Source: Bosea vaviloviae
GTDB taxonomy: Bacteria > Pseudomonadota > Alphaproteobacteria > Rhizobiales > Beijerinckiaceae
Direction of reading: 5' to 3'
NCBI RefSeq assembly: GCF_001741865.1
Contig: NZ_CP017147.1
Location: 3,029,001-3,093,000 of the forward strand
DNA: 64,000 nt
Shown: piece after piece, positions 1 through 64,000 of the stretch
Layout of the letters: the number at the start of each line of letters is the position of its first letter
How positions within the stretch are numbered: position 1 is the stretch's first letter
Position numbers and translations under genes: made by a program
Notes under the pieces: model-generated
What the model saw: the letters and a program-made list of their open reading frames with translations, nothing else
What the model was told of the DNA's origin: nothing
Database searches by the model: none

Positions 1-703
1 CGCCAAGGGCCAGGAGATCGTCTTCTCCTGCGTCGGCAATGACGATGATCTGCGTTCGGTGACATTGGGCGAGGGCGGCGCCTTCTCCGGCATGGAGAAG
101 GGCGCGATCTTCGTCGACCATACAACGGCTTCCGCCGGCGTCGCCCGCGAGCTCGACGAGGCTGCGACCGCGGCCGGCTTCGGCTTCATCGATGCACCGG
201 TCTCGGGCGGCCAGGCCGGCGCCGAGAACGGCGTGCTGACGGTGATGTGCGGCGGCGAGCCGGCGGTCTATGCCCGCGCCGAGCCGGTGATCGCGAGCTT
301 CGCGCGCATGTGCAAGCTGATGGGCCCGGCCGGCTCCGGCCAGCTCACCAAGATGGTCAACCAGATCTGCATCGCCGGTCTCGTCCAGGGCCTGTCGGAG
401 GGTGTCCATTTCGCCAAGCGCGCCGGGCTCGATGTCGAGGCCATGCTGGAGGTGATCTCCAAGGGCGCGGCCGGCTCCTGGCAGATGGAGAACCGCGGCA
501 AGACCATGAATGCCGGCAAGTTCGATTTCGGCTTCGCCGTCGACTGGATGCGCAAGGATCTCGGCATCGTGCTGGAGGAGGCTCGCCGCAACGGCGCGCA
601 GCTCCCCGTCACCGCGCTGGTCGACCAGTTCTACGCCGAAGTCCAGAAGATGGGCGGAAGGCGCTGGGACACGTCGAGCCTGATCGCGCGGCTCGAAGAC
701 TGA
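1..703 (+). CDS. NAD(P)-dependent oxidoreductase, 3-hydroxyisobutyrate dehydrogenase family (5' truncated by window edge)
   Basis: The reading frame is open from base 2, so the gene starts upstream of the window and its N-terminal Rossmann glycine motif is not visible. What is visible are the substrate-side motif DAPVSGGQAGAENG and the helix GSGQLTKMVNQI, whose lysine and asparagine match the catalytic Lys and Asn of the beta-hydroxyacid dehydrogenase family. These enzymes oxidise 3-hydroxyacids such as 3-hydroxyisobutyrate, tartronate semialdehyde or related compounds with NAD(P). The C-terminal all-helical domain appears complete and ends at a TGA. The gene converges on a LysR regulator 6 bp downstream. 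The exact substrate cannot be told from sequence. Confidence 0.88.
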   Translation, partial: AKGQEIVFSCVGNDDDLRSVTLGEGGAFSGMEKGAIFVDHTTASAGVARELDEAATAAGFGFIDAPVSGGQAGAENGVLTVMCGGEPAVYARAEPVIASFARMCKLMGPAGSGQLTKMVNQICIAGLVQGLSEGVHFAKRAGLDVEAMLEVISKGAAGSWQMENRGKTMNAGKFDFGFAVDWMRKDLGIVLEEARRNGAQLPVTALVDQFYAEVQKMGGRRWDTSSLIARLED

Positions 704-709
704 GCCCGT

Positions 710-1609
710 TCAGCTTTCCGGCGGCCGGCGTGCGGCGGCTTCACGCAGGAACGCCACGAGCGCATGCACCGCCGGCGCCGGATGCGGGGTCGGCGTCGTC
801 AGCAGGAAGATGCGGTCGCCGGGGCCGAGCACGTCGTAGTCCGGCAGCAGCCGCAGGAGTTTGCCCTCGGCGATAGGCGCGTCGGCCATATAGTCCGGCA
901 GCAGTCCGATACCGGCTCCGGCCAGCACAGTGTCGCGCATGAACAGGAAATCCTCCGCCTGCAGCCGCGGCTGGACGACGATTGTCTCGACCACGCCGCG
1001 ACGCGAGAGCCGGATGGCATAGTCGCGGCCGGTCGGCGGCGGCGTGACGACCGGCAGGCGCCGCAACATGTCGGGGCCGCCGGTCCCGAATGCGGCCGCG
1101 ATCTCGGGCGCCGCGCATAGGCGCCAGGCGACGCGCCCGAGCTCACGCGCCACCACCGTCTCGGGCGGCTGCGCCAGAACCCGGACGGCGACGTCGATAT
1201 TGTCGGCGACGAGATCGTCGATGCGGTTGCTGAAGGTCACCTTGAGCGTGATCTCAGGCTGTGCCTGCAGGAAGTCGAGCAGCATGGGCGCCAGCGTGAG
1301 CCGCCCGAGCCCGGTCGGCACGCTGACCCTGACATGCCCGCGCGGGCTGTGCCTGTGCCCGGCGATCGCGGCCAGCGCTGCTCCCGCATCCTCGCGCAGG
1401 CGTAGCGCGTGCTCATAGGCGGTCCGGCCGGCATCGGTCAGGTCGACGCGCCGGGTCGTGCGCCGCATCAGCTGCGCGCCGATCTGGCTCTCCAAGGTCT
1501 TCAAGCGCTGGCTGACGCGCGAGCGGGAGAGGCCGAGCCGGCGCGCCGCCTCGCTGAGATTGGGCGTCTCGACGATCTCGGCGAAGAGCAGGAGGAGATT
1601 GAGATCCAT
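710..1609 (-). CDS. LysR family transcriptional regulator
   Basis: A 299-residue LysR-type regulator. The N-terminal winged helix reads MDLNLLLLFAEIVE then LSEAARRLGLSRSRVSQRLK, the usual helix-turn-helix, followed by a type 2 periplasmic-binding-like effector domain. I place the start at the internal ATG at 1609 because LysR proteins normally begin 2-5 residues before this helix; an upstream in-frame extension to 1672 would add 21 atypical residues. It is divergent from an acyl-CoA ligase about 120 bp away, which it probably controls. The gap contains an inverted ATTGTA/TACAAT pair. Effector unknown. Confidence 0.9.
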   Translation of the reverse strand: MDLNLLLLFAEIVETPNLSEAARRLGLSRSRVSQRLKTLESQIGAQLMRRTTRRVDLTDAGRTAYEHALRLREDAGAALAAIAGHRHSPRGHVRVSVPTGLGRLTLAPMLLDFLQAQPEITLKVTFSNRIDDLVADNIDVAVRVLAQPPETVVARELGRVAWRLCAAPEIAAAFGTGGPDMLRRLPVVTPPPTGRDYAIRLSRRGVVETIVVQPRLQAEDFLFMRDTVLAGAGIGLLPDYMADAPIAEGKLLRLLPDYDVLGPGDRIFLLTTPTPHPAPAVHALVAFLREAAARRPPES

Positions 1610-1653
1610 CTGATTGTCGCGAAATCCAGAACAGTCATGTCGACAGGCCGGGG

Positions 1654-1682
1654 ATTGTAGACGTTCAGGCACGGGTTACAAT
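1654..1682. promoter_or_regulatory. Possible LysR operator between the LysR gene and the acyl-CoA ligase gene
   Basis: ATTGTA (1654-1659) and TACAAT (1677-1682) form an inverted pair 17 bp apart in the divergent intergenic region. The position suits a LysR-controlled promoter, but the spacing does not give the classic T-N11-A core, so this is tentative. Confidence 0.3.
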
Positions 1683-1726
1683 TGCCGGCAGAAGGGCGCC
1701 CGAATGCCCCCCGCGAGGAAACATCT

Positions 1727-3208
1727 GTGCCGGCCGAACTGATCTTCGAATCCCGCCGCATTCCAGGCGATGAGCTGGCGGCGCGTGGCGCGCGTCTCGC
1801 CGGCGGTCTGGCGGATCTCGGCCTGCGCGAGGGGGACGTCGTCGCCGTCCTGCTGCGCAACGATCCCGCCTATGCCGACATCATCCAGGCCTGCCGTATC
1901 GGCGGCTTCGTCTATTGCCCGGTCAACTGGCATTTCGCAGCAGCCGAGATCGGCTTCCTGCTGGAGGACAGCGGCGCAAAGGCCCTGATCGGGCACGCCG
2001 ACCTTCTGGCGGCCGCCACTGACGCAATTCCGGTCGGATTGCCCGTGCTGTCGCTCGGCCCGGCCAGTGACTACGAAAGCTGGCTTGCCGCGCAGCCGCC
2101 CTATGCCGGGCCTCTCGTCTCGCCGCGCGGTCACATGGCCTACACCTCCGGCACGACCGGGCGGCCCAAGGGCGTGGTGCGCGATGCGGTGCCGCTGGCC
2201 GAGGTCGCCGCTTACCAGCGCCGCACCATGGCGGTGGTCGAGGCGAGCTTCGGTATCGTGCCCGGCGTGCGGGCCTTGATGCCGGCGCCGCTCTATCACA
2301 GTGCGCCGAGCTTGTTCGCGCAGATGACGCTGCTGGCGGGCGAGCTCTTCGTGCTGATGCCGCGCTTCCGTGAGGAGGAGTTGCTGGCGCTGATCGAGAG
2401 GCATCGGATCGAGACGGTCTATCTCGTGCCGGTGATGTATGTCCGGCTGCTGAAGCTGCCGCTGGAGCTGCGCAGCCGCTACGACCTGTCGAGCCTGCGC
2501 TTCGTCGCCTCGACCGGCGCGCCCTGCGCGCCTGCTTTGAAGCGCGCCATGATCGACTGGCTCGGACCGATCGTGAACGAGACCTATGCCTCGAGCGAGA
2601 CCGGCATGATCACTGCCATAACGGCGCGCGAGGCGCTGGAGCGGCCGGGTAGCAGCGGGCGCCCCTTCGGCGAGGCCAGGATCGCGATCCTCGACGACCA
2701 GGGCGAAGCGCTGCCCGCAGGCGAGATCGGCCTCATCCATGTCCGCCAGCCGGCCTATCCCGACTTCACCTATAAGAACCAGCCGCAGGCACGGGCCAAG
2801 GCCGAACGCGACGGGCTGATCACGCTCGGCGACATGGGTTATCTCGACCGCGACGGCTATCTCTATGTCTGCGACCGGGCCTCCGACATGGTCATTTCCG
2901 GCGGGGTCAACATCTATCCCGCCGAGATCGAGCATGCGCTGGTGCGCTGCGAGGGCGTGCTGGATTGCGCCGTCTTCGGCATTCCCGACGAGGAATATGG
3001 CGAGCAGCTCCTAGCGTTGGTCCAGCCCCAGCCCGGCCACGCACTGGGCCCGGCGGCGCTGGCCGCGGCGCTGCGCGGCGAGATCGCCGGCTACAAGGTG
3101 CCGCGCCGGATCGAGATCGTGTCCGCGCTGCCGCGCGACGACAACGGCAAGATCGCCAAGAAGAAGCTGCGCGAGCCGTATTGGGCTGGAAGTGGCCGGC
3201 GCATCTGA
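1727..3208 (+). CDS. Acyl-CoA synthetase / AMP-dependent ligase
   Basis: A 493-residue member of the ANL superfamily, which activates a carboxylate to an acyl-adenylate and then an acyl-CoA. Visible motifs are the P-loop YTSGTTGRPKG, the adenylate-binding NETYASSETG, the hinge ISGGVNIYPAEIE, and a C-terminal catalytic lysine in DDNGKIAKKKL. I choose the GTG at 1727 because GAGGA lies about 8 bp upstream; the frame remains open to a TTG at 1682 without a comparable ribosome site. The next gene, a Bug-type binding protein, starts 25 bp downstream, suggesting an operon for uptake and CoA activation of one organic acid. The substrate is unknown. Confidence 0.88.
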   Translation: MPAELIFESRRIPGDELAARGARLAGGLADLGLREGDVVAVLLRNDPAYADIIQACRIGGFVYCPVNWHFAAAEIGFLLEDSGAKALIGHADLLAAATDAIPVGLPVLSLGPASDYESWLAAQPPYAGPLVSPRGHMAYTSGTTGRPKGVVRDAVPLAEVAAYQRRTMAVVEASFGIVPGVRALMPAPLYHSAPSLFAQMTLLAGELFVLMPRFREEELLALIERHRIETVYLVPVMYVRLLKLPLELRSRYDLSSLRFVASTGAPCAPALKRAMIDWLGPIVNETYASSETGMITAITAREALERPGSSGRPFGEARIAILDDQGEALPAGEIGLIHVRQPAYPDFTYKNQPQARAKAERDGLITLGDMGYLDRDGYLYVCDRASDMVISGGVNIYPAEIEHALVRCEGVLDCAVFGIPDEEYGEQLLALVQPQPGHALGPAALAAALRGEIAGYKVPRRIEIVSALPRDDNGKIAKKKLREPYWAGSGRRI

Positions 3209-3233
3209 ACGATCGCTGGAAAAGGAGGATGCC

Positions 3234-4214
3234 ATGGGATTGCCTGCCATCGCGCGCCGCACGGTCTGTGCCGGCCTCATCGCGCTCAGTGCGATGCAGG
3301 CGCACGCCGCCGACTATCCGCTACGTCCGATCCGCCTGGTCGTGCCCTATCCGGCCGGCGGCGCCACCGACCAGCTCGCGCGCAGCCTCGCCGAGAGCAT
3401 GGGCCGCGATCTCGGCCAACCCGTCGTGGTCGAGAACAAGCCCGGCGCCAACACCAATCTCGGCGCCGAGGCCGTGGCGCGGGCCGAGCCCGACGGCTAC
3501 ACGCTGCTGATCGGCAGCGGTGCCAATCTCGTGCTCAACCCGCTGCTCTACAAGAAGCTGGGCTTCGACCCCGGCCGCGACCTGCGCCCGCTCGGCCTGC
3601 TCGCCGAGATCCCGCTTGTCGTGGTCACGCATAAATCGGTGCCGGCGACATCGCTGACCGAGCTCGTCGCATATGCCAAGGCCAATCCCGGCAAGCTCAA
3701 CTTCGCCTCCGTCGGCGTCGGCAATCCCCTGCATCTCGCCGCCGAGCGCTTCATGGTGGCGTCGGGCACGCGCATGACCCATGTGCCCTATCGCGGCAGC
3801 GCGCCGGCGCTGCAGGATCTGCTCGGCGGCCAGGTCCAGCTGATGTTCGACACGGCCAGCACGTCGCTGCCGCAGATCCAGGCCGGCGCGCTGAACGGTC
3901 TGGCGGTGGCCGCGACGACGCGGCTCGCGGCGCTGCCCGACATGCCGACCGTGACCGAAGCCGGCTATCCCGGCCAGGAATCGATCGTCTGGTTCGCGCT
4001 CGCCGTGCCGCGCGCGACGCCCGACGCGATCGCGCAGCGACTCCAGCGCAGCCTGACGGGCTTCTATGCCGATGCAACGTTGAAAACGAGCCTGGAAAAG
4101 CAGGGCTGGATGATGCAGCGCGCGATGAGCGCAGCCGAGATCGCCGCTTATCTCGACGCCGACCGCAAGCGCTGGGCCCAGATCATCGCCGACAACAAGA
4201 TCACGCTCGACTGA
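3234..4214 (+). CDS. Bug-family (TctC-like) tripartite tricarboxylate transporter substrate-binding protein
   Basis: A 326-residue periplasmic solute receptor. A signal peptide ending around AMQAHAADYPLRPI leads into the family signature RLVVPYPAGGATDQLAR, then VVENKPGANTNLGAE and the carboxylate-contacting region THVPYRGSAPALQDLLGGQ. The start at 3234 is preceded by AAAGGAGG with 5 bp spacing. It follows the acyl-CoA ligase. Bug proteins are often encoded without their membrane partners; the only TctAB-like pair here lies 16 kb away, so the partner is not established. The ligand is probably an organic or aromatic acid. Confidence 0.9.
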   Translation: MGLPAIARRTVCAGLIALSAMQAHAADYPLRPIRLVVPYPAGGATDQLARSLAESMGRDLGQPVVVENKPGANTNLGAEAVARAEPDGYTLLIGSGANLVLNPLLYKKLGFDPGRDLRPLGLLAEIPLVVVTHKSVPATSLTELVAYAKANPGKLNFASVGVGNPLHLAAERFMVASGTRMTHVPYRGSAPALQDLLGGQVQLMFDTASTSLPQIQAGALNGLAVAATTRLAALPDMPTVTEAGYPGQESIVWFALAVPRATPDAIAQRLQRSLTGFYADATLKTSLEKQGWMMQRAMSAAEIAAYLDADRKRWAQIIADNKITLD

Positions 4215-4252
4215 CGCCGCGTTGGCGGATCGGACGCATGCTTCGCTCCGCC

Positions 4253-4339
4253 CGTCATTGCGAGCGAAGCGAAGCAATCCAGAGGACCGGGCTCCACGTC
4301 CCCATGGATTGCTTCGTCGCTGCGCTCCTCGCAATGACG
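4253..4339. repeat. Palindromic repeat, A element
   Basis: The arms CGTCATTGCGAGCGAAGCGA and its near-complement end at 4339 around a centre of about 30 bp. This is one of six A elements in the window (others near 17174, 19098, 22162, 36789 and 52097), all intergenic. Here it lies between convergent genes next to a terminator. Confidence 0.85.
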
Positions 4340-4341
4340 AT

Positions 4342-4374
4342 CAAGAAAAAGGCCCCGGATCGCTCCGGGGCCTT
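4342..4374 (-). terminator. Intrinsic terminator of the dctQM operon
   Basis: A perfect 10-bp stem, AAGGCCCCGG / CCGGGGCCTT (4349-4374), with a 6-nt loop. On the minus strand it is followed by a TTTTTCTT run. It lies 42 bp past the dctM stop. Confidence 0.8.
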
Positions 4375-4415
4375 CCACGTTTTGAGGGCCGCGCCTTTGT
4401 AAAGCGCTGTTCGCC

Positions 4416-6203
4416 TCAGTTCAGGTTGAGCTTCGGCGGGGCGTTGAGGTCGAGCCCCGGAAGGCCGCCGGAGCCGCCGAGGCCCGGGATCTGGATCGAG
4501 TCGAACTGCTTGTCGATCGACTTCTGGTCGAGCTGCACGGCCGACGCCTTGTAGTGCATCACCATGCTCGGGAAGATCACCACAAGCGCGACCATGATGC
4601 ACTGGATCACCACGAAGGGCACGGCCCCCCAGTAGATCTGCGCGGTGGTGACCGGATCCATCATCTTGGCGGTCACCTTGTCGCGATAGGGGTTCTTCGG
4701 CGCCACCGAGCGCAGGAAGAACAGCGCGAAGCCGAAGGGCGGGTGCATGAACGAGGTCTGCATGTTCACGCCCAGGATGACGCCGAACCAGATCAGGTCG
4801 ATGCCGAGCTTCTCTGCCGCGGGGCCCAGCAGCGGCACCACGATGAAGGCGAGCTCGAAGAAGTCGAGGAAGAAGGCGAGCAGGAACACCATCACGTTGA
4901 CGACGATCAGGAAGCCCGTCGCGCCGCCCGGCAGGCCGACCAGCAGATGCTCGACCCAGACATGGCCGTTGACGCCGTAGAAGGTCAGCGAGAACACGCG
5001 CGCGCCGACCAGGATGAACAGCACGAAGGCCGAGAGCTTGGCGGTCGATTCGGTCGCCTGCTTGAGCAGGTCGAAGGACATGCGCCGCTTGCCATAAGCG
5101 AGCAGGATCGCGCCGGCCGCGCCCATCGCGCCACCTTCGGTCGGGGTCGCGAGGCCGATGAAGATCGTGCCGAGCACCAGGAAGATCAGCGCCAGCGGCG
5201 GCACCATCACGAACACGACCTGTTCGGTCATGCGCGAGAGCAGGCCCAGGCCCAGCCATTTATTGGCGAGCGCGATCACGAAGGACACGCCCACCGCGAT
5301 CGACATGGTCAGCACCACGAAGTCGGCGCCGGCGCCGACAGCGGTGAAGTACTTCATATAGGCGATGGCGATGCCGAAGGAGAGGATCGTCACCACCAGC
5401 AGCGAGCGCCGGCGCGTCTGGCCGTCGGAGTCGCGCAGCGTCTGCGCCTCCGGCGGCAGGCCGGGCGCGCGGTCGGGATAGACGATCGTCACCAGGAAGA
5501 CATAGCCGGCATAGAGCCCGGCGAGCACGAGGCCGGGAATGAAGGCGCCCTCATACATGTCGCCGACCGAGCGGCCGAGCTGGTCGGCGAGCACGATCAG
5601 CACGAGCGAGGGCGGGATGATCTGCGCCAGCGTGCCCGAGGCCGCGATGACGCCCGAGGCGAGGCGACGATCATAGCCGTAGCGCAGCATGATCGGCAGC
5701 GAGATCAGGCCCATCGAGATGACGGAGGCCGCGACCACGCCGGTGGTGGCAGCGAGAAGCGCGCCGACGAAGATGACCGCATAGGCGAGGCCGCCGCGGA
5801 TCGGCCCAAACAATTGGCCGATCGTGTCGAGCAGGTCTTCCGCCATGCCGGAGCGCTCCAGCACCAGCCCCATGAAGGTGAAGAACGGGATCGCCAGCAG
5901 CACGTCGTTGTTCATCGTGCCGTAGATGCGTTCCGGCAGCGCCTGCAGGAAGTTCTCCTGGAACAGCCCGAGCTCGATGCCGACGATGGCGAAGAACAGG
6001 CCATTGGCGGCGAGCGCGAAGGCGACGGGGTAGCCGAGCAGCAGGAACAGCACGAGCGCCGCGAACATCACCGGCGCCATGTTGACGCGCAGGAAGTCGC
6101 CGAAGCCGGCCGCCTGGGCGTCACCGGTATGGAGGCTGAAGAAGGCGGTGACGGTGAGCGCGACCAGAAGGCCGGCGCCGCGCGCGAGGCGGGATGCGGT
6201 CAT
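4416..6203 (-). CDS. TRAP transporter large permease, DctM subunit
   Basis: A 595-residue polytopic inner-membrane protein with more than ten hydrophobic segments. It is the catalytic ion-coupled subunit of a TRAP transporter. Family landmarks include LLLGYPVAFALAANGLFF near the N-terminus, PFFTFMGLVLERSGMAEDL, and the conserved IIPPSLVLIVLADQ. The C-terminal 40 residues are Gly/Pro/Leu-rich and extend beyond the usual DctM end. I use the ATG at 6203; the frame stays open to 6743 only because an 18-bp tandem repeat lies upstream. It follows dctQ by 101 bp. No DctP receptor is encoded nearby, so the ligand is unknown. Confidence 0.9.
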   Translation of the reverse strand: MTASRLARGAGLLVALTVTAFFSLHTGDAQAAGFGDFLRVNMAPVMFAALVLFLLLGYPVAFALAANGLFFAIVGIELGLFQENFLQALPERIYGTMNNDVLLAIPFFTFMGLVLERSGMAEDLLDTIGQLFGPIRGGLAYAVIFVGALLAATTGVVAASVISMGLISLPIMLRYGYDRRLASGVIAASGTLAQIIPPSLVLIVLADQLGRSVGDMYEGAFIPGLVLAGLYAGYVFLVTIVYPDRAPGLPPEAQTLRDSDGQTRRRSLLVVTILSFGIAIAYMKYFTAVGAGADFVVLTMSIAVGVSFVIALANKWLGLGLLSRMTEQVVFVMVPPLALIFLVLGTIFIGLATPTEGGAMGAAGAILLAYGKRRMSFDLLKQATESTAKLSAFVLFILVGARVFSLTFYGVNGHVWVEHLLVGLPGGATGFLIVVNVMVFLLAFFLDFFELAFIVVPLLGPAAEKLGIDLIWFGVILGVNMQTSFMHPPFGFALFFLRSVAPKNPYRDKVTAKMMDPVTTAQIYWGAVPFVVIQCIMVALVVIFPSMVMHYKASAVQLDQKSIDKQFDSIQIPGLGGSGGLPGLDLNAPPKLNLN

Positions 6204-6249
6204 GGAAGGGGTCCGGACGTCTCTGGAGGTGTCTGCGCGGCCAGGGTTG

Positions 6250-6320
6250 TTCACGAAGCCGAGTTTCTTCCCGAAGCCGAGGTTCTTCACGAAGCCAAGG
6301 TTCTTCACGAAGTGAGGCCT
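6250..6320. repeat. 18-bp tandem repeat between dctQ and dctM
   Basis: Units at 6250-6267, 6268-6285 and 6286-6303, plus a partial fourth, follow the pattern TTCACGAAGCCGAGGTTC with one or two changes per unit. The array begins over the dctQ stop codon and fills the spacer before dctM. As 18 is a multiple of three, each copy keeps the minus frame into dctM open. Confidence 0.9.
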
Positions 6321-6910
6321 TGAGCCTTGGCCTGGTCGAGCAGGCGTTGGGCTTCGGCCTCGGCCGCGGCGGCGTGGCCGCGCAAGGTCTCGTCGTCTTC
6401 GAGATCTCCCCGCATGATCGCGATCTGCTTGATGATCTCGGAGACGCCCTGGAAGGCGAGCATCACGAAGCCGATGAACAAGAGCCCCTTGGCCGGCCAT
6501 TGCGGCAGGCCGCCGGCCGAGAGCGATTGCTCGCCGATCACATAGGAACGGGTGAAGAAGGGCCAGGAGTGGTAGATCATCAGCACGCAGAACGGCATCA
6601 GGAACAGCGTGTGGCCGATCAGGTCGATCCAGCGCTGCACGCTCTTGGGCAGCTGGCTGTTCACGATGTCGATGCGGATATGCTCCTTCACCTGCAGCGT
6701 CCAGGAGGCGCAGAGCAGGAAGACCGCGCCGAACAGCATCCATTGCAGTTCGAGCCAGGCATTGGACGAGACGTTGAAGAGCTTGCGGACGATCGCATTG
6801 ACCGTCGCGACGATGACCGCGAGCAGGATCAGCCAGGCTATCTTCCTGCCGATCTGGCCGTTGATCGTGTCGATCACGCGGCTGACCTTGAGTAGTCCTT
6901 CCACGTCCAT
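6305..6910 (-). CDS. TRAP transporter small permease, DctQ subunit
   Basis: A 201-residue protein with four membrane segments and the DctQ landmark around WLELQWMLFGAVFLLCASW followed by VKEHIRIDI. The C-terminus is a charged helix rich in Ala and Glu. DctQ pairs with DctM in the inner membrane. The annotated ATG at 6910 abuts an AGGAGG with no spacing; a GTG two codons in (6904) has ideal 6-bp spacing to that site and may be the true start. Its last codons fall in the tandem repeat that separates it from dctM. Confidence 0.9.
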   Translation of the reverse strand: MDVEGLLKVSRVIDTINGQIGRKIAWLILLAVIVATVNAIVRKLFNVSSNAWLELQWMLFGAVFLLCASWTLQVKEHIRIDIVNSQLPKSVQRWIDLIGHTLFLMPFCVLMIYHSWPFFTRSYVIGEQSLSAGGLPQWPAKGLLFIGFVMLAFQGVSEIIKQIAIMRGDLEDDETLRGHAAAAEAEAQRLLDQAKAQGLTS

Positions 6911-7042
6911 CCTCCTGAAGCGCGCAGCGTCCCGCCTGTGTCCCGCTTATGGCGGGTATGCAGCGCTGTTATATCAAGGTCCAGGGCAGTACAAGATTGT
7001 GCGGCGCAGTTGGCGGGGTTTCCCACTAAAGGATCGTTCGCA

Positions 7043-8230
7043 TCAATCTTGCGCGATCCTGTTGAAGCGCAACGCGAATAACCCCGCCGCCATCATCAGC
7101 CACATCATCACGACGAGCGCCTGCGGCCAAAGTGTAACGAGCCAGCTGATGAGAATGGTTGTCAGCGCGCTGGAGCCGAGCTGGATCGCGCCCATCAGCC
7201 CCGCCGCCGAGCCCGCCAGTTCGGGCCTGGCCGAGAGCGCCTCGGCCGTCGCGCCGGGAATCGTCAGCCCGTTGCCCGCTGCGTTGAAGGCCAGCGGCAG
7301 GAACAAGGCGAGCGGCGTCCAGACCGGGCTCAGCGAGAGCGCCAGCGCCACGGTCATGGCCGCAAACGAGATGATCAGCCCGTTCCGGATCAAGCGCTTC
7401 GTGCCGAGCTTCACGGCCAGGCGCGACATCGCGAAATTGCCGGCCATGTAGCCGAGGGCGTTCAGGATGAAATAGGCGCCATAGGCGTCTGGCCCATGCC
7501 CCATCGTCTCGACCACGATGAAGGGGGCTGCAGCCACGAAGCCGAAGAAGGACGCCGAGGTCATCGACAGCGCGACCACATTGACGACGAAGCCGCGGTC
7601 GCCGATCAGCAGCGGGAAGGCGCGGAAGACGCCGAGCAGCGGGCTGCGCTGGCCGAGATTGGGCGCGGTCTCCGGCAGGCGGGCTATCGTCAGCAGCAGC
7701 ACGCCGGCCCCGAATGCCGTCATGAACCAGAAGATCATGCGCCAGCCGAACCAGGTTTCGATATGGCCGCCGAGATAGGGCGCGAGCATCGGCGCCACCA
7801 CCATCACCATGGTGACGCTGGCGATCTGGCTTGCCGCCTCGTCGCGGCTGGCGCTGTCGCGGATGATGGCGCGCGACAAGGCGAAGACCGAGCCTGAGCC
7901 CGCACCTTCGAGCACACGCGCCAGCAGCAGCATGTCCGTCGAATGCGAAAGGGCGCCGAGCACGGAGCCGAGCAGGAACAGCGCGATGCCGGCATTGACG
8001 CAAGGCCGGCGGCCGAACCTGTCCGAGAGCGGCCCGATGACGAGCTGCATCAGCGCGACCGCGACGAGGAACAGCGTCAGCGTGAGCTGGATGGTGGCGT
8101 AGCTCGCGGTGAAATGCCGGGCGAGCGCCGGCGTCGAAGGGGCGAGCAGGTTGAGCGCGATCGGCTGCAGCGTCGAGATCGCCACCAGCACGGTCAGCGT
8201 CGGCTTGGCACGTATGGCGGCGGCGTTCAT
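7043..8230 (-). CDS. Bcr/CflA-type multidrug efflux MFS transporter
   Basis: A 395-residue protein with twelve predicted membrane segments. The loop between helices 2 and 3 has the MFS signature GPLSDRFGRRP, and helix 5 carries the antiporter-like VAPMLAPYLGG, as in the drug:H+ antiporter-1 branch. The start at 8230 overlaps the stop of the upstream EamA gene by 4 bp (ATGA), so the two are probably translationally coupled and act as a small exporter operon. Substrates are unknown. The frame is open further upstream but lies within the EamA gene. Confidence 0.88.
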   Translation of the reverse strand: MNAAAIRAKPTLTVLVAISTLQPIALNLLAPSTPALARHFTASYATIQLTLTLFLVAVALMQLVIGPLSDRFGRRPCVNAGIALFLLGSVLGALSHSTDMLLLARVLEGAGSGSVFALSRAIIRDSASRDEAASQIASVTMVMVVAPMLAPYLGGHIETWFGWRMIFWFMTAFGAGVLLLTIARLPETAPNLGQRSPLLGVFRAFPLLIGDRGFVVNVVALSMTSASFFGFVAAAPFIVVETMGHGPDAYGAYFILNALGYMAGNFAMSRLAVKLGTKRLIRNGLIISFAAMTVALALSLSPVWTPLALFLPLAFNAAGNGLTIPGATAEALSARPELAGSAAGLMGAIQLGSSALTTILISWLVTLWPQALVVMMWLMMAAGLFALRFNRIAQD

Positions 8231-9123
8231 TCGGCTCTGGCGATCTTGAGGTTGGAATCGGGGCGCACCCGCTGCCGGTGCATGGTGTAGAGCCCGCTGC
8301 CGACGATGAGCGCGATGCCGGCGAAGGCGAGGGGGTCTGGAACCTCGCCCCAGCCGAGATAGCCGATGATGACGGCGAAGATCACCGCCGAATAGCGGAA
8401 GCCCGAGATGACGCCGACATCGGCGTCGCGGAAGGCGCTGATGATGAAGAAGCTGGCGGTCGAGATCAGCACGGCCGCGACCGCGACATAAATCGTCTCG
8501 CGCCGCCAGACCGGCTCCCAATCCTCAGTGATGCCGTAGCCCAGGGCGATGAGCCCGACGATCGTCATCGTGGTGAAGGAGACCACGGTCGAGGGAATGT
8601 CCTTGTCGATCCTGCGGGTCAGGAGGTCGCGGAAGCCGACGAGCAGGGCGCTGAACAAGGCGACGATCGCAGCCGGGTTGAAGCCTTCCGCCGTCGGCCT
8701 GACGACGATCAGCACGCCGCAGAAACCGACGGTGACGGCGGCCGTCCGCCGCCAGCCGACCTTTTCGATGCCCATCAGCACGGCGAGCACGACGATGATC
8801 AGCGGCGAGGCCATGCCGACGGCGGTGATGTTGGCGAGCGGCAACCGGCCGAGCGCCCAGACGAGGGACAGAGCGCCGCAGGCCTCGATCACGCCGCGCA
8901 GCAGCACCACGGGGCGCAGCGCCAGCATCAACCTGTCGCCCTCGCGGAAGGCGAACACCAAGGCGAGCCCCGCCAGCATCGCGAAGACGGTGCGCAATGC
9001 GATCGCCTGGCCGGCGGGATAGGCTTCGCGCGCCAGTTTCATCAGCGCGTCATTGCAGACGAAGAGCGACATCGCCGTCAGCATGGCGATGATGCCGCGG
9101 CGGTTTGTGGCTGCACTGGCCAA
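8227..9123 (-). CDS. EamA/DMT family transporter
   Basis: A 298-residue protein with ten hydrophobic segments in two five-helix EamA repeats (about residues 10-135 and 150-285). The first begins RGIIAMLTAMSLFVCNDAL and the second repeats the pattern. Members export amino acids or metabolites across the inner membrane. The start is a TTG at 9123 with a weak GGAAG upstream; an ATG thirteen codons in would cut into helix 1. It is coupled to the downstream MFS gene by a 4-bp overlap and preceded 27 bp upstream by the solA-like gene on the same strand. Confidence 0.87.
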   Translation of the reverse strand: MASAATNRRGIIAMLTAMSLFVCNDALMKLAREAYPAGQAIALRTVFAMLAGLALVFAFREGDRLMLALRPVVLLRGVIEACGALSLVWALGRLPLANITAVGMASPLIIVVLAVLMGIEKVGWRRTAAVTVGFCGVLIVVRPTAEGFNPAAIVALFSALLVGFRDLLTRRIDKDIPSTVVSFTTMTIVGLIALGYGITEDWEPVWRRETIYVAVAAVLISTASFFIISAFRDADVGVISGFRYSAVIFAVIIGYLGWGEVPDPLAFAGIALIVGSGLYTMHRQRVRPDSNLKIARAE

Positions 9124-9150
9124 GGCTGGCTTCCGTTGCGCGGTTGTCGC

Positions 9151-10290
9151 TCAGGCCGCGAGGCGGTCGAGCGAGAACGGCGTGAGGTCGAAGGCCGATT
9201 GGCCGGAGGTGGAGAGATCGGCGAGGATCTCGCCGATCGCGCTGGCGAATTTGAAGCCGTGGCCGGAGCAGCAGGAGGCGAAGACGGCCTGCGGCACGCC
9301 CGGTACCGCATCGATGATGAAATCCTCGTCGGGCGAGACGGTGTAGACGCAGCCCTTGAGGGTCAGCGGGTCGCCGGCGGCGTCGGGGATGTAGCGTCGC
9401 AGGCATTCGCGGATCAGCGCGACCTGGCGCGGGCTCGGCGTGCGGTCGTCGTCGCGCGGATCCATCGGCTCCCGGCCGAAATGCGGGCCGCCGAGCTTGA
9501 AGCCCGGATGCTCGTAGAGGGGGAAGCCGTAGAACGCGCCTTCCTCGACGCTGAGGATGAACACCGGAAAGGCGCCCTCGCGAAACAGCTCCGGCCGGCG
9601 CGTGGTGAACCAGCCGATTGCCTGGCGCACGGTCGAGACCTTGCTGGCGAGCGCCGGCACGGCGTCTGCGATCCAGCCGCCCGAGGTGATCACCAATCGC
9701 CCGGCCGAGTAAGTGCCGCGCTCGGTGCGTACCACGACACCGCCTTGCGCGGTCGGGGCCCAGTCGAGCATCGGCTCGCCGGTGCGGATCTCGGCGCCGC
9801 GCGCTTGCGCCAGGCCGACATGGGCATAGATCGCCTTTTCCGAGGCGACGAAGCCGCCATCGGGCTGCCACAGGCCGACATGGCCCTCCGGCAGCTGGAA
9901 GGCGGGGAAACGCCGGGCGATCTCCCGGCCATCGAGCCGCTCATGGACGAGCCCGTGGTCGAGGCAGGATTGCAGCGACGATTCGACCGGCCCGGCACCC
10001 TCCGGCGCGAGATCGATCGAGCCGGTGACGTGCAGGAGCTTCATTCCCGCCTCGTCTCCGGTGGTGCGCCACAATTCATGGGCGCGCCGCACGATCGGCA
10101 CGTAATGCGAGCCTTCGAAATAGGCGAGGCGGATGATGCGATTGAGCCCGTGCGAGGAGCCCATGGCATGGCCGAGGTCGAAGCGTTCGAGGCCGAGCAC
10201 CTTGAGGCCGCGCTTGGCGAGGTGCCAGCAGGCGGCCGAGCCCATGGCCCCGACACCGGCGACGATGACATCGTAGCTATGGCTCGTCAT
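9151..10290 (-). CDS. solA: FAD-dependent amine oxidase, N-methyl-L-tryptophan oxidase / sarcosine oxidase family
   Basis: A 379-residue monomeric sarcosine-oxidase-family enzyme that oxidatively demethylates N-methyl amino acids to formaldehyde, H2O2 and the free amino acid. The N-terminus has the dinucleotide motif VAGVGAMGSAACWHLAKRG. The segment KGCVYTVSPDEDF contains the cysteine that links covalently to FAD in this family, and SGHGFKFASAIGE is the C-terminal flavin motif. Length matches the family. It leads a minus-strand run with the EamA and MFS exporters, so the product may be exported. Assignment to SolA rather than another family member is by overall similarity. Confidence 0.8.
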   Translation of the reverse strand: MTSHSYDVIVAGVGAMGSAACWHLAKRGLKVLGLERFDLGHAMGSSHGLNRIIRLAYFEGSHYVPIVRRAHELWRTTGDEAGMKLLHVTGSIDLAPEGAGPVESSLQSCLDHGLVHERLDGREIARRFPAFQLPEGHVGLWQPDGGFVASEKAIYAHVGLAQARGAEIRTGEPMLDWAPTAQGGVVVRTERGTYSAGRLVITSGGWIADAVPALASKVSTVRQAIGWFTTRRPELFREGAFPVFILSVEEGAFYGFPLYEHPGFKLGGPHFGREPMDPRDDDRTPSPRQVALIRECLRRYIPDAAGDPLTLKGCVYTVSPDEDFIIDAVPGVPQAVFASCCSGHGFKFASAIGEILADLSTSGQSAFDLTPFSLDRLAA

Positions 10291-10503
10291 GGCAAGGACT
10301 CGGGCAAAAAGGCACGGGCAAAGGCTCGGGCAAGGACTGGGCTCTGGCGGCGGCAGGCGAGGCGGGCGCAGAGCTTTACCGTCCGCTTTCCCCAGGGTCC
10401 ATGCCCAGAAGGTCTAGCCTGCTCTGCGGCCCGCGCCGGTGAAGCTTTGTTAATGATGTCGGCTGATAAAAGATCGCTTTCTCCATGACTTCAGGATTGG
10501 CTG

Positions 10504-12276
10504 ATGCTCGGCAAGGTTCGGCGCTGGTTAGGCAGTCGAAACCACGTGGCGGCCGGGCAGGGTCCCGCCATGGGCGAAGCGCTGTCGGTACCTGCCAGCG
10601 AGGCCCCGCTTGAGGGCACCGCCGACGACGGTGCGCTGCACGAGGCCGTCAGCACGCTGGAGCAGGATGTCGTGGCGGCGATGCGCCGCCTGACCGGCGG
10701 TCTTGGCGAGGCCGAGCAGTTCTCCGCCCATGCCGAGGGGCGCTCGCGCGAGATCCATGACAGCATCGTGGCGCTACGTTCCGCGACCTTGACTGCCAGC
10801 ATCAATTCGACCTCGCTGGCGACTGCGACGCAGCAGGTCTCGGACGCGGCCGAGCATGTCGGCGCGACCATGATCAGCGCCCGCGACAGGCTCGACGCCG
10901 CCGCCACGCGCGCCGGCGAGGCGACGGAGATGATGACCGGGCTCGCCGTCGCCACGGTCGAGATCCGCAGCATCGTCGATTCCATCGCCGAGATCGCCAG
11001 GCAGACCAATCTGCTCGCGCTCAACGCCACGATCGAGGCTGCGCGCGCCGGGGAGGCCGGGCGCGGCTTCGGCGTCGTGGCGCAGGAGGTCAAGACGCTC
11101 TCGGTCGAGGTGCGCGAGGCGGTCGACCATATCCGCCGTCGCGTCGACAACCTCGCCCAGACGGCGCAGGGCTCGGCCGCGATCGTCAACGACGCGCTCA
11201 CCATGGTGCGCGACGTCAACCCGGTGATCGCCTCCATCGGCGGGGCTGCGCAGGAACAGGCTGCGGCTGCGGCCGAACTCTCCCGCAGCGCCGGCGAGAC
11301 GGCGCGCTTCGTCGAGACCGTGCTGCACCGTGTCGACGAGATCGACCGCGTCGCGCTCTCGTCCGCCGACGACAGCGCCCGGGCACGCAGCTCCCTGTCC
11401 GATGGCGTGCGCCAGGCCGACAACATGCTGCGGCGCTTCATCCCGACCTTGCGGCACGCCGCCTTCGCCGACCGCCGCCAGCATGACCGCTTTCCCGCCG
11501 AGCACCGCGCCGAGCTCAGCCTCGGCGCGCAACACATTGTCAGCCAGACCATCGATCTCGGCTTCGGTGGAGCGCTGCTTGCAAGCGTCGCCCAGGCGCC
11601 GCGGCTGGGCGTCAGGGGCACGATCAGGATCGATGAGCTTCCGCCGCTGGCCTGCCGCCTGATGGCGACGAGCGAACTCGGCCTGCATATCGCCTTCGAG
11701 CCGGGCGCGGTCGAGGCGAATGCGCCATTGCGGGCGCTGCTTGGCGAGATCGAGCACTCATACAGGCCCTTGATCGTGGCGGCGCAGGGTTTCGCCGACG
11801 ACATCGCCGGGGCCATGCTGCAGGCGCTGCGGGCGCGCCGGCTGAGCGAGGACGAACTCTTCGACATCAACTACCGGCTGCTGCCCGAGACCGATCCGCC
11901 GCAATACGCCAACCTCGCCTTGCCGACGCTCGAGGAGACCCTGCCGCCGCTGCTGGCGAAGACCCTGGCGAGTGACCCCCGCCTGGTCTTTGCCCTGGCG
12001 ATCGACCGCAACGGCTATATACCGGTCCACAACGCAGCCTTCGCGCAGCCGCAACGCCCAGGCGATCTGGTCTGGAACATCGCCCATAGCCGCAACCGGC
12101 GCATCTTCGACGACCGGGCCGGCATCATGGCGGCGCGCTCGGTGCGCCCCTTCCTGGTCCAGTCCTATCGGCGCGACATGGGCGGCGGCGTCACCGTCTT
12201 GATGCGCGAAGTCGATGCGCCGCTCCGCATCAATGGCCGCCACTGGGGCGGCGTGCGCATGGCGTATCGGATGTGA
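10504..12276 (+). CDS. Soluble methyl-accepting chemotaxis protein with PilZ domain and C-terminal sensory domain
   Basis: A 590-residue chemoreceptor without membrane segments. Residues about 85-300 form the MCP signalling coiled coil, with the hairpin tip containing [20 protein letters not shown] and [15 protein letters not shown]. Residues about 325-420 resemble PilZ ([15 protein letters not shown] then DLGFGGALL), which binds cyclic di-GMP. The last 150 residues carry [23 protein letters not shown] and [14 protein letters not shown], a C-terminal region known from other chemoreceptors. The gene stands alone, with no che genes nearby. It probably links c-di-GMP to chemotaxis from the cytoplasm. 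The PilZ Arg-rich site is only partly canonical. Confidence 0.87.
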
Positions 12277-12295
12277 ATGCGGCTAAAGCCGTTTG

Positions 12296-13060
12296 CTAGA
12301 GCCGGTCCCAGGCGAAGGGGATGTTGAGCGCCCGCAAGGCCTGCTGCCAGAGCGAGCTTGCCTGTTCGAGCCGGGCCGCATCGTAGACGCCCTGGACCTG
12401 GTGCACCTGCAGGCGCCATGAGGCGCCATCAGTGTCGGTCCAGGTCTTGCCGACGAGCCGGCGCAGACGCTCCGGGTCGCGCGCGCCGGGGCTGTTGCCG
12501 AAGACGCTGAATTGCGGCGAGTTCTGCAGCATGTCGGAGACCAGCAGCAGCGCCCGGTCTCCGCTCGGCACGCGGTTCTCGCGGCGCGCCAGCACGTCGC
12601 CGATCGCCTCGACGATCGGCGACTGGTTGCCCTTGGCCGGCTGGGCCAGCACCGTCAGCGCCTCGTCGAGCGGGCGGCCGAATTTCTCGACCCATCTGAC
12701 ATAGTCGCGGCGTGGATTGCCGATCAGCTCGCTGACCGTGCGGCCCGGATTGCACAGCGCCAGCAGTGGCGGGAAATTCGGCTCGAACACGTCCTTGAAG
12801 ACATAGATCGACATCAACCGGTCGGCCGGCAGCGCCTCGCCGACCTCCTTGACCAGTTTCTTCAAGCGCGCCGCCTGGATGTCGCTCCAGGGGTCGGTCT
12901 TGTCGACGAGGATCAGCGTGTGCCCGACCGGCCCGCTCTTCTGGCAGAGCGTTTCGGCGTCGCGCGGCGGCCCGCTGAGCAGTTTTGGGGCGGCGAAGAA
13001 ACCGGCGAGCGAGAGGCCGGCCAGGATGGTGGCGGTGATCGCCCAATGTTCGCTTTTCAT
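12296..13060 (-). CDS. Membrane-anchored VWA-like protein of unknown function
   Basis: A 254-residue protein with a single N-terminal membrane segment (ITATILAGLSLAGFFAAP) and an exported or cytosolic domain. Two hydrophobic strands each ending in Asp, HTLILVDKTDPWSD and RALLLVSDMLQNSP, plus a central NPRRDYVRWVEKF, give the alternating pattern of a von Willebrand A-like Rossmann fold; DKTDP could be a degenerate metal site. It is last in a three-gene minus-strand cluster, 18 bp after a coiled-coil membrane protein. I recognise the pattern from conserved hypothetical proteins but cannot name a function. Confidence 0.75.
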   Translation of the reverse strand: MKSEHWAITATILAGLSLAGFFAAPKLLSGPPRDAETLCQKSGPVGHTLILVDKTDPWSDIQAARLKKLVKEVGEALPADRLMSIYVFKDVFEPNFPPLLALCNPGRTVSELIGNPRRDYVRWVEKFGRPLDEALTVLAQPAKGNQSPIVEAIGDVLARRENRVPSGDRALLLVSDMLQNSPQFSVFGNSPGARDPERLRRLVGKTWTDTDGASWRLQVHQVQGVYDAARLEQASSLWQQALRALNIPFAWDRL

Positions 13061-13078
13061 GCCTTATCGCAGCTCGGC

Positions 13079-14536
13079 TCAGCGCGGCGTCGCGGAAAAT
13101 TCCGCATGGATCGTCTTGCGGTTGGCCTCGTCGCGTTCATAGGCCTCGCGCCCGGCCTCGACCGCGCGTGTCTTCAGGCGCTCGATCTCGCCGGCGAGGT
13201 CGACCCCGCGCACCAGCGCCAGCTGGTCCTTGAGCTTGGCCTCGATCAGCGCCGGCATGTTGGCGAACTGGCGCTCGACATCCTCGATCAGCGCCCGCAG
13301 CCTGGCATGGTCGACGAGCTCGGCTGGCTGGTCGATCTCGGGCAGGTTGATGCCTTGCGAGAAATAGGCCGGCGGCAGATCGGTGCGCACCCTGAGATTG
13401 GCCTCGCGATACTGCATCACGGCGGCGTCCTTTGCGGCGCGCAATTGCGCGACGCGAGTGAGATAATGGTCGCGGATCTGGTCGGCGCTGGCCTTGGCGA
13501 GCTGCAGCCGGCTGATCTCGCGCTGGCAATCCTCGCGGAACCCCTCGACCTGGCCGCGGATCTGTTCGAGTTCGGGCGCGAGCTCGGTGTCGAGCCGGCG
13601 GCGCTCCCGCTCCACCGCCTCCCAGCGCTGCCGCCAGCGCTTATAGGCGAAGGCGTGGCCGGGATAGCTGCCGAAGGCCGAATAACCCTTGGAGGCGGAG
13701 AGGAAGGCGATCAGGCAGCCGATCAGCACGAGCGCGATCGATTTGAGCTCGTAGACGCCGAGCGGGTTCGCCAGCATATGCGGCACCACCTGCTGCGAGG
13801 CGGCGTCGGGATTGGCGATCAGCAATTCGCGGTAATGCCCGACGGCGAGGTTGAACAGCACGATCAGCGCGATCATCCCGGCATAGGCCGGCAGCGCCCA
13901 GAACAGATGCGAGGCCTTGACGTGCTGGCAATAGCGCGCCGGCCACAAGCCCATGACGAAGCCGAGCGAGATGTTCAGCGCCGAGATGATCACGGCGGTC
14001 GCCGCCCCGCCGATCAAGCCGAAATCGCTGGCATCGGCGAAGAAATTGCCGTTGAGCAGGCTCTCGATCGCCAGCGGCACCACCAGGAAGGCAAGGATGA
14101 ACTGCCATTTGTCCAGCTTCGGGTCGCTGCTGCGCTGGTTCACATAGTTGAAGTACTCATATTCGCGCTTGGCCTTCAGCGCGTCGAACACCGTCTGCTC
14201 GAGCTCGCCGCCATGCTTGTTCAGCAGCGCCCGCATGCCGGATTCGATGCGCCTGATCCGGGTCTCGTAGCGCTCCGCCGTCAGCGCCTCGCGCTTGCCG
14301 ATGACCTCGGCATGGAGCGCGCCAAGCTTTGCCGTCGCCTCCTGCCGGATGCCGTTGAAAAGCTCGGTGACGCGGGCGAGCAGGCCGAGCTCGGTCTGCG
14401 AGGGCAAAGCGGAATGAGCCGGCGGGTTGTTGGCGAGCGCGTCGCCGGCGCCGCGCAGGCCGGCCTGCACCGTCTCGGCCAGATGATAGCCGGAAATCGG
14501 CGGCACGCCTGTGCCGTTGCCGCGATCATCCGTCAT
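13079..14536 (-). CDS. Coiled-coil multipass membrane protein of unknown function
   Basis: A 485-residue protein. The N-terminal 140 residues and the region from about 310 to 480 are charged and strongly helical, suggesting coiled coils. Between them are at least four membrane segments, including LAFLVVPLAIESLLNG, AATAVIISALNISLGFVMG and SIALVLIGCLIAFLSA. The ATG at 14536 is preferred; another ten codons upstream (14566) would overlap the previous gene by 41 bp. It overlaps the upstream membrane gene by 11 bp and precedes the VWA-like gene, so the three are probably co-expressed. No family name is assigned. Confidence 0.75.
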   Translation of the reverse strand: MTDDRGNGTGVPPISGYHLAETVQAGLRGAGDALANNPPAHSALPSQTELGLLARVTELFNGIRQEATAKLGALHAEVIGKREALTAERYETRIRRIESGMRALLNKHGGELEQTVFDALKAKREYEYFNYVNQRSSDPKLDKWQFILAFLVVPLAIESLLNGNFFADASDFGLIGGAATAVIISALNISLGFVMGLWPARYCQHVKASHLFWALPAYAGMIALIVLFNLAVGHYRELLIANPDAASQQVVPHMLANPLGVYELKSIALVLIGCLIAFLSASKGYSAFGSYPGHAFAYKRWRQRWEAVERERRRLDTELAPELEQIRGQVEGFREDCQREISRLQLAKASADQIRDHYLTRVAQLRAAKDAAVMQYREANLRVRTDLPPAYFSQGINLPEIDQPAELVDHARLRALIEDVERQFANMPALIEAKLKDQLALVRGVDLAGEIERLKTRAVEAGREAYERDEANRKTIHAEFSATPR

Positions 14537-15122
14537 GAGAAGCTCGCGCCAGATAGCCCCTGACATCGACGATGTCGGCGTGGAAATCGCGGAAGCGCGG
14601 AAAGGCCGGGCGTCGATAGGCCCGGTCGAACCAGAGCGCCGCCAGAATCAGGATCGGCGTGGCGATGAAAAGCGCGGAGTGGCCGGGCAGCGAGGCCGAG
14701 CCGGCAGCCACCGCCGCAAGCGCCAGGGCCGCGACGCCCGCAACGACGAGAGCAAGCATCGTTAGCAGCGCGCCGATCCGGTGGCGGCCGGTGTCGTAGG
14801 ACAGGCGCAGCAAAGCTTGCAGCCCCGTCAAGGCGCTGGCGGCGCATAGTTCCAGCACGATGAGGAAGGTGAAGACCGCGGCGATGCCGGGGCCGATCGC
14901 CGTGGTCACTGCGGGCCGCAAGGTCGAGAACACCGTTTTCGCCGAGAAACCAGCGAATGCCAGGCAGAAATACAGGACGCCGGTCAGCAGCAAGGCGGGG
15001 AAGCGGACATCGCGCCACAGCCTGATCGCCGCCAGCACGAGCCTCACGAAGAAGGTGTCCTGCACCAGGCGGAACGCGGCGCGCGGGAACGCCTTGATCC
15101 GGGAATGGACACGACTCAGCAT
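14526..15122 (-). CDS. Multipass membrane protein of unknown function
   Basis: A 198-residue protein with four or five hydrophobic segments, such as FPALLLTGVLYFCLAFAGF, IAAVFTFLIVLELCAASAL and ALALAAVAAGS, and basic ends. The start is set at the ATG at 15122 (MLSRVHSRIKAFP); a longer frame to 15224 begins with residues unlike a membrane protein N-terminus. First gene of the three-gene cluster, overlapping the next by 11 bp. Function unknown; probably a membrane partner of the two genes after it. Confidence 0.7.
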   Translation of the reverse strand: MLSRVHSRIKAFPRAAFRLVQDTFFVRLVLAAIRLWRDVRFPALLLTGVLYFCLAFAGFSAKTVFSTLRPAVTTAIGPGIAAVFTFLIVLELCAASALTGLQALLRLSYDTGRHRIGALLTMLALVVAGVAALALAAVAAGSASLPGHSALFIATPILILAALWFDRAYRRPAFPRFRDFHADIVDVRGYLARASHDG

Positions 15123-15233
15123 GAAACGCCTGCAACCGGAACGGGCCAAAACGTTAGCCCAACCGGCTATCGGGTCAAGTTGTAACGAATTGGGGACGTG
15201 GGTCAGCTCGCGTTCCTGCCGCACTCAAAACCG

Positions 15234-16136
15234 TCACGCGCCAGGCTGCGGCCTTGGCTTGCTCTCCTCAAGCAGCCAGGCGCGAAAGAGCGAGACCTCT
15301 GGGCGTGTCCGCGCCAGTTTCGGCGTCAACAGGTAGAAAGCCCGCTCCGAGACGAGGCGGATATCGGTTCCGAAGGGGGCTATGAGCCGGTGCTGCGCGA
15401 TGTCGTCTGCGACCAGGGCGAAGGGAGCGAGCGCAATGCCCTGGCCATCGAGCGCCGCCCCCAGGGCCAGCGCGGTCTGGCTGAAGCGCTTGCCGGCTGT
15501 GAGGGGCGCCTGGGCGTTGGCCAGCTCCAGCCAGAGCGGCCAGGCGTCATGGGCGTCGTGCAGCAGCGTTGTCGTCAGGAGATCGGCCGGCGTCGCCAGC
15601 GTCGCGGCGAGCGTCGGGCTGCAGACCGGAAACAGATCATCGGCGAGCAGCCGCTCGGCCTCAAGCGCGCGATCGAAGGGCGGCGCCGAGAGCCGCACGG
15701 CGAGATCGGGCAGGCCGGGCCCGCCTAGCCGCTCCGTCGCTTCCGATGCCAGCACGCGCACCTCGACATCGGGGGCGAGCGCGGAGAAGCTGCCAAGTCG
15801 CGGGATCAGCCATCTCGCCGCGAAGGACGGCGTCACCGTCACCGTGACGCCGCGCCGCTCCCGCTCCTGCGTCGGTTCGATCGCAGCCATCGCGCCCGCG
15901 ATCAAGGCGAAGGCGCGGCGGATCTGCGGATGGAAGGCGCGCCCTGTCGGCGTCAGCGCCAGGCCGCGCGGCTCGCGCTCGAACAGCGGCACGCCGAGGC
16001 TGGCCTCCAGGGCTCGGATCTGCTGCGCGACGGCGCCATGCGTCACGTTCAGCTCCTCGGCGGCGAGCCTGAAGTTGAGATGGCGCGCGGCGGCGTCGAA
16101 AGCGCGCAGGGTTGCGAGGGGAGGCATTCGCTGCAT
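15234..16136 (-). CDS. LysR family transcriptional regulator (GcvA-like)
   Basis: A 300-residue regulator. The GcvA-type N-terminus MPPLATLRAFDAAARHLNF and helix ELNVTHGAVAQQIRALE form the DNA-binding domain, followed by FEREPRGLALTPTGRAF and a two-lobed effector domain. It is divergent from an atypical SDR gene starting 106 bp away. The gap contains a perfect TGTAGC-AGC-GCTACA palindrome that fits the LysR T-N11-A rule, so it very probably controls the SDR and itself. Effector unknown. Confidence 0.9.
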   Translation of the reverse strand: MQRMPPLATLRAFDAAARHLNFRLAAEELNVTHGAVAQQIRALEASLGVPLFEREPRGLALTPTGRAFHPQIRRAFALIAGAMAAIEPTQERERRGVTVTVTPSFAARWLIPRLGSFSALAPDVEVRVLASEATERLGGPGLPDLAVRLSAPPFDRALEAERLLADDLFPVCSPTLAATLATPADLLTTTLLHDAHDAWPLWLELANAQAPLTAGKRFSQTALALGAALDGQGIALAPFALVADDIAQHRLIAPFGTDIRLVSERAFYLLTPKLARTRPEVSLFRAWLLEESKPRPQPGA

Positions 16137-16144
16137 AGCGGGGG

Positions 16145-16159
16145 TGTAGCAGCGCTACA
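16145..16159. promoter_or_regulatory. LysR-type operator between the GcvA-like regulator and the SDR gene
   Basis: TGTAGC-AGC-GCTACA is a perfect 15-bp palindrome, 9 bp upstream of the regulator start and 83 bp upstream of the SDR start. T47/A59 and T45/A57 each satisfy T-N11-A. Confidence 0.6.
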
Positions 16160-16241
16160 GGGTCCCTGCACGGGAAATCGATGGTTCGAGGCGGCGCCGA
16201 ACCTTATGAATGAGGGCAATCAATCAGGAAAAGAGCGCGCT

Positions 16242-16943
16242 ATGACGAAGAAAGTGGCGATCATCACGGCCGGCGGTAGCGGCATGGGCGCAAGCGCCGC
16301 GCGTCGGCTCGCGAAGGACGGCTTTGCGGTGGCGATCCTGTCCTCGTCCGGCAAGGGCGAGGCGCTGGCCAAGGAGCTCGGCGGTATCGGCATCACCGGC
16401 TCGAACCAGTCCAATGACGACATCAAGCGCCTGGTCGATACGGTCTTCGAGCGCTGGGGCAGGGTCGACGTCCTGGTCAACAGCGCCGGGCACGGGCCAC
16501 GTGCGCCCATCCTGGAGATCCCGGACGAAGACTGGCAGCGCGGCATGGAGGTCTATTTCCTCAGCGCGGTGCGGCCGGCGCGGCTGGTGACGCCGATCAT
16601 GCAGGCGCAGCGCTCGGGCTCGATCATCAACATCTCGACGGCCTGGGCCTTCGAGCCCGCCGCGATGTTCCCGACCTCGGCGGTGTTCAGGGCAGGCCTT
16701 GCCTCCTTCACCAAGATTTTTGCGGACACATACGCGCCCGACAACATCCGCATGAACAATGTGCTGCCCGGCTGGATCGACAGCCTGCCGGCGACGGATG
16801 AGCGCCGTCAGAGCGTGCCCCTGCAGCGCTATGGGCGTGCCGACGAGATCGCCGGGACGATCGCCTTCCTGGCCTCGGACGACGCTGGCTACATCACCGG
16901 GCAGAACGTCCGCGTCGACGGCGGCATAACCCGGTCGGTCTGA
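16242..16943 (+). CDS. Short-chain dehydrogenase/reductase family protein lacking the Tyr-Lys catalytic pair
   Basis: A 233-residue SDR-fold protein. The nucleotide-binding motif is TAGGSGMGASAARRLA and the NAG motif appears as NSAGHG. Ser132 (NISTAW) matches the catalytic serine. Where classical SDRs have YxxxK, this protein has Ser146 and Arg150 in PTSAVFRAGLASFTK, so the proton-relay residues are missing. The C-terminal part (YITGQNVRVDGGITRSV) is well preserved, arguing for a functional but non-classical member. The start at 16242 has AGGAAAAGAG upstream. It is divergent from a LysR regulator with a palindromic operator between them. Confidence 0.87.
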   Translation: MTKKVAIITAGGSGMGASAARRLAKDGFAVAILSSSGKGEALAKELGGIGITGSNQSNDDIKRLVDTVFERWGRVDVLVNSAGHGPRAPILEIPDEDWQRGMEVYFLSAVRPARLVTPIMQAQRSGSIINISTAWAFEPAAMFPTSAVFRAGLASFTKIFADTYAPDNIRMNNVLPGWIDSLPATDERRQSVPLQRYGRADEIAGTIAFLASDDAGYITGQNVRVDGGITRSV

Positions 16944-16949
16944 CGGGCC

Positions 16950-17090
16950 GGGCGGGTGGTTTCAGAGCCGGTTTCAATGGTTCTGTCCTGACCGCCTACG
17001 CGCCGTCATTCCGGGCGTAGCTCTCGGGTCCGATCTTCGATCGGCACAAGGATAAACTCCAACCCGGGATCCATTCCTGAGCCTCGACAA
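16950..17090. repeat. Partial E element (MITE-like)
   Basis: Contains TTTCAATGGTTCTGTCCTGA and CGCCGTCATTCCGGGCGTAG followed by a CCGATCTTCGATCGG hairpin, matching the left halves of the E elements at 37591 and 54667. No second terminal repeat is visible; it runs directly into the neighbouring composite. Confidence 0.6.
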
Positions 17091-17095
17091 GCCGC

Positions 17096-17340
17096 GCGCG
17101 GGGAACCCCTCTCCTGTAAGGAGAGGGGCAGGGGTGAGGTGTAGGCCCCCGGACCAGTTGCGTGACACCTTACCGTCATTGCGAGCGCAGCGAAGCAATC
17201 CAGGGGGCGTAGTGCGAACCCTCCTGGATTGCTTCGCTGCGCTCGCAATGACGAGGGAGCGGCGGTCGGACCACGGCCAAAGCGTCCAACGGCCGACCCC
17301 TCACCCTGCCCTCTCCCTACGGGAGAGGGTTCCCCGCGCT
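17096..17340. repeat. B-B' composite palindrome with nested A element
   Basis: The left hairpin (GGGGAACCCCTCTCC..GGAGAGGGG) and right hairpin (CCCTCTCCCTACGGGAGAGGG) are inverted copies ending in the same GCGGGGAACC arm. The inner segment GTGAGGTGTAGGCCCCCGGA matches the composites at 51957 and 57459. A complete A element (17174-17253) sits inside it. The interval between the SDR gene and moaA holds nothing else recognisable. Confidence 0.85.
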
Positions 17341-17472
17341 TGTCTCGGCAAGCAAAATTCATTCGGCCCGAGTGGATGTTCCAGGTGGTTCGGGAGCCTC
17401 CTGGAGCATCCTTCGAGACTAAGCCTGCGGCGCTCCTCAGCATGAGGGCTTGCGGAATGTCCAAACCGGCTC

Positions 17473-18534
<1,062 letters not shown>

Positions 18535-18680
18535 TCTGCTTCATCCCTCAAAACGGCCGGCCCGCATGCGAGCAGGTGCATGGCGGTGGCCGTACCGCTA
18601 TATCCGGTGAGACATTGGCATTGCGGCGGCCAAGGTCAAGCGCGGCCATCGTCGCACAGGCCACGGGAGTGAACACAACC

Positions 18681-19049
18681 ATGTCAGCATGGCCGACCGA
18701 GATCCGCCTCGCCAAGGATCGCCGCACCCTCCATGTCGCCTTCGAGGACGGCGCGGCCTACGCGCTGCCGGCCGAATTGCTGCGGGTGGAAAGCCCCTCC
18801 GCTGAGGTCCAGGGCCATGGGCCAACGCAGAAGAAGACCGTTCCGGGCAAGGCCGAGGTCGAGATCATTGGCGTCGAGCCCGTCGGCCATTACGCCGTAA
18901 AACTCACCTTCGACGACATGCACGACACCGGCATCTATGCCTGGGACTATCTGCGCGAGCTCGGCGAGCATGGCGAGGCGAAGATGCAGGCCTATCTCGA
19001 CGCGCTGGCGGAGCAGGGGCTGTCGCGCGAGCGGGTGAGGCGAGGGTAG
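18681..19049 (+). CDS. DUF971 (gamma-butyrobetaine hydroxylase-like N-terminal) domain protein
   Basis: A 122-residue single-domain protein. The DUF971 pattern is visible in WPTEIRLAKDRRTLHVAFED, LPAELLRVESPSAEVQGHG and HDTGIYAWDYLRELGE. The domain also forms the N-terminus of gamma-butyrobetaine hydroxylases, but stand-alone copies often lie near molybdenum-cofactor or Fe-S genes, as here divergent from moaA. Its biochemical role is not settled. The ATG at 18681 follows a weak GGGAGTGAAC; the longer open frame upstream is non-coding in character. Confidence 0.88.
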   Translation: MSAWPTEIRLAKDRRTLHVAFEDGAAYALPAELLRVESPSAEVQGHGPTQKKTVPGKAEVEIIGVEPVGHYAVKLTFDDMHDTGIYAWDYLRELGEHGEAKMQAYLDALAEQGLSRERVRRG

Positions 19050-19097
19050 GCAGGGAGACCCTGGACGCCTCTGGCCGTGAGCTGACCGCTGCTCCCT

Positions 19098-19176
19098 CGT
19101 CATTGCGAGCGCAGCGAAGCAATCCAGGGCCGTCGAGCGAGCCCTCCTGGATTGCTTCGCTGCGCTCGCAATGACG
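19098..19176. repeat. Palindromic repeat, A element
   Basis: The arms CGTCATTGCGAGCGCAGCGA and its complement flank a centre beginning CAATCCAGGGCC. It lies between the convergent DUF971 and secreted-protein genes. Nearly identical in its arms to the copy at 17174. Confidence 0.85.
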
Positions 19177-19243
19177 GCAAGGTTGTGCGCGTCTAGTTCA
19201 GGAAAAGCGGCCGGCGCTTCAGTCGCCGCCTGCGCTCGATTGC

Positions 19244-19942
19244 TTACCTGCCGAGGCCGGCTTCCTCGATCTGGCGGGCGACGCTTCCCGTCACCAGATC
19301 GATACCGGTTCGATACTGGCTCGGCATCCAGCGCTCCTTCGCCGGGCCGGCGGTGAGATCCATCTCCGTCGCAATGCGGCGTGTCAGAGGGGCTCTTGCA
19401 TAGGCATCGATCACGCTTTTCAGGAGGCGCGGGGTTGGATTGCTCATATCCGCTCCCTCGTCCGAGCGCTTCACTTGCGTCAGTTCCGCGACTGCGTCCG
19501 GCACCAGGCAATCGAGCTTGACGGTGGCGTGGAAGCGGTCCCCGGCCGGCTCGCTGCCGACCCTGCTGCCGACGGCCGTGCAGCGGACGCGTCTCGAGGT
19601 CTCGACGATGAATCTGGCCATCAATCGCTTCAGCTCGCTCCCCGAGGGATCGGTCTTCACGGTCAAGGTCGCCATTCGCTTGAGCTGCCACGCGATCGGG
19701 TCGTTGAACATCGTCATGTCGATGTAATCCCGGCCCTCGGATTCCGGCCGCAGTTCCTTGTTCAAGCGCATGGCCTTGTTCAGGCGCAAGGCGCTGGCGC
19801 GATCGAAATTGAGCCAGGTGCGATAATAGAGTTCCGCGGTCTGCTCGAGCGTCGGCTCGGAGGCCTTGGCGGGGAGGGCGCCCTGATATCCGGTCAGGGC
19901 CGCGATAAGCAGGACGGCTGAAGGAAGGCCGGTTTTTCTCAT
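19244..19942 (-). CDS. Secreted hypothetical protein
   Basis: A 232-residue protein with a plausible signal peptide (MRKTGLPSAVLLIAALTGYQ, cleavage near AKASE). The mature part has no domain I recognise. It contains ELYYRTWLNFDRAS near the N-terminus and two cysteines (RCTAVG, LDCLVPD) that could form a disulfide. I start at the ATG at 19942; the longer frame to 20161 has no signal-like start. A 14-bp tandem duplication lies just upstream. No operon partner. Function unknown. Confidence 0.7.
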   Translation of the reverse strand: MRKTGLPSAVLLIAALTGYQGALPAKASEPTLEQTAELYYRTWLNFDRASALRLNKAMRLNKELRPESEGRDYIDMTMFNDPIAWQLKRMATLTVKTDPSGSELKRLMARFIVETSRRVRCTAVGSRVGSEPAGDRFHATVKLDCLVPDAVAELTQVKRSDEGADMSNPTPRLLKSVIDAYARAPLTRRIATEMDLTAGPAKERWMPSQYRTGIDLVTGSVARQIEEAGLGR

Positions 19943-19944
19943 AT

Positions 19945-19972
19945 CTGATGCGTCGGTTCTGATGCGTCGGTT
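19945..19972. repeat. 14-bp tandem duplication
   Basis: CTGATGCGTCGGTT occurs twice in a row immediately upstream of the secreted-protein gene. Confidence 0.85.
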
Positions 19973-20190
19973 CTCGTCGGATGATGCCCGAAGCGTCGCA
20001 GAACGGCAGCCCTGCGACAAGCTTCTGGAGCTGCCATGGCGCGGCCTGACGGCCCGCCTCATGCGCTGGGCGCAGGTCTGCCGGCTCGCGGCCGCTTGGC
20101 AAGGAGCGTGAACAGCGCCGGTGTTCGGCTTGACGACGGTTCCATGGAAAATAACAATCAAATGAAATAATCCGCCTAGGGAGCACGGGC

Positions 20191-20613
20191 ATGGTCAACC
20201 AGAATTCCGCGCGAGGGCTTTTCCTCGCGGCGGTCGCGCTCTTCTTCATGCTGAATGCGCTGCGCTATCCGCTTGGTGATCTGGCCCATGCTGGCCCCGG
20301 GCTCTTCCCGCTCCTGCTGAGCGGCCCGCTGCTCGCCATCGCCTTGCTGATGATCCTGCAGGCGCGCCTGGCCGCTCCCGTGCCGCTCAGCTTCAACCTC
20401 AAGAACATCGCGCTGATCATGCTCGGGCTGGTGGCCTTCGTCATGGGGGCCCAGCTCGCCAACGCCGCCTTGGGGATCGTCCTGATGGTCTTCATCGCCG
20501 GCTTTGCGGCGGCGACCTATTCCTGGACGCGCAACCTCAAGATCGCGCTCGGCCTCATCGTCGTGGCCTATGGCTTCGAGCATTTCCTCGGCCTCAATCT
20601 GAGGCTCTTCTGA
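20191..20613 (+). CDS. Tripartite tricarboxylate transporter small permease, TctB family
   Basis: A 140-residue protein with four membrane segments, the length and topology of TctB. The N-terminus RGLFLAAVALFFMLNALRYP is followed by AHAGPGLFPLLLSG, the family's short PGxFP-type motif. AGGGAG lies 7 bp before the ATG. The stop overlaps the start of tctA (TGATG), so translation is coupled. No TctC receptor is adjacent; the Bug protein near 3.2 kb may or may not be its partner. Confidence 0.9.
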   Translation: MVNQNSARGLFLAAVALFFMLNALRYPLGDLAHAGPGLFPLLLSGPLLAIALLMILQARLAAPVPLSFNLKNIALIMLGLVAFVMGAQLANAALGIVLMVFIAGFAAATYSWTRNLKIALGLIVVAYGFEHFLGLNLRLF

Positions 20614-22121
20614 TGGAAATCCTGCATAATCTCGCCTTCGGCTTCGAGCATGCGCTGACGCCGGAGAACCTGCTCTATTGCGCCGTCGGCTGCGTGGTCG
20701 GCACGCTGGTCGGCCTGCTGCCGGGGCTGGGGCCATTGGCGACGATCAGCCTGCTCCTGCCATTGACCTATTCGCTGCCGACCGGCGGCGCGCTGATCAT
20801 GCTCGCGGGCATCTATTACGGCGCCCAATATGGCGACAGCGTCAGCGCCATCACCATGAAGATCCCCCATGCCAGCAGCATCGTGGCCTGCATCGACGGC
20901 TACCAGATGACGCTGAAGGGCAAGACCGGCCTTGCCCTCTTCACCGCCGGCGTCTCGAGTTTCATCGGCGGGACGGTGGCGATCCTCGTGCTGGCGAGCC
21001 TTGCGCCGACGCTGGGCCAGGTCGCCCTGCTGTTCGGCCCCACCGATTATTGCGCGCTGATGCTGGTCGGCTTCGTCTGCGTCAGCTTCATCACCACCGG
21101 CAGCCTGCTGAACGGGCTGGCGATGTGCCTGCTCGGGGTGTTGCTGGGGCAGGTCGGCACCGATCTGGAGACCGGCCTGGAGCGCTTCACCTTCGGGCTG
21201 CCCTCGCTCACCGACGGCGTCAGCCTCGTCAGCCTGGCGCTGGGCTGCTTCGGCATCGCCGAGATCACCAAGAACCTCGATGCGCGCGAGGAGCGCACCC
21301 CCTTCAACGGCAAGATCCACCTGATGCCGACCTGGCCGGAGTTCAAGCGCATTATCCCGAGCGCGCTGCGCGGCAGCATCGTCGGCTCCTTCCTTGGCAT
21401 CCTGCCGGGCGGCGGCCCGGTGATCGCGCAATTCGCCGCCTATGCCCTCGACAAGAAAGTCAGCAAATACAAGGACGAGATCGGCTCCGGCGCGATCGAG
21501 GGCGTCGCGGGACAGGCGGCGGCCGACGAGGCGGCGGCTCGCACCAGCTTCATTCCTCTGATGAGCATCGGCATCCCCGAGAACGCCGTCATGGCGCTGA
21601 TGATGGCGGCTTTCATCATCAAGGGGATTCAGCCGGGCCCGAACATGATCGCCAAGCATCCCGACCTGTTCTGGGGCCTCGTCGCCAGCATGTGGGTCGG
21701 AAACTGCTTCCTGCTGATCTTGAACGTGCCGCTGGTGCGGTTCTGGCTCTCGGTCTTCAAGATACCCTACAACGTGCTGTTCCCGTCGATCCTGTTCTTC
21801 TGTTGCATCGGCACGTTCAGCGTCAACAACAGCCTCAACGACATCTTCACGACGGCGGCGTTCGGCCTGATCGGCTACACCATGATGCGCCTGTCGCTCG
21901 ATCCGGCGCCGATGATGCTCGGCTTCATCCTCGGGCCGATGCTGGAAGAGTATTTCCGCCGCGCAATGATCATCAGCCGGGGCAGCTTCACGACCTTCTT
22001 CGTGCATCCGATCAGCGCGACGCTGCTCTGCCTGATCGGGCTGTTCTTCGCCCTTCAGCTGTTCCTGGCGTTCCGAGCCAGGCGGACGGTGGCGGTCGCA
22101 GCGCCCGCCGCATCGGGGTGA
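20613..22121 (+). CDS. Tripartite tricarboxylate transporter large permease, TctA family
   Basis: A 502-residue polytopic membrane protein, full length for TctA. Landmarks include VGTLVGLLPGLGPLATISLL near the N-terminus, MLAGIYYGAQYGDSVSAI, IVGSFLGILPGGGPVIAQFA and MSIGIPENAVMALMMAAFII. These Gly/Pro-rich loops define the family and probably form the ion and substrate path. It is translationally coupled to tctB. Transport of citrate, tricarballylate, phthalate-like acids or similar is known for the family; the ligand here is unknown. An A element follows 41 bp downstream. Confidence 0.93.
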   Translation: MEILHNLAFGFEHALTPENLLYCAVGCVVGTLVGLLPGLGPLATISLLLPLTYSLPTGGALIMLAGIYYGAQYGDSVSAITMKIPHASSIVACIDGYQMTLKGKTGLALFTAGVSSFIGGTVAILVLASLAPTLGQVALLFGPTDYCALMLVGFVCVSFITTGSLLNGLAMCLLGVLLGQVGTDLETGLERFTFGLPSLTDGVSLVSLALGCFGIAEITKNLDAREERTPFNGKIHLMPTWPEFKRIIPSALRGSIVGSFLGILPGGGPVIAQFAAYALDKKVSKYKDEIGSGAIEGVAGQAAADEAAARTSFIPLMSIGIPENAVMALMMAAFIIKGIQPGPNMIAKHPDLFWGLVASMWVGNCFLLILNVPLVRFWLSVFKIPYNVLFPSILFFCCIGTFSVNNSLNDIFTTAAFGLIGYTMMRLSLDPAPMMLGFILGPMLEEYFRRAMIISRGSFTTFFVHPISATLLCLIGLFFALQLFLAFRARRTVAVAAPAASG

Positions 22122-22161
22122 GCGCTGGTGGCTCCACGTCCGCTGTACGCGTCGCGTTACC

Positions 22162-22249
22162 CGTCATTGCGAGGAGCGTCAGCGACGAAGCAATCCAGGG
22201 GGACGTGGAGCCAGACCTTCTGGATTGCTTCGCTTCGCTCGCAATGACG
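22162..22249. repeat. Palindromic repeat, A element
   Basis: CGTCATTGCGAGGAGCGTCA opens the element and GCTCGCAATGACG closes it. It lies between the end of tctA and the L,D-transpeptidase terminator. Confidence 0.85.
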
Positions 22250-22313
22250 GTTCGGGCTGCGTGGAAAACACTCCAGACGCGCGACGGCGATCCCGCTGCC
22301 CATCAGGACAAAC

Positions 22314-22343
22314 GCAAAGGCCGGCGTCACCGCCGGCCTTTGC
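22314..22343 (-). terminator. Probable terminator of the L,D-transpeptidase gene
   Basis: A perfect 13-bp stem, GCAAAGGCCGGCG / CGCCGGCCTTTGC, with a TCAC loop, 45 bp past the stop codon. The following U tract is short (GTTTGT), and the hairpin could also serve tctA on the other strand. Confidence 0.6.
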
Positions 22344-22387
22344 TTTGGAAACGGGCTTCTTTCGAGACCCGGTGTGTCTCTTGCCGC

Positions 22388-22969
22388 TCAGCGGGCGACG
22401 ACGACCCGGGTGCCGACCTTGGCGCGCTCATAGAGGTCGATGACGTCCTCGTTCAGCATGCGGATGCAGCCGGAGGAGACCGCCTGGCCGATCGTCTCCG
22501 GCTCGTTCGAGCCGTGGATGCGGTACAGCGTCGAGCCGAGATACATGGCACGCGCGCCAAGCGGGTTCTCCGGGCCGCCGGGCATGAAGCGCGGCAGGTC
22601 GGGGCGGCGCTTCAGCATCTGCGAGGGCGGCGTCCAGCTCGGCCATTCCGCCTTGCGGGTGATGCTCTGCGAGCCGGCCCAGTCGAAGCCGGGGCGGCCG
22701 ACGCCGACGCCGTAGCGCATCGCCTTGCCGTCGGGCATCACATAGTAAAGCCGGCGCTCGCTGGTGTTGATCACGATGGTGCCGGGGCGCTGCTTGCCGT
22801 CATAGGAGACGAGCTCGCGCGGGATCGCGGTCGCCTGCGCCTTGGCCGGGTCGGCGGTCTGCATCAGCGGCTGGCGCGTCAGCGGGTCGATCTCATAGGC
22901 ATGGGCGGAGGTGGCAGCCGCGAGCAGGCCAAGCCCGGCAAGCGTGGCCATACGGAAGAAACGGTTCAT
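22388..22969 (-). CDS. Secreted L,D-transpeptidase (YkuD domain)
   Basis: A 193-residue exported enzyme that forms 3-3 peptidoglycan crosslinks or anchors envelope proteins. The signal peptide MNRFFRMATLAGLGLLAAAT ends near SAHAYE. The catalytic domain has the YkuD signature: a histidine in YRIHGSNEPETIG and the nucleophile in AVSSGCIRMLNEDV. ENPLGARAMYL is also typical. The start at 22969 puts the signal peptide at the N-terminus; the frame upstream is open through a palindromic repeat and is not coding. A likely terminator follows. Confidence 0.93.
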   Translation of the reverse strand: MNRFFRMATLAGLGLLAAATSAHAYEIDPLTRQPLMQTADPAKAQATAIPRELVSYDGKQRPGTIVINTSERRLYYVMPDGKAMRYGVGVGRPGFDWAGSQSITRKAEWPSWTPPSQMLKRRPDLPRFMPGGPENPLGARAMYLGSTLYRIHGSNEPETIGQAVSSGCIRMLNEDVIDLYERAKVGTRVVVAR

Positions 22970-22994
22970 CGGGACCTCGGACGGATGGCGGGGA

Positions 22995-23120
22995 GCGCTA
23001 GAGCAGGATGCGAAAAAGTGGGAACCGGTTTTTCGCATCGATCCTGCTCTCACTTTTAGATGAGAGACGGATTCAGATTTCAAATGGGATCACTTCGTGA
23101 TTCCATTTGAAATCATCCGG
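22995..23120. repeat. Two adjacent palindromes (F element)
   Basis: GAGCAGGATGCGAAAAAGTG pairs with TTTTTCGCATCGATCCTGCTC (about 23001-23050). A second palindrome, ATTTCAAATGGGATCAC..GTGATTCCATTTGAAAT, follows at about 23073-23115. This occupies most of the gap between the L,D-transpeptidase and the lytic transglycosylase; the rest shows no feature. Similar inverted repeats recur in Hyphomicrobiales genomes as far as I recall. Confidence 0.75.
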
Positions 23121-23284
23121 CTCTCGGCTCGAAGTTGACCCAAATGTGTCAACATCTCCTCAATTTTCTGTCAGAGCGGCTCGGTCGGCGCAATTGCGCC
23201 ACCATCACATCGGTGCGAGGTCAGGGGCTTTGACGCGCTCCGTTGCGCGTGAGCAACAGGCCGCAAGTCGGCTCAGCTCTCGCC

Positions 23285-24196
23285 TCAGCTTTTCAGCACC
23301 ACGCAGGCGCCCCGGTTGTCCTGGATGCGCCGGCACAGGGCGGTGGCTTGCGCCCGAGTCGCTGCCGGCAATCTGACCCGGTAGAAGGCGCGCGTGCCCC
23401 GGCTGCGCAGCCTTGTGCCGATCACCATCGGGGAGAGATCGGCAAGGATGGCGCGATGCCGGGCGCTCGCCCGTTGAAAGGCTGAAAGCGCGCGCGCCTT
23501 CGAGAAATTGGCCGCGAGCTGCACGCCCCAGGGCGCGAAGGGCGCCTCCGCGATGGCAAGCGCGCCGCGTCCCGCGCGGATCAGCGCGACCGTGGTCAGG
23601 CACGGCGCCTGGCTGTCCGGGCTTGCTGGCCGGGCGGGGCGGGTTTCGCCCTCGGCCGCCGCCCGCGCGTCCTCGGACCAGGCCTCGGCGGTCGCGCCGG
23701 TGATCGAGAGGACGTAGTTTTCGGTCTCGGCGGGCAGGAAGCCGCGTCCCGCGATCCAGATCGAGACGCGGGTGGGGCCGCCATTATAGGCTGCTGCCGC
23801 CAGCCCCCAATTGCCGAAGCGCTGGCGCAGATCGCTGAGGAAATGCGCCGCCTTGGGCACGGCCTGCTCGGGGTCGAACGGGTCGGCGAGCCCGCGCTCG
23901 CGCGCCGTGCCGGGCATGAACTGTGCCACGCCCTGCGCGCCGGCCGGGCTGGTGACGGTTGGGCGAAAACTCGATTCCTGGAAGATCAACCGCGTCAGGA
24001 AGCCGGCGGGAACGGCCTGCGCCGCCGCGGCATCGTCGATCAGGCGACAGAGCGCGGCATCGATGCCCGAGGAGGGTGGCTCCTGCGCCAAAATAGGCGA
24101 GCCACCCAGCAGGGCAAGCATCAGGCCGGGCAGGAGTAAGCCGGGCAGGAATAAGCCGGGGACGAGCCATGGCCGCCTTGTCATGCCGCGCACCAT
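23285..24196 (-). CDS. Lytic transglycosylase (SLT domain) with C-terminal SPOR-like segment
   Basis: About 303 residues. A signal peptide with a Leu/Pro/Gly-rich core leads to an SLT lysozyme-like domain: catalytic glutamate in RLIFQESSFRPT, then SPAGAQGVAQFMPGTA and LAAAAYNGGPTRV, all canonical. The last 60 residues (RAFYRVRLPAATRAQATALC) resemble a SPOR peptidoglycan-binding repeat. It cleaves glycan strands to anhydro-muropeptides in the periplasm. The ATG at 24196 has AGGA with 6-bp spacing; another ATG two codons upstream (24202) touches the same site. The signal peptide contains a 15-bp tandem repeat that encodes the repeated LPGLLL pattern. Confidence 0.9.
   Translation of the reverse strand: MVRGMTRRPWLVPGLFLPGLLLPGLMLALLGGSPILAQEPPSSGIDAALCRLIDDAAAAQAVPAGFLTRLIFQESSFRPTVTSPAGAQGVAQFMPGTARERGLADPFDPEQAVPKAAHFLSDLRQRFGNWGLAAAAYNGGPTRVSIWIAGRGFLPAETENYVLSITGATAEAWSEDARAAAEGETRPARPASPDSQAPCLTTVALIRAGRGALAIAEAPFAPWGVQLAANFSKARALSAFQRASARHRAILADLSPMVIGTRLRSRGTRAFYRVRLPAATRAQATALCRRIQDNRGACVVLKS
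24125..24160. repeat. 15-bp tandem repeat inside a signal-peptide coding region
   Basis: GCCGGGCAGGAGTAA (24125-24139) and GCCGGGCAGGAATAA (24140-24154), plus a partial third, encode the repeated LLPG of the transglycosylase signal peptide. Confidence 0.85.
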
Positions 24197-24214
24197 CTCC
24201 ATTCCTGCGCTGAC

Positions 24215-24574
24215 TCAGGCGGAACGCTTGGCTGCGACCGCGGTGATCTCGATCGCATAGCCCGGCGAGGCCAGCTCCGCCTGCACCGTCGCCCGCGCCG
24301 GGGCATTGCCGGGCGCGACCCAGGCGTCCCAGACCGCGTTCATCTCACCGATCGCCTTGATATTGGTCAGGAAGATCTGGACGCTGAGGATGCGCTCCTT
24401 GCCGCTGCCGGCAGCCTCCAGCGTTTCCTCCAGCAAAGCGAGAACCTCCTGCGTCTGCTCCGTGAGCGAGGCGCCTTGCGTCTTCTCCGCGCAGTGCCCG
24501 GCCAGGAAGACGATGCCGTTGAAGGCGGCGGAATCGCACCAGCGCGGCGTCAACCCGGTCCGTTCGATGGTCAT
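24215..24574 (-). CDS. RidA family protein (YjgF/YER057c/UK114)
   Basis: A 119-residue RidA-type protein. The conserved arginine is in NAPARATVQAELA, and the glycine-rich turn FLAGHCAEKTQGAS and LTNIKAIGEMNAVWDAWV match the family. Canonical RidA hydrolyses reactive enamine/imine intermediates to 2-oxo acids. This copy belongs to a divergent subgroup ending ITAVAAKRSA and may act on a different substrate. It lies 18 bp upstream of the lytic transglycosylase start on the same strand, but no functional link is evident. Confidence 0.9.
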   Translation of the reverse strand: MTIERTGLTPRWCDSAAFNGIVFLAGHCAEKTQGASLTEQTQEVLALLEETLEAAGSGKERILSVQIFLTNIKAIGEMNAVWDAWVAPGNAPARATVQAELASPGYAIEITAVAAKRSA

Positions 24575-24773
24575 GTCTTCAATTCCTCATCCTGGATCAC
24601 GTCCGAATCCGAAAAGTGCGATCGATCCTAAAAAGCCGTGAGCGTTGCTCTCGTCGGTCCAAGCGCCTGCTTACCCTCAATGTCGCGCAGCCGACAGGCC
24701 CCGATGTCGCGGCGTCCACAAAGGGGAGGGCTGCGCCTTGCCGGGTGGCACCGCCGCACCCTACTCAAGCGGG

Positions 24774-26243
24774 ATGACAAGAGCCGCCTTGCACTGGTTC
24801 CGGGACGATCTGAGGCTCGCCGATAATCCGGGGCTCGCCGCCGCGACCGCTCATGGCCCGACCCTGTGCCTCTATATCCTCGACGAGGGCGGCGAGCGCC
24901 GTCGCCTCGGTGGCGCCTCGCGATGGTGGCTGGCGCAATCGCTGCGCGCGCTCTCCGCCTCTCTTCGCGAGAGGGGCGCCGAACTCGTGGTGATGCGCGC
25001 AGATCCCGCCGATCTCCTGCCGAAGCTCGTGGCGGAGGCCGGAATCGATCTCGTGACCTGGAGCCGACGCTATGAGGCGGCCGCGATCGCGCTCGATCGC
25101 GATCTAAAGGAGACGCTGGTCGGCGCGGGCGTCACCGTGCGCAGCTTCAACAGCCATCTCCTCAACGAGCCCTGGCAGGTGTCGAGCAAGCTCGGCGAGC
25201 CTATGAAGGTGTTCACGCCCTATTGGCGCGCGGCGCGTGCCAAGGGCGAGCCGGCTGCGCCAGAGCCCGCGCCGCAGCGCATTTTGCCCCTGCCGCTCCC
25301 GCGCGCGCTCGCAAGGGCGGCGGTCGACCTCACCGATCTTGCGCTCGAGCCTGCCAGGCCGGACTGGGCCGGCGGCCTGCGCGCCGAATGGACGCCAGGA
25401 GAGGCGGGCGCGGCCGAGCGGCTGGGTGATTTTCTCTCCGGCTCGCTCGGGGGCTATGGCGAAGGGCGCAACCGGCCTGATTGTGTCTCGACATCGCGGC
25501 TTTCGCCGCATCTGCGCTTCGGCGAGATCGGCCCCCGCCAGATCTGGCATGCCTGCCAGACGGCGTCAGCGGCCGGCATGGCGGCGGGCGGCGCGTCCGA
25601 TATCGACAAGTTCCTCTCGGAAATCGGCTGGCGCGAGTTCTCCTACCATCTGTTGTTCTACAATCCCGAGCTTGCGACGAAGAACTACAATGCCCGCTTC
25701 GACGCCTTTCCCTGGGCCCCGGAGACGCAGGCGCTGAAGCGCTGGCAGCGTGGCCAGACCGGCTATCCGCTGGTCGATGCCGGCATGCGCGAGCTCTGGG
25801 CGACCGGCTGGATGCATAACCGGGTGCGCATGGTCGTGGCCTCCTTCCTGATCAAGCATCTGCTGATCGACTGGAGGCAGGGCGAGGACTGGTTCTGGGA
25901 TACGCTTGTCGATGCCGACCCGGCCAGCAACGCCGCAAGCTGGCAATGGGTCGCGGGCTCGGGCGCGGATGCGGCGCCCTATTACCGCATCTTCAACCCG
26001 GTGACGCAGGGCGAGAAATTCGATCCCAGAGGCGATTATGTGCGCCGCTGGGTGCCCGAACTCGCTGATCTCGACGACGCCGCCATCCACACGCCTTGGC
26101 AGGCCAGTGCCTCGGCCCTGCGCGATGCCGGTGTTAGCCTGGGCGAAACCTATCCGATGCCCGTCATCGACCTCGCCTTCGGACGCCAGCGCGCGCTCGA
26201 CGCGCTGGCTTCGGTGTCCGGCGAGACCGTCTTAAGTCGCTAG
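24774..26243 (+). CDS. phrB: Deoxyribodipyrimidine photolyase (class I cryptochrome/photolyase)
   Basis: A 489-residue flavoprotein that uses light to repair UV-induced pyrimidine dimers. The N-terminal antenna domain starts ALHWFRDDLRLADNPGL. The FAD domain contains STSRLSPHLRFGEIGPRQIW, EIGWREFSYHLLF, WMHNRVRMVVASFLIKHLL and NAASWQWVAGSGADAAPYYR, all standard for class I CPD photolyases. Length is normal. The start at 24774 aligns with the usual N-terminus; the upstream open frame is not conserved in character. It converges with a small secreted protein 3 bp downstream. Confidence 0.95.
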   Translation: MTRAALHWFRDDLRLADNPGLAAATAHGPTLCLYILDEGGERRRLGGASRWWLAQSLRALSASLRERGAELVVMRADPADLLPKLVAEAGIDLVTWSRRYEAAAIALDRDLKETLVGAGVTVRSFNSHLLNEPWQVSSKLGEPMKVFTPYWRAARAKGEPAAPEPAPQRILPLPLPRALARAAVDLTDLALEPARPDWAGGLRAEWTPGEAGAAERLGDFLSGSLGGYGEGRNRPDCVSTSRLSPHLRFGEIGPRQIWHACQTASAAGMAAGGASDIDKFLSEIGWREFSYHLLFYNPELATKNYNARFDAFPWAPETQALKRWQRGQTGYPLVDAGMRELWATGWMHNRVRMVVASFLIKHLLIDWRQGEDWFWDTLVDADPASNAASWQWVAGSGADAAPYYRIFNPVTQGEKFDPRGDYVRRWVPELADLDDAAIHTPWQASASALRDAGVSLGETYPMPVIDLAFGRQRALDALASVSGETVLSR

Positions 26244-26246
26244 CCG

Positions 26247-26564
26247 CTACTGAATGCCGCCGCGCTTGGGGCCGAAGCCCTCGATGAAACAGCTACAGGG
26301 GGCGTTGACCGGCCCGGGCCGCGTCTCGCAGGAGCCGCGCGAGGTCACGCACATTTCGCCGAAGCGGCGCTGGCGATAGCCGCGATCATCGTCATAGCGC
26401 GGCCGCCGGCGCTCATATTCCCAGTCGCGCGGCGGCGGCGGCCGGTCGTAATCGTAGCGCGGCGGGGGCGGGCGGCCATAGGGGTCGTAATACTGCGCCT
26501 GGGCGGCGGTTCCCGACAGGGCGGCCAGCCCCGCCAAGGCGACCAACGCAAAAATCCTCGACAT
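26247..26564 (-). CDS. Small secreted Pro/Arg/Tyr-rich protein
   Basis: A 105-residue protein with a clear signal peptide (MSRIFALVALAGLAALSGTA, cleavage near AQAQ). The middle is low-complexity, rich in Pro, Tyr, Asp and Arg (YGRPPPPRYDYDRPPPPRD). The C-terminus has four cysteines in MCVTSRGSCETR and APCSCFIEG, suggesting a small disulfide-stabilised domain. GGGAG lies 6 bp before the ATG. Similar small periplasmic proteins are common in Hyphomicrobiales; the function is unknown. Confidence 0.75.
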   Translation of the reverse strand: MSRIFALVALAGLAALSGTAAQAQYYDPYGRPPPPRYDYDRPPPPRDWEYERRRPRYDDDRGYRQRRFGEMCVTSRGSCETRPGPVNAPCSCFIEGFGPKRGGIQ

Positions 26565-26718
26565 GGCGAACTCCCTTCCCGATTGCCGTGACCGGCCGTG
26601 AGGCCGAACAAAGGCGCAAACTGCACGCCAGGACATGAACACAGCCTGACGGGTGATGTTCCGTGTGGTGAGGGATGCTGCGGCTAGACCAGACTACGGC
26701 TCTGCCGTATAAGATCGC

Positions 26719-26884
26719 ATGCATACCGTCTTGCTGACTTCGGTATTTCGGCGGCGACGACGTGCCGCTCTTCCTGCTGGCGCTGATCGACAAGGGCAAG
26801 CGCGCCAATAGCGGAACGACCTCGCGAAGCTGCTGCCGAAGATCGCGGAAGCCTACAGAGCTCAAGCGCAGACAGGAGGCCAGT
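26719..26884 (+). pseudogene. Remnant of a RelE/HigB-type toxin
   Basis: Three pieces in different frames resemble a RelE/HigB-type toxin: an N-terminal stub MHTVLLTSVF from 26719; then GGDDVPLFLLALIDKGKRAN (frame 2, from about 26750); then LAKLLPKIAEAYRAQ back in frame 1, ending at the TGA at 26882. The middle and C-terminal pieces match the end of HigB-type toxins. The N-terminal body is deleted and the rest is frameshifted, so no active toxin can be made. The antitoxin gene 3 bp downstream is intact. Confidence 0.65.
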
Positions 26885-26887
26885 GAC

Positions 26888-27178
26888 ATGACGAAGTTCG
26901 GCCAGGACTTGATCGAGAGCGCCAACGAGGCGCTGGCAATTGCGCAAGGCAAGGCGAAGCCGGCCCGTACGATTACGGTGGAGACGGTCGACGTAGCCGC
27001 GATCCGCAAGCGGCTCGGGCTGTCTCAGGATGCCTTTGCGAAGAAATTCGGCTTGAGCGTCGCGACGCTCCGCGATTGGGAGCAGGGCCGGCGGCAGATG
27101 GACCGCACGGCCCAAGCCTTCCTCAAGGTGATCGACCGGGCGCCGGAGGCGGTGGAGAAGGCGCTGAAGGCGGCCTGA
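26888..27178 (+). CDS. HigA-like XRE family antitoxin (orphan)
   Basis: A 96-residue protein. The N-terminal half (FGQDLIESANEALAIAQGKA) is the usual antitoxin lead. The helix-turn-helix is IRKRLGLSQDAFAKKFGLSV followed by TLRDWEQGRRQMD. The C-terminus AFLKVIDRAPEAVEKAL is typical of HigA antitoxins paired with RelE/HigB-type toxins. ACAGGAGG ends 8 bp before the ATG. Its partner toxin directly upstream is a frameshifted remnant, so this is an orphan, possibly retained as a transcriptional regulator. Confidence 0.87.
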   Translation: MTKFGQDLIESANEALAIAQGKAKPARTITVETVDVAAIRKRLGLSQDAFAKKFGLSVATLRDWEQGRRQMDRTAQAFLKVIDRAPEAVEKALKAA

Positions 27179-27295
27179 CCCTCACCGCCACACCGGCAAG
27201 AGCCGCAGCCGGTGCGGTGATCGCGGTCATCTTCGACGTGGCCAACGACCCCGGTCCGCAAATGGATCCGCGGAGTCGCGCGCATCGAATGGATC

Positions 27296-27511
27296 GTGGA
27301 TCGAGGTGTGAGAAATGAACCGTTGGACTGCCGCGTCTATGTGACGGCTGAGCTTGCTGGCTTGGCTGCCGCAGCTTTTTCGTTGACTGAAAGAGCTTCG
27401 CACATTGCGGCTGTGGCCCTGCGGGACGAGACTAGGGCCGGGCAAAAGACCGGACGTACTTCGCCAGCTGCGATACGGTCCAAATGGCTGTACGGGTCCG
27501 AAAGACGCTAG
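27296..27511 (+). pseudogene. C-terminal fragment of a phage terminase large subunit (GpA type)
   Basis: The frame reads GVRNEPLDCRVYVTAELAGL. RNExLDCRVYA is the hallmark near the C-terminus of GpA-type terminase large subunits, such as lambda gpA. Only about 70 residues remain; the ATPase and nuclease domains are absent upstream, where 27179-27295 shows nothing coding. I read it as the tail of a deleted prophage packaging gene. The fragment's end overlaps the 3' end of the next gene on the other strand by 4 bp. Confidence 0.5.
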
Positions 27512-28116
27512 CAGCCAATTTCCTTTGCGATGGAAGGCCACTCATCTGAAAGAATGAGCTTTGCGAAGTTGACCGGAATGCACGCTTCTGCGGCCACTAC
27601 ATCAAGGGTTTTTGCCCCAGATTTGATCTCAGCAATGCCTGTCTCCCGAGCGTGCTCGGGAAGGAGGAGGGGCAAGCATTGATACAGCGCAAGCTTATCC
27701 TTGGTTGCCATGATGTCGAAAACATCAAAATCTTCGCCGGACATAGGGCCAAGAAGCCGGTCGATTAAGCCGTCGATTTCTTCAGAAGTATTTGTCTTCT
27801 CAACTTCGCTGTCACAAATATGGACCATTTCCTTGCAGCAAATAATCCGCTGCCAGGCAGTGCTTAGTCCGCCGCAGTAAACGATAAGAGATACATTCTC
27901 GTAATCACCATACAATTTCGGCCTGTACCGGTATTGATAGTAGACTCCTCTTAATATTTGAGGGTCCATTTCGTTATCGAGGCAGAATACGATCCTATCC
28001 TGAATGCCCATCGCAATGAGTTCTGCGCGAACAGCCGGTATTTCAACAGGAAACTGCTGAAGCGCAGAAACGCGTTGGATCAGTGATCGCAGACGGGAGA
28101 CAGGCTTCGCGTTCAT
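27508..28116 (-). CDS. Hypothetical protein, possibly a degenerate ImmA/IrrE-like protein
   Basis: A 202-residue protein with base composition clearly more AT-rich than its surroundings. The centre reads WQRIICCKEMVHICDSE then a Thr/Glu-rich segment, and the C-terminal part has ALYQCLPLLLPEHARE and VAAEACIPVNFAKLILSDEW. This order resembles IrrE-like proteins, where the first part would be a zinc HExxH; here it is KEMVH, so the first histidine is missing and protease activity is doubtful. No ribosome site precedes the ATG. It is next to a terminase remnant and probably prophage cargo. The family link is my inference. Confidence 0.6.
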   Translation of the reverse strand: MNAKPVSRLRSLIQRVSALQQFPVEIPAVRAELIAMGIQDRIVFCLDNEMDPQILRGVYYQYRYRPKLYGDYENVSLIVYCGGLSTAWQRIICCKEMVHICDSEVEKTNTSEEIDGLIDRLLGPMSGEDFDVFDIMATKDKLALYQCLPLLLPEHARETGIAEIKSGAKTLDVVAAEACIPVNFAKLILSDEWPSIAKEIGC

Positions 28117-28127
28117 TTCGAATCAAC

Positions 28128-28155
28128 AAAAAAGGGCCCTTGAAGGGGCCCTTTT
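28128..28155 (-). terminator. Intrinsic terminator of the 63-residue gene
   Basis: A 10-bp stem, AAAAGGGCCC / GGGCCCTTTT, with a 6-nt loop. On the minus strand it is followed by a T-run. It lies between the stop at 28208 and the next minus-strand gene and is nearly symmetric, so it may work both ways. Confidence 0.75.
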
Positions 28156-28207
28156 AGTGTGTGTTCTATACAAATGCCAGCCGGCAAATTCGTGCAATAA
28201 CAACCTT

Positions 28208-28399
28208 TTAGCGGGTTGCCATGGGAGGAGCATCAACAAGTCCGCGCGCAAAAGCACGCTTGACAGCCTCTTTGGCTGCGCCTTCGACCTGCTCGCGACG
28301 CAAACCGCGCCCGGTCCCGACAATAAACTTCACATTCAGCAGCTCGCGACCTCCCTCATTAAGGGAAGAATGGAGCGTCTCCACTCTTGCGGTTTCCAT
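28208..28399 (-). CDS. Small hypothetical protein
   Basis: A 63-residue protein beginning METARVETLHSSLNEGGREL. Its ATG is preceded by AGGAGAGAACAA, a strong and well-spaced ribosome site, and an intrinsic terminator follows the gene, which argues that it is real although it matches no family I know. The C-terminal part (REQVEGAAKEAVKRAFARGL) is a likely amphipathic helix. It lies downstream of an AT-rich, promoter-like stretch within the phage-derived island. Confidence 0.6.
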   Translation of the reverse strand: METARVETLHSSLNEGGRELLNVKFIVGTGRGLRREQVEGAAKEAVKRAFARGLVDAPPMATR

Positions 28400-28439
28400 T
28401 TGTTCTCTCCTGGCAAAAAGGCGCTTGACTTTTAAAAAG

Positions 28440-28690
28440 CGCGTTCTCGTGTCACACACATAAGGCCATCACAGATTTTTAGCTAGCGGTTTTTTATGAA
28501 AGTTCATTAATATAAAGGCAAAAATCAACATAAAAAGAACGAGAAAACTCAATTAAATCAGATACTTAAATCATTAACGCTGGCTCATACCAAAAAAATT
28601 TGCACGCGTCAAGAGAAAGAAATTATCCACATCATCAAGCTAGCTATTTTGAAACTTATGCAAATAGCGAATGTTCCGCGCCTACGGTCT
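28440..28690. other. AT-rich intergenic stretch
   Basis: About 250 bp with A/T-runs such as AATATAAAGGCAAAAATC and TATTTTGAAACTTATGC, very unlike the GC-rich surroundings. No gene was found. It is the most AT-rich stretch noticed here and probably foreign DNA carrying the promoter of the 63-residue gene. Confidence 0.7.
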
Positions 28691-28743
28691 AAAGCAAATA
28701 TCTGGATAGCCTCTTCCCCCGCGAGCCGGACGGATCTCCCGCT

Positions 28744-28842
28744 TTAGCCAGGGTACGTCCAGGTTCGCAGCGATCTCAGCGTTGTGCCGTGCTCTGCCTG
28801 CCTGTCCCTGGCATTGCCGATGATGACGTCGCACCGGGTCAT
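28744..28842 (-). CDS. Possible 32-residue small protein
   Basis: An ATG at 28842 is preceded by GGAGG with about 7 bp spacing and opens a frame MTRCDVIIGNARDRQAEHGT that runs 32 codons to a TAA. It lies 56 bp downstream of the next minus-strand phage-type gene, so it could be the second gene of that transcript or the 5' stub of a truncated gene. Only the ribosome site and context support it. Confidence 0.3.
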   Translation of the reverse strand: MTRCDVIIGNARDRQAEHGTTLRSLRTWTYPG

Positions 28843-28898
28843 TGCGCCGCCTCCGCGAGCGGGCCTGCGAAGAACGCAAGCCCGCCGTTGACGGCGTT

Positions 28899-29228
28899 TC
28901 AGGCGGCCGCCGCGTTCAGCCGCATGTCATGGGCGAAATCGGCGGCGTCTGCGGCGCTGCAATCCTCGCGCTCTTCGATGTGGTTCTGATAGGCCCTGCG
29001 GATGCGAGACTGGCCCCGGGGGCGGGCGAGATCGCCGGCAACCCACTCGGTCACCCCCATGACCAGCCACGGCATGGTCTGGCTGCGCCTGCTGGCGATG
29101 ATGTCGATGACGGTGAAGTCGACGCCGTCCTGCGTCTTGATCTCGATCAGGTCGACGCCGCCGATGCAGACATCGCCATGATCGAAATCGCAATCCTCGA
29201 ACGGGAATGTCGCGGCGCTGGCGCTCAT
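28899..29228 (-). CDS. Phage-associated hypothetical protein
   Basis: A 109-residue acidic protein (FPFEDCDFDHGDVCIGGVDL near the start, ending AHDMRLNAAAA). GGAGAG lies 6 bp before the ATG. No domain is recognised. The promoter region contains GTATCG repeats like those flanking the S24-type repressor gene, so it is probably part of the same prophage regulon. The Asp-rich N-terminus may bind a protein or metal. Role unknown. Confidence 0.65.
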   Translation of the reverse strand: MSASAATFPFEDCDFDHGDVCIGGVDLIEIKTQDGVDFTVIDIIASRRSQTMPWLVMGVTEWVAGDLARPRGQSRIRRAYQNHIEEREDCSAADAADFAHDMRLNAAAA

Positions 29229-29263
29229 CCGGGTCTCTCCTGCGATGAGGGTATGATGCAAAA

Positions 29264-29300
29264 TGCATCGTAATAGGTCAATACGTATCGTATCGTCGTC
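29264..29300. promoter_or_regulatory. Repressor-like operator repeats upstream of the phage-associated gene
   Basis: ACGTATCGTATCGTCG (29283-29298) repeats the GTATCG half-site found three times in the repressor promoter at 30890-30946. It lies just upstream of the divergent genes at 28899-29228 and 29401-29646. Confidence 0.5.
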
Positions 29301-29400
29301 GCTGCGATTTATTTTGAGGAGGCAGCCGATTTACGACTCGACTTCAGGTTGCCGGGCTGGCTTAAATGAGAACATTAAGGGAACAAAAGAGGGTTCGGCC

Positions 29401-29646
29401 ATGAGCAGCGTTTGCCGGGGGATGTCGCGAGATAAGCCCGGCCTGGCCGATTTTGCTGCGCTCTATATCCGCTGCGACGATTGCGGCAACGAGAAGCGCA
29501 TGACGCCGCAGGTGCTGGCCCGCTTCGTCGATCGCGGCATTCATTGCGCGGATGAGCTCAGGTCGAAATTGACCTGCTCGGTCTGCCGTGCAGGCGGCGG
29601 GCGCGGCAAGAACGTCGCGCTTATCCCGGCGTTCAGATGGGGGTAG
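29401..29646 (+). CDS. Small zinc-ribbon-like phage-associated protein
   Basis: An 81-residue protein with two CxxC pairs, RCDDCGNEKRM and LTCSVCRAGG, spaced as in a small zinc ribbon. GAGG lies about 9 bp upstream of the ATG. The pattern resembles small zinc-ribbon proteins common near prophage early genes in Hyphomicrobiales. It could bind nucleic acid. A 12-codon open frame upstream overlaps its start by ATGA, which might couple translation. Function inferred only from the cysteine pattern. Confidence 0.65.
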   Translation: MSSVCRGMSRDKPGLADFAALYIRCDDCGNEKRMTPQVLARFVDRGIHCADELRSKLTCSVCRAGGGRGKNVALIPAFRWG

Positions 29647-29680
29647 GGGGCATCCGAGCGAAGTGGGCTGCGAGATCCGA

Positions 29681-30026
29681 AGCGCGTCATGGTCGGGCTT
29701 GACCCATGGCTGTTCGGTTCGCCGCGAGCGCTCGATCGAAAAGTTCGGTTCATTGCAGGCTTTTCAGCGGGCGGAGACGGGTGGGACAGGCGCGGGGAAC
29801 CCCTCTCCCGGATGGGAGAGGGGCAGGGGTGAGGGTGTGCCCTTTCAGTAGAAGGCGCTGCGGCTCAGCCTCGCCCCAACAATCAGCGGCGGGCCCTCAT
29901 CCCTGCCCTTCTCCCATCCGGGAGAAGGGTTCCCCGCGCCCTTCATCCGGCGCTTCGCTTCATCTCGCCCGCAAGAGGGGAGCCGCGCATGATCCGCTCA
30001 TGGGTCAAGCCTGACCATGACACGCT
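29681..30026. repeat. MITE-like D element (346 bp) containing a B-B' composite
   Basis: Terminal inverted repeats of 27 bp (29681-29707 and 30000-30026) agree at 25 positions; the core is GTCATGGTCGGGCTTGACCC. Inside, from the left: a module TTCGCCGCGAGCGCTCGATC; hairpin B (about 29795-29832); an inner segment with CGCCCCAACAATCAGCGGCG; and the inverted hairpin B' (about 29900-29945). No coding sequence. Partial relatives occur at 33449, 42650, 43257 and 46196. It occupies most of the gap up to the repressor gene. Confidence 0.75.
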
Positions 30027-30144
30027 CCGTAGTCCCAAGCTTTCGCGGAGTCTGTCCTCGGGCCAACCGAAGGTCGGACCTAAGGGCCGCTTGTCCGCGA
30101 TGAGCGCCGCGTTTCCGAGCATAAACAGCGCGCTCCAAGCTCCC

Positions 30145-30882
30145 TCACTCACCCCTGAGTTCCCGCTCCGGGATGACGCGCAGGATCTGCTTGATCGCGT
30201 TGGCATCGAATTCGAGCCGGCCGGCGGGGTTGAACTGCTCGACCGTGACCCTGCCGGAATTCATCGAGACCAGGCGCTTGATGAAGGATTTGCCGGGGCG
30301 GCCGTCCTCGGCCGGCTTCAATTCGATGACGACATAGTCCCGGATCGCGGGCTTGCGCTTCTCGACATAGACGCGCTCGCCATCCTCATATTTCGGCGCC
30401 ATGCTGTCATTGGAGACGCGCAGCGCGAAGACGTCCTTGCGGTCCAGGATGCCGATGGGCCGCTTGACCATGTCGATCACCTGGCCGTTCATCTCGAAGG
30501 CGTCGTCATCGCTGGCGAAGCCGCCGACCGTGATGCCGAGTTCCTGGATGTCGCTGGGTCCATGGGTTTTCGGCAGCGCAGCCTGGCCCTCGAAGACCGC
30601 ATTGGGCTCGGCCAGATAGCCGCGCGGCGGCGCGGGCCTTGGGGCCACGATATGGCCGTCAGCGCCGCTGGGCGCCTCGCCATCGCCGAACAGGATCCAG
30701 CCCGCCTTGACGCGGAAGGCGCTGGCATATTTCTCCGCCACGGGCTGCTTGATGCCGCGCCCGCCATTCTCATGCGCGCGATAAGTGACCTCGTTCCAGC
30801 CGAAGGCCTGCGCGGCCTCGGTCGGGTTGGGGAAGCCCCTCAGCTCCCGGGCTTGTCGCAGGCGATTGGCTGGTGTGTCCAT
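30145..30882 (-). CDS. Prophage repressor, XRE/S24 (LexA-like) family
   Basis: A 245-residue CI-type repressor. The N-terminal helix-turn-helix runs LRQARELRGFPNPTEAAQAF to VTYRAHENG. The C-terminal S24 peptidase-like domain has the catalytic serine in RVSNDSMAPKYEDGERVYV and the lysine in KSFIKRLVSM, so it may self-cleave after DNA damage and induce the element. It is divergent from a three-gene early operon, with several GTATCG/CGATAC half-sites between them. Architecture and context are both typical of a lysogeny switch. Confidence 0.92.
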   Translation of the reverse strand: MDTPANRLRQARELRGFPNPTEAAQAFGWNEVTYRAHENGGRGIKQPVAEKYASAFRVKAGWILFGDGEAPSGADGHIVAPRPAPPRGYLAEPNAVFEGQAALPKTHGPSDIQELGITVGGFASDDDAFEMNGQVIDMVKRPIGILDRKDVFALRVSNDSMAPKYEDGERVYVEKRKPAIRDYVVIELKPAEDGRPGKSFIKRLVSMNSGRVTVEQFNPAGRLEFDANAIKQILRVIPERELRGE

Positions 30883-30955
30883 TGCTCCTGTATCGCACGC
30901 TTCACGATACGTTTCATCTTGACCTTATACGATACGATATGTATCGTCCAGCATC
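30883..30955. promoter_or_regulatory. Divergent prophage promoter with repressor operators
   Basis: GTATCG at 30890-30895 and CGATAC at 30905-30910 form one inverted pair. CGATAC-GATAT-GTATCG at 30930-30946 forms a second, tighter one. They fill the 73 bp between the repressor and the early operon and are the expected binding sites of the repressor. Confidence 0.7.
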
Positions 30956-31183
30956 ATGAGCGCCACCATCATCCCCTTCGCCGCGGCTGCGGCCGCGGCT
31001 CGTCTCTGCCGCCAGGCGCGGCTCAGGCGTGCGCAAGAGCTGCGTGCGCAAGAGCTGCGTGCGCAAGAACTGCGCGAGCAAGAGCTGATCGAGGCCGCTG
31101 AAGCCGAACGCGACAAGGTGCCAGCCCTGTCGGGGCCGATCATGCGCTCGCCCGCGCCTATCCGTGATCGGGACAGCCAATGA
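30956..31183 (+). CDS. Small coiled-coil phage early protein with a tandem repeat
   Basis: A 75-residue protein. After an Ala-rich start (IIPFAAAAAAARLCRQA), residues about 24-43 are repeats of RAQEL encoded by a 15-bp DNA repeat (31027-31086), giving a charged helix. It is first in the early operon divergent from the repressor and overlaps the next gene by ATGA. It could be a small Cro-like or accessory protein, but no helix-turn-helix is visible. Function unknown. Confidence 0.6.
   Translation: MSATIIPFAAAAAAARLCRQARLRRAQELRAQELRAQELREQELIEAAEAERDKVPALSGPIMRSPAPIRDRDSQ
31027..31086. repeat. 15-bp tandem repeat within the early phage gene
   Basis: Four units of GCGTGCGCAAGAGCT with one to three changes, encoding RAQEL, RAQEL, RAQEL and REQEL. 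Confidence 0.9.
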
Positions 31184-32058
31184 GCCGCTGGTATCGCGCC
31201 TATGCCGGCACGGTGAAGGACGACAAGCTGGCCGAGGTCGCGGTCATCGCGGCCTGCTCGCGCTCCGTTGCCATCGCGGTCTGGCACGCGCTGCTTGAAA
31301 GCGCCGCCGAGACCGATGCAGGCGGCCGCTTCGAGACGACGCCGCGCCGCGTCGCCGCCGCCCTGTGCGAGCCTGCCGGCACGATCGCGGCGACCTTCGC
31401 CGCGATGGCCGAGATCGGCATGATCGCGGGCGATGCGGTGAGCGCCTGGAAAACCCGCCAATATGAGAGCGACAAGAGCACGGAGCGCTCGCGCAAGCAC
31501 CGTGAGGCCAAGAACCGGGAAGCCAAACGCAGCGGCGAGGCTGCGTTGCCGGGACGTTGCGCGACGCCCCCAGAGTCAGAGGCAGAGTCAGATTCAGACG
31601 ACGATTCCGCTGGCGCGGCATCGTCTGCGCCGCGCGCGCCGGATCTCGATCTGATCGAAGCAGAACGGCGCTGCTGCGAGGCCGCGGGCTCGGAGAGGCT
31701 CGGATCCTTCGCGCCGATCGCCGAATTGCTGCATCGCCAGGCCGATCTCGAGCGCGACATCCTGCCGGTCATCCGGGCCCGGCCTGCGTCGGGCGGCCGG
31801 GTCAGCTCGTGGAAATTCTACGGTCCGATCATCACCGAGGCGCTGCAGAAACGCAGCCCGGCACCAGCGAGCCAGGGGCCGCCAAAGGTGTTCGTCGTCA
31901 AGGGCACGGCGGAATGGCGCGAGCGTGTAGCAGCCGGCCACAAGCCGGGGATGACGACGCAGGACCCCAGGACCAAGGCCGAGGGCTGGTATTTCCCGGC
32001 CCCTGAAAGGCAGGGCCAGGCAGCAAAAGACATGGCAGAAAAGGACAAGGCAGCATGA
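31180..32058 (+). CDS. Phage replication-type protein (hypothetical)
   Basis: A 292-residue protein. The N-terminal domain (MSRWYRAYAGTVKDDKLAEV to ISAWKTRQYESDK-like) resembles the winged-helix N-terminus of phage replication initiators, followed by the basic STERSRKHREAKNREAKR and an acidic linker (ESEAESDSDDDSAG). The C-terminal part, with SSWKFYGPIITEAL, is a pattern seen after such linkers. It overlaps both neighbours by 4 bp, so it is translationally coupled. A role in initiating prophage DNA replication is inferred. Confidence 0.7.
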   Translation: MSRWYRAYAGTVKDDKLAEVAVIAACSRSVAIAVWHALLESAAETDAGGRFETTPRRVAAALCEPAGTIAATFAAMAEIGMIAGDAVSAWKTRQYESDKSTERSRKHREAKNREAKRSGEAALPGRCATPPESEAESDSDDDSAGAASSAPRAPDLDLIEAERRCCEAAGSERLGSFAPIAELLHRQADLERDILPVIRARPASGGRVSSWKFYGPIITEALQKRSPAPASQGPPKVFVVKGTAEWRERVAAGHKPGMTTQDPRTKAEGWYFPAPERQGQAAKDMAEKDKAA

Positions 32059-32594
32059 GCAGGCCCGGAAAGAAGCGCGCAATGGTCTTGCGCGAGCCCA
32101 ATGGACGCCCGCAGCGACCGACCGCCGCCGAGCGGCAGGCGGCGCGCCTCAAACGCGAGCAGGGCGAGCGGGCGACCGTGCTGGCCCAGCCGCATCGCCG
32201 GGGCAATCAGGACCAGCTCTGCGCCTCGCCGCTCGGCCGGCATGTGCTCGATTGCCGCCTGCGCCGCGAACTCTACGACGCCGGCGAGGAATATACCGAG
32301 ACGACGCGGCGCTGGCGGGCGGCCAAGGGCGTGCCGGTCGGCCTCATCGTGGTCGGGGTGGGTTCGGGGCGGGAGTTGTCGGATGAGGTGATCCTGCGCC
32401 TCCAGTCGCGCCTCAACGCCATGCGCAAGGCCGTCATCGACGGGGCAGGGGAGGCGACGCTCCAGGCGCTCGACCGCGTCGCCCTCGACCACGAGACGAT
32501 TCCCGGCGCGGTCGGCTTCCGCGTCACGGCCGCGCTGCTCATCCTCGCCGAGTATCTCGGGTTGGTCCCCCGCAATGCCCATCCGTATCGGTGA
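32055..32594 (+). CDS. Phage-associated hypothetical protein
   Basis: A 179-residue protein with a very basic N-terminus (RPTAAERQAARLKREQGERA) and an alpha-helical C-terminal half, including LSDEVILRLQSRLNAMRKAV. It overlaps the replication-type gene by ATGA and ends the early operon. The layout, with a basic tail and compact helical domain, would suit a DNA-binding or antitermination-like role, but I recognise no named family. Confidence 0.6.
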   Translation: MSRPGKKRAMVLREPNGRPQRPTAAERQAARLKREQGERATVLAQPHRRGNQDQLCASPLGRHVLDCRLRRELYDAGEEYTETTRRWRAAKGVPVGLIVVGVGSGRELSDEVILRLQSRLNAMRKAVIDGAGEATLQALDRVALDHETIPGAVGFRVTAALLILAEYLGLVPRNAHPYR

Positions 32595-32618
32595 GGGCGG
32601 TCATGCCAGCAATCTGGA

Positions 32619-33043
32619 TCACGCCAGCAATCGCGTCGGCACGCCGAGCGCTGGGCCGGCCTCAGTGAGCCGCTGGTCGAGCGTGTGCACGGTGGCGCCA
32701 TGCTCCGATGCGATGGCGAGATGCAGCGCGTCGCCTGCGCGAAGCCCCAGCGCATGCTGATCGGCAAACTTCGCCGCCGTTCGGAACTGCCCGCCCGTCA
32801 CGGCGAGCACGGTGAAGCTCTCGCTGACCAGCTTGTTGAACATGGCGAGCGCGGCCGCGCGCTGCTCCAGGCTGATCTGTCGCGTCCGCACTTTGATCGC
32901 CATGGCCGAGGACATCTCGGTGACGGTCCAGTCGCTGACCAGAAGCTGCGCCGGATCCTGCGCCGCCAGCCAGGCTTGCACCCGCGGCGTCATCGCCTCG
33001 TTGGAGAGCGCCGCCACGATCAGCGATGTGTCCAAGTAAAGCA

Positions 33044-33044
<1 letters not shown>
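32619..33044 (-). CDS. vapC: VapC-type PIN domain toxin
   Basis: A 141-residue PIN-domain ribonuclease. The acidic metal-binding residues are visible as Asp5 ([13 protein letters not shown]), Glu43 (TVTEMSSAM), Asp105 ([12 protein letters not shown]) and Asp123 (TLDQRLTEA), so the active site looks intact. VapC toxins cleave tRNA or rRNA and are held inactive by VapB. The start overlaps the antitoxin stop by one base (TGATG). It lies 24 bp from the end of the convergent prophage operon and may be prophage cargo. Confidence 0.93.
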
Positions 33045-33776
<732 letters not shown>

Positions 33777-33871
33777 GTTTCCAAACGGGCCCTGAGAGCC
33801 AAGATCTCGCAACGTTCAAGGCCTTGCGAGCCCCCAGCACATCGACAGTTCAGCCGAGAGAGGAATGCGCC

Positions 33872-34012
33872 ATGCAATCCGTCGTCTACACGACGATGCC
33901 CCGCATCGATCGGGCCCCGATCGAGCGCGCTAAACGGATCAACGTCGCCGATCTGCATGATGGGTCCAGGAACCCGATTGACTCCTGCTCATTTCTGATA
34001 ACACTTAAGTAA
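33872..34012 (+). pseudogene. N-terminal fragment of an RraA-family gene
   Basis: An open frame of 46 codons with a good ribosome site (GAGAGGA). It reads MPRIDRAPIERAKRINVADL from codon 9, then HDG, which matches the beginning of RraA-family (4-hydroxy-4-methyl-2-oxoglutarate aldolase-like) proteins. After HDGSRNP the resemblance stops and the frame ends in unrelated sequence directly before the arsR start. The remaining three quarters of the gene are absent. This marks a deletion junction at about 33960-33970. Confidence 0.45.
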
Positions 34013-34357
34013 ATGCTACAGTATCAAACCAAGCCGCTCGACCTCGCCTTCCAGGCCCTGTCCGATCCCGGACGCCGCGCCATGGTCGAGCGGCTGTGTC
34101 TTGGTCCAGCCTCCGTCAGCGAGCTCGCCAAGCCCCTGCCGATGACCCTGTCGGCCGTGGTCCAGCACCTGAAGGTTCTGGAGGAGGCCGGGCTGGTGAA
34201 GAGCCAGAAGCTGGGCCGCGTGCGCACCTGCAGCCTGGAGCTCAAGGCCATGAGGCAGGTCGAAGGCTGGATCGCCGAGCGCAAGCGCTTCTGGGAACAG
34301 CAATACGATCAACTGGAGGCCTATCTGGCCCAAACCGCTCCAGAGGAGGACAAATGA
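34013..34357 (+). CDS. ArsR family transcriptional regulator
   Basis: A 114-residue winged-helix repressor: LDLAFQALSDPGRRAMVERL, then SVSELAKPLPMTLSAVVQHL and KVLEEAGLVKSQKLGRVRTC. It lacks the metal-binding CxC motif and belongs to the subgroup that sits beside SRPBCC/AHSA1 genes. The C-terminus (IAERKRFWEQQYDQLEAYL) is also typical of that subgroup. It overlaps the downstream SRPBCC gene by ATGA. It probably represses its own three-gene operon; the signal is unknown. Confidence 0.93.
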   Translation: MLQYQTKPLDLAFQALSDPGRRAMVERLCLGPASVSELAKPLPMTLSAVVQHLKVLEEAGLVKSQKLGRVRTCSLELKAMRQVEGWIAERKRFWEQQYDQLEAYLAQTAPEEDK

Positions 34358-34827
34358 CCATCACCAACGCCACATTCACCATCGAGCGCGTCCTGAATGC
34401 CTCGCCCGCGCGGGTCTTTGCGGCCTATGGCAGCCTCGAGGCCAAGAGCACCTGGTTCAGGGCGCCGTCGGACATCGAAACCCTGAATCGCGACTTCGAT
34501 TTCCGCGTCGGCGGCAAGGAACGGTTCCACGCCCGCTGGCCCAGCGGCATGATCACCGATTTCCAGGCGACCTATCACGACATCGTCGAGAATGAGCGGA
34601 TCATCCTCGTCTACGACATGTTCCACAACGGCGATAAGCTGTCGGTGTCGCTGCTGACGCTCGAACTCAGGGGTGAGGGCGACCGGACCCGGCTGATCCA
34701 CACCGAACAGGGCTCCTATCTGACCGGCGGCATCGAGGCGGTGCAGGGGCGCGAGCACGGCACGACCTGGCATATCGACAACCTGGTCGCGGTCATCGAG
34801 GGGCGCGAACCGAGGGCCTTCTCATGA
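34354..34827 (+). CDS. SRPBCC (AHSA1-like) domain protein
   Basis: A 157-residue START/Bet v1-fold protein. The AHSA1 pattern is clear: IERVLNASPARVFAAYGSLE, then FDFRVGGKERFHARWPSG and RTRLIHTEQGSYLTGG. These small proteins bind hydrophobic ligands in a central cavity. It overlaps the arsR stop and the GST start by 4 bp each, so the operon is tightly coupled. Together with ArsR and a glutathione transferase it suggests a small detoxification or lipid-peroxide response unit. Confidence 0.92.
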   Translation: MTITNATFTIERVLNASPARVFAAYGSLEAKSTWFRAPSDIETLNRDFDFRVGGKERFHARWPSGMITDFQATYHDIVENERIILVYDMFHNGDKLSVSLLTLELRGEGDRTRLIHTEQGSYLTGGIEAVQGREHGTTWHIDNLVAVIEGREPRAFS

Positions 34828-35477
34828 CGCTCGAACTCTTCGCCCATCCGTTCTCGTCATATTGCCAGAAGGCGCTCATCGCCTTCTACGAAAACGAGGT
34901 GCCGTTCACCTACCGGATGCTGGAAGACGCCGGCGTGGGCGAGGAGCTCGCATCGCTATGGCCGATGAAGCGCTTCCCGATCCTGCGCGACGACAGCCGC
35001 GTCGTGCTGGAGGCCTCCGTCGTCATCGAATATCTGGAGCTGCATCATCCAGGGCCGGTGAAGCTGATCCCCGCGGATCCCGACCTCGTCCTCGAGGCGC
35101 GCATGCTCGACCGCTTCTTCGACAATTACGTCATGACGCCCCAGGGCAAGTTCGTCCACGACGCGCTGCGCCCGCCCGAAAGCCGCGACCCTTATGGCGT
35201 CGAGGATGCGCGCAAGATGCTGGACACCAGCTATGCCTGGCTCGACCAGCGCATGCAGGGGCGCAGCTGGGCGGTGGGCGAGACCTTCAGCCTCGCCGAC
35301 TGCGCCGCCGCGCCGTCGCTGTTCTATGCCGACTGGACGTACCGAATCCCTGCGCATTTCAGCCATCTCCTGGCCTACCGCGCGCGCCTGCTGCAGCGGC
35401 CGTCCTTCGCCCGCGCGGTGGAGGAGGCGCGGCGCTTCCGCCACTACTTCCCGCTCGGCGCCCCGGATCGGGACTAG
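34824..35477 (+). CDS. Glutathione S-transferase family protein
   Basis: A 217-residue GST. The N-terminal thioredoxin-like domain has LFAHPFSSYCQKALIAFYEN and the glutathione-binding stretch around RFPILRDDSRVVLEASVVIE (the E-A/S-S turn). The C-terminal helical domain includes GRSWAVGETFSLADCAAAPS, the N-capping box of the family. It conjugates or isomerises electrophiles with glutathione. Last gene of the ArsR operon, overlapping the SRPBCC gene by ATGA. Confidence 0.92.
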   Translation: MTLELFAHPFSSYCQKALIAFYENEVPFTYRMLEDAGVGEELASLWPMKRFPILRDDSRVVLEASVVIEYLELHHPGPVKLIPADPDLVLEARMLDRFFDNYVMTPQGKFVHDALRPPESRDPYGVEDARKMLDTSYAWLDQRMQGRSWAVGETFSLADCAAAPSLFYADWTYRIPAHFSHLLAYRARLLQRPSFARAVEEARRFRHYFPLGAPDRD

Positions 35478-35557
35478 GCGCAGCTGCCTGCGTCAGCATC
35501 TGGGCTGGCCAAGCCAAAGGCTCCGGTGGGGCCCGGTGAACGGGGTCTTCGATATCC

Positions 35558-35733
35558 TGAGAGCCTGGCCTGAAATGAAACGCGCGATATCAGGGGCTTC
35601 CGATCGCTTGCCATCACCCGCGCCGTCATCCTGGACAAGCTGCGTGAGCGGCGCAGCTCCGGGATCCATCGGAGGGCTCCGGAACTCTACGATGGATCCC
35701 GGGCCGAAGCTGCGCTTCGCCCAGGATGACGGC
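35558..35733. repeat. E element (MITE-like), inverted copy
   Basis: Starts with the 22-bp terminal repeat TGAGAGCCTGGCCTGAAATG shared with the E elements at 37591 and 54667, then GGCTTCCGATCGCTTGCCAT and a long palindrome from CGTCATCCTGGACAAGC to GCCCAGGATGACG. The far terminal repeat is not visible. Nothing else was found in 35478-35943. Confidence 0.7.
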
Positions 35734-35943
35734 GCAGAGGTGGTCAAGACAACCACCATTCCACAAGGCTGCCATTCCATCGGCGCAGGCCGCTGTCGCG
35801 ATGGGCAAACGATCTGCTGCAACGGCAATTATCTGCAGCAATTCCTGCTCGACACGGTCGCGATACAGGACCCGCCGCGAGGTCGCCGAACACTATGATC
35901 GCAGCGGAAGCGAGGCCGATCGCTTCGCCAGTCGGGAGCAGCG

Positions 35944-36615
35944 ATGATGGATGTCATCAAGCCTAAATACGTGACCTTCGATTGCCACGGGACCCTGATC
36001 TATTTCGCGATGGCGGATGCCGCGCGCGCGCTTTACGGCGCAAAGCTGGACGAGCCCGCTTTGCGCAAGCTCATCGATGATTTCTCGGCCTACCGCCTCG
36101 ATGAGGTGATGGGTGACTGGAAGCCTTATGAGGCGATCGTCTACAACGCTCTCGAGCAGACCTGCCGTCGCAACGGCGTCGCGTTCCACCCCGAAGATGC
36201 GCGCTGGGTCTATGAGCAGGTCCCCAGCTGGGGGCCGCACGCGGATGTGCCCGCCGGCCTAGCCAAGGTGGCCAAGGAGATCCCCCTCGTCATCCTCTCC
36301 AACGCGATGGACGACCAGATTCCGCACAATGTCGCCCGGCTCGGCGCGCCCTTCCACGCTGTCTACACGGCGCAGCAGGCAGGGGCGTACAAGCCGCGCT
36401 TCAAGGCCTTCGAATACATGTTGGACAAGCTCGGCTGCGGACCCGAGGATATCTGCCACGTCTCCTCCTCGTTCCGCTACGACCTGATGTCGGCGCATGA
36501 CCTCGGCATCAAACACAAGGTCTGGGTTAATCGCGGCCACGAGCCGCCAAACCCCTATTACGGCTATGTCGAGATCCGGGACATTGGCGGTCTGCCGGGG
36601 GTGTTTGGCCTCTGA
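35944..36615 (+). CDS. HAD-superfamily hydrolase, haloacid dehalogenase type II-like
   Basis: A 223-residue HAD enzyme. The nucleophile Asp13 is in TFDCHGTLIYF. Motif II is the serine in VILSNAMDDQ, motif III the lysine in GAYKPRFKAFEYML, and motif IV SSSFRYDLMSAHDLG. Type II dehalogenases have this FDxxGTL start and hydrolyse 2-haloacids, but related HADs are phosphatases and the halide-binding residues cannot be confirmed. GGAGCAGCG precedes the first of two adjacent ATG codons. The gene stands alone between repeats. Confidence 0.87.
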   Translation: MMDVIKPKYVTFDCHGTLIYFAMADAARALYGAKLDEPALRKLIDDFSAYRLDEVMGDWKPYEAIVYNALEQTCRRNGVAFHPEDARWVYEQVPSWGPHADVPAGLAKVAKEIPLVILSNAMDDQIPHNVARLGAPFHAVYTAQQAGAYKPRFKAFEYMLDKLGCGPEDICHVSSSFRYDLMSAHDLGIKHKVWVNRGHEPPNPYYGYVEIRDIGGLPGVFGL

Positions 36616-36621
36616 AGCCAG

Positions 36622-36655
36622 GAACGGGGCCATTCAATGAACGGGGCCATTCAGT
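36622..36655. repeat. 17-bp tandem duplication
   Basis: GAACGGGGCCATTCAAT followed by GAACGGGGCCATTCAGT, directly after the HAD gene stop codon. Confidence 0.85.
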
Positions 36656-36788
36656 CCCTTGTCCTGATTGCGGCGGTATCCGTCACGATGCCGCCGTCGG
36701 AATCGCCACGGAGCGTGATCCCGACGAGGCACCGTCAATCCGCTGAGTAGAAATCCAGCGCGGTTTTCGATCTGAGTGAAACACAGGC

Positions 36789-36913
36789 CGTCATTGCGAG
36801 AAGCGAAGCGACGAAGCAATCCAGGAGGACGTAGAGCGCTGCCGTTCCTGGATTGCTTCGCGGAGCCTGTACTCGGGCTTGCCGAAGGCAAGACCCGGGT
36901 GCTCGCAATGACG
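36789..36913. repeat. A element with an inserted hairpin
   Basis: The left arm CGTCATTGCGAGAAGCGAAG and the right end GCTCGCAATGACG belong to an A element. The right arm is interrupted by about 37 bp (36860-36898) that form their own hairpin, ACTCGGGCTTGCC-GAA-GGCAAGACCCGGGT. With this, 36656-36936 holds no gene. Confidence 0.8.
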
Positions 36914-36936
36914 GTTCAGTCAGATTGAAAACCGCT

Positions 36937-37428
36937 CTAGCGCTTCGGCATTATATTTCGCAGCGGGATGGTCCGCGTCTCGAAAGGTTTCCTCAGGACG
37001 ATCCTGGTGGAGAATTTGATGATGCCGACATCAAGCTCCAGCATGTCATCTCTGATCGCGCTGAAGCGCGACATGCTCTCGACGATGATCTTCAGGATAT
37101 AATCGCAGCCACCGCTGACATTGTAGCATTCGGTGATTTCCGGCAGTTTCTCGGCCGCCTCCTCGAACACGCGAAAGCTGTCGCGCCGGTGCTCGCTGAT
37201 GGTGATCTCGCTGAAAACCGTGATGAAACTGCCCAGCTTTTCAAGGGCGATATTGGCGTCATAGCCCCGGATGACCCCGGCTTCATGAAGACGTTTCACC
37301 CGGGCGAGGCAGGGACTCGGCGAGAGGCCCACGGCAGCCGACAGCTCGACATTCGAACAATGGCCGTTTCGCTGGATATAATCGAGCAGCTTGATGTCGA
37401 GCCAATCGAGTGAAACCGCCGTTTCCAT
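36937..37428 (-). CDS. Lrp/AsnC family transcriptional regulator
   Basis: A 163-residue regulator. The N-terminal helix-turn-helix is LDIKLLDYIQRNGHCSNVEL then VGLSPSPCLARVKRLHEAGV. The C-terminal RAM domain contains ECYNVSGGCDYILKIIVESM, the effector-binding stretch. Lrp/AsnC proteins sense amino acids; the next genes on the same strand encode a class III aminotransferase and a kinase, so this is a plausible local regulator of amino-acid catabolism. Confidence 0.93.
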   Translation of the reverse strand: METAVSLDWLDIKLLDYIQRNGHCSNVELSAAVGLSPSPCLARVKRLHEAGVIRGYDANIALEKLGSFITVFSEITISEHRRDSFRVFEEAAEKLPEITECYNVSGGCDYILKIIVESMSRFSAIRDDMLELDVGIIKFSTRIVLRKPFETRTIPLRNIMPKR

Positions 37429-37590
37429 GCGCTGACGTCCGTCCGGGATCGTGAACCGCGCTGCCCAGGCGCTGCTTTTTTGCCGCCTCTAACCCCTGCG
37501 AGCCGCGCCGATCAGCCGACCGCAGGGGGCGAGCGATGCTGGGGGTGTTCGACCGGCTGCGCAAGTGTCGGGTGCCCGGCATGATCCTCG

Positions 37591-37862
37591 TGAGAGGCTG
37601 GCCTGACATGCAGCCAAGGATTTCAATGGCTCTGCCTTGATCACTAACGCGCCGTCATTCCGGACGCAGCCCCCGGGTCCGATCTTCGATCGGCCCAAGG
37701 ACAGGCTCCGCGGAGATCCGGAACCCATCGTAGAGTTTCGGAGCCCTCGGATGGATTCCGGAGCTGCGCCGCTGACGCGGCTTGTCCGGAATGACGATGC
37801 GGGTGATGGCAAGCGATAGGAACCTCCTGATATCGCTCGATTCATTTTGGGTCGGCCTCTGA
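37591..37862. repeat. E element (MITE-like, 272 bp)
   Basis: Left end TGAGAGGCTGGCCTGACATG and right end TTCATTTTGGGTCGGCCTCT form imperfect terminal inverted repeats. The interior palindrome runs from CGTCATTCCGGACGCAGC to GCTTGTCCGGAATGACG. Compared with the copy at 54667 it carries an extra hairpin insertion of about 36 bp (CCGATCTTCGATCGG near 37680). It fills most of the gap 37429-37920. Confidence 0.75.
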
Positions 37863-37920
37863 GGACAAAGCGCTTGAGATCGGCGCAGCGACGACGCCGA
37901 TCATAGCCTGGCGCAGCCCG

Positions 37921-39264
37921 CTATGGGGCAGCAGCACCCAGCGCGTCCTGGAGCGCCTGGAGGAAGCGGTCGACATGGGCCGCCTCGCAGATCAGCGGCG
38001 GGCGCACCTTGAGCGTGTCTTCATTCGCCCCGGTCGTGCTGATCAGGACGCCGTCATCGCGCAGGGCATTGACGATAGTCAAAGCCATGGCGCGGCGCTG
38101 GGCGGCGGCCATGCCCTCGAGGCCGATATCGATGCCGAAGAACAGGCCGGCATGGCGCACGGCCCGGATGCCCGCCAAGCGGCCTGCAAGCTGCTCCAGC
38201 CCGGCGTTCAGGCGCGCGCCCATGGCCAGCGCGTTCTCAAGGATCCGGTCTCTTTGCAGAATCGTCAGGACTGCATCGGCAGTGGCGATGCCGACGGTAT
38301 TTCCGGCGAATGTATTCGAGTACCGGGCCGTGGCGCCGAAACGGTCCATCGCCGCATGACGCCCGACGACCGCGCCGATCGGGAAGCCGTTGCCCATGGG
38401 CTTGCCAAGCGTGGCGAGGTCAGGCGCGATGCCATGCCGCTCGAAGCCCCACATATGCGTGCCGGTGCGTCCGAAACCCGGCTGAACCTCGTCGGCGATG
38501 AAAAGACCGCCGGCCTCGCGCACCGCTGCGACCGCGCCGGCGATGAAGCCGGGAGGATCGACCCAGACGCCGTCGCTGGAAAAGATGCTGTCGATCAGCA
38601 GCGCCGCAACGCCGATGCCGCGCCGGTTCAGATCCTTGATCGCGGCCCGAACCTGCGCTTCGAAGAACGCGGCTGCCTGCGCCTCCGGCACGCCTGCGGG
38701 GCCGGGCAGGTCTACCATGCGCAGGGAGGGGCTGAGCTGCACGGCCTCGCCGAGATTGGGCGAGACCATTGCCACCGCCGCGCTCGTGCCGTGATAGGCG
38801 TAGGACGAGACGATCACGCCCTCATTCCCGTTGACGAGCCTGGCGATCCTGAGCGCGAGGTCGTTGGATTCGCTTCCCGTGCAGGTGAAGACGACCCGGT
38901 CGAGCTCCCCGGGAAAGGTGGCGACGAGCCGCTCGGCATAGTCGACCAGCTGCGGTTCGAGATAGCGCGTATTCGCGCTGATCCGGCCGGCTTGCGCCGC
39001 CATGGCCGCATTCACCTCCGGGTGGCAATGACCCAACGAGGGAACATTGTTGTAGAAATCGAGATAGGCGCGGCCATCGGGATCGTAGAGCCACATCCCT
39101 TCACCGCGAACGAAGTGAACCGGCCGGCGATATTGCAGGCGGTAGGACGAGCCGAGCACCGCGTCGCGGCGGGCGATCAGGGCCGCATCGCGCGGCGCGA
39201 TATCGGCCTCACCCGGCCTGTAGCGGTTGGGCATGAGATCGACGGATATGAGATCGACGGACAT
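37921..39264 (-). CDS. Class III aminotransferase, possible phospholyase (AGXT2L/PhoLy-like)
   Basis: A 447-residue PLP enzyme. The active-site lysine is in LATLGKPMGNGFPIGAVVG, with AYHGTSAAV and FIADEVQPGFGRTG as cofactor motifs. Class III proteins next to aminoglycoside-kinase-like genes often act as phospholyases that split O-phosphoethanolamine or 5-phosphohydroxylysine rather than transaminate. The kinase gene follows the same orientation 84 bp upstream, supporting this role. The start at 39264 has AGG-rich sequence upstream; an ATG ten codons further in is possible. The start region contains a 15-bp tandem repeat. Confidence 0.87.
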   Translation of the reverse strand: MSVDLISVDLMPNRYRPGEADIAPRDAALIARRDAVLGSSYRLQYRRPVHFVRGEGMWLYDPDGRAYLDFYNNVPSLGHCHPEVNAAMAAQAGRISANTRYLEPQLVDYAERLVATFPGELDRVVFTCTGSESNDLALRIARLVNGNEGVIVSSYAYHGTSAAVAMVSPNLGEAVQLSPSLRMVDLPGPAGVPEAQAAAFFEAQVRAAIKDLNRRGIGVAALLIDSIFSSDGVWVDPPGFIAGAVAAVREAGGLFIADEVQPGFGRTGTHMWGFERHGIAPDLATLGKPMGNGFPIGAVVGRHAAMDRFGATARYSNTFAGNTVGIATADAVLTILQRDRILENALAMGARLNAGLEQLAGRLAGIRAVRHAGLFFGIDIGLEGMAAAQRRAMALTIVNALRDDGVLISTTGANEDTLKVRPPLICEAAHVDRFLQALQDALGAAAP

Positions 39265-39267
39265 GAG
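39233..39267. repeat. 15-bp tandem repeat at the aminotransferase start
   Basis: ATGAGATCGACGGAT and ATGAGATCGACGGAC follow each other, with a partial third copy. They encode the repeated SVDLI of the N-terminus and produce two alternative ATG starts. Confidence 0.85.
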
Positions 39268-39348
39268 CTTCAACCTGTTCGACAGAAATGCGGGGGCAAT
39301 TCGGGGTGAGGCGCCTGGCGACGCCTGCATAGGCACAATCGCGGCAAT

Positions 39349-40488
39349 CTACGACATCGCTGCCGCTGCCATGACGGCTGCCCGCTCCCTGGCGGGATCG
39401 AGCGGGGCGAGGATGGCCAGGCCCCGTTCGGCCCGGGGGACGTTCTTCTTGATGTAGTCGGCATTCCCGGGAAACAGGTGCGCGCGCCAGTAATTGATCA
39501 GGATCAGGGCGCTCTGGCGCGCTCGCATCAGCCCGACGAGCAATCCCGCTTCATCGGACGAAAGCGGCAGCACCGCGGCATAACCGGCAATCAGATGCTC
39601 CGCGCCGCCGAGCGGCAGAGCAGGGTCGCTCACCAGGTGGCCCGCCGCGATGGCGAGGTCCTGGATCCTGGGGCCCCAGCAGCCATCGCCGAAATCGATG
39701 AAGGCGATGCCAGCCTCGCTCACCAGCGTGTTGAACGGGCTCGGGTCGTTATGAGCGATCTGCCAGGGCACGCTGCCGATCGCGGGCGCGATCTCGCGTT
39801 CGAAAGCGCGCATCGAGCGGGCAACCGCTTCGGCGACCGGCCCGGGCGGCAGATAGCGCTGCAGCTCCATCAAGCGCGGCCAGCATCTGACATGCCAGAG
39901 GACAGGCCGATGCATCGCCGGCAGCTCGCGCCGGCTCAAGGCGAGATCGAGCCGTCCCAGGGCGCAGCCGACATCGCGGAGCAACCGCGGCGACCGCGCC
40001 ACCCTATGCATGGGGGTGCCCTCCACGCGGGTCTGCAGATAGCCGCAGACGCCGTCATGCGCGAACATCAGCCCGCCGCCGCTGGTCGGCAGGACAAGGG
40101 GCGCGACGAACCCGGTCGCGCCTGCGACAGTGGCGATCGCGGCGGACTGGAAACGGAAGCTTTCGACCGCCTCGGGCCGCCGCGACGTCTTGAGGATCAG
40201 GCGCCGACCATCGGGAAGCGAAACCTCGGCCGTGCATTCGACTTCGGACGACAAGGTTTTGATCTCGCCGGACAGGCCATAGTGCCGCGCCAGCAGATCC
40301 ACCAGCACGCCATCCGCGACAACGCTCGGCGGCGCCGCCAGCACCGCCGCGGCATCGCGAAAATAGGCGTCCTGCGCGACGGGGGAGGTCAAGGGGGTCT
40401 CCCACGCCGTGCCGGCCGACAGGATGGACCGGCCGGTGTCGCCAGCAAGACCGGCATCGTCATCGACACTCAAAACCGCTCTCCGCAA
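39349..40488 (-). CDS. Aminoglycoside-phosphotransferase-fold kinase, hydroxylysine kinase-like
   Basis: A 379-residue small-molecule kinase. The catalytic loop is WQIAHNDPSPFNTLVSE, where Asp and Asn are the base and Mg ligand, and the DFG-like motif is AFIDFGDGCWGPRIQDLA. The ATP lysine is in RRLILKTSRR. Bacterial relatives with an adjacent class III aminotransferase phosphorylate hydroxylysine or ethanolamine-type amino alcohols before phosphate elimination. The start is a TTG at 40488, and the upstream ribosome site is weak. It precedes the aminotransferase on the minus strand and probably forms a two-gene operon. Confidence 0.82.
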   Translation of the reverse strand: MRRAVLSVDDDAGLAGDTGRSILSAGTAWETPLTSPVAQDAYFRDAAAVLAAPPSVVADGVLVDLLARHYGLSGEIKTLSSEVECTAEVSLPDGRRLILKTSRRPEAVESFRFQSAAIATVAGATGFVAPLVLPTSGGGLMFAHDGVCGYLQTRVEGTPMHRVARSPRLLRDVGCALGRLDLALSRRELPAMHRPVLWHVRCWPRLMELQRYLPPGPVAEAVARSMRAFEREIAPAIGSVPWQIAHNDPSPFNTLVSEAGIAFIDFGDGCWGPRIQDLAIAAGHLVSDPALPLGGAEHLIAGYAAVLPLSSDEAGLLVGLMRARQSALILINYWRAHLFPGNADYIKKNVPRAERGLAILAPLDPARERAAVMAAAAMS

Positions 40489-40938
40489 TGGGCCGCGATC
40501 GACGATCGGGCGCTCCGTCCTCGCATCGATATGCCCGGTGGCCCGATGAGATTAGACTTGGAACGGCGCGTAAGATCGGCGGCCGCCTGCCATTGCAAGC
40601 AGAAGATGTCGCGTTTTTCACAACCTTCGGCAGAAGATTTGGAGAGCTTCGGGAATGGCGATGGCCGGGGTTTTGAGCGCCGGTGAAGGCGCTTTTCCGG
40701 GGATTTGGAGGGGAGTTTAACAGCGGGGCGATCCGGCCGATCGCTTTCGGGCAAGTCATCGCCCGAGCGGGACGTCATCGCGCGCGCCGGTCGGCGGGCG
40801 GGTAGAGCGCGGGGCTCATGGCCGCAGATAAGCGGGGAGGGGCCGGCACGCACCCGTCCGATCTTCGGATCGGCTAGCGCGGGCGCGCAGCCCCCGCCGT
40901 CTCAGGGCGCGTCAGCCCCTCCTCATCTCCCGCCCCCC
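40489..40938. other. Intergenic region without recognised genes
   Basis: 450 bp between the kinase and the ABC binding protein. A short hairpin CCGATCTTCGGATCGG (near 40857) resembles those inserted in the E element and the partial copy at 16950. No conserved coding frame was found. Confidence 0.6.
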
Positions 40939-42543
40939 TCACTGCCCCGCCTTGTGCACATCCGTCGCCAGCGTCAGCTCATCGATCCTGGGGGCGTAGC
41001 GCAGCCTGCGCTGCGTCGCCCAGATGTTCTTGAAATGATAGAGCGGGATGATCGCGACGTCGCTGGAGACGAGCTTCACCGCGTCCAGCACCAGTTTTTC
41101 GCGCCTGGCCTCGTCGACTTCGCTGATCGCCGCGGTGGTGAGCGCGTCGAGCGCGGGGTTTGAATACTGCGCCCAGTTATAGAGGCCCCAGCCGGTCTGC
41201 TGGCTGCGGGTCGCGAGCAGGTCGCGCAGCAGGCCCGTACCCTCCATCGAGTTGTTGCTCCAGCTGCCGAGATAAGCGGAGAACTGGCTCTTGGCGCCGC
41301 GCGTGGAGTAGACGCTGAAGGGCATCGCATCGATCGCGACCTCGACGCCGATGCGGCTCCACATCTGCGCCAGCGCCTGGGCGACCTCGACGCTGTAGGG
41401 CGTGCGGTCATTGGCGGTCGAGAGCGTCAGCCGGAAGCCGTCGGGGAAGCCGGCCTCGCCCAGGAGTTTCTTGGCCTTCTGCACGTCATAGGCCGGGACC
41501 GGCGTCTTGGCGTCGTATCCGGGGATGCCGGCCGGCAGCCACTGGCCGGTCGGGGTCGCCGTGCCCAGCACCACGCGCTCGGTGATCCCGGCGCGGTTGA
41601 TCGCAAGCGAGAGCGCCTCGCGCACCTTCTGTTTCGTCAATGGCGAGGGCTCGATCTTGACGCCCTTCTTGTCCAGCACCGCGGGCGCGTCGGGCGCCGG
41701 CTGGATCATCGGCACGACATAGTTGACGCGCATGCCGGCGATCTCGGCGACCTTGACCTTGTCGGAGGATTGCAGGCGCGGCAGGTCGCTGGCCGAGGGC
41801 TGGTCGATCACGTCGATATCGCCCGCCAAAAGGGCTGCGGTGCGCACGGCGACATTGGGGATCAGCCGCAGCGTCACGCTCGTCCAGTCGGGCTTCTTCC
41901 CCCACCACGTGTCGTTGCCGACGAGTTCGATGCGCTCGCCCGGCTGATAGGCCGAGAACTTGAACGGGCCGGTGCCGATCGCGGCCTTGCCGCTGTTGTA
42001 GTCGGCCGTGGTCGCGTCCTGCCCGGCATGGCGCGAGACGATGGCAAGCCGCGTCAGGTCGCTCGGCAGATTGGGGATCGGCGTCGCGGTGGTCAGGCGG
42101 ATCAGCAGCGGGCCCGCCACCTCGACGGCGGTGATCGGCCGGATGATGCCGGCAAAGCCGCCGAGATTATTGGGCACGTCGAGCGCCCGTTTCAGCGTGA
42201 AGGCGACGTCGTCGGCGGTGAACGGCTTGCCGTCATGCCAGGTCACGCCCTCGCGCAGGGTGAACTCCCAGATCGTCGGCGAGACCGCGCGCCAGGCCGT
42301 CGCCAGCCCCGGCGCAAGCTTGCCATCGGCCAGGCGGTCGACCAGCCGGTCGAAGATGTGGAAGGCGACGAGGTTGTTGGGGGTGGTCGAGTAGAAATGC
42401 GGATCGAGCGAATTGACGGAGCCGCCGAGCCCGATGGTCAGCTTCTCCGCCTGGGCCGGAACGGCGCCGAGTGCAGCGATGCCGAGAGAGACGGCGAACG
42501 CGCCGGCAAGGCGCGGCATCCGCAGCGTCAGAGAAGAAGCCAT
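40939..42543 (-). CDS. ABC transporter substrate-binding protein, peptide/nickel (family 5) type
   Basis: A 534-residue periplasmic receptor. The signal peptide ends near VPAQAEKLTIG, followed by SVNSLDPHFYSTTPNNL and the family 5 signature around TWEFTLREGVTWHDGKPFTA-like (actual WEFTLREGVTWHDGKPF) and DVAFTLKRALDVPNN. It would deliver peptides or other small organic molecules to DppBC-type permeases; such permeases lie 6.5 kb away at 49-51 kb. AAAGGGG gives 6-bp spacing to the ATG at 42543 rather than the one two codons before it. Its promoter shares a 17-bp motif with the acyl-CoA ligase at 47496. Confidence 0.9.
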   Translation of the reverse strand: MASSLTLRMPRLAGAFAVSLGIAALGAVPAQAEKLTIGLGGSVNSLDPHFYSTTPNNLVAFHIFDRLVDRLADGKLAPGLATAWRAVSPTIWEFTLREGVTWHDGKPFTADDVAFTLKRALDVPNNLGGFAGIIRPITAVEVAGPLLIRLTTATPIPNLPSDLTRLAIVSRHAGQDATTADYNSGKAAIGTGPFKFSAYQPGERIELVGNDTWWGKKPDWTSVTLRLIPNVAVRTAALLAGDIDVIDQPSASDLPRLQSSDKVKVAEIAGMRVNYVVPMIQPAPDAPAVLDKKGVKIEPSPLTKQKVREALSLAINRAGITERVVLGTATPTGQWLPAGIPGYDAKTPVPAYDVQKAKKLLGEAGFPDGFRLTLSTANDRTPYSVEVAQALAQMWSRIGVEVAIDAMPFSVYSTRGAKSQFSAYLGSWSNNSMEGTGLLRDLLATRSQQTGWGLYNWAQYSNPALDALTTAAISEVDEARREKLVLDAVKLVSSDVAIIPLYHFKNIWATQRRLRYAPRIDELTLATDVHKAGQ

Positions 42544-42556
42544 GGCCATCCCCTTT

Positions 42557-42573
42557 ATTATTGTATGTCAATA
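42557..42573. promoter_or_regulatory. Shared 17-bp promoter motif, copy 1
   Basis: ATTATTGTATGTCAATA lies 13 bp upstream of the binding-protein start. Fifteen of 17 bases match the copy at 47458-47474. Such an AT-rich motif is rare in this GC-rich window. Confidence 0.6.
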
Positions 42574-42649
42574 ACTAATATTTGAAGACAATTTCTGTGG
42601 ACTGTCAAGGTAGCGCTGGAGGCGGGCGGCGGACGGGTTGCTCTCCCTC

Positions 42650-42893
42650 GTGGCCGAGATGAAGCGAAGTGCCGGATGAAGGGCGCGGGGAACCCTTCTC
42701 CCGTGTGGGAGAAGGGCAGGGATGAGGGCCCGCCGTTGATTATTGAGGCGCAACGGAGCCGCCGCGCCTTCTCCTGAATGGGCACAGCCTCATCCCTGTC
42801 CTTCTCACTGAACTCGGGCTTGCTCGAGTTCAGCACCCAAAGTGTCGAAGTCGGGTGGGCTCGGCTTCGATGAGGGAGACGGGTTTCCCGCGC
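42650..42893. repeat. B-B' composite with inserted double hairpin, left flank of the DUF559 gene
   Basis: Hairpin B (about 42688-42725) has arms CCTTCTCCCGTGTGGGAGAAGG. The inner segment reads GGCCCGCCGTTGATTATTGA. In B' (about 42795-42893) the loop is replaced by a 63-nt unit with two hairpins (42809-42832 and 42845-42870). It ends 26 bp before the DUF559 start and is inverted relative to the composite on the other side of that gene. Confidence 0.75.
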
Positions 42894-42919
42894 CTCTTCG
42901 CCAGTCCATCATCACCGCC

Positions 42920-43255
42920 ATGACGACCGAGCAACGCCGCTTCGCCAGACGCCAGCGGGCGCAGGCAACCGAGCCCGAGGACATCGTTTGGGGCCTGCTG
43001 CGCAACCGGCGTCTCGACGGCCTCAAGTTCCGCCGGCAGGTGCCGCTGCTCGGCTACACCGTCGATTTCCTCGGCGTGGAGCGCAGGTTGATCGTCGAGA
43101 TCGATGGCCGGCAGCATGATTGGGAACGCGACTACGATGTGGCCCGCACGCAGGAGATTGAGCACCACGGCTTCACCCTGCTGCGTTTCAGCAATGCGCA
43201 GGTTCGCGATGAGCGCGACGCAGTTGTGGCAGCGATCCGCAAGGCCTTGGGCTGA
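42920..43255 (+). CDS. DUF559 domain endonuclease-like protein (VSR/PD-(D/E)xK-related)
   Basis: A 111-residue protein. The N-terminus (RQRAQATEPEDIVWGLLRNR) and RRQVPLLGYTVDFLGVERRL lead to IVEIDGRQHDWERDYDVART. VDF and EIDGxxH fit the metal site of DUF559, a family related to very-short-patch-repair nucleases. The C-terminal helix (QVRDERDAVVAAIRKALG) is normal, so it looks complete and intact. It lies between two B-B' composites in opposite orientation, 26 bp after one and about 1 bp before the other. A nuclease role in repair or in moving those repeats is inference. Confidence 0.88.
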   Translation: MTTEQRRFARRQRAQATEPEDIVWGLLRNRRLDGLKFRRQVPLLGYTVDFLGVERRLIVEIDGRQHDWERDYDVARTQEIEHHGFTLLRFSNAQVRDERDAVVAAIRKALG

Positions 43256-43256
43256 C

Positions 43257-43442
43257 CGGGGTCTCCTCCCCGATGAGGGCCCGCGCCCAAACCAAAAAGG
43301 CGCTGCGGCATAGTTGCGCCCCAACAATCAGCGGCACACCCTCACCCCTGCCCCTCTCCCTGAACCCGGGTATACCCGGGTTCAGCACTTGGAGTGTCGA
43401 ACTCGGGTAGACCCGACTTCGATGCGGGAGAGGGGTTCCCCG
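43257..43442. repeat. B-B' composite with inserted double hairpin, right flank of the DUF559 gene
   Basis: Begins right after the DUF559 stop with a shortened B half (GGGGTCTCCTCCCC), then inner sequence CGCCCCAACAATCAGCGGCA, then B' with the loop replaced by hairpins at 43361-43384 and 43397-43422. A D-type module (GCTCGCGGCGAACCGGAC) follows to about 43530. Nothing else was found in 43256-43611. Confidence 0.75.
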
Positions 43443-43611
43443 CGCTTGTCCGATCCGTCCCCGCCCGCTGGAAAGCCCGCGATGAACGGAGCTTTTCGAT
43501 TGGGCGCTCGCGGCGAACCGGACCGCAGTGGGCCGCTTGTCCGGAATGACGCGGTGGTTCCGAGGGTGAACGGCCTGCGCCGGGAGGCGCTGTCTGGAAC
43601 CTCCCGAGCCC

Positions 43612-44445
43612 TCAGGAGATCAGCGTCTCGGTCGCGCGGGTTGCGGCTGCGGCGACTAGCGGTGCGAGCTGCGCGATGGCGGCCTGGCGCTCGAAGCGCG
43701 TCGTCAGGGTCGAGAGATTGATCGCGCCGACGGCGCGGCCGGCCCGGTCATGCACGGCGGCCGAGACCGAGATCGAGCCCTGCTCCATGTTCTTCTCGGT
43801 GACAGCGAAACCGGCTGTTTTCACCGCCTCGAGCAGCCGCATCATCTCGGCTGCATTCTTGGCCTGCGTGCGCGAAGGCACCGAGTCATGCGAGGCGTTC
43901 CAGATCTTCTCGATATGGGCCGGGGCGGAATGCCCGAGCAGCACCTGGCCGGAGGAGGAGGACAGCGCCGGGAAACGGGTGCCGACCGGCAGGTTGATCG
44001 AGGAGATATGGGTGCTGGGAAGCGTGGCGATGATGACGATCTCGGCGCGGTCGACTTCGACCCAGGAGATCGTCTCGCGCGTGCGTTCGGCCAGTTCGCG
44101 CATGGCGGGATAGGCGGCGTCGAGCGCCAGGTTCGAGGACACCGCGCTCTGGGCGAAGCGGAAGACCTTTCGGGCGAGCGTATAGCGCTTGGTCTGCTCG
44201 TCCCGGTCGAGATAGCCGAGCCGTTCGAGCGTGTAGATGAAGCGCTGCGAGGCGCTGCGGCCAAGCCCGGTGCGAATGGCGATGTCGGACAGGCTCAAGC
44301 TCGCCGTGGTCTTGTCGAAGGTCTCCAGCACCTTCATCGCCTTGCCGACCGAGGCGACGAAGAGGCGCTCATCGATCTCGCCTGCGACCGGGCCGGCATC
44401 GCCGCGCGGCAAGGCCGTGCTTGGTTTCGTCGTTGCGTCCGGCAT
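43612..44445 (-). CDS. IclR family transcriptional regulator
   Basis: A 277-residue regulator. The winged helix contains SLSDIAIRTGLGRSASQRFI followed by YTLERLGYLDRDEQTKRYTL. The GAF-like effector domain ends with SISVSAAVHDRAGRAVGAIN. IclR proteins control aromatic and acid catabolism. It lies 70 bp from the stop of the malonyl-CoA-synthetase-like gene on the same strand. It is the only regulator in the 41-51 kb catabolic block and the best candidate to bind the shared promoter motif. Confidence 0.92.
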   Translation of the reverse strand: MPDATTKPSTALPRGDAGPVAGEIDERLFVASVGKAMKVLETFDKTTASLSLSDIAIRTGLGRSASQRFIYTLERLGYLDRDEQTKRYTLARKVFRFAQSAVSSNLALDAAYPAMRELAERTRETISWVEVDRAEIVIIATLPSTHISSINLPVGTRFPALSSSSGQVLLGHSAPAHIEKIWNASHDSVPSRTQAKNAAEMMRLLEAVKTAGFAVTEKNMEQGSISVSAAVHDRAGRAVGAINLSTLTTRFERQAAIAQLAPLVAAAATRATETLIS

Positions 44446-44515
44446 GCGCCTTCATGCTTTCCTGTCGATAAGGGGCAGCGTTAGCATCTTTGTGCGGCTG
44501 CTAAAACCCGGCGAT

Positions 44516-46045
44516 TCAGCCCCGGAATGCGCCCTCAAAGCGTGCCTTGAGCAGGTTTTTCTGGATCTTCCCGAGCGTGTTGCGCGGCATCTCCGCGACC
44601 AGCTCGATGCGCTTGGGCACCTTGTATCCGGCAAGCGAGCGCTTGAGCGCGGCGATCGCGGCGCTCGTATCGAAACCCTCGGCCCCGCCCGCGAGCTGCA
44701 CCACCGCCAGCACCGCCTCGCCGAAATCGGCATGGGGCACGCCGATGACGGCGCTCTCCGCGACGCCGTCCAGCGCATTGACGGCGGCCTCGACCTCCCT
44801 GGGATAGACGTTGAGCCCGCCCGAGATGATCAGATCGGCGCCGCGCCCGAGCACGCTGACATAGCCTTGCGCATCGAGCCGGCCGAAATCGCCTGTTCGA
44901 AACCAGCCGTCCCGGAAAGCCTGCGCCGTCTTTTCCGGGTCCTGCCAATAGCCGAGGAACGGGTAGGGCTGGCGCAGTTCGATCATGCCGACGGTTCCCG
45001 CCGGCACGAGCTCGCCCTGCTCGTCGACGATGCGGATCGCCGAGCCCGGCAGCGGTTTGCCGGAGGTGTCGGGCCGGCGGCTGCCGCCGAGCCGGTTCGA
45101 GGTCGCGATCAGCACTTCGGTCAGGCCGTAGCGGTCGAGCAGGCGATGGCCGGTGCGCGCGGCGAAGGCCTCGAACGCGTCCGGCCGCATCGGCGCCGAG
45201 CCGGTCACGAACAGGCGCATCCCGGCGCAGAGCGCCCGGTCGAAGCGCGGATCGGCCATCAGCCTGGCGTAATAGGTCGGCACGCCCGCAAAGATCGTCG
45301 CGCGCGGCAGCGCGGCCAGCACGCTTCCGGCCTCGAATTTCGGCAGCAGGATCATCGCGGCCCCGCCCGCCAGAGCCGGCGTCGTCGTGCCGAACAGGCC
45401 ATAGGCCATCGGATTGGCGTGGAGCAGCGTATCGGTCTCGGTGATGCCCCAGCAGGAGGCGAGCGAACGCGCATTCCAGATCACGGAGCCAGCCGAGAGC
45501 AGCGCGCCCTTCGGCCGCCCGGTCGTGCCGGAGGTGTAGACCATGGCATTGGGATCGGACGGCGCGACGCTCTGGAGCGCGCTCTCGCCCGGCATCGTTT
45601 CGCTTCGCTCGATAAGGCTGCCGCTGCCGCCGGCATCAAGGGTCAAGTGCCTGCAGCCGGCGGCGCGGACGACGCTCTCACGCGTGGGGTCGCAGATCAC
45701 CAGTTTTGGCCTGGCATCGCCCAGGATATGGCCGATCTCGGCATCGGTCAGGCCGATATGCACGGGCACATAGACCGCGCCGAGCCGGCAGGCCGCGAGA
45801 TAGAGCAGCACGGCCTCGGGCGATTTCTCGAGGATGCCAGCGACGAAATCAGCCTTGCCGACCCCCTCGCTCGCCAGCAGGCCGGCATAGCGGGCCGTGA
45901 CGATGGACACCTCGCCAAAGCGGATGACGCGTCCGTCCGCGTTTTCCATGAAGACGCGGTTCGGGTCGCGCGCCGGATCGATCAGGGCAGCGAAGACATT
46001 CGCGTCGTCGGGCACGGTGATGGCGGGCATTGTGGTGGTAGACAT
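44516..46045 (-). CDS. Acyl-CoA synthetase, malonyl-CoA synthetase (MatB)-like
   Basis: A 509-residue ANL ligase. It has the P-loop AMVYTSGTTGRPKGALLS, the acceptor motif RLLDRYGLTEVLIATSNRLG, and WFRTGDFGRLDAQGYVSVLG followed by ISGGLNVYPREVE. The catalytic lysine is in MPRNTLGKIQKNLL. The region around the TEVLIATSN motif and overall length are closest to malonyl-/methylmalonyl-CoA synthetases, but the specificity residues cannot be verified by eye. The start at 46045 matches the family N-terminus. It follows the IclR regulator's strand and forms part of the 41-51 kb block. Confidence 0.88.
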   Translation of the reverse strand: MSTTTMPAITVPDDANVFAALIDPARDPNRVFMENADGRVIRFGEVSIVTARYAGLLASEGVGKADFVAGILEKSPEAVLLYLAACRLGAVYVPVHIGLTDAEIGHILGDARPKLVICDPTRESVVRAAGCRHLTLDAGGSGSLIERSETMPGESALQSVAPSDPNAMVYTSGTTGRPKGALLSAGSVIWNARSLASCWGITETDTLLHANPMAYGLFGTTTPALAGGAAMILLPKFEAGSVLAALPRATIFAGVPTYYARLMADPRFDRALCAGMRLFVTGSAPMRPDAFEAFAARTGHRLLDRYGLTEVLIATSNRLGGSRRPDTSGKPLPGSAIRIVDEQGELVPAGTVGMIELRQPYPFLGYWQDPEKTAQAFRDGWFRTGDFGRLDAQGYVSVLGRGADLIISGGLNVYPREVEAAVNALDGVAESAVIGVPHADFGEAVLAVVQLAGGAEGFDTSAAIAALKRSLAGYKVPKRIELVAEMPRNTLGKIQKNLLKARFEGAFRG

Positions 46046-46195
46046 GGCGTCGTCTTCCTGATCCGCAGGGCTCGGAGCCCGTCTAGAAATTCCGGCCCTC
46101 AAAGGCCTAGCCCCCCAGCGACAACCGCGCCGTCATCCCGGGTCTCCCGGAGCCTGCCATCAGGCCGGCTGAAAGCCGGACCCGGTGGGTCGCCC

Positions 46196-46530
46196 GGGAT
46201 GACGCGCCCTTTTCCCTTCTCCCCTCGCGGGCGAGATGAAGCGAAATCCCGGATGAAGGGCGCGGGGAACCCTTCTCCCGTGTGGGAGAAGGGCAGGGAT
46301 GAGGGCCCGCCGCTGATTGTTGGGACGCAACGGAGCCGCGCAGCCTTCTATTGAAAGGGCACACCCTCACCCCTACCCCTCTCCCATCCGGGAGAGGGGT
46401 TCCCGCGCCTGTCTCATTCGACCTTGCCCACTGGAAAGCCGTCAATGAACAGGACTTTTCGATCGGGTGCTCGCGGCGAACCGGACAGTCGTGGGTCAAG
46501 CCCGACCATGACGCGCGTCGGATTCCAGGG
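46196..46530. repeat. D-type mosaic repeat with a B-B' composite
   Basis: Hairpin B (about 46262-46300), inner GGCCCGCCGCTGATTGTTGG, and inverted B' (about 46365-46412) are followed by a module ending GTGGGTCAAGCCCGACCATG, the D terminal repeat. The left terminal repeat is missing. It fills most of the gap between the two flanking genes; 46046-46195 shows only a short palindrome. Confidence 0.7.
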
Positions 46531-46555
46531 CTCAGCCGCATATCCAAACGAACCC

Positions 46556-47332
46556 TCAGCGGCCGCTGAAAACGGGCTTGCGCTTCTGCGCGAAGGCGAG
46601 CGAGCCCTCGCGATAATCGGCGCTGCGGTCGGCCATGTCGGAGAGGGCGGCGATTTCGCCCGCGACCTCTGGAAGCCTTCCCTGCAGCATCGCATCGCAG
46701 GCGAGCTTGGCGGCCCGGATCGAGAGCGGCGCATTGGCGATCATCGGCTCGGCCATGCGCAGCGCCGCCTCGACGACATCGCCCGCGACGACCTCCGAGA
46801 CCAGGCCGCAGGCCTGGGCCGCGCGAGCATCGATAAGCTCGCCGGTGTAGAGCATGCGCCTGGCCATGCCGATGCCGGCGGTGGCGGCGAGAAGCTGGGT
46901 CGAGTCGGCCGGGTAGACCAGCCCGAGCTTGGCCGGCGGCACGCCGAAGCGTGCCGTGGCGTCGGCGAGCCGGAAATCGGTCCGCAGCGCCAGCGTGCAG
47001 CCGCCGCCTACGCAGGGGCCGCTGACGGCCGCGATCACCGGCACCAGTGAGGCGGAGACGGCGGCATAGCAGGCCATGATCGCATCCCAATAGGCCTGCC
47101 GCGCCGGGGGATCGTCGCGAACCGCGGCAAAGGCGCCGATCTCGTCGCCGGCGCAGAACGCACCGCCGCGGCCGGTCAGGATGATGGCGCGGATCGAGGG
47201 ATCGGAGCGCAATTCGACGAAGCTGTCCCCGAGCGCCTGCCAGGCCGCGCTGTTCAGGGCATTGCGCTTGGCGGGGCGATTGATCGCGACGATGGCGACG
47301 CTGCCACGACGCTCGCGCTCGATATCGGTCAT
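46556..47332 (-). CDS. Enoyl-CoA hydratase/isomerase family protein (crotonase)
   Basis: A 258-residue crotonase-fold enzyme. The oxyanion-hole segments are GGAFCAGDEIGAF and SGPCVGGGCTLALRTDF. Where hydratases have the acid/base glutamate of PEI, this protein reads ARFGVPPAKLGLVYP, so Glu144 is replaced by Pro, pointing to an isomerase, hydrolase or other crotonase reaction. It is divergent from a CaiC-like acyl-CoA ligase across an AT-rich promoter. The pair suggests CoA-activated breakdown of an acid taken up by the ABC system. Confidence 0.9.
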   Translation of the reverse strand: MTDIERERRGSVAIVAINRPAKRNALNSAAWQALGDSFVELRSDPSIRAIILTGRGGAFCAGDEIGAFAAVRDDPPARQAYWDAIMACYAAVSASLVPVIAAVSGPCVGGGCTLALRTDFRLADATARFGVPPAKLGLVYPADSTQLLAATAGIGMARRMLYTGELIDARAAQACGLVSEVVAGDVVEAALRMAEPMIANAPLSIRAAKLACDAMLQGRLPEVAGEIAALSDMADRSADYREGSLAFAQKRKPVFSGR

Positions 47333-47358
47333 GGCGCTTGCTCCGTAGATATTGCTAT

Positions 47359-47375
47359 ATAATAATCATTATTAT
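47359..47375. promoter_or_regulatory. AT-rich palindrome in the crotonase/ligase promoter
   Basis: ATAATAAT-C-ATTATTAT is a perfect 8+1+8 palindrome, 26 bp upstream of the crotonase start. Likely operator. Confidence 0.55.
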
Positions 47376-47457
47376 GAATGGCGCGACAGCCTGTCAACCG
47401 CCACCGGGATACCGGCCGCTTGACAGGGGCGCGAGCGAATATCAATATTCAATTATC

Positions 47458-47476
47458 ATTATTGTATATCGATATA
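47458..47476. promoter_or_regulatory. Shared 17-bp promoter motif, copy 2
   Basis: ATTATTGTATATCGATA (47458-47474) matches 15 of 17 bases of the copy at 42557-42573. It overlaps a perfect TATATCGATATA palindrome (47465-47476) and lies 21 bp upstream of the CaiC-like ligase start. Confidence 0.6.
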
Positions 47477-47495
47477 TGATCGCGCGGACCGCCTC

Positions 47496-49058
47496 ATGCA
47501 GACCCAGACCTTGCAGACGAACGAGATCACCATCAGCCAGCTCTGGGACCGGCGCGCCGCCAGCGACCCGGGCCATGTCTATTGCCGCTTCGGGCAGGAG
47601 AGCTGGACGATCGGCCGGCTCGACGCCGCCATCAATCGTCTGGCCAATGCGCTGCTCGCAACCGGCCTGAAGCAGGGCGACCGCGTCGCGGTGATGCTGC
47701 CGAGCCATCCCGAGCACATCATCGTCATCTTCGCGCTGGCCAAGGCCGGGCTCCTGCGCATCCCCGTCAACACCCATCTCAAGGGGGCGGCGCTCGACTT
47801 CGTCTTCGACCGCTTCGAGCCGCATGCGCTGATCGCAGACGCGGCCTATGCCGAGCCGCTCGCGCCGGTCCTTGGGCGGTTGCCGGAGCTTCCGGTGTTC
47901 TGGCGCGGCGGCGAGGGCGCGCAAAGCCTGGCCAACCTGTTCGAGCGCGGCAGCCCCTTGCCGCCCCCGGTGACGGTCGCGGCCGACGACATCATCGCGA
48001 TCACCCCGAGTTCCGGCACCACCGGCGAGCCGAAAGGCGTGCTCAAGACGGACCGCAGCCTGCGCGCCGGCCCGATGGGCACGCTCGCCTTGACCGGCGC
48101 GAGCGCGGGCGACGTCTTCCTGCTCTGGGAGCCGCTGCATCACGGCGCCGGCGTCGCGGTGCTGATCGCGGCGTTGATGCAGCCGATCACGCTCGCCATG
48201 GTCGAGAAGTTCAGCGCCTCGCAATTCTGGGAGCAGGTGCGCCGCTTCGAGGTGACCCATATCCATTATCTCGGCGGCGTGCTGCCGCTGCTGCTGAAGC
48301 AGCCGGCAAGCCCTGGTGACCGCGACCACAAGGTCAGGATGGCCTGGGGCGGCGGCTGCCCGCTCGATGTCTGGCGCGCTTTCGAGGAGCGCTTCGGGGT
48401 TTCGCTTTATGAGGGCTACGGCCTCTCGGAGATGACGACCTTCGTCACGATCAACCCGGAGGGCCGGCTCGGCTCCTGCGGCAGGCCCTTGCCCTTCTAT
48501 GAGGTGCGCCTGCTCGATGAGGCGGGCGCCGAGGTCGCGGTCGGCGAGCCCGGCGAGATCGTGGTGTTGCCGCGCGATCCCGGCCTCGCCTTCAAGGGCT
48601 ATTTCCGCATGGAAGAGGCGGGTGCCGCGCTCGTCAAGGATGGCTGGTTCTCGACCGGTGACCTCGCCCGCAGGGACGAGGATGGCTTCCTGTTCTATTG
48701 CGGGCGCAAGAAGGACAGCGTCAGGCGGCGCGGCGTCAACATCTCGGCCTGGGAGGTCGAGCGCGTCGTCCTGACCCATGACGAGATCGAGGAATGCGCC
48801 CTGATCGGCGTCCCCAGCGAAATGGGCGACGACGACCTCAAGCTCTTCATCCGGCCTGCGCCCGGTCGCGCGCTCGACCCCGCCGGCCTCGTCGCATGGT
48901 GCGAGCAGCGGCTGCCCTATTTCCAGATTCCACGCTATATCGAGGGCATCGACGAATTCCCGAAGACGCCGACGCAGCGCATCAAGAAGAGCGAGCTGAG
49001 CCGCAGCGTCGCCGGGTGCTTCGACCGCGAAGGCGCCGGCTCCAAGCTCGGCAGGTAG
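47496..49058 (+). CDS. Class I acyl-CoA ligase, CaiC-like
   Basis: A 520-residue ANL ligase. Motifs: AITPSSGTTGEPKGVLKTDR, YEGYGLSEMTTFVTINPEGR and GWFSTGDLARRDEDGFLFYC followed by KKDSVRRRGVNISAWEVER. The last pattern (RRRGxNISxxEVE) is typical of the crotonobetaine/carnitine-CoA ligase branch. The C-terminal lysine is in KTPTQRIKKSEL. It is divergent from the crotonase and 10 bp upstream of two ABC permease genes, so the transcript probably encodes uptake and activation of a betaine- or acid-type substrate. Substrate unknown. Confidence 0.87.
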   Translation: MQTQTLQTNEITISQLWDRRAASDPGHVYCRFGQESWTIGRLDAAINRLANALLATGLKQGDRVAVMLPSHPEHIIVIFALAKAGLLRIPVNTHLKGAALDFVFDRFEPHALIADAAYAEPLAPVLGRLPELPVFWRGGEGAQSLANLFERGSPLPPPVTVAADDIIAITPSSGTTGEPKGVLKTDRSLRAGPMGTLALTGASAGDVFLLWEPLHHGAGVAVLIAALMQPITLAMVEKFSASQFWEQVRRFEVTHIHYLGGVLPLLLKQPASPGDRDHKVRMAWGGGCPLDVWRAFEERFGVSLYEGYGLSEMTTFVTINPEGRLGSCGRPLPFYEVRLLDEAGAEVAVGEPGEIVVLPRDPGLAFKGYFRMEEAGAALVKDGWFSTGDLARRDEDGFLFYCGRKKDSVRRRGVNISAWEVERVVLTHDEIEECALIGVPSEMGDDDLKLFIRPAPGRALDPAGLVAWCEQRLPYFQIPRYIEGIDEFPKTPTQRIKKSELSRSVAGCFDREGAGSKLGR

Positions 49059-49068
49059 CGGGGGAACG

Positions 49069-50037
49069 ATGGCCGGATGGTTCCTTCAGCGCCTGCTCCA
49101 GGCCGGGTTCGTCGTGCTGGCGATGACGGTGATCGTCTTCATCGGCATCAGCGTCATCGGCGACCCTGTCGCGGTGCTGATCTCGCCCGATGCCGACCAG
49201 GCCGAACGAATGCGCGCGATCACGGCCTTCGGGCTCGATCGCCCACTCTGGGCGCAATACCTGTCCTTCCTGAACGGGGCGCTGCATGGCGATCTCGGCC
49301 GCAGCTTCGTCTATAACGAGCCCGCCCTGAAGATCATCCTGCAGCGCATGCCGGCGACGCTCGAACTCGCCGTTTGCGCCATGCTGCTGGCGACCTTCAT
49401 CGGCATTCCGCTGGGTCTTTATGCCGGCCTCAAGCCCAACGCGCCGCTGGCGCGGGTGATCATGACCGGCTCGATCCTCGGCTTTTCGCTGCCGGGCTTC
49501 TGGGTCGGCCTGCTGCTGATCATGGTCTTTGCGGTGCAGCTCGGCTGGCTGCCCTCGGGCGGGCGCGGCGAGACCAGGGTATTCCTCGGCATCGGCTGGT
49601 CCTTCCTGACGCTCGACGGTCTGCAACATCTCGTGCTGCCGGCGCTCAACCTGGCGCTGTTCAAGATTTCGCTGGTGATGCGGCTGGTGCGGGCCGAGAC
49701 CCGCGAGGTCATCCCCCAGGACTTCATCCGCACGGCGCGCGCCAAGGGCCTGCCCGAGGGCCGGGTGATCTTCCGGCACCTGTTGAAGAACATCATGATC
49801 CCGGTCGTCACCATCATCGGGCTCGAATTCGGCTCGGTGATCGCCTTTTCCGTGGTCACGGAGACGATCTTCGCCTGGCCCGGCATGGGCAAGCTGATCA
49901 TCGACAGCATCCATGTGTTGGATCGGCCGATGATCGTCGCCTATCTCATGATCATCGTGCTGATGTTCGTGATCATCAACCTCCTCGTCGACTGCCTCTA
50001 CACGGCGCTCGATCCGCGCGTCAGGATGGGCAAATGA
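49069..50037 (+). CDS. ABC transporter permease, DppB-type
   Basis: A 322-residue inner-membrane permease with six membrane segments. The family signature lies in RLVRAETREVIPQDFIRTAR followed by AKGLPEGRVIFRHLLKNIMI, the EAA loop that contacts the ATPase. FSVVTETIFAWPGMGKLIID is typical of DppB. It starts 10 bp after the CaiC-like ligase and overlaps DppC by ATGA. The binding protein at 40939 is a plausible partner. No ATP-binding subunits are encoded in this window. Confidence 0.93.
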   Translation: MAGWFLQRLLQAGFVVLAMTVIVFIGISVIGDPVAVLISPDADQAERMRAITAFGLDRPLWAQYLSFLNGALHGDLGRSFVYNEPALKIILQRMPATLELAVCAMLLATFIGIPLGLYAGLKPNAPLARVIMTGSILGFSLPGFWVGLLLIMVFAVQLGWLPSGGRGETRVFLGIGWSFLTLDGLQHLVLPALNLALFKISLVMRLVRAETREVIPQDFIRTARAKGLPEGRVIFRHLLKNIMIPVVTIIGLEFGSVIAFSVVTETIFAWPGMGKLIIDSIHVLDRPMIVAYLMIIVLMFVIINLLVDCLYTALDPRVRMGK

Positions 50038-50969
50038 CCGCGCCGGCCTCGAGCGCAGAGATTGCGAGCCCGCCGCGTGCGACGCCGCTGCGCCGCTTCC
50101 TGCGCGCCTTCGCCTCGTCGCGCCTGGCCATGGCCGGCCTCGTCGCCTTCGCCGCGATCGTGCTCGCCGCGCTGCTGGCGCCCTGGATCTCGCCGCAGAA
50201 CCCCTATGACCTGATGCAGCTCGACATCCTGGACGGGCGCCTGCCGCCGGGTGCGGTCTCTGGCGCGGGCGCGATCTCGGGCACCGGCATGACCTTTTGG
50301 CTGGGCACCGACGACCAGGGCCGCGACATGCTCTCGGCGATTCTCTACGGGCTGCGGATCTCACTTGTCGTCGGCATCTCATCGGCCCTGCTGGCGGCGG
50401 CTATCGGCACGACGCTGGGACTGTTTGCCGCCTATGCCGGCGGACGCATCGAAACCGCGCTGATGCGGCTGGTCGATCTGCAGCTCTCCTTTCCGACGAT
50501 CCTGATCGCGCTGATGATCCTCGCCTTCCTCGGCAAGGGCATCGCCAATGTCGTGCTCGCGCTCGTCATCGTGGAATGGGCGGTCTATGCCCGCACCGCC
50601 CGCGCCAGCGCGCTGATCGAAAGCCGCAAGGAGTATATCGAGGCGGCCCGCGCCATGGGTGCGCGGCCGATGCGCATCCTGCTGCGCCATCTCCTGCCGA
50701 ACTGCCTGCCGCCGCTGATGGTGATCGCCACCGTGCAGATCGCGCGCGCCATCGCGCTGGAGGCGACGCTCTCCTTCCTCGGGCTCGGCGTGCCCGTGAC
50801 CGAGCCGAGCCTGGGCATGCTGATCGCCAATGGCTACCAGTACATGCTGTCGGGCAAGTTCTGGATCAGCTTCTATCCCGGCCTCGCCTTGCTCGCGACC
50901 GTGGTCGCGATCAACCTGATCGGCGACCATCTGCGCGACGTCCTCAACCCGCGCCGGCAGGTCGATTGA
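50034..50969 (+). CDS. ABC transporter permease, DppC-type
   Basis: A 311-residue permease. It has the N-terminal DppC/OppC-type hydrophobic segment (LAMAGLVAFAAIVLAALLAP), TDDQGRDMLSAILYGLRISL, and the EAA loop SRKEYIEAARAMGARPMRIL. SFLGLGVPVTEPSLGMLI is the standard DppC C-terminal motif. It overlaps DppB by 4 bp and is the last gene of this plus-strand run; the expected DppD/DppF ATPases do not follow, so the system must borrow them or they lie elsewhere. Confidence 0.93.
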   Translation: MTAPASSAEIASPPRATPLRRFLRAFASSRLAMAGLVAFAAIVLAALLAPWISPQNPYDLMQLDILDGRLPPGAVSGAGAISGTGMTFWLGTDDQGRDMLSAILYGLRISLVVGISSALLAAAIGTTLGLFAAYAGGRIETALMRLVDLQLSFPTILIALMILAFLGKGIANVVLALVIVEWAVYARTARASALIESRKEYIEAARAMGARPMRILLRHLLPNCLPPLMVIATVQIARAIALEATLSFLGLGVPVTEPSLGMLIANGYQYMLSGKFWISFYPGLALLATVVAINLIGDHLRDVLNPRRQVD

Positions 50970-51126
50970 GGGGCGGGGTGGCTGAAAGGGCAGGGCGGCT
51001 CGGTCGTCATATCCCGACGGCTTGCGTCCGGCTTTGCGCGTCGGCGCTGCCCCCGCCGGGACAGGCGCACGGCTGAAGCGGGATCGCGCCTGCCGGCTCA
51101 TGGGGCGCAGGTCGGAACCCCGCCGT

Positions 51127-51867
51127 TCAGACATTGCGCTGCACGCCAGAGCGGGCGAGCACGCCGGGCTTCAGGCGCTCGTTTGGGCCGTAATCTTCGG
51201 CTGGATGGAAATAGAGCCGGGGCGTCTGGTCGATCGTCAACAATCGCTCGCGATAGGCTGCAAGTTGGGCGGCGCGGCCGGCCTCAATGAGGCGTCCCGG
51301 CATATAGGCGAGATAGGGCGGCAGGACGTCGAAACCGGTATAGCGCAGCAGCCCGTTATGGATCGGCCAGAGCACGGACAGGATATCGCCGTCGATGCCG
51401 TCAGGCGCATAGGTGTCGGCAGAGGTGCCCGTCGTGGCGCAGACCATCGCCAGTTTTCCCGCGAACATGCCGGTATCGTATTTCCTGCCCGGCATATAGG
51501 CGAAGCCGCGCGCGAAGACGCGGTCGGCCCAGCCTTTCAGAATGGCGGGCATGCCGAACCACCACACAGGGAACTGCAGGATCAAGAGATCGGCGCGCTG
51601 AAGCTTGGCCTGTTCGGCTGCGATGTCGCCGGCGATGTTGCCGGTCTCCATCGCATGGGTCTGCTCGCGGGCGATGCTGAGACGGCTTGGGTCGGAGCGC
51701 TCGCCGGTGAAATCGGAGGGCCCCGTCACGGCATTGAAATTCATGGCGTAGAGATCGGAAACCTCGACTTGGTGGCCGGCCTGGCTCAGCACCTCCACGG
51801 CCAGATTGCGCATGGCCCCGTTGAAGGATGTCGGTTCGGGATGGGCGTAGACGATCAGGATGTTCAT
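51127..51867 (-). CDS. NAD(P)H-dependent flavoprotein oxidoreductase (flavodoxin-like fold)
   Basis: A 246-residue protein of the NQO1/KefF quinone reductase group. The FMN/FAD phosphate loop is NILIVYAHPEPTSFNGAMRN, and LLILQFPVWWFGMPAILKGW with DRVFARGFAY is the conserved flavin and dimer region. It reduces quinones or nitro compounds by two electrons. It stands alone on the minus strand after the ABC block, and no regulator is obvious. Confidence 0.92.
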   Translation of the reverse strand: MNILIVYAHPEPTSFNGAMRNLAVEVLSQAGHQVEVSDLYAMNFNAVTGPSDFTGERSDPSRLSIAREQTHAMETGNIAGDIAAEQAKLQRADLLILQFPVWWFGMPAILKGWADRVFARGFAYMPGRKYDTGMFAGKLAMVCATTGTSADTYAPDGIDGDILSVLWPIHNGLLRYTGFDVLPPYLAYMPGRLIEAGRAAQLAAYRERLLTIDQTPRLYFHPAEDYGPNERLKPGVLARSGVQRNV

Positions 51868-51956
51868 CGGCGGACCCTTGGGAGGAGCGGGGGCAGGCTG
51901 GAGCGTTTTCGAGCGAAGTGGGGCCCGGGATGCATTTCTGGACCTCTACAGGTAGC

Positions 51957-52282
51957 GCTCGGGGAACCCTCTCCTGCATCGAAGTCGGGTCTACCCGACT
52001 TCGACACTCTGGGTGCTGAACTCGGGCAAGCCCGAGTTCAGTGAGAGGGGCAGGGGTGAGGTGTCGGCCCCTGGACCAGTTGCGTGATGTCCTTGCCGTC
52101 ATTGCGAGCGCAGCGAAGCAATCTAGGAGGGCTCGCTCTACGTCGCCTGGATTGCTTCGCTGCGCTCGCAATGACGGTGGGCAGCAATGACGATCGAGCA
52201 GCGGTGAGGTCACAACCAAAGCGTCAAACGGCCGACCCCTCACCCTGCCCTCTCCCTCCGGGAGAGGGTTCCCCGCGCTTGC
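51957..52282. repeat. B-B' composite with inserted double hairpin and nested A element
   Basis: In hairpin B the loop is replaced by hairpins at 51979-52004 and 52017-52040. The inner segment GTGAGGTGTCGGCCCCTGGA matches the composites at 17096 and 57459. A complete A element lies at 52097-52176. The intact B' hairpin is CCCTCTCCCTCCGGGAGAGGG (about 52245). Fills most of the gap 51868-52373. Confidence 0.8.
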
Positions 52283-52373
52283 CTCGGCTCGGGAATGGAT
52301 TCCGGATCGGCGCCGCCGACGCCGCTTGTCCGGGATGACGCGCTCTGTGACAACGACAAGCTGGCGAGATCAG

Positions 52374-53345
52374 CTATGCCGGTTTTCGATCGCTCCGGAT
52401 CGTCTCGGTCGGGACGTCCTGGTCCGGTATGCGGCCCGACCAGATGCCTTGTGCCACGAGGCTTTCAATCGTGGTCGTGATGACCTGGCCGGCGAAACGC
52501 GCCAGGCGCGATGTCGGCCGGTCCATCGGAAACGCCATGACCAGGCGGCGCGTCGGCACCGGCTCGACGAGCGGCGCGGCGCAGAGGCGGCCTTCGCGCA
52601 ATTCCTCATGGATCGGTGCCAGCGGCAGCACGGTCATGCCATGGCCGCTCCGCACCAGCCCCTTGAGCGTGGCATAGCTGTCGGCCTCGACCTTGATGTC
52701 GAGCGCAAAGCCGCGCTCCTGCGCGCAGCGCTCGACGATCTCGCGCAGCCCGTGCCCACGGCTCGGCAGCAGCAGCCGCTGATGCTCCAATTGAGCAAAG
52801 TCGACACGGCTGTCGGGAGACAAGCCGGCGCCGGGAGGGCTGATCAGGAACAGCGTCTCGTCCAGCAAGGGGCGGATGCGAAGCGTGCGCGCGGATTTCG
52901 GATCGTAGAGGATGGCGGCATCGACCTCGCCGCGGTGAAGCCAGTCGAGAAGATAGCCGGAATAGGCGCTGACGATGCGCAAGGTCGCCTCCGGATGCGC
53001 TTCGCGAAACGCCGAAACCAGCGGCTCGGACAGGATGTCGGAGGCCGTCGGCGGCATCCCGATCGAGACATGGCCGCGCAACGGGGCGTTCTCGTCGGAG
53101 ACGACGGCGCGGATCTCCTCCATCTCCGCCATGATGCGCAGGGCGTGGCGCAGCACATCCTGGCCTGCCTCGGTAACGATCATGCCGCGCCCGTGCCGGT
53201 CGAACAGGCGCGTTTCCAACTCGTCTTCCAGAAGCCTGATCTGCCGGCTCAGCGCCGGCTGGGCGATATGCAGCCGGTCCGCTGCCTTGGAGAGGCTGCC
53301 GAGTTCGGCGACATGGATCAGGGTGCGGAGCTGGTTGATATCCAT
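52374..53345 (-). CDS. LysR family transcriptional regulator
   Basis: A 323-residue regulator. MDINQLRTLIHVAELGSLSK and AADRLHIAQPALSRQIRLLE form the winged helix, followed by FDRHGRGMIVTEAG and a type 2 binding-protein effector domain. It is divergent from the TPP decarboxylase alpha subunit, with a perfect GCTATAG-N7-CTATAGC operator directly upstream of its start. It very probably controls the 53.4-56.3 kb gene run. Effector unknown, presumably a substrate of that pathway. Confidence 0.92.
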   Translation of the reverse strand: MDINQLRTLIHVAELGSLSKAADRLHIAQPALSRQIRLLEDELETRLFDRHGRGMIVTEAGQDVLRHALRIMAEMEEIRAVVSDENAPLRGHVSIGMPPTASDILSEPLVSAFREAHPEATLRIVSAYSGYLLDWLHRGEVDAAILYDPKSARTLRIRPLLDETLFLISPPGAGLSPDSRVDFAQLEHQRLLLPSRGHGLREIVERCAQERGFALDIKVEADSYATLKGLVRSGHGMTVLPLAPIHEELREGRLCAAPLVEPVPTRRLVMAFPMDRPTSRLARFAGQVITTTIESLVAQGIWSGRIPDQDVPTETIRSDRKPA

Positions 53346-53366
53346 GCTATAGAATATCGCTATAGC
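53346..53366. promoter_or_regulatory. LysR operator between the regulator and the decarboxylase genes
   Basis: GCTATAG-AATATCG-CTATAGC is a perfect 7+7+7 palindrome directly at the regulator start and 80 bp from the decarboxylase start. It is AT-rich against the background and contains T-N11-A pairs. Confidence 0.7.
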
Positions 53367-53445
53367 TGATCGCGAAAAAGGGTCGATGTCGGAATAATTT
53401 GGGCATGGCTATATCGGCGGAGATTTCCCGCTGAGGAGCCGCGCC

Positions 53446-54006
53446 GTGGTTGCCGTCGACGTTCTCGCCGAGCCCCTTCGTTCCGAGACCCGAGACCTGT
53501 CGGTCGATTGGCCGGTCGCGCTCTATGAGACGCTGAAGGCGGCCGGGATCAGCCACATCTCCTATGTGCCCGATGCCGGGCACGCGACATTGATCGAGCT
53601 GTTCAATGCCGATCCCGAAGTCGTCACCAATGTGCTGACGACCGAGGAGGAAGGGGTCGCGATTGCGGCCGGCAGCTGGCTCGGCGGCAAGCGCAGCGTC
53701 CTCTTGATGCAGTCCTCGGGTGTCGGGAACTGCATCAACATGCTCTCGCTGCCGGTCCAGGCGCGCTTTCCGTTCCTGACCCTGGTGACGATGCGCGGCG
53801 AATGGGCCGAGTTCAATCCCTGGCAGGTCCCGATGGGACAGGCGACGCAAGCCGCGCTGGAAGCGATCGGCGTGACCGTCCTGCGTGCCGAGACCGGCGC
53901 CGATCTGGTCGAGACCGTAGCCCAGGCCGCGACGATGGCTTTCGAGGCCGACCAGCAGATCGCCGTGCTGATCGGGCAGCGCCTCCTCGGCAAGAAGAAG
54001 TGGTGA
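53446..54006 (+). CDS. TPP-dependent decarboxylase alpha subunit (sulfopyruvate/phosphonopyruvate decarboxylase type)
   Basis: A 186-residue protein equal to the pyrimidine-binding half of a thiamine pyrophosphate enzyme. VALYETLKAAGISHISYVPD and VLTTEEEGVAIAAGSWLGGK, with its catalytic glutamate, and QSSGVGNCINML match the sulfopyruvate decarboxylase alpha (ComD) and phosphonopyruvate decarboxylase group. These remove CO2 from 3-sulfopyruvate, phosphonopyruvate or related 2-oxo acids. The beta half follows immediately. The LysR operator lies upstream. Confidence 0.85.
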   Translation: MVAVDVLAEPLRSETRDLSVDWPVALYETLKAAGISHISYVPDAGHATLIELFNADPEVVTNVLTTEEEGVAIAAGSWLGGKRSVLLMQSSGVGNCINMLSLPVQARFPFLTLVTMRGEWAEFNPWQVPMGQATQAALEAIGVTVLRAETGADLVETVAQAATMAFEADQQIAVLIGQRLLGKKKW

Positions 54007-54011
54007 ATCCG

Positions 54012-54614
54012 ATGACGCTTCTCACCATGGCAGCTCCGACAATGGACCGCCGCGTCGCGGTGAAGACGCTGCTCGATGCGCGTGACGGCGCGCTTGTCGT
54101 CACCGGGCTGGGCTCGCCGAGCTATGACGTTCACGCTGCAGGCGACCGCGACGACAACTATTATCTCTGGGGCGCGATGGGCGGGGCTGCGCTGGTCGGT
54201 CTCGGCATCGCCCAGGCCCAGCCGGAGAAGCGGGTGATGGTCATCACCGGCGATGGCGAGCAGCTCATGGCCTTCGGCGCGCTGGCGACGATCGCCGTGG
54301 CCAAGCCTAAAAACCTCGATGTGATCGTGCTCGACAACCAGCATTTCGGTGAAACCGGCATGCAGGCGAGCCATACCGGGCGCGGCATCGCCTTCGACCA
54401 GATCGCGGTCGCCTGCGGCTTCACCGAGACCGCCGAATTGCGCACGCTCGCGCAGGTGGATCGGCTCTGCGACAGCCTGAGGCAGCCCAGCGCCGGACCG
54501 CGTCTGTTCGTTCTCAAGGTCGCGGCCGAAAACCTGCCCCGTTCCTTGCCGCCGCGCGATGCGGTGCATGTCAAGAACCGGTTCCGCAGGCATCTCGGCT
54601 TTGAGCCCTGCTAA
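54012..54614 (+). CDS. TPP-dependent decarboxylase beta subunit
   Basis: A 200-residue protein equal to the pyrophosphate-binding half of the same enzyme. The TPP motif is VMVITGDGEQLMAFGAL, followed about 25 residues later by IVLDNQHFGETG, with the Asn and Gly of the family. LVVTGLGSPSYDVHA is typical of ComE-like subunits. The ATG at 54012 is chosen; a GTG at 54003 would overlap the alpha stop. Alpha and beta must assemble for activity. The SDR and VOC genes after the E element may belong to the same pathway. Confidence 0.85.
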   Translation: MTLLTMAAPTMDRRVAVKTLLDARDGALVVTGLGSPSYDVHAAGDRDDNYYLWGAMGGAALVGLGIAQAQPEKRVMVITGDGEQLMAFGALATIAVAKPKNLDVIVLDNQHFGETGMQASHTGRGIAFDQIAVACGFTETAELRTLAQVDRLCDSLRQPSAGPRLFVLKVAAENLPRSLPPRDAVHVKNRFRRHLGFEPC

Positions 54615-54666
54615 GGGCCGGTTTGGAAACTCTGAGAGCCCTCATCCTAAACTCCAGCCCTCATCC

Positions 54667-54902
54667 TGAGAGACTGGCCTGAAATGAACCCAAAGATTTC
54701 AATGGCTCTGTCTTCGCCACCAACGCACCGTCATTCCGGACGCAGCGAAGCGGAGATCCGGAATCCATCGTAGAGCTCCGGTGGCCTCCGATGGATTCCG
54801 GATCTGCGCCGCTTGCGCGGCTTGTCCGGAATGACGGCGCGGCTGATGGCAAGCGATCGGAGGTTCTGGATATCGCTCGATTCATTTCAGGTCAGCCTCT
54901 GA
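54667..54902. repeat. E element (MITE-like, 236 bp)
   Basis: Terminal inverted repeats of 22 bp agree at 19 positions: left TGAGAGACTGGCCTGAAATG, right TTCATTTCAGGTCAGCCTCT. Inside is a long palindrome from CGTCATTCCGGACGCAGC to GCTTGTCCGGAATGACG. No coding capacity. This is the most complete copy. 54903-55058 shows no other feature. Confidence 0.8.
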
Positions 54903-55058
54903 GGCGCCGCGCAGCGGCGTCTCGAAGGATGCGGGCTGGAATTTCCACACGAGCCCTGAAGCCCGCTGCCGCTGACCTGTCGCTGCTCAGCTTCGACAGG
55001 AACCGCTGCATGAGACCGCCGTTTCCTGGAGACGGCCGCTTATTGAAGGACGCAGAGA

Positions 55059-55871
55059 ATGAGACTGGTGGGAAAGACTGCCGTCGTGACCGGCGCCGCG
55101 CGCGGCATCGGGCGCGCCTGCGCCGAGCGTTTGCTGGCGGAGGGAGCCAGGGTCGTCATCGCCGATATCGACAGCGTCCGGCTCGCTGAAACCGCAGCGG
55201 CTTTGGGCAACACTGATACCGTGCTCGCGGTGGTCACGGATGTCAGCGACAAGGCTCAGGTCGAGGCCCTGATCGCAGCCGCGGTAAGCCAATTCGGCCG
55301 GGTCGATATCATGCTCAACAATGCCGGCATCGCCATGGTGCAGGGCTTCCTCGACGTGACCAAGGCCGATTACGACAAGGTTCTCGGCATCAATCTGGAA
55401 GGTGCCTTCTGGGGCACGCAGGCCGCGGCGCGCCAGATGATCGCGCAAGGACAAAGCGGGGGCGGGCAGGGCGGCGTCATCATCAACATGTCCTCGATCA
55501 ATTCGGGCCTCGCCAATCCCAATGTGGCGACCTACGCCATCACCAAGGGCGGCATGAACCAGATCACCAGCACGGCTGCGGTCGCTTTCGCCAGGGACGG
55601 CATCCGTGTGGTCGGTGTCGGGCCGGGCACGATCGACACCGAGATGATCCGGGGTGACTTCGTCGCCAGCGCGACCGATCGCACGATCATCGCGCGCACA
55701 CCGCTGGGCCGTTACGGCACGGCCGCCGAAATCGCTGCGGTCGTGGCGTTCCTCGCCAGCGACGACGCCTCCTACATCACCGGCGAGACGATCTACCCGG
55801 ACGGCGGACGGCGTGTCCTGAACTACGTCATGCCCGAACATGTCGTGCCCGAGCAGGAGGCCGTTTCATGA
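55059..55871 (+). CDS. SDR family NAD(P)-dependent oxidoreductase
   Basis: A 270-residue classical SDR. It has the cofactor motif VVTGAARGIGRACAERLLAE, NNAG at DIMLNNAGIAMV, catalytic serine in NMSSINSGLA, and Tyr-Lys in ATYAITKGGMNQ. Asp after beta-2 (VVIADIDSVR) suggests NAD preference. All catalytic residues are present, unlike the SDR at 16.2 kb. The VOC gene overlaps its stop by ATGA. It may reduce the aldehyde or oxidise the alcohol produced by the upstream decarboxylase. Confidence 0.93.
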   Translation: MRLVGKTAVVTGAARGIGRACAERLLAEGARVVIADIDSVRLAETAAALGNTDTVLAVVTDVSDKAQVEALIAAAVSQFGRVDIMLNNAGIAMVQGFLDVTKADYDKVLGINLEGAFWGTQAAARQMIAQGQSGGGQGGVIINMSSINSGLANPNVATYAITKGGMNQITSTAAVAFARDGIRVVGVGPGTIDTEMIRGDFVASATDRTIIARTPLGRYGTAAEIAAVVAFLASDDASYITGETIYPDGGRRVLNYVMPEHVVPEQEAVS

Positions 55872-56314
55872 GCCTCTTCGACAAGCTGCACCATATCTGC
55901 ATCGTCGTTGCCGATATCGACAAGGCGCAGGCCTATTACGAAGCGATCGGCATCGGGCCGTGGCAGGATTACCCGCCCTTGGCTGAATACAAGGAGCTCT
56001 CCGTTCCCAACGTCGAGGCCTTCAGGGAGCTGAAATACCGCTTCTGCAATCTCCCGACCGTGCAGATGCAGCTCTGCGAGCCGCCGCAGAAGCCCTGTCC
56101 CCAGCGCGAATTTCTCGACACCAAGGGCGAGGGCGTCTTCCATATCGGTTTCGAGGTCGCCGATGCCGACACGGCCGAAGCCGAAGGCAAGGCTGCCGGC
56201 ATGGGCGTGCTCTCGAAGGGACGCCGCGATAATGGGACCGGCTTCACCTATTACGACAGCGCCGCCTCCGCCGGCGTCGTCCTGCTCTCGCGGGCGACCA
56301 ACCCGACGACGTGA
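55868..56314 (+). CDS. VOC family protein (glyoxalase/methylmalonyl-CoA epimerase-like)
   Basis: A 148-residue vicinal-oxygen-chelate protein. The start FDKLHHICIVVADIDKAQAY carries the first metal histidine, with EFLDTKGEGVFHIGFEVADA supplying the second and a glutamate. Such proteins isomerise, epimerise or cleave metal-chelated substrates; the pattern is closest to epimerase-type members. Coupled to the SDR by a 4-bp overlap, so it likely acts on the same metabolite series. Confidence 0.88.
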   Translation: MSLFDKLHHICIVVADIDKAQAYYEAIGIGPWQDYPPLAEYKELSVPNVEAFRELKYRFCNLPTVQMQLCEPPQKPCPQREFLDTKGEGVFHIGFEVADADTAEAEGKAAGMGVLSKGRRDNGTGFTYYDSAASAGVVLLSRATNPTT

Positions 56315-56449
56315 GGCGCGCGATCGCGCTGAACGCCTGAGCCGGGCGAGGGCTATTGAAGCGATCTGCAACTCTGCTGATCGATGGCAGTCGTTCGGCC
56401 GGCGCCTGCTCTGGACGCGATCCATTGATCACCGTTGCAATGGAAATTC

Positions 56450-56468
56450 GTACGCATTAAATACGTAC
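56450..56468. promoter_or_regulatory. Operator of the TacAT-like toxin-antitoxin pair
   Basis: GTACG-CATTAAATA-CGTAC is an inverted repeat 60 bp upstream of the antitoxin start, in an otherwise promoter-like stretch. It is the expected kind of binding site for the ribbon-helix-helix antitoxin. Confidence 0.55.
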
Positions 56469-56527
56469 ATGATAGGCTGACGTGGCACGTGGCCATAGGC
56501 TGTCACAACTGGAATCGGGGACAGGCC

Positions 56528-56806
56528 ATGGCACGCACCGCCCTTGACGACACAAATCGGATGAACCTCCGCATCAAGCCGGACGCGAAGGCGCGGCTGA
56601 TGCGTGCGGCTGCTCTGCGCCATACCGATCTGACCAGTTTCGTCACCCAGTCCGCCCTGCGCGCGGCCGATGCCGTCATCGCTGAAGCCGATGTGACCAA
56701 GGTGTCGGAGCGTGACTTTTTTCGGATCCTGGAATTGCTGGACAACCCGCCAAAGCCGAATGCGAGGTTGAAAGCCGCCGCCGCCGCCTTGCCGAAGTCC
56801 CTGTGA
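56528..56806 (+). CDS. DUF1778 antitoxin (TacA-like)
   Basis: A 92-residue antitoxin. The ribbon-helix-helix region runs RMNLRIKPDAKARLMRAAAL then RHTDLTSFVTQSALRAADAV, the DUF1778 signature. The C-terminal tail (LLDNPPKPNARLKAAAAAL) is the toxin-binding element of this family. The stop overlaps the toxin start (GTGA), and an inverted repeat lies upstream. It neutralises the acetyltransferase toxin and represses the operon. Confidence 0.93.
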   Translation: MARTALDDTNRMNLRIKPDAKARLMRAAALRHTDLTSFVTQSALRAADAVIAEADVTKVSERDFFRILELLDNPPKPNARLKAAAAALPKSL

Positions 56807-57330
56807 GCCTTCCCGCCTGGCATGAGGAGCCGATCACGAAGGCGCATGATCGAAAGGCCTTCGACTGCGGTGTGAGCGAGCTGAATAGGTTCCTCGAGCG
56901 GTTTGCCCGGCAAGGGCATGAGCACAACGCCGTGAAGACGTTTTGCGCAATCGCGGACGACACACCCAACAAGGTCCTGGGGTTCTATAGCCTTACCCCA
57001 ACCTCGATCGCATACGAGGCGGTTCCCCCTGCCATGACCAGGGGGCTGGCCCGCCATAGGGTGGCTGGCTTCCTGCTCGCGCGGCTTGCCGTCGACAAGA
57101 CCGTCGGCGGCCAAGGCCTCGGCGGGCAGCTCCTCCTTGCGGCGGCTTTGCGTTGCCTGCGGGTGACGGTGGAAGTCGGCGGAGTTTTGCTGATCATCGA
57201 CGCCAAAGATGACCGCGCCGCGCAATGGTATTGCAGCTTTGGCGCGGAGCGAGCCGCCGACCAGCCGCTCACTCTGGTTGCGCCACTGACCACCTTCGCT
57301 GAAGCGCTTCGCGAAACAGGGCACCTTTAG
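56803..57330 (+). CDS. GNAT acetyltransferase toxin (TacT-like)
   Basis: A 175-residue GNAT toxin that acetylates the amino acid on charged tRNA and blocks translation in this family. ITKAHDRKAFDCGVSELNRF is the standard start. The acetyl-CoA loop is VGGQGLGGQLLLAAAL. The catalytic tyrosine is in AAQWYCSFGAERA. All core residues are present. The GTG start overlaps the antitoxin stop by 4 bp. A terminator follows 6 bp after the stop. Confidence 0.93.
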   Translation: MSLPAWHEEPITKAHDRKAFDCGVSELNRFLERFARQGHEHNAVKTFCAIADDTPNKVLGFYSLTPTSIAYEAVPPAMTRGLARHRVAGFLLARLAVDKTVGGQGLGGQLLLAAALRCLRVTVEVGGVLLIIDAKDDRAAQWYCSFGAERAADQPLTLVAPLTTFAEALRETGHL

Positions 57331-57335
57331 AGCAT

Positions 57336-57357
57336 CGGCCCCGTGGGGGCCGGTTTT
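57336..57357 (+). terminator. Terminator of the TacAT-like operon
   Basis: The stem CGGCCCC / GGGGCCG (57336-57352) with a GTG loop is followed by GTTTTC. The outer arms AGCATCGG and CCGATGC extend the structure. Confidence 0.65.
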
Positions 57358-57458
57358 CGGGACGAGCCGATGCAAGACTGCGGACGCGGCGAGGCTTCAG
57401 CAGGCCTTGAAGGGACGTGCCCGAACCTTGCGCAAGGACCTCGCCACCGGCCAACCGA

Positions 57459-57616
57459 GAGAGCGCGGGGAACCCTTCTCCTGTAAGGAGAAGGGCAGGG
57501 ATGAGGTGTCGGCCCCTGGACCAGTAAAGCGTAAAGCCAACCGCATGCGGTGGTGAGGGCTCGGCCGCTCCGGATAACGGCCGACACCTCACCCTGCCCT
57601 CTCCTTACAGGAGAGG
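57459..57616. repeat. B-B' composite without A insertion
   Basis: Hairpin B (TTCTCCTGTAAGGAGAA), inner GATGAGGTGTCGGCCCCTGG, and inverted B' (CTCTCCTTACAGGAGAG). It shows what the composites at 17096 and 51957 look like without the nested A element. 57617-57753 shows nothing else. Confidence 0.8.
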
Positions 57617-57753
57617 GTTCCGCCGCGAGGTTCGCTTGCAATGACGGCCCGGGCGGTGTGGACAGGGCTCCAGCGACCTTCCGAACCATCCTTCGAGACG
57701 CCGCTTACATGCCTCCTCAGGATGAGGGCTCAAGTCCCAAACAATGTCTCGGC

Positions 57754-60700
57754 TCAGAAGCTGACCCTCAACTGGGCTGTGCCGCCGATGCGGCGGGTCT
57801 TTGCCGCGAGTTCGGAGTCGAGGCGCATGCCGAGGCTGACGCTGGGGCTGAGCTTGATGTCGGCCCCTGCCGAGAGCAGGGCGGCGTTGCGCTCGGGCCT
57901 AGCGCCTGTGATGCTGAAGCTGGCGCCGGCAAGCCCGTTGATCGAGGCGGTGAGGTCTGCGTCGCGCTGGTAGTAGCGCGCCCAGGCGGCGCGGACGAAG
58001 CCGGTGACCGGGGTCGCGCCGAGCATCAGCGTGGCGTCGAGCTGCAGGCCGAGCTCGCTGCGGCTGGTCATGTCGGAACGCCTCGCCAGCGTCAGCATGC
58101 CCGCCGTCGCGCCGGCCCTGTCGCGCTCGACCGCGGCGGGGCTCTTGGCCTGCACCGCCTGGAAGGCGGCGAAGGGCGCGACAGTGAACCCACCCCAACC
58201 CGCCATCGGGACAATCGCCACCGGGAGACTGGCCTCGATCCGCCCGCTCCACGCCTGCGTGACGTAAGATGCGGCGACGCCGCTGCGGGCGAGGGCGGGA
58301 ATAGCGCGGTTGGTATCGGTGTCGAGCCTGGCATAGCCCAGCGCCGCGCCGAGATGGACCGGGCCGAGGACGGTGCGGCCATAGAGGCCGGCCTGGAAGA
58401 CATCGGCCTGCGCCTTGCCGAACCCGCCCGCAAGCGAGGCGCGCGACTGGCCGCCCGAGACCGCGGCGCCCACCACCGTGTTGCTGCCCAGCCGGATATC
58501 GGCGCCGACAGCGAGATGGCCGTCGGAGAGGCTACGGTTCGCCGAGCCCACGGCCCTGTCGCCGTCGCTGCGCCCGGTCGAGCCGAAGCTCGCGCCCCAG
58601 AGCGAGAAGCGCGCCGGATCGAGGCTCGCCCGTACTGGCCCGTCCTGTCTTGAGGGCAGGTCGGCTGTGAAGCCGGCCGCGCCGCCAGGGCCGTTCGCGA
58701 GCCGCCCGGTGGCGGATCCGTCGAGCATGGTGCGCAGGAACTGCCCCGCCGCGCTGTTGGCCATTGCGGGCGCGGCGGTGTGGGCCTCGCCGGAGAGCTG
58801 GTTCACGGCGCCGGGAATGGCGGCGGCCGGCAGGTTGTAGATCGCAAACAGCACAGACGGATCGGCGCCGTTGGCCACTGCCGCGTCGATGCCCCGTGCC
58901 ACGGCATAGGCATTGGTCGAGCGGCCCAGGCCTGGTTGACCTGAGCCTGGTAGGCCCGCGCCAGGACCCGGGGCTGGCGTCGGGGTGGGATCGGCAACGA
59001 TCGGCGCCAGCGGCTTTGACGTCAGGGTCAGCTGCACCTGCGTCGCGGTATAGGCGATGCTCGTGGTGACGCCGTCGCCGAAGACGCCTGTCGTGTCGAC
59101 CGGGCTGAAGCTGCCGGTCCGCCCGCCTGCCGCCGAGAGCAGCGTATAGGGCGCGGAGAAGAGGTAAGCGCCGCCCAGTGGCATGAGCCGCAGCGTGCCG
59201 GCGAGCGAGGCGGTGCCGGTGACATTGATCCGGTCGGAGACCGCGCCCTGGATCTCGGCAACATAAGTCGAGCCCGCCCCCAGCACGAGATTGCCGTTCA
59301 CCGTCAGCGTACCCGGCGAGTTGCCCGGCGAGACCGTGCCGTTCACGGTCAGCGAGGGCAGCTGGCCCGAGCCGCCGATCGAGGCGCCGGCTGCCACGGT
59401 GACGCTGGACGATGCGAGGATGGAGCCGTTGACGATGAGCGTGCCGCCAGTGATGGCGGTCGCGCCGGTATAGCTGCTGACGCCCGACAGGGTCTGCGTG
59501 CCGGCGGCGAGCGTCAGCCCGCCACTGCCGGCGATCGCGCCGGAAAATATGGTGGATGCGGCGTTGGCGAGGGTCAATCGCCCGGCACCGAGCGCCACAT
59601 TGCCCGCCCCGGCGAGCGAGGCGATGGCCTGATCGAAGCCGTTGGCGTCGAGGCTGGCTCCCGTCGCGATCGTGACCGTGCTCGCGGCGCTGAACCGGTT
59701 GGCGGCATTCGCCCGCAGCGTGCCGGCATTGACCGCGGTCGCGCCGAGATAGCTTGCCGCGCCCGCCAGCGTGGTGACGCCGGTGCCGTTCTGCTGCAGC
59801 GCGCCGGTGCCCGAGATGTCGCCAGGCAGCGTCAGCGCATCCGTGCGGTTGACGGCAAGGATCGCGTTGTTGGTGATATCGCCGATCATCGAGCCGGTGG
59901 TGCCGCCATTGCCGAGCTGCAAGGTGCCGGCGTTGATCGTGGTGGTGCCGGTATAGCTGTTGGCGCCGGTGAGGATGAGCGTGCCGCTGCCGTTCTGCTG
60001 CAGCGCGCCGGTGCCCGAGATGTCGCCGGACAGCGTCAGCGCGTCCGTGCGGTTGACGGCAAGGATCGCGTTATTGGTGACATCGCCGACAATCGAACCA
60101 GTGGTGCCACTATTGCCGATCTGCAAGGTGCCGGCGCTGATGGTGGTGCCGCCGGTATAGAGGTTGGTGCCGGTCAGGATGAGCGTGCCGCTGCCGTTCT
60201 GATGCAATGCGCCGGTGCCGGACACGATATTGGCGAATGTCACCATGTCCGAGCGGTTGATCGCAAGGATTGCATTGTCGGTGATATCGCCGATAATCGA
60301 GCCGGTGGTGCCGCCATCGCCGAGCTGCAAGGTGCCGGCATTGATCGTGGTGCCGCCATCATAGCTGTTGGCGCCGGTCAGGATGAGCGTGCCGGCGCCC
60401 TGCTTGGTCAGGCCGATGCCGGCGCCCGCGATGGTCGAGCCGATCGTCGCCGTGACGCCTGCATCGGTCGTGATGAAACTCTTGCTCGGATCGCTGAAGG
60501 GATCGCCGGTCATGGTCAGGGTTCCGCCGGTCAGCGAATAGCCGTCGACCGTGAATTGCAGGCCCTGGATGTTCTGCGTGCCAGCGAGGGTGACCGTGCC
60601 CGCCAGCCCTGCGAAAATGCCGACGCCGCCACGCCACTGATCGTTGATTTGCGCGCCAGGTTGCGAGGTCATGTTGGTGTTGGCGGTGCTCCACGTGCCG

Positions 60701-63700
60701 GTACCGCCATTGACGGCTCCGTTGCCGGTCGCATCAGTGCCGTCCCAGAATTGAACAATCTGGCCGGCCCCGGCCAGCAGCACGTTCAGCTGGTTCGGGA
60801 TCGTCGCGTAGATCGTATTGTTCAACGCGCCGGAATTGACGGTGTCGTACGCCCCGGAGATCGTTCCAGCCACCTGGTAAAGCCGGTACCAGCCTGCCGT
60901 GGTCGAGACGAGGTTGAGCGTGCCGCCCATCGACAGATTGCCGCCGACATTCACAAGATCATTGCTCGCGCCGCCAACGATACCCGACTGACCAAGCTCG
61001 AACGTGCTGATCGCGCCACTGTTCTGAACCAGATTGCCGCTGATGGTCAGCGTCCCCGGGCTGAAGCCCGCGGACAGGACGCCGCCTGCATTGACCGCGA
61101 CATTGCCGCCGACCGTGCCGGTTCCGCCCAGCGTGCCGCCATTGTTGACGTTGACGGCGGCTGCGCCGTTGCCGAGCGTTCCACCGGCGCCCATCAGCAG
61201 CCTGCCGGAATTGACATTGACCGTGCCTGTGAACGCCGAGCTGTTCCCGGTCAGGATCTCGGTGCCGGCCGTCAGCGTCAGCCCGCCACTTCCATTGATG
61301 GCGCCGCCAAACGTGCCTGACGCGTTCGACAGCGTCAGCGTCCGGGAGCCGAGCGCCACGGTGCCGCCGCTGCCGGCCAGCGACTTGATCGTCGCGCCGC
61401 CGCCTGCCGAAGCGGAAATATTGAAGGATCCGCCTGTTGCCAGGTTCACGCCGCTTGAACTTGCGGTGCTGCCTGTGCCGCTCAGGGCTAGGGTGCCACC
61501 ATTAATGAAGGTCGCGCCAGTATAAGTGTTGGTGCCAGCCAGGGTCTCCGTCCCCGCCGTCAGCGTCAGCCCGCCGCTTCCGCTGATGGCACCCGCGAAT
61601 GTGCCGGAGCCGTTCGACAGCGTAAGGGTTTTCGACCCAAGGCCAACAGTCCCGGCGCCGGCCAACGATGTGATGCTCGCGCCAACGCCGGTTAAAAACG
61701 AAATGTCGAACCCGCCGCCGGCTGCGATCGTAACGCCGCTGGAGGCCGCGATGCTGCCGCCATCAACCAGCGCCAGGAAACCACCGTTAACGGTGGTCGC
61801 GCCCGTATAGCTGTTGCTCCCGCCCAGGCCCTGGGTCCCTGTCATGTGCGTCATGCCGCCACTTCCATTAATCGTGCCGTGAAACACGTTCAGAAGGGTG
61901 TTCGACAACGTCAGTGAGTTCGCGCCCAGCGTCACGGTGCCGCCGGTTCCATCTAGCGTTCTGATGGTCACGCCTGGGTCGGTCGAAGCAGAAATGTCGA
62001 AGACCCCGCCTGAACTGAGGGTCACGCCCGCCGAAGCTATAATGCTGCCGCCTCCGACCAGCGCCAACGTGCCACCATTGATGGTGGTCGCGCCGGTATA
62101 GCCATTGCTCCCGGTCAAGATTTGCGTTCCTGCCGCCAGCGTCAGACCGCCGCTACCGTTGATCGCGCCGCCGAACGTGCCGGAGGCGTTCGACAATGTC
62201 AGTGTCTTGGTGTCGAGCGTCACGGTCCCGCCCGCGCCGGCCAGCGACCGGATACTGGTGCCAGTCGCCGTCAAGGCCGAAATATCGAAGGACGCGCCTG
62301 GCGCGAGAGTCACGCCACTGGAAGCTGCAATGTCGCCGCGCTCACCCAGTGCCAAAGTCCCGCCATTAATGGTGGTCCTCCCGGTGTAACCGTTGATATA
62401 GGTCAGCGATTCCGTTCCGGCAGCGAGCGTCAGGCCACCGCTTCCATTGATTGCGCCAAGAAATGTGCCAGAAGCGGCGCTTAGAACGAGCGTATTGGAT
62501 CCGAGAGTGACGACGGCGCCGAAGAATGGCCAAGTTTCGGTCGTAAGAGATCTGATTGTTACATTTGGTCCATTCGCGCCAGAAATATCAAACCTTCCGC
62601 TGTTGAGAAGATATACGGCGCTTGAATTTGATATACTACCTGCACCACTTAATAGTAGCGTGCTACTGCCGTCCACGGTTGTCAGCCCCGTGTATCCGTT
62701 TGACCCTGTCAGGGTCTGGCTCGTGGAGCTGAACCTTAACAAAAGACCGCCACTTCCACTGATATCGCCGCCAAATGAGTTAGAGTTACCTAGAATTGCA
62801 TAAGTATTAGATCCAAGCAATACGCTTCCGCCATTACCTGATAGCACAGATCTGGTTGCGTTGACGTTCGTTGAATCAGAGATATCGAACGTGGCGCCAC
62901 TCACCAAATTGAGAGTTCCGCTAATTAGCTGTCCGTTTCCGCTCAATGCTAAGGTGCTGCCAGACGCTATTGATACGCTGTTGGCGAAAGCGAGGCCGGT
63001 CAATGTTAGTCGGCCAACTCCGTTCTGAATGATTGAGCTTGAAGACGCCTCGATCCGATTGGCGAGAGTGACGTCGGTGGATTGATTGAACGCTAAGCTG
63101 CCGTTGACAGCAATGTTTCCGGTGAGAACCCAGCCAGCCTGGAGGTTCAGCGAATTTGTGCCTCCCGTGAAGTTGATGGCGTTGTTGCCGGCTATGGTCC
63201 CGCTATTGGTGATGGTCAGGCCGCTGCCGACAATGCCGTCACCACCACGGCCGCCGCCGTTGCCTGCGATCGTTCCGCTGTTGTTGATGATCAGCCCATT
63301 GACGCTGGCGACGACGCCGTCACCGCCGCGACCGACATTGCCGAAAATGTTGCCTGTGGAGCCGGTGGACGTGTTCCCGCCATCGCCGCCCGTGATGGTG
63401 CCGGAATTTGTTAATACGGCACCTGAAACCGCGATAACGACGCCCGCCCCACCATCACCGCCGTTGCCTGCAAAGCCCCCGATGACAATGCCGGGCTGCG
63501 CGGAGTTGCCTCCGTCCCCACCCGTTCCACCGGCGCCGCCGGTGATCACCGATGCGTTCGAAATGACGTTCGCTCCCCCGATCGCAAGGAGGCCCGTTCC
63601 GCCGCTACCACCGCCGCCGCCGCCGCCGCCCGGATTGCCGCCAGCAATCGCCGTTCCGCCGCTGCCGCCAGCACCTCCGTTCTGACCCGTTAATGGGGCG

Positions 63701-64000
63701 ACAACATTCTCTGGCCCGGCCGTAATCTGCCCGTTGGCGCCACCGCCACCGCCGCCACCGCCGCCAGGCCCGACGCCGGGTGTGCCTATGCCTCCATCCG
63801 CACCAGCCGCGCCGCCGGCGCCGCCGGGTACGGCATTGCCTGCGCCACCGTTACCCCCAGCACCTCCGCCTGCGCCGCCGCCGCCGCCGCCGCCGCCTCC
63901 GGCGGAATCGTCGCAACCATTCGGGCCCGCTTGGCCGTCACCACCACCACCGACGGCACATCCAGACACGGAAGCGCCGCCATTACCGCCAGCTGCCACT
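57754..64000 (-). CDS. Giant autotransporter adhesin (5' end beyond the window)
   Basis: At least 2,081 residues of a type V secreted protein; the start and signal peptide lie beyond base 64000. From the N-terminal side: a Gly-rich region (about 63270-63999, many GGNGGxGG and GGGGGG runs); about fifteen autotransporter-associated beta-strand repeats of 65-70 residues, with units like GSGGLTLAAGTQTLTG and INGGTLAL (about 59300-62900); a linker with PTPTPAPGPGAG; and an autotransporter beta-barrel from WGASFGSTGRSDGD to the C-terminal LRVSF. The final Phe is the outer-membrane signature. Likely surface adhesin or biofilm protein. Frame intact throughout. Confidence 0.92.
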   Translation of the reverse strand, partial: VAAGGNGGASVSGCAVGGGGDGQAGPNGCDDSAGGGGGGGGGAGGGAGGNGGAGNAVPGGAGGAAGADGGIGTPGVGPGGGGGGGGGANGQITAGPENVVAPLTGQNGGAGGSGGTAIAGGNPGGGGGGGGSGGTGLLAIGGANVISNASVITGGAGGTGGDGGNSAQPGIVIGGFAGNGGDGGAGVVIAVSGAVLTNSGTITGGDGGNTSTGSTGNIFGNVGRGGDGVVASVNGLIINNSGTIAGNGGGRGGDGIVGSGLTITNSGTIAGNNAINFTGGTNSLNLQAGWVLTGNIAVNGSLAFNQSTDVTLANRIEASSSSIIQNGVGRLTLTGLAFANSVSIASGSTLALSGNGQLISGTLNLVSGATFDISDSTNVNATRSVLSGNGGSVLLGSNTYAILGNSNSFGGDISGSGGLLLRFSSTSQTLTGSNGYTGLTTVDGSSTLLLSGAGSISNSSAVYLLNSGRFDISGANGPNVTIRSLTTETWPFFGAVVTLGSNTLVLSAASGTFLGAINGSGGLTLAAGTESLTYINGYTGRTTINGGTLALGERGDIAASSGVTLAPGASFDISALTATGTSIRSLAGAGGTVTLDTKTLTLSNASGTFGGAINGSGGLTLAAGTQILTGSNGYTGATTINGGTLALVGGGSIIASAGVTLSSGGVFDISASTDPGVTIRTLDGTGGTVTLGANSLTLSNTLLNVFHGTINGSGGMTHMTGTQGLGGSNSYTGATTVNGGFLALVDGGSIAASSGVTIAAGGGFDISFLTGVGASITSLAGAGTVGLGSKTLTLSNGSGTFAGAISGSGGLTLTAGTETLAGTNTYTGATFINGGTLALSGTGSTASSSGVNLATGGSFNISASAGGGATIKSLAGSGGTVALGSRTLTLSNASGTFGGAINGSGGLTLTAGTEILTGNSSAFTGTVNVNSGRLLMGAGGTLGNGAAAVNVNNGGTLGGTGTVGGNVAVNAGGVLSAGFSPGTLTISGNLVQNSGAISTFELGQSGIVGGASNDLVNVGGNLSMGGTLNLVSTTAGWYRLYQVAGTISGAYDTVNSGALNNTIYATIPNQLNVLLAGAGQIVQFWDGTDATGNGAVNGGTGTWSTANTNMTSQPGAQINDQWRGGVGIFAGLAGTVTLAGTQNIQGLQFTVDGYSLTGGTLTMTGDPFSDPSKSFITTDAGVTATIGSTIAGAGIGLTKQGAGTLILTGANSYDGGTTINAGTLQLGDGGTTGSIIGDITDNAILAINRSDMVTFANIVSGTGALHQNGSGTLILTGTNLYTGGTTISAGTLQIGNSGTTGSIVGDVTNNAILAVNRTDALTLSGDISGTGALQQNGSGTLILTGANSYTGTTTINAGTLQLGNGGTTGSMIGDITNNAILAVNRTDALTLPGDISGTGALQQNGTGVTTLAGAASYLGATAVNAGTLRANAANRFSAASTVTIATGASLDANGFDQAIASLAGAGNVALGAGRLTLANAASTIFSGAIAGSGGLTLAAGTQTLSGVSSYTGATAITGGTLIVNGSILASSSVTVAAGASIGGSGQLPSLTVNGTVSPGNSPGTLTVNGNLVLGAGSTYVAEIQGAVSDRINVTGTASLAGTLRLMPLGGAYLFSAPYTLLSAAGGRTGSFSPVDTTGVFGDGVTTSIAYTATQVQLTLTSKPLAPIVADPTPTPAPGPGAGLPGSGQPGLGRSTNAYAVARGIDAAVANGADPSVLFAIYNLPAAAIPGAVNQLSGEAHTAAPAMANSAAGQFLRTMLDGSATGRLANGPGGAAGFTADLPSRQDGPVRASLDPARFSLWGASFGSTGRSDGDRAVGSANRSLSDGHLAVGADIRLGSNTVVGAAVSGGQSRASLAGGFGKAQADVFQAGLYGRTVLGPVHLGAALGYARLDTDTNRAIPALARSGVAASYVTQAWSGRIEASLPVAIVPMAGWGGFTVAPFAAFQAVQAKSPAAVERDRAGATAGMLTLARRSDMTSRSELGLQLDATLMLGATPVTGFVRAAWARYYQRDADLTASINGLAGASFSITGARPERNAALLSAGADIKLSPSVSLGMRLDSELAAKTRRIGGTAQLRVSF
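59791..60402. repeat. 204-bp tandem repeats within the autotransporter
   Basis: Three near-identical units start at 59791, 59995 and 60199 (each opening CTGCTGCAGCGCGCCGGTGC or close). Each encodes one 68-residue beta-strand repeat. The first two units are almost identical at DNA level, suggesting recent duplication or gene conversion. Confidence 0.8.

Follow-up and report, generated by a model that had tools for sequence, protein, structure and literature searches.

The window, by which we mean the whole stretch of 64,000 nucleotides analysed here, comes from Bosea vaviloviae (contig NZ_CP017147.1, positions 3,029,001 to 3,093,000) and carries a DUF559 gene on its forward strand (42920..43255). 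The gene opens with an ATG at 42920, its stop codon ends at 43255, and its 111-residue product has a predicted PD-(D/E)XK/Vsr-like fold. An earlier note on this DNA had described an intact DUF559 gene between two palindromic composites, and the match of the protein to Pfam PF04480 (E 1.4e-34) bears out the assignment of the gene. On the left lies an outer half (42683..42728, + strand) with the end GCGCGGGGAA, hairpin arms at 42693-42702 and 42707-42716, and a tail, GGGATGAGGG (42719-42728), that points toward the gene; stem and tail are both of 'A' type. A spacer follows (about 42729..42782, +), and then an inverted half, B' (about 42783..42894, -), whose loop contains a double hairpin (42808..42870, no strand assigned). 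This composite ends near 42894, about 26 bp upstream of the ATG, as the note had it. The second composite, placed about 1 bp after the gene, stood only in part: a segment does start 1 bp past the stop codon, but the stretch directly 3' of it (43256..43284, +) is only a degenerate half, with comparable segments at L001 and L002. Beyond it come the right spacer (about 43285..43338, -), which runs opposite to the left one, and the right outer half (43339..43446, -), with arms at 43351-43360 and 43426-43435, a tail toward the gene and a double hairpin in its loop (43360..43422, no strand assigned). The pair that brackets the gene is hence formed by the outer halves, 42683-42728 and 43339-43446. 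Two further claims were confirmed: the inner segments are oppositely oriented, left and right spacers at this locus (L003) giving an inverted match of 68 points, and the same double hairpin sits in the hairpin loop on both sides. Gene-less composites of the same family lie at 29786..29944 and 46256..46414 (approximate ends, no strand assigned); the one at 46.3 kb is of type A1, and the genomes G001 and G008 hold A2 composites at that site.

Judged by its sequence, the half-element is the intrastrand triplex motif (TM) of Holder et al. (2015; PMC4666352), a hairpin with a mirror tail. The passages of that paper drawn on here describe a G/C-rich motif, which an earlier study that the authors cite had named PIT and which occurs in more than 260 prokaryotic genomes and in 23 copies in E. 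coli MG1655; it is stable as a triplex in vitro, a state not shown in vivo, and in these passages the E. coli copies are said to have no mobility functions nearby. The likeness extends to the pyrimidine-arm hairpin, the short linker, the G-rich mirror tail, the intergenic location in E. coli and the occurrence of some inverted pairs. The difference is that the TM, in those passages, has no known coding partner, whereas here the motif ends a gene-bearing unit and DUF559 is the proposed partner. In E. coli, ycjD (1351407-1351760) is annotated as DUF559, and about 166 bp separate its end from motif no. 9 (1351204-1351239); of the 23 copies in E. coli K-12, this motif is the one beside ycjD. The fabI-sapF interval that holds motif and ycjD is polymorphic, being covered to at least 80% in 3333 of 5426 genomes, and in two strains inspected an efflux operon adjoins fabI instead.

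Stem and tail of the motif vary together. Among 152 distinct A-type halves, the tail base set against the stem pair gives C-G-G in 103, T-A-A in 48 and another combination in one, so that a pyrimidine/purine hairpin with a concordant mirror tail is found in 151 of 152. Of 35 composites, 16 contain both the C-G-G and the T-A-A type, which thus do not merely mark two composite lineages; copying of whole halves could also yield such covariation. Outside the genus, a perfect 8/8 mirror tail accompanies 47% of 1773 hairpins, against 21% after arms were exchanged between elements.

The two-hairpin insert is a feature of its own. Several subtypes carry it inside the loop of their triplex-motif hairpin (the window, L005, L007, L012, L030, L245 and L246); a strict pattern placed 15 of 31 copies in the loop, and most of six inspected failures also look loop-borne. 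The insert looks like a small element in its own right that targets the loop. An Rfam RNA was rejected as the identity of the locus, the only matches being whalefall-1 (43351-43388, -, E 0.011) and mir-337 (E 0.59), both below the gathering score; the whalefall-1 family may resemble the triplex-motif hairpin. Elsewhere in the window there are dispersed palindromes with CGTCATTGCGAG ends (about 36813-36925 and 17150-17240), which appear to resemble CGTC-tagged REPs.

DUF559 is a family of unknown function in Pfam, and the window protein gave only one other Pfam match, sub-threshold, to MTES_1575. All 111 residues fall within the catalytic fold, without an extended DNA-binding region, and the modelled structure supports a nuclease fold like that of Vsr and I-Bth0305I. 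Acidic residues (D49, E60 and D62) are conserved, and the gene is under purifying selection, with a median dN/dS of 0.16 among A1 copies (pairs with dS between 0.05 and 3). The protein is not a Vsr mismatch endonuclease by profile, scoring 15.1 bits against the family cut-off of 97.85 (TIGR00632). A defence gene was rejected in the absence of a PADLOC match, and a RAYT for lack of a HUH/Y1 domain in the Pfam search of the window protein. For a Caulobacter DUF559 protein, the part of the literature drawn on here proposes a role in repair.

The pairing of gene and palindromes was assessed by the best inverted match between 450-base flanks, with displaced windows as controls; the loci compared are not phylogenetically independent. 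In the test of the first 34 Bosea loci, the 99th percentile for 132 displaced windows was 35 and their highest score 66. Five DUF559 genes were found in the 6.7-Mb genome of the window; all five lie among palindromic halves by eye, and four by a score of at least 36. L001 scores 20, one of its sides lying behind an insertion with a transposase-like frame. In L094, a 398-aa frame that we take to be transposase-like (3658-4854) adjoins the DUF559 gene of L001 and lies between it and a further half; the same locus holds a 916-aa frame, glyS-like by reading (763-3513), in which two similar in-frame stretches look like translated palindromic composites. Across the genus, 44 of 61 genomes carry DUF559. 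A score of at least 36 was reached by 24 of the 34 loci first returned (5 from the window's own genome and 29 from others) and by 54 of 70 Bosea loci, these being the ones retrieved of about 78 among the matches listed.

In the wider set, DUF559 is present in 108 of 299 Pseudomonadota genomes. The flanks of 77 of 110 Pseudomonadota loci (30 first returned and 80 hand-picked among the matches listed) match at 36 or more, whereas only 3 of 534 displaced windows do so; at 50 or more the counts are 59 of 110 and 1 of 534. Of the 70 genomes that supplied loci, 55 have a scoring one. A second set, of named loci from several phyla, comprised 80 loci, of which 78 were usable after L375 and L380 were dropped; 40 of the 78 score at least 36, compared with 5 of 435 controls. 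By label, the scoring loci from metagenome-assembled genomes include Planctomycetota (L357), Chloroflexi (L325), Nitrospira and Nitrospiria (L323, L346) and Rokuibacteriota (L369). The association that the earlier note proposed to test is strongly positive in both sets, and chance palindromes are rejected as an explanation, since the displaced windows so rarely match.

In the same flank test, Vsr genes gave 0 of 27 and Y1 transposases 0 of 18, loci at contig ends (3 of 30 Vsr, 12 of 30 Y1_Tnp) being left out; the Y1_Tnp control consists of best-scoring loci, may be mostly of IS200 type and not RAYTs, and hence does not serve as a RAYT positive control. These controls bear on a reading in which triplex motifs are rearrangement hotspots that collect small genes, with DUF559 having no functional link to them. 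That TM loci differ to an unusual degree from one E. coli strain to another (PMC4666352, in the passages drawn on) speaks for such hitch-hiking; we nevertheless regard it as very improbable, since neither displaced windows nor Vsr and Y1_Tnp genes show the paired match and the halves match locus by locus.

A hairpin with a pyrimidine 5' arm was found on both sides at 71 of 110 loci and on one side at 34 more (a set that includes the misplaced L135), while a hairpin of the reverse composition occurred on both sides at none of the 110. On the other hand, 33 of 110 Pseudomonadota and 38 of 78 named loci have no paired match, which counts against reading gene and halves as one element; among unpaired loci, a C-arm hairpin is present on at least one side in 33 of 34 (counting one misplaced locus) and 32 of 38. 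The inverted match exceeds the direct one at only 52 of 76 scored loci (L135 included), because hairpins match themselves either way. By pattern, the tails at 76 loci point toward the gene on both sides in 43, away in 4, allow both readings in 5 and neither in 24.

The halves belong to their gene. In genomes with several scoring DUF559 loci, a left half resembles the right half of its own locus more closely than that of any other such locus in 35 of 36 cases, a pattern not expected of a general genomic repeat. Protein and palindrome distances correlate weakly overall (Mantel r 0.14, with 5 of 2000 permutations as high, in a set that includes the misplaced L135), and for same-genome pairs the correlation is not significant (n 31, p 0.14). 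Among the loci read by eye (the flanks of about L081-L112 left out), each DUF559 class has its own palindrome; L005, for instance, is of a different subfamily and has a different palindrome on both sides. Flank similarity in Bosea gives a single group for class B and another for class C, with 14 loci in each, and about ten groups for class A, and the window's genome has three A1 copies. Class B (L005, L108, L114, L115, L118-L122, L125, L126, L128, L130 and L131) occupies one flank group, between murC and murB by reading, and its frame extends into the palindrome with its final residues. In L066 (G011 contig 1, 816299-817908), alternating A2 motifs form a BIME-like tandem array around the gene. 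In L067 and L132, the end of the upstream gene (WEVKR) recurs almost unchanged at the end of the DUF559 frame, so that a direct duplication encloses the insert; the upstream gene is presumably cysS-like.

The spread of class A over about ten flank groups, and of A1 to three copies in one genome, is also relevant to the possibility that DUF559 is a domesticated structure nuclease, cutting replication-blocking triplexes or cruciforms (or mismatches) for the cell, with the motifs as operators, terminators or debris. We consider this improbable, given such multiplication and ends that match gene by gene.

Copies at different sites behave as units. Class A copies that belong to different flank groups resemble one another throughout the gene and the halves on either side: L004, whose outer palindrome ends lie at -146 and +174, shares -145 to +178 with L077, -121 to +179 with L109 and -144 to +167 with L066. 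L001 and L002, whose left halves both begin at -103, are alike from -102 up to the break in L001 at +56. The remaining compared pairs share more (syntenic copies or repeat arrays) or less (diverged copies). As far as these alignments go, Bosea copies at different sites have in common approximately the stretch bounded by the two outer palindrome ends, and terminal inverted repeats surround a discrete unit, as in insertion sequences and MITEs. Relatives without the gene at the window's site have either no element or another composite there: G034, G027 and G048 show a plain gap of 119-120 bp, and G008 a gene-less composite of another subtype. G032 has the gene and further composites. No target-site duplication or excision was seen at the sites compared, among which no clean young insertion was found, and at 36.76 kb the break falls at another repeat family.

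Gene-less composites are dispersed in the genome, and motif copies outnumber genes (40 of 163 and 40 of 124 candidates were scored). Exact A2 hairpins have a median of 22.5 per genome in 14 Bosea genomes that carry the A2 type, compared with 2 in the other 47 (p 1.3e-6), and A1 hairpins show a weaker trend (median 2.5 in 12 A1 carriers, 1 in 49; p 0.006). Among 299 genomes, at least three CCTCTCCC hairpins were present in 55 of 80 with strong DUF559, 3 of 28 with weak DUF559 and 11 of 191 without it, GC content and genome size being uncontrolled. The expectation that genomes lacking the gene would also lack the palindromes held as a tendency but not strictly: 17 Bosea genomes without DUF559 still have 0-28 exact A2 hairpins, with a median of only 2, and 0-12 A1 hairpins. 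Such copies are expected of relics, yet they count against strict dependence.

An excess of motifs over genes would also suit homing, in which DUF559 is a free-standing endonuclease that cuts composites and is copied in by break repair, the composites spreading by other means. Among enzymes of known function, the homing endonuclease I-Bth0305I is indeed the nearest by fold, and L086 looks like a natural chimera exchanged inside the gene, its N-terminal half and 5' palindrome being A1 and its C-terminal half and 3' palindrome A2. In the sources drawn on in part, however, I-Bth0305I is a Vsr-like EDxHD enzyme with long DNA-binding regions, filed as a mobile intron protein. DUF559 shares the Vsr-like catalytic fold but is a bare catalytic domain with palindromic ends of its own; its 111 residues include no long DNA-binding extension, every gene has its own matching ends, and three relatives have no element at all at the window's site. 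Homing thus seems unlikely to us.

The earlier note had likened the layout to REP elements and their RAYT transposases, with a Vsr-related nuclease in their place, and the flank association and the modelled Vsr-like fold agree with this. As in REP/BIME/REPIN systems with RAYTs (REPtrons, TIRtrons), a small gene lies between matching palindromes specific to it, and these also occur as dispersed, intergenic, gene-less inverted doublets. RAYTs belong to the HUH (Y1) enzymes, and their repeats are GTAG-tagged REPs or unrelated TIRs (PMC3733652 and PMC8266576, in the passages drawn on), whereas the gene studied here encodes a PD-(D/E)XK-type nuclease and the tail is GTGAGGG-like; no GTAG tag was found next to the stem by reading, the tail being GGGATGAGGG or GGGGTGAGGG. 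Vsr genes, in turn, lack the flanking palindrome pairs. For these comparisons, passages were also drawn from PMC3943268, PMC3116915 and PMC12907096. Within the open-licence literature, preprints excluded, we found no paper that joins DUF559 to palindromes.

Altogether, we consider it probable that the DUF559 gene and its two inverted halves form one element, which the nuclease processes and spreads, and that the gene-less composites of half, spacer and inverted half are its non-autonomous derivatives. This reading rests on the pairing, the locus-specific matching of halves, the stem-tail covariation, the copies alike roughly from end to end, the empty sites, the conserved acidic residues and the purifying selection. 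Against it stand the loci that have no paired match, the many loci at which the direct match equals or beats the inverted one, the elements kept in genomes without DUF559, the lack of any target-site duplication or excision at the sites compared, the weak correlation of proteins and palindromes, the uncontrolled GC content and genome size in the genome-level test, and the repair role proposed for the Caulobacter protein. Each half would be an intrastrand triplex motif, a pyrimidine-arm hairpin whose G-rich tail mirrors the purine arm, folded as a single strand or extruded during replication or repair. DUF559, as a single-domain nuclease resembling Vsr and homing endonucleases, would recognise its own subtype of folded half and cut at or beside it, and the stretch between the two inverted halves might then be copied or moved to another intergenic site. 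Binding and cutting of the motif, with cutting as the driver of spread, are what we infer from these features. By analogy, the best-supported account would follow the one proposed for RAYT and REP, but with an unrelated enzyme: a nuclease and the structured ends that it recognises would spread jointly, and gene-less derivatives with them. More tentatively, and with some doubt on our part, DUF559 could be the only enzyme of a so far unrecognised class of mobile elements with DNA-triplex hairpin ends. With its Vsr fold, the nuclease would read a three-stranded structure and scatter its own gene, along with many gene-less motifs, over several bacterial phyla, the triplex motifs of E. coli included.

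The pairing described here gives DUF559 a candidate substrate, and it offers a candidate origin for triplex motifs, which are reported from more than 260 prokaryotic genomes (PMC4666352, in the passages drawn on) and have no known origin. The base triads appear to be kept by selection, and both parts, the DUF559 gene and the triplex motifs, are present in E. coli K-12. The finding also suggests where the partners of transposase-less repeats might be sought, such as those of CGTC REPs, which the passages drawn from PMC3733652 describe as repeats without a dedicated transposase. In this sense, DUF559 could supply the machinery, missing so far, for spreading or processing triplex-motif repeats.
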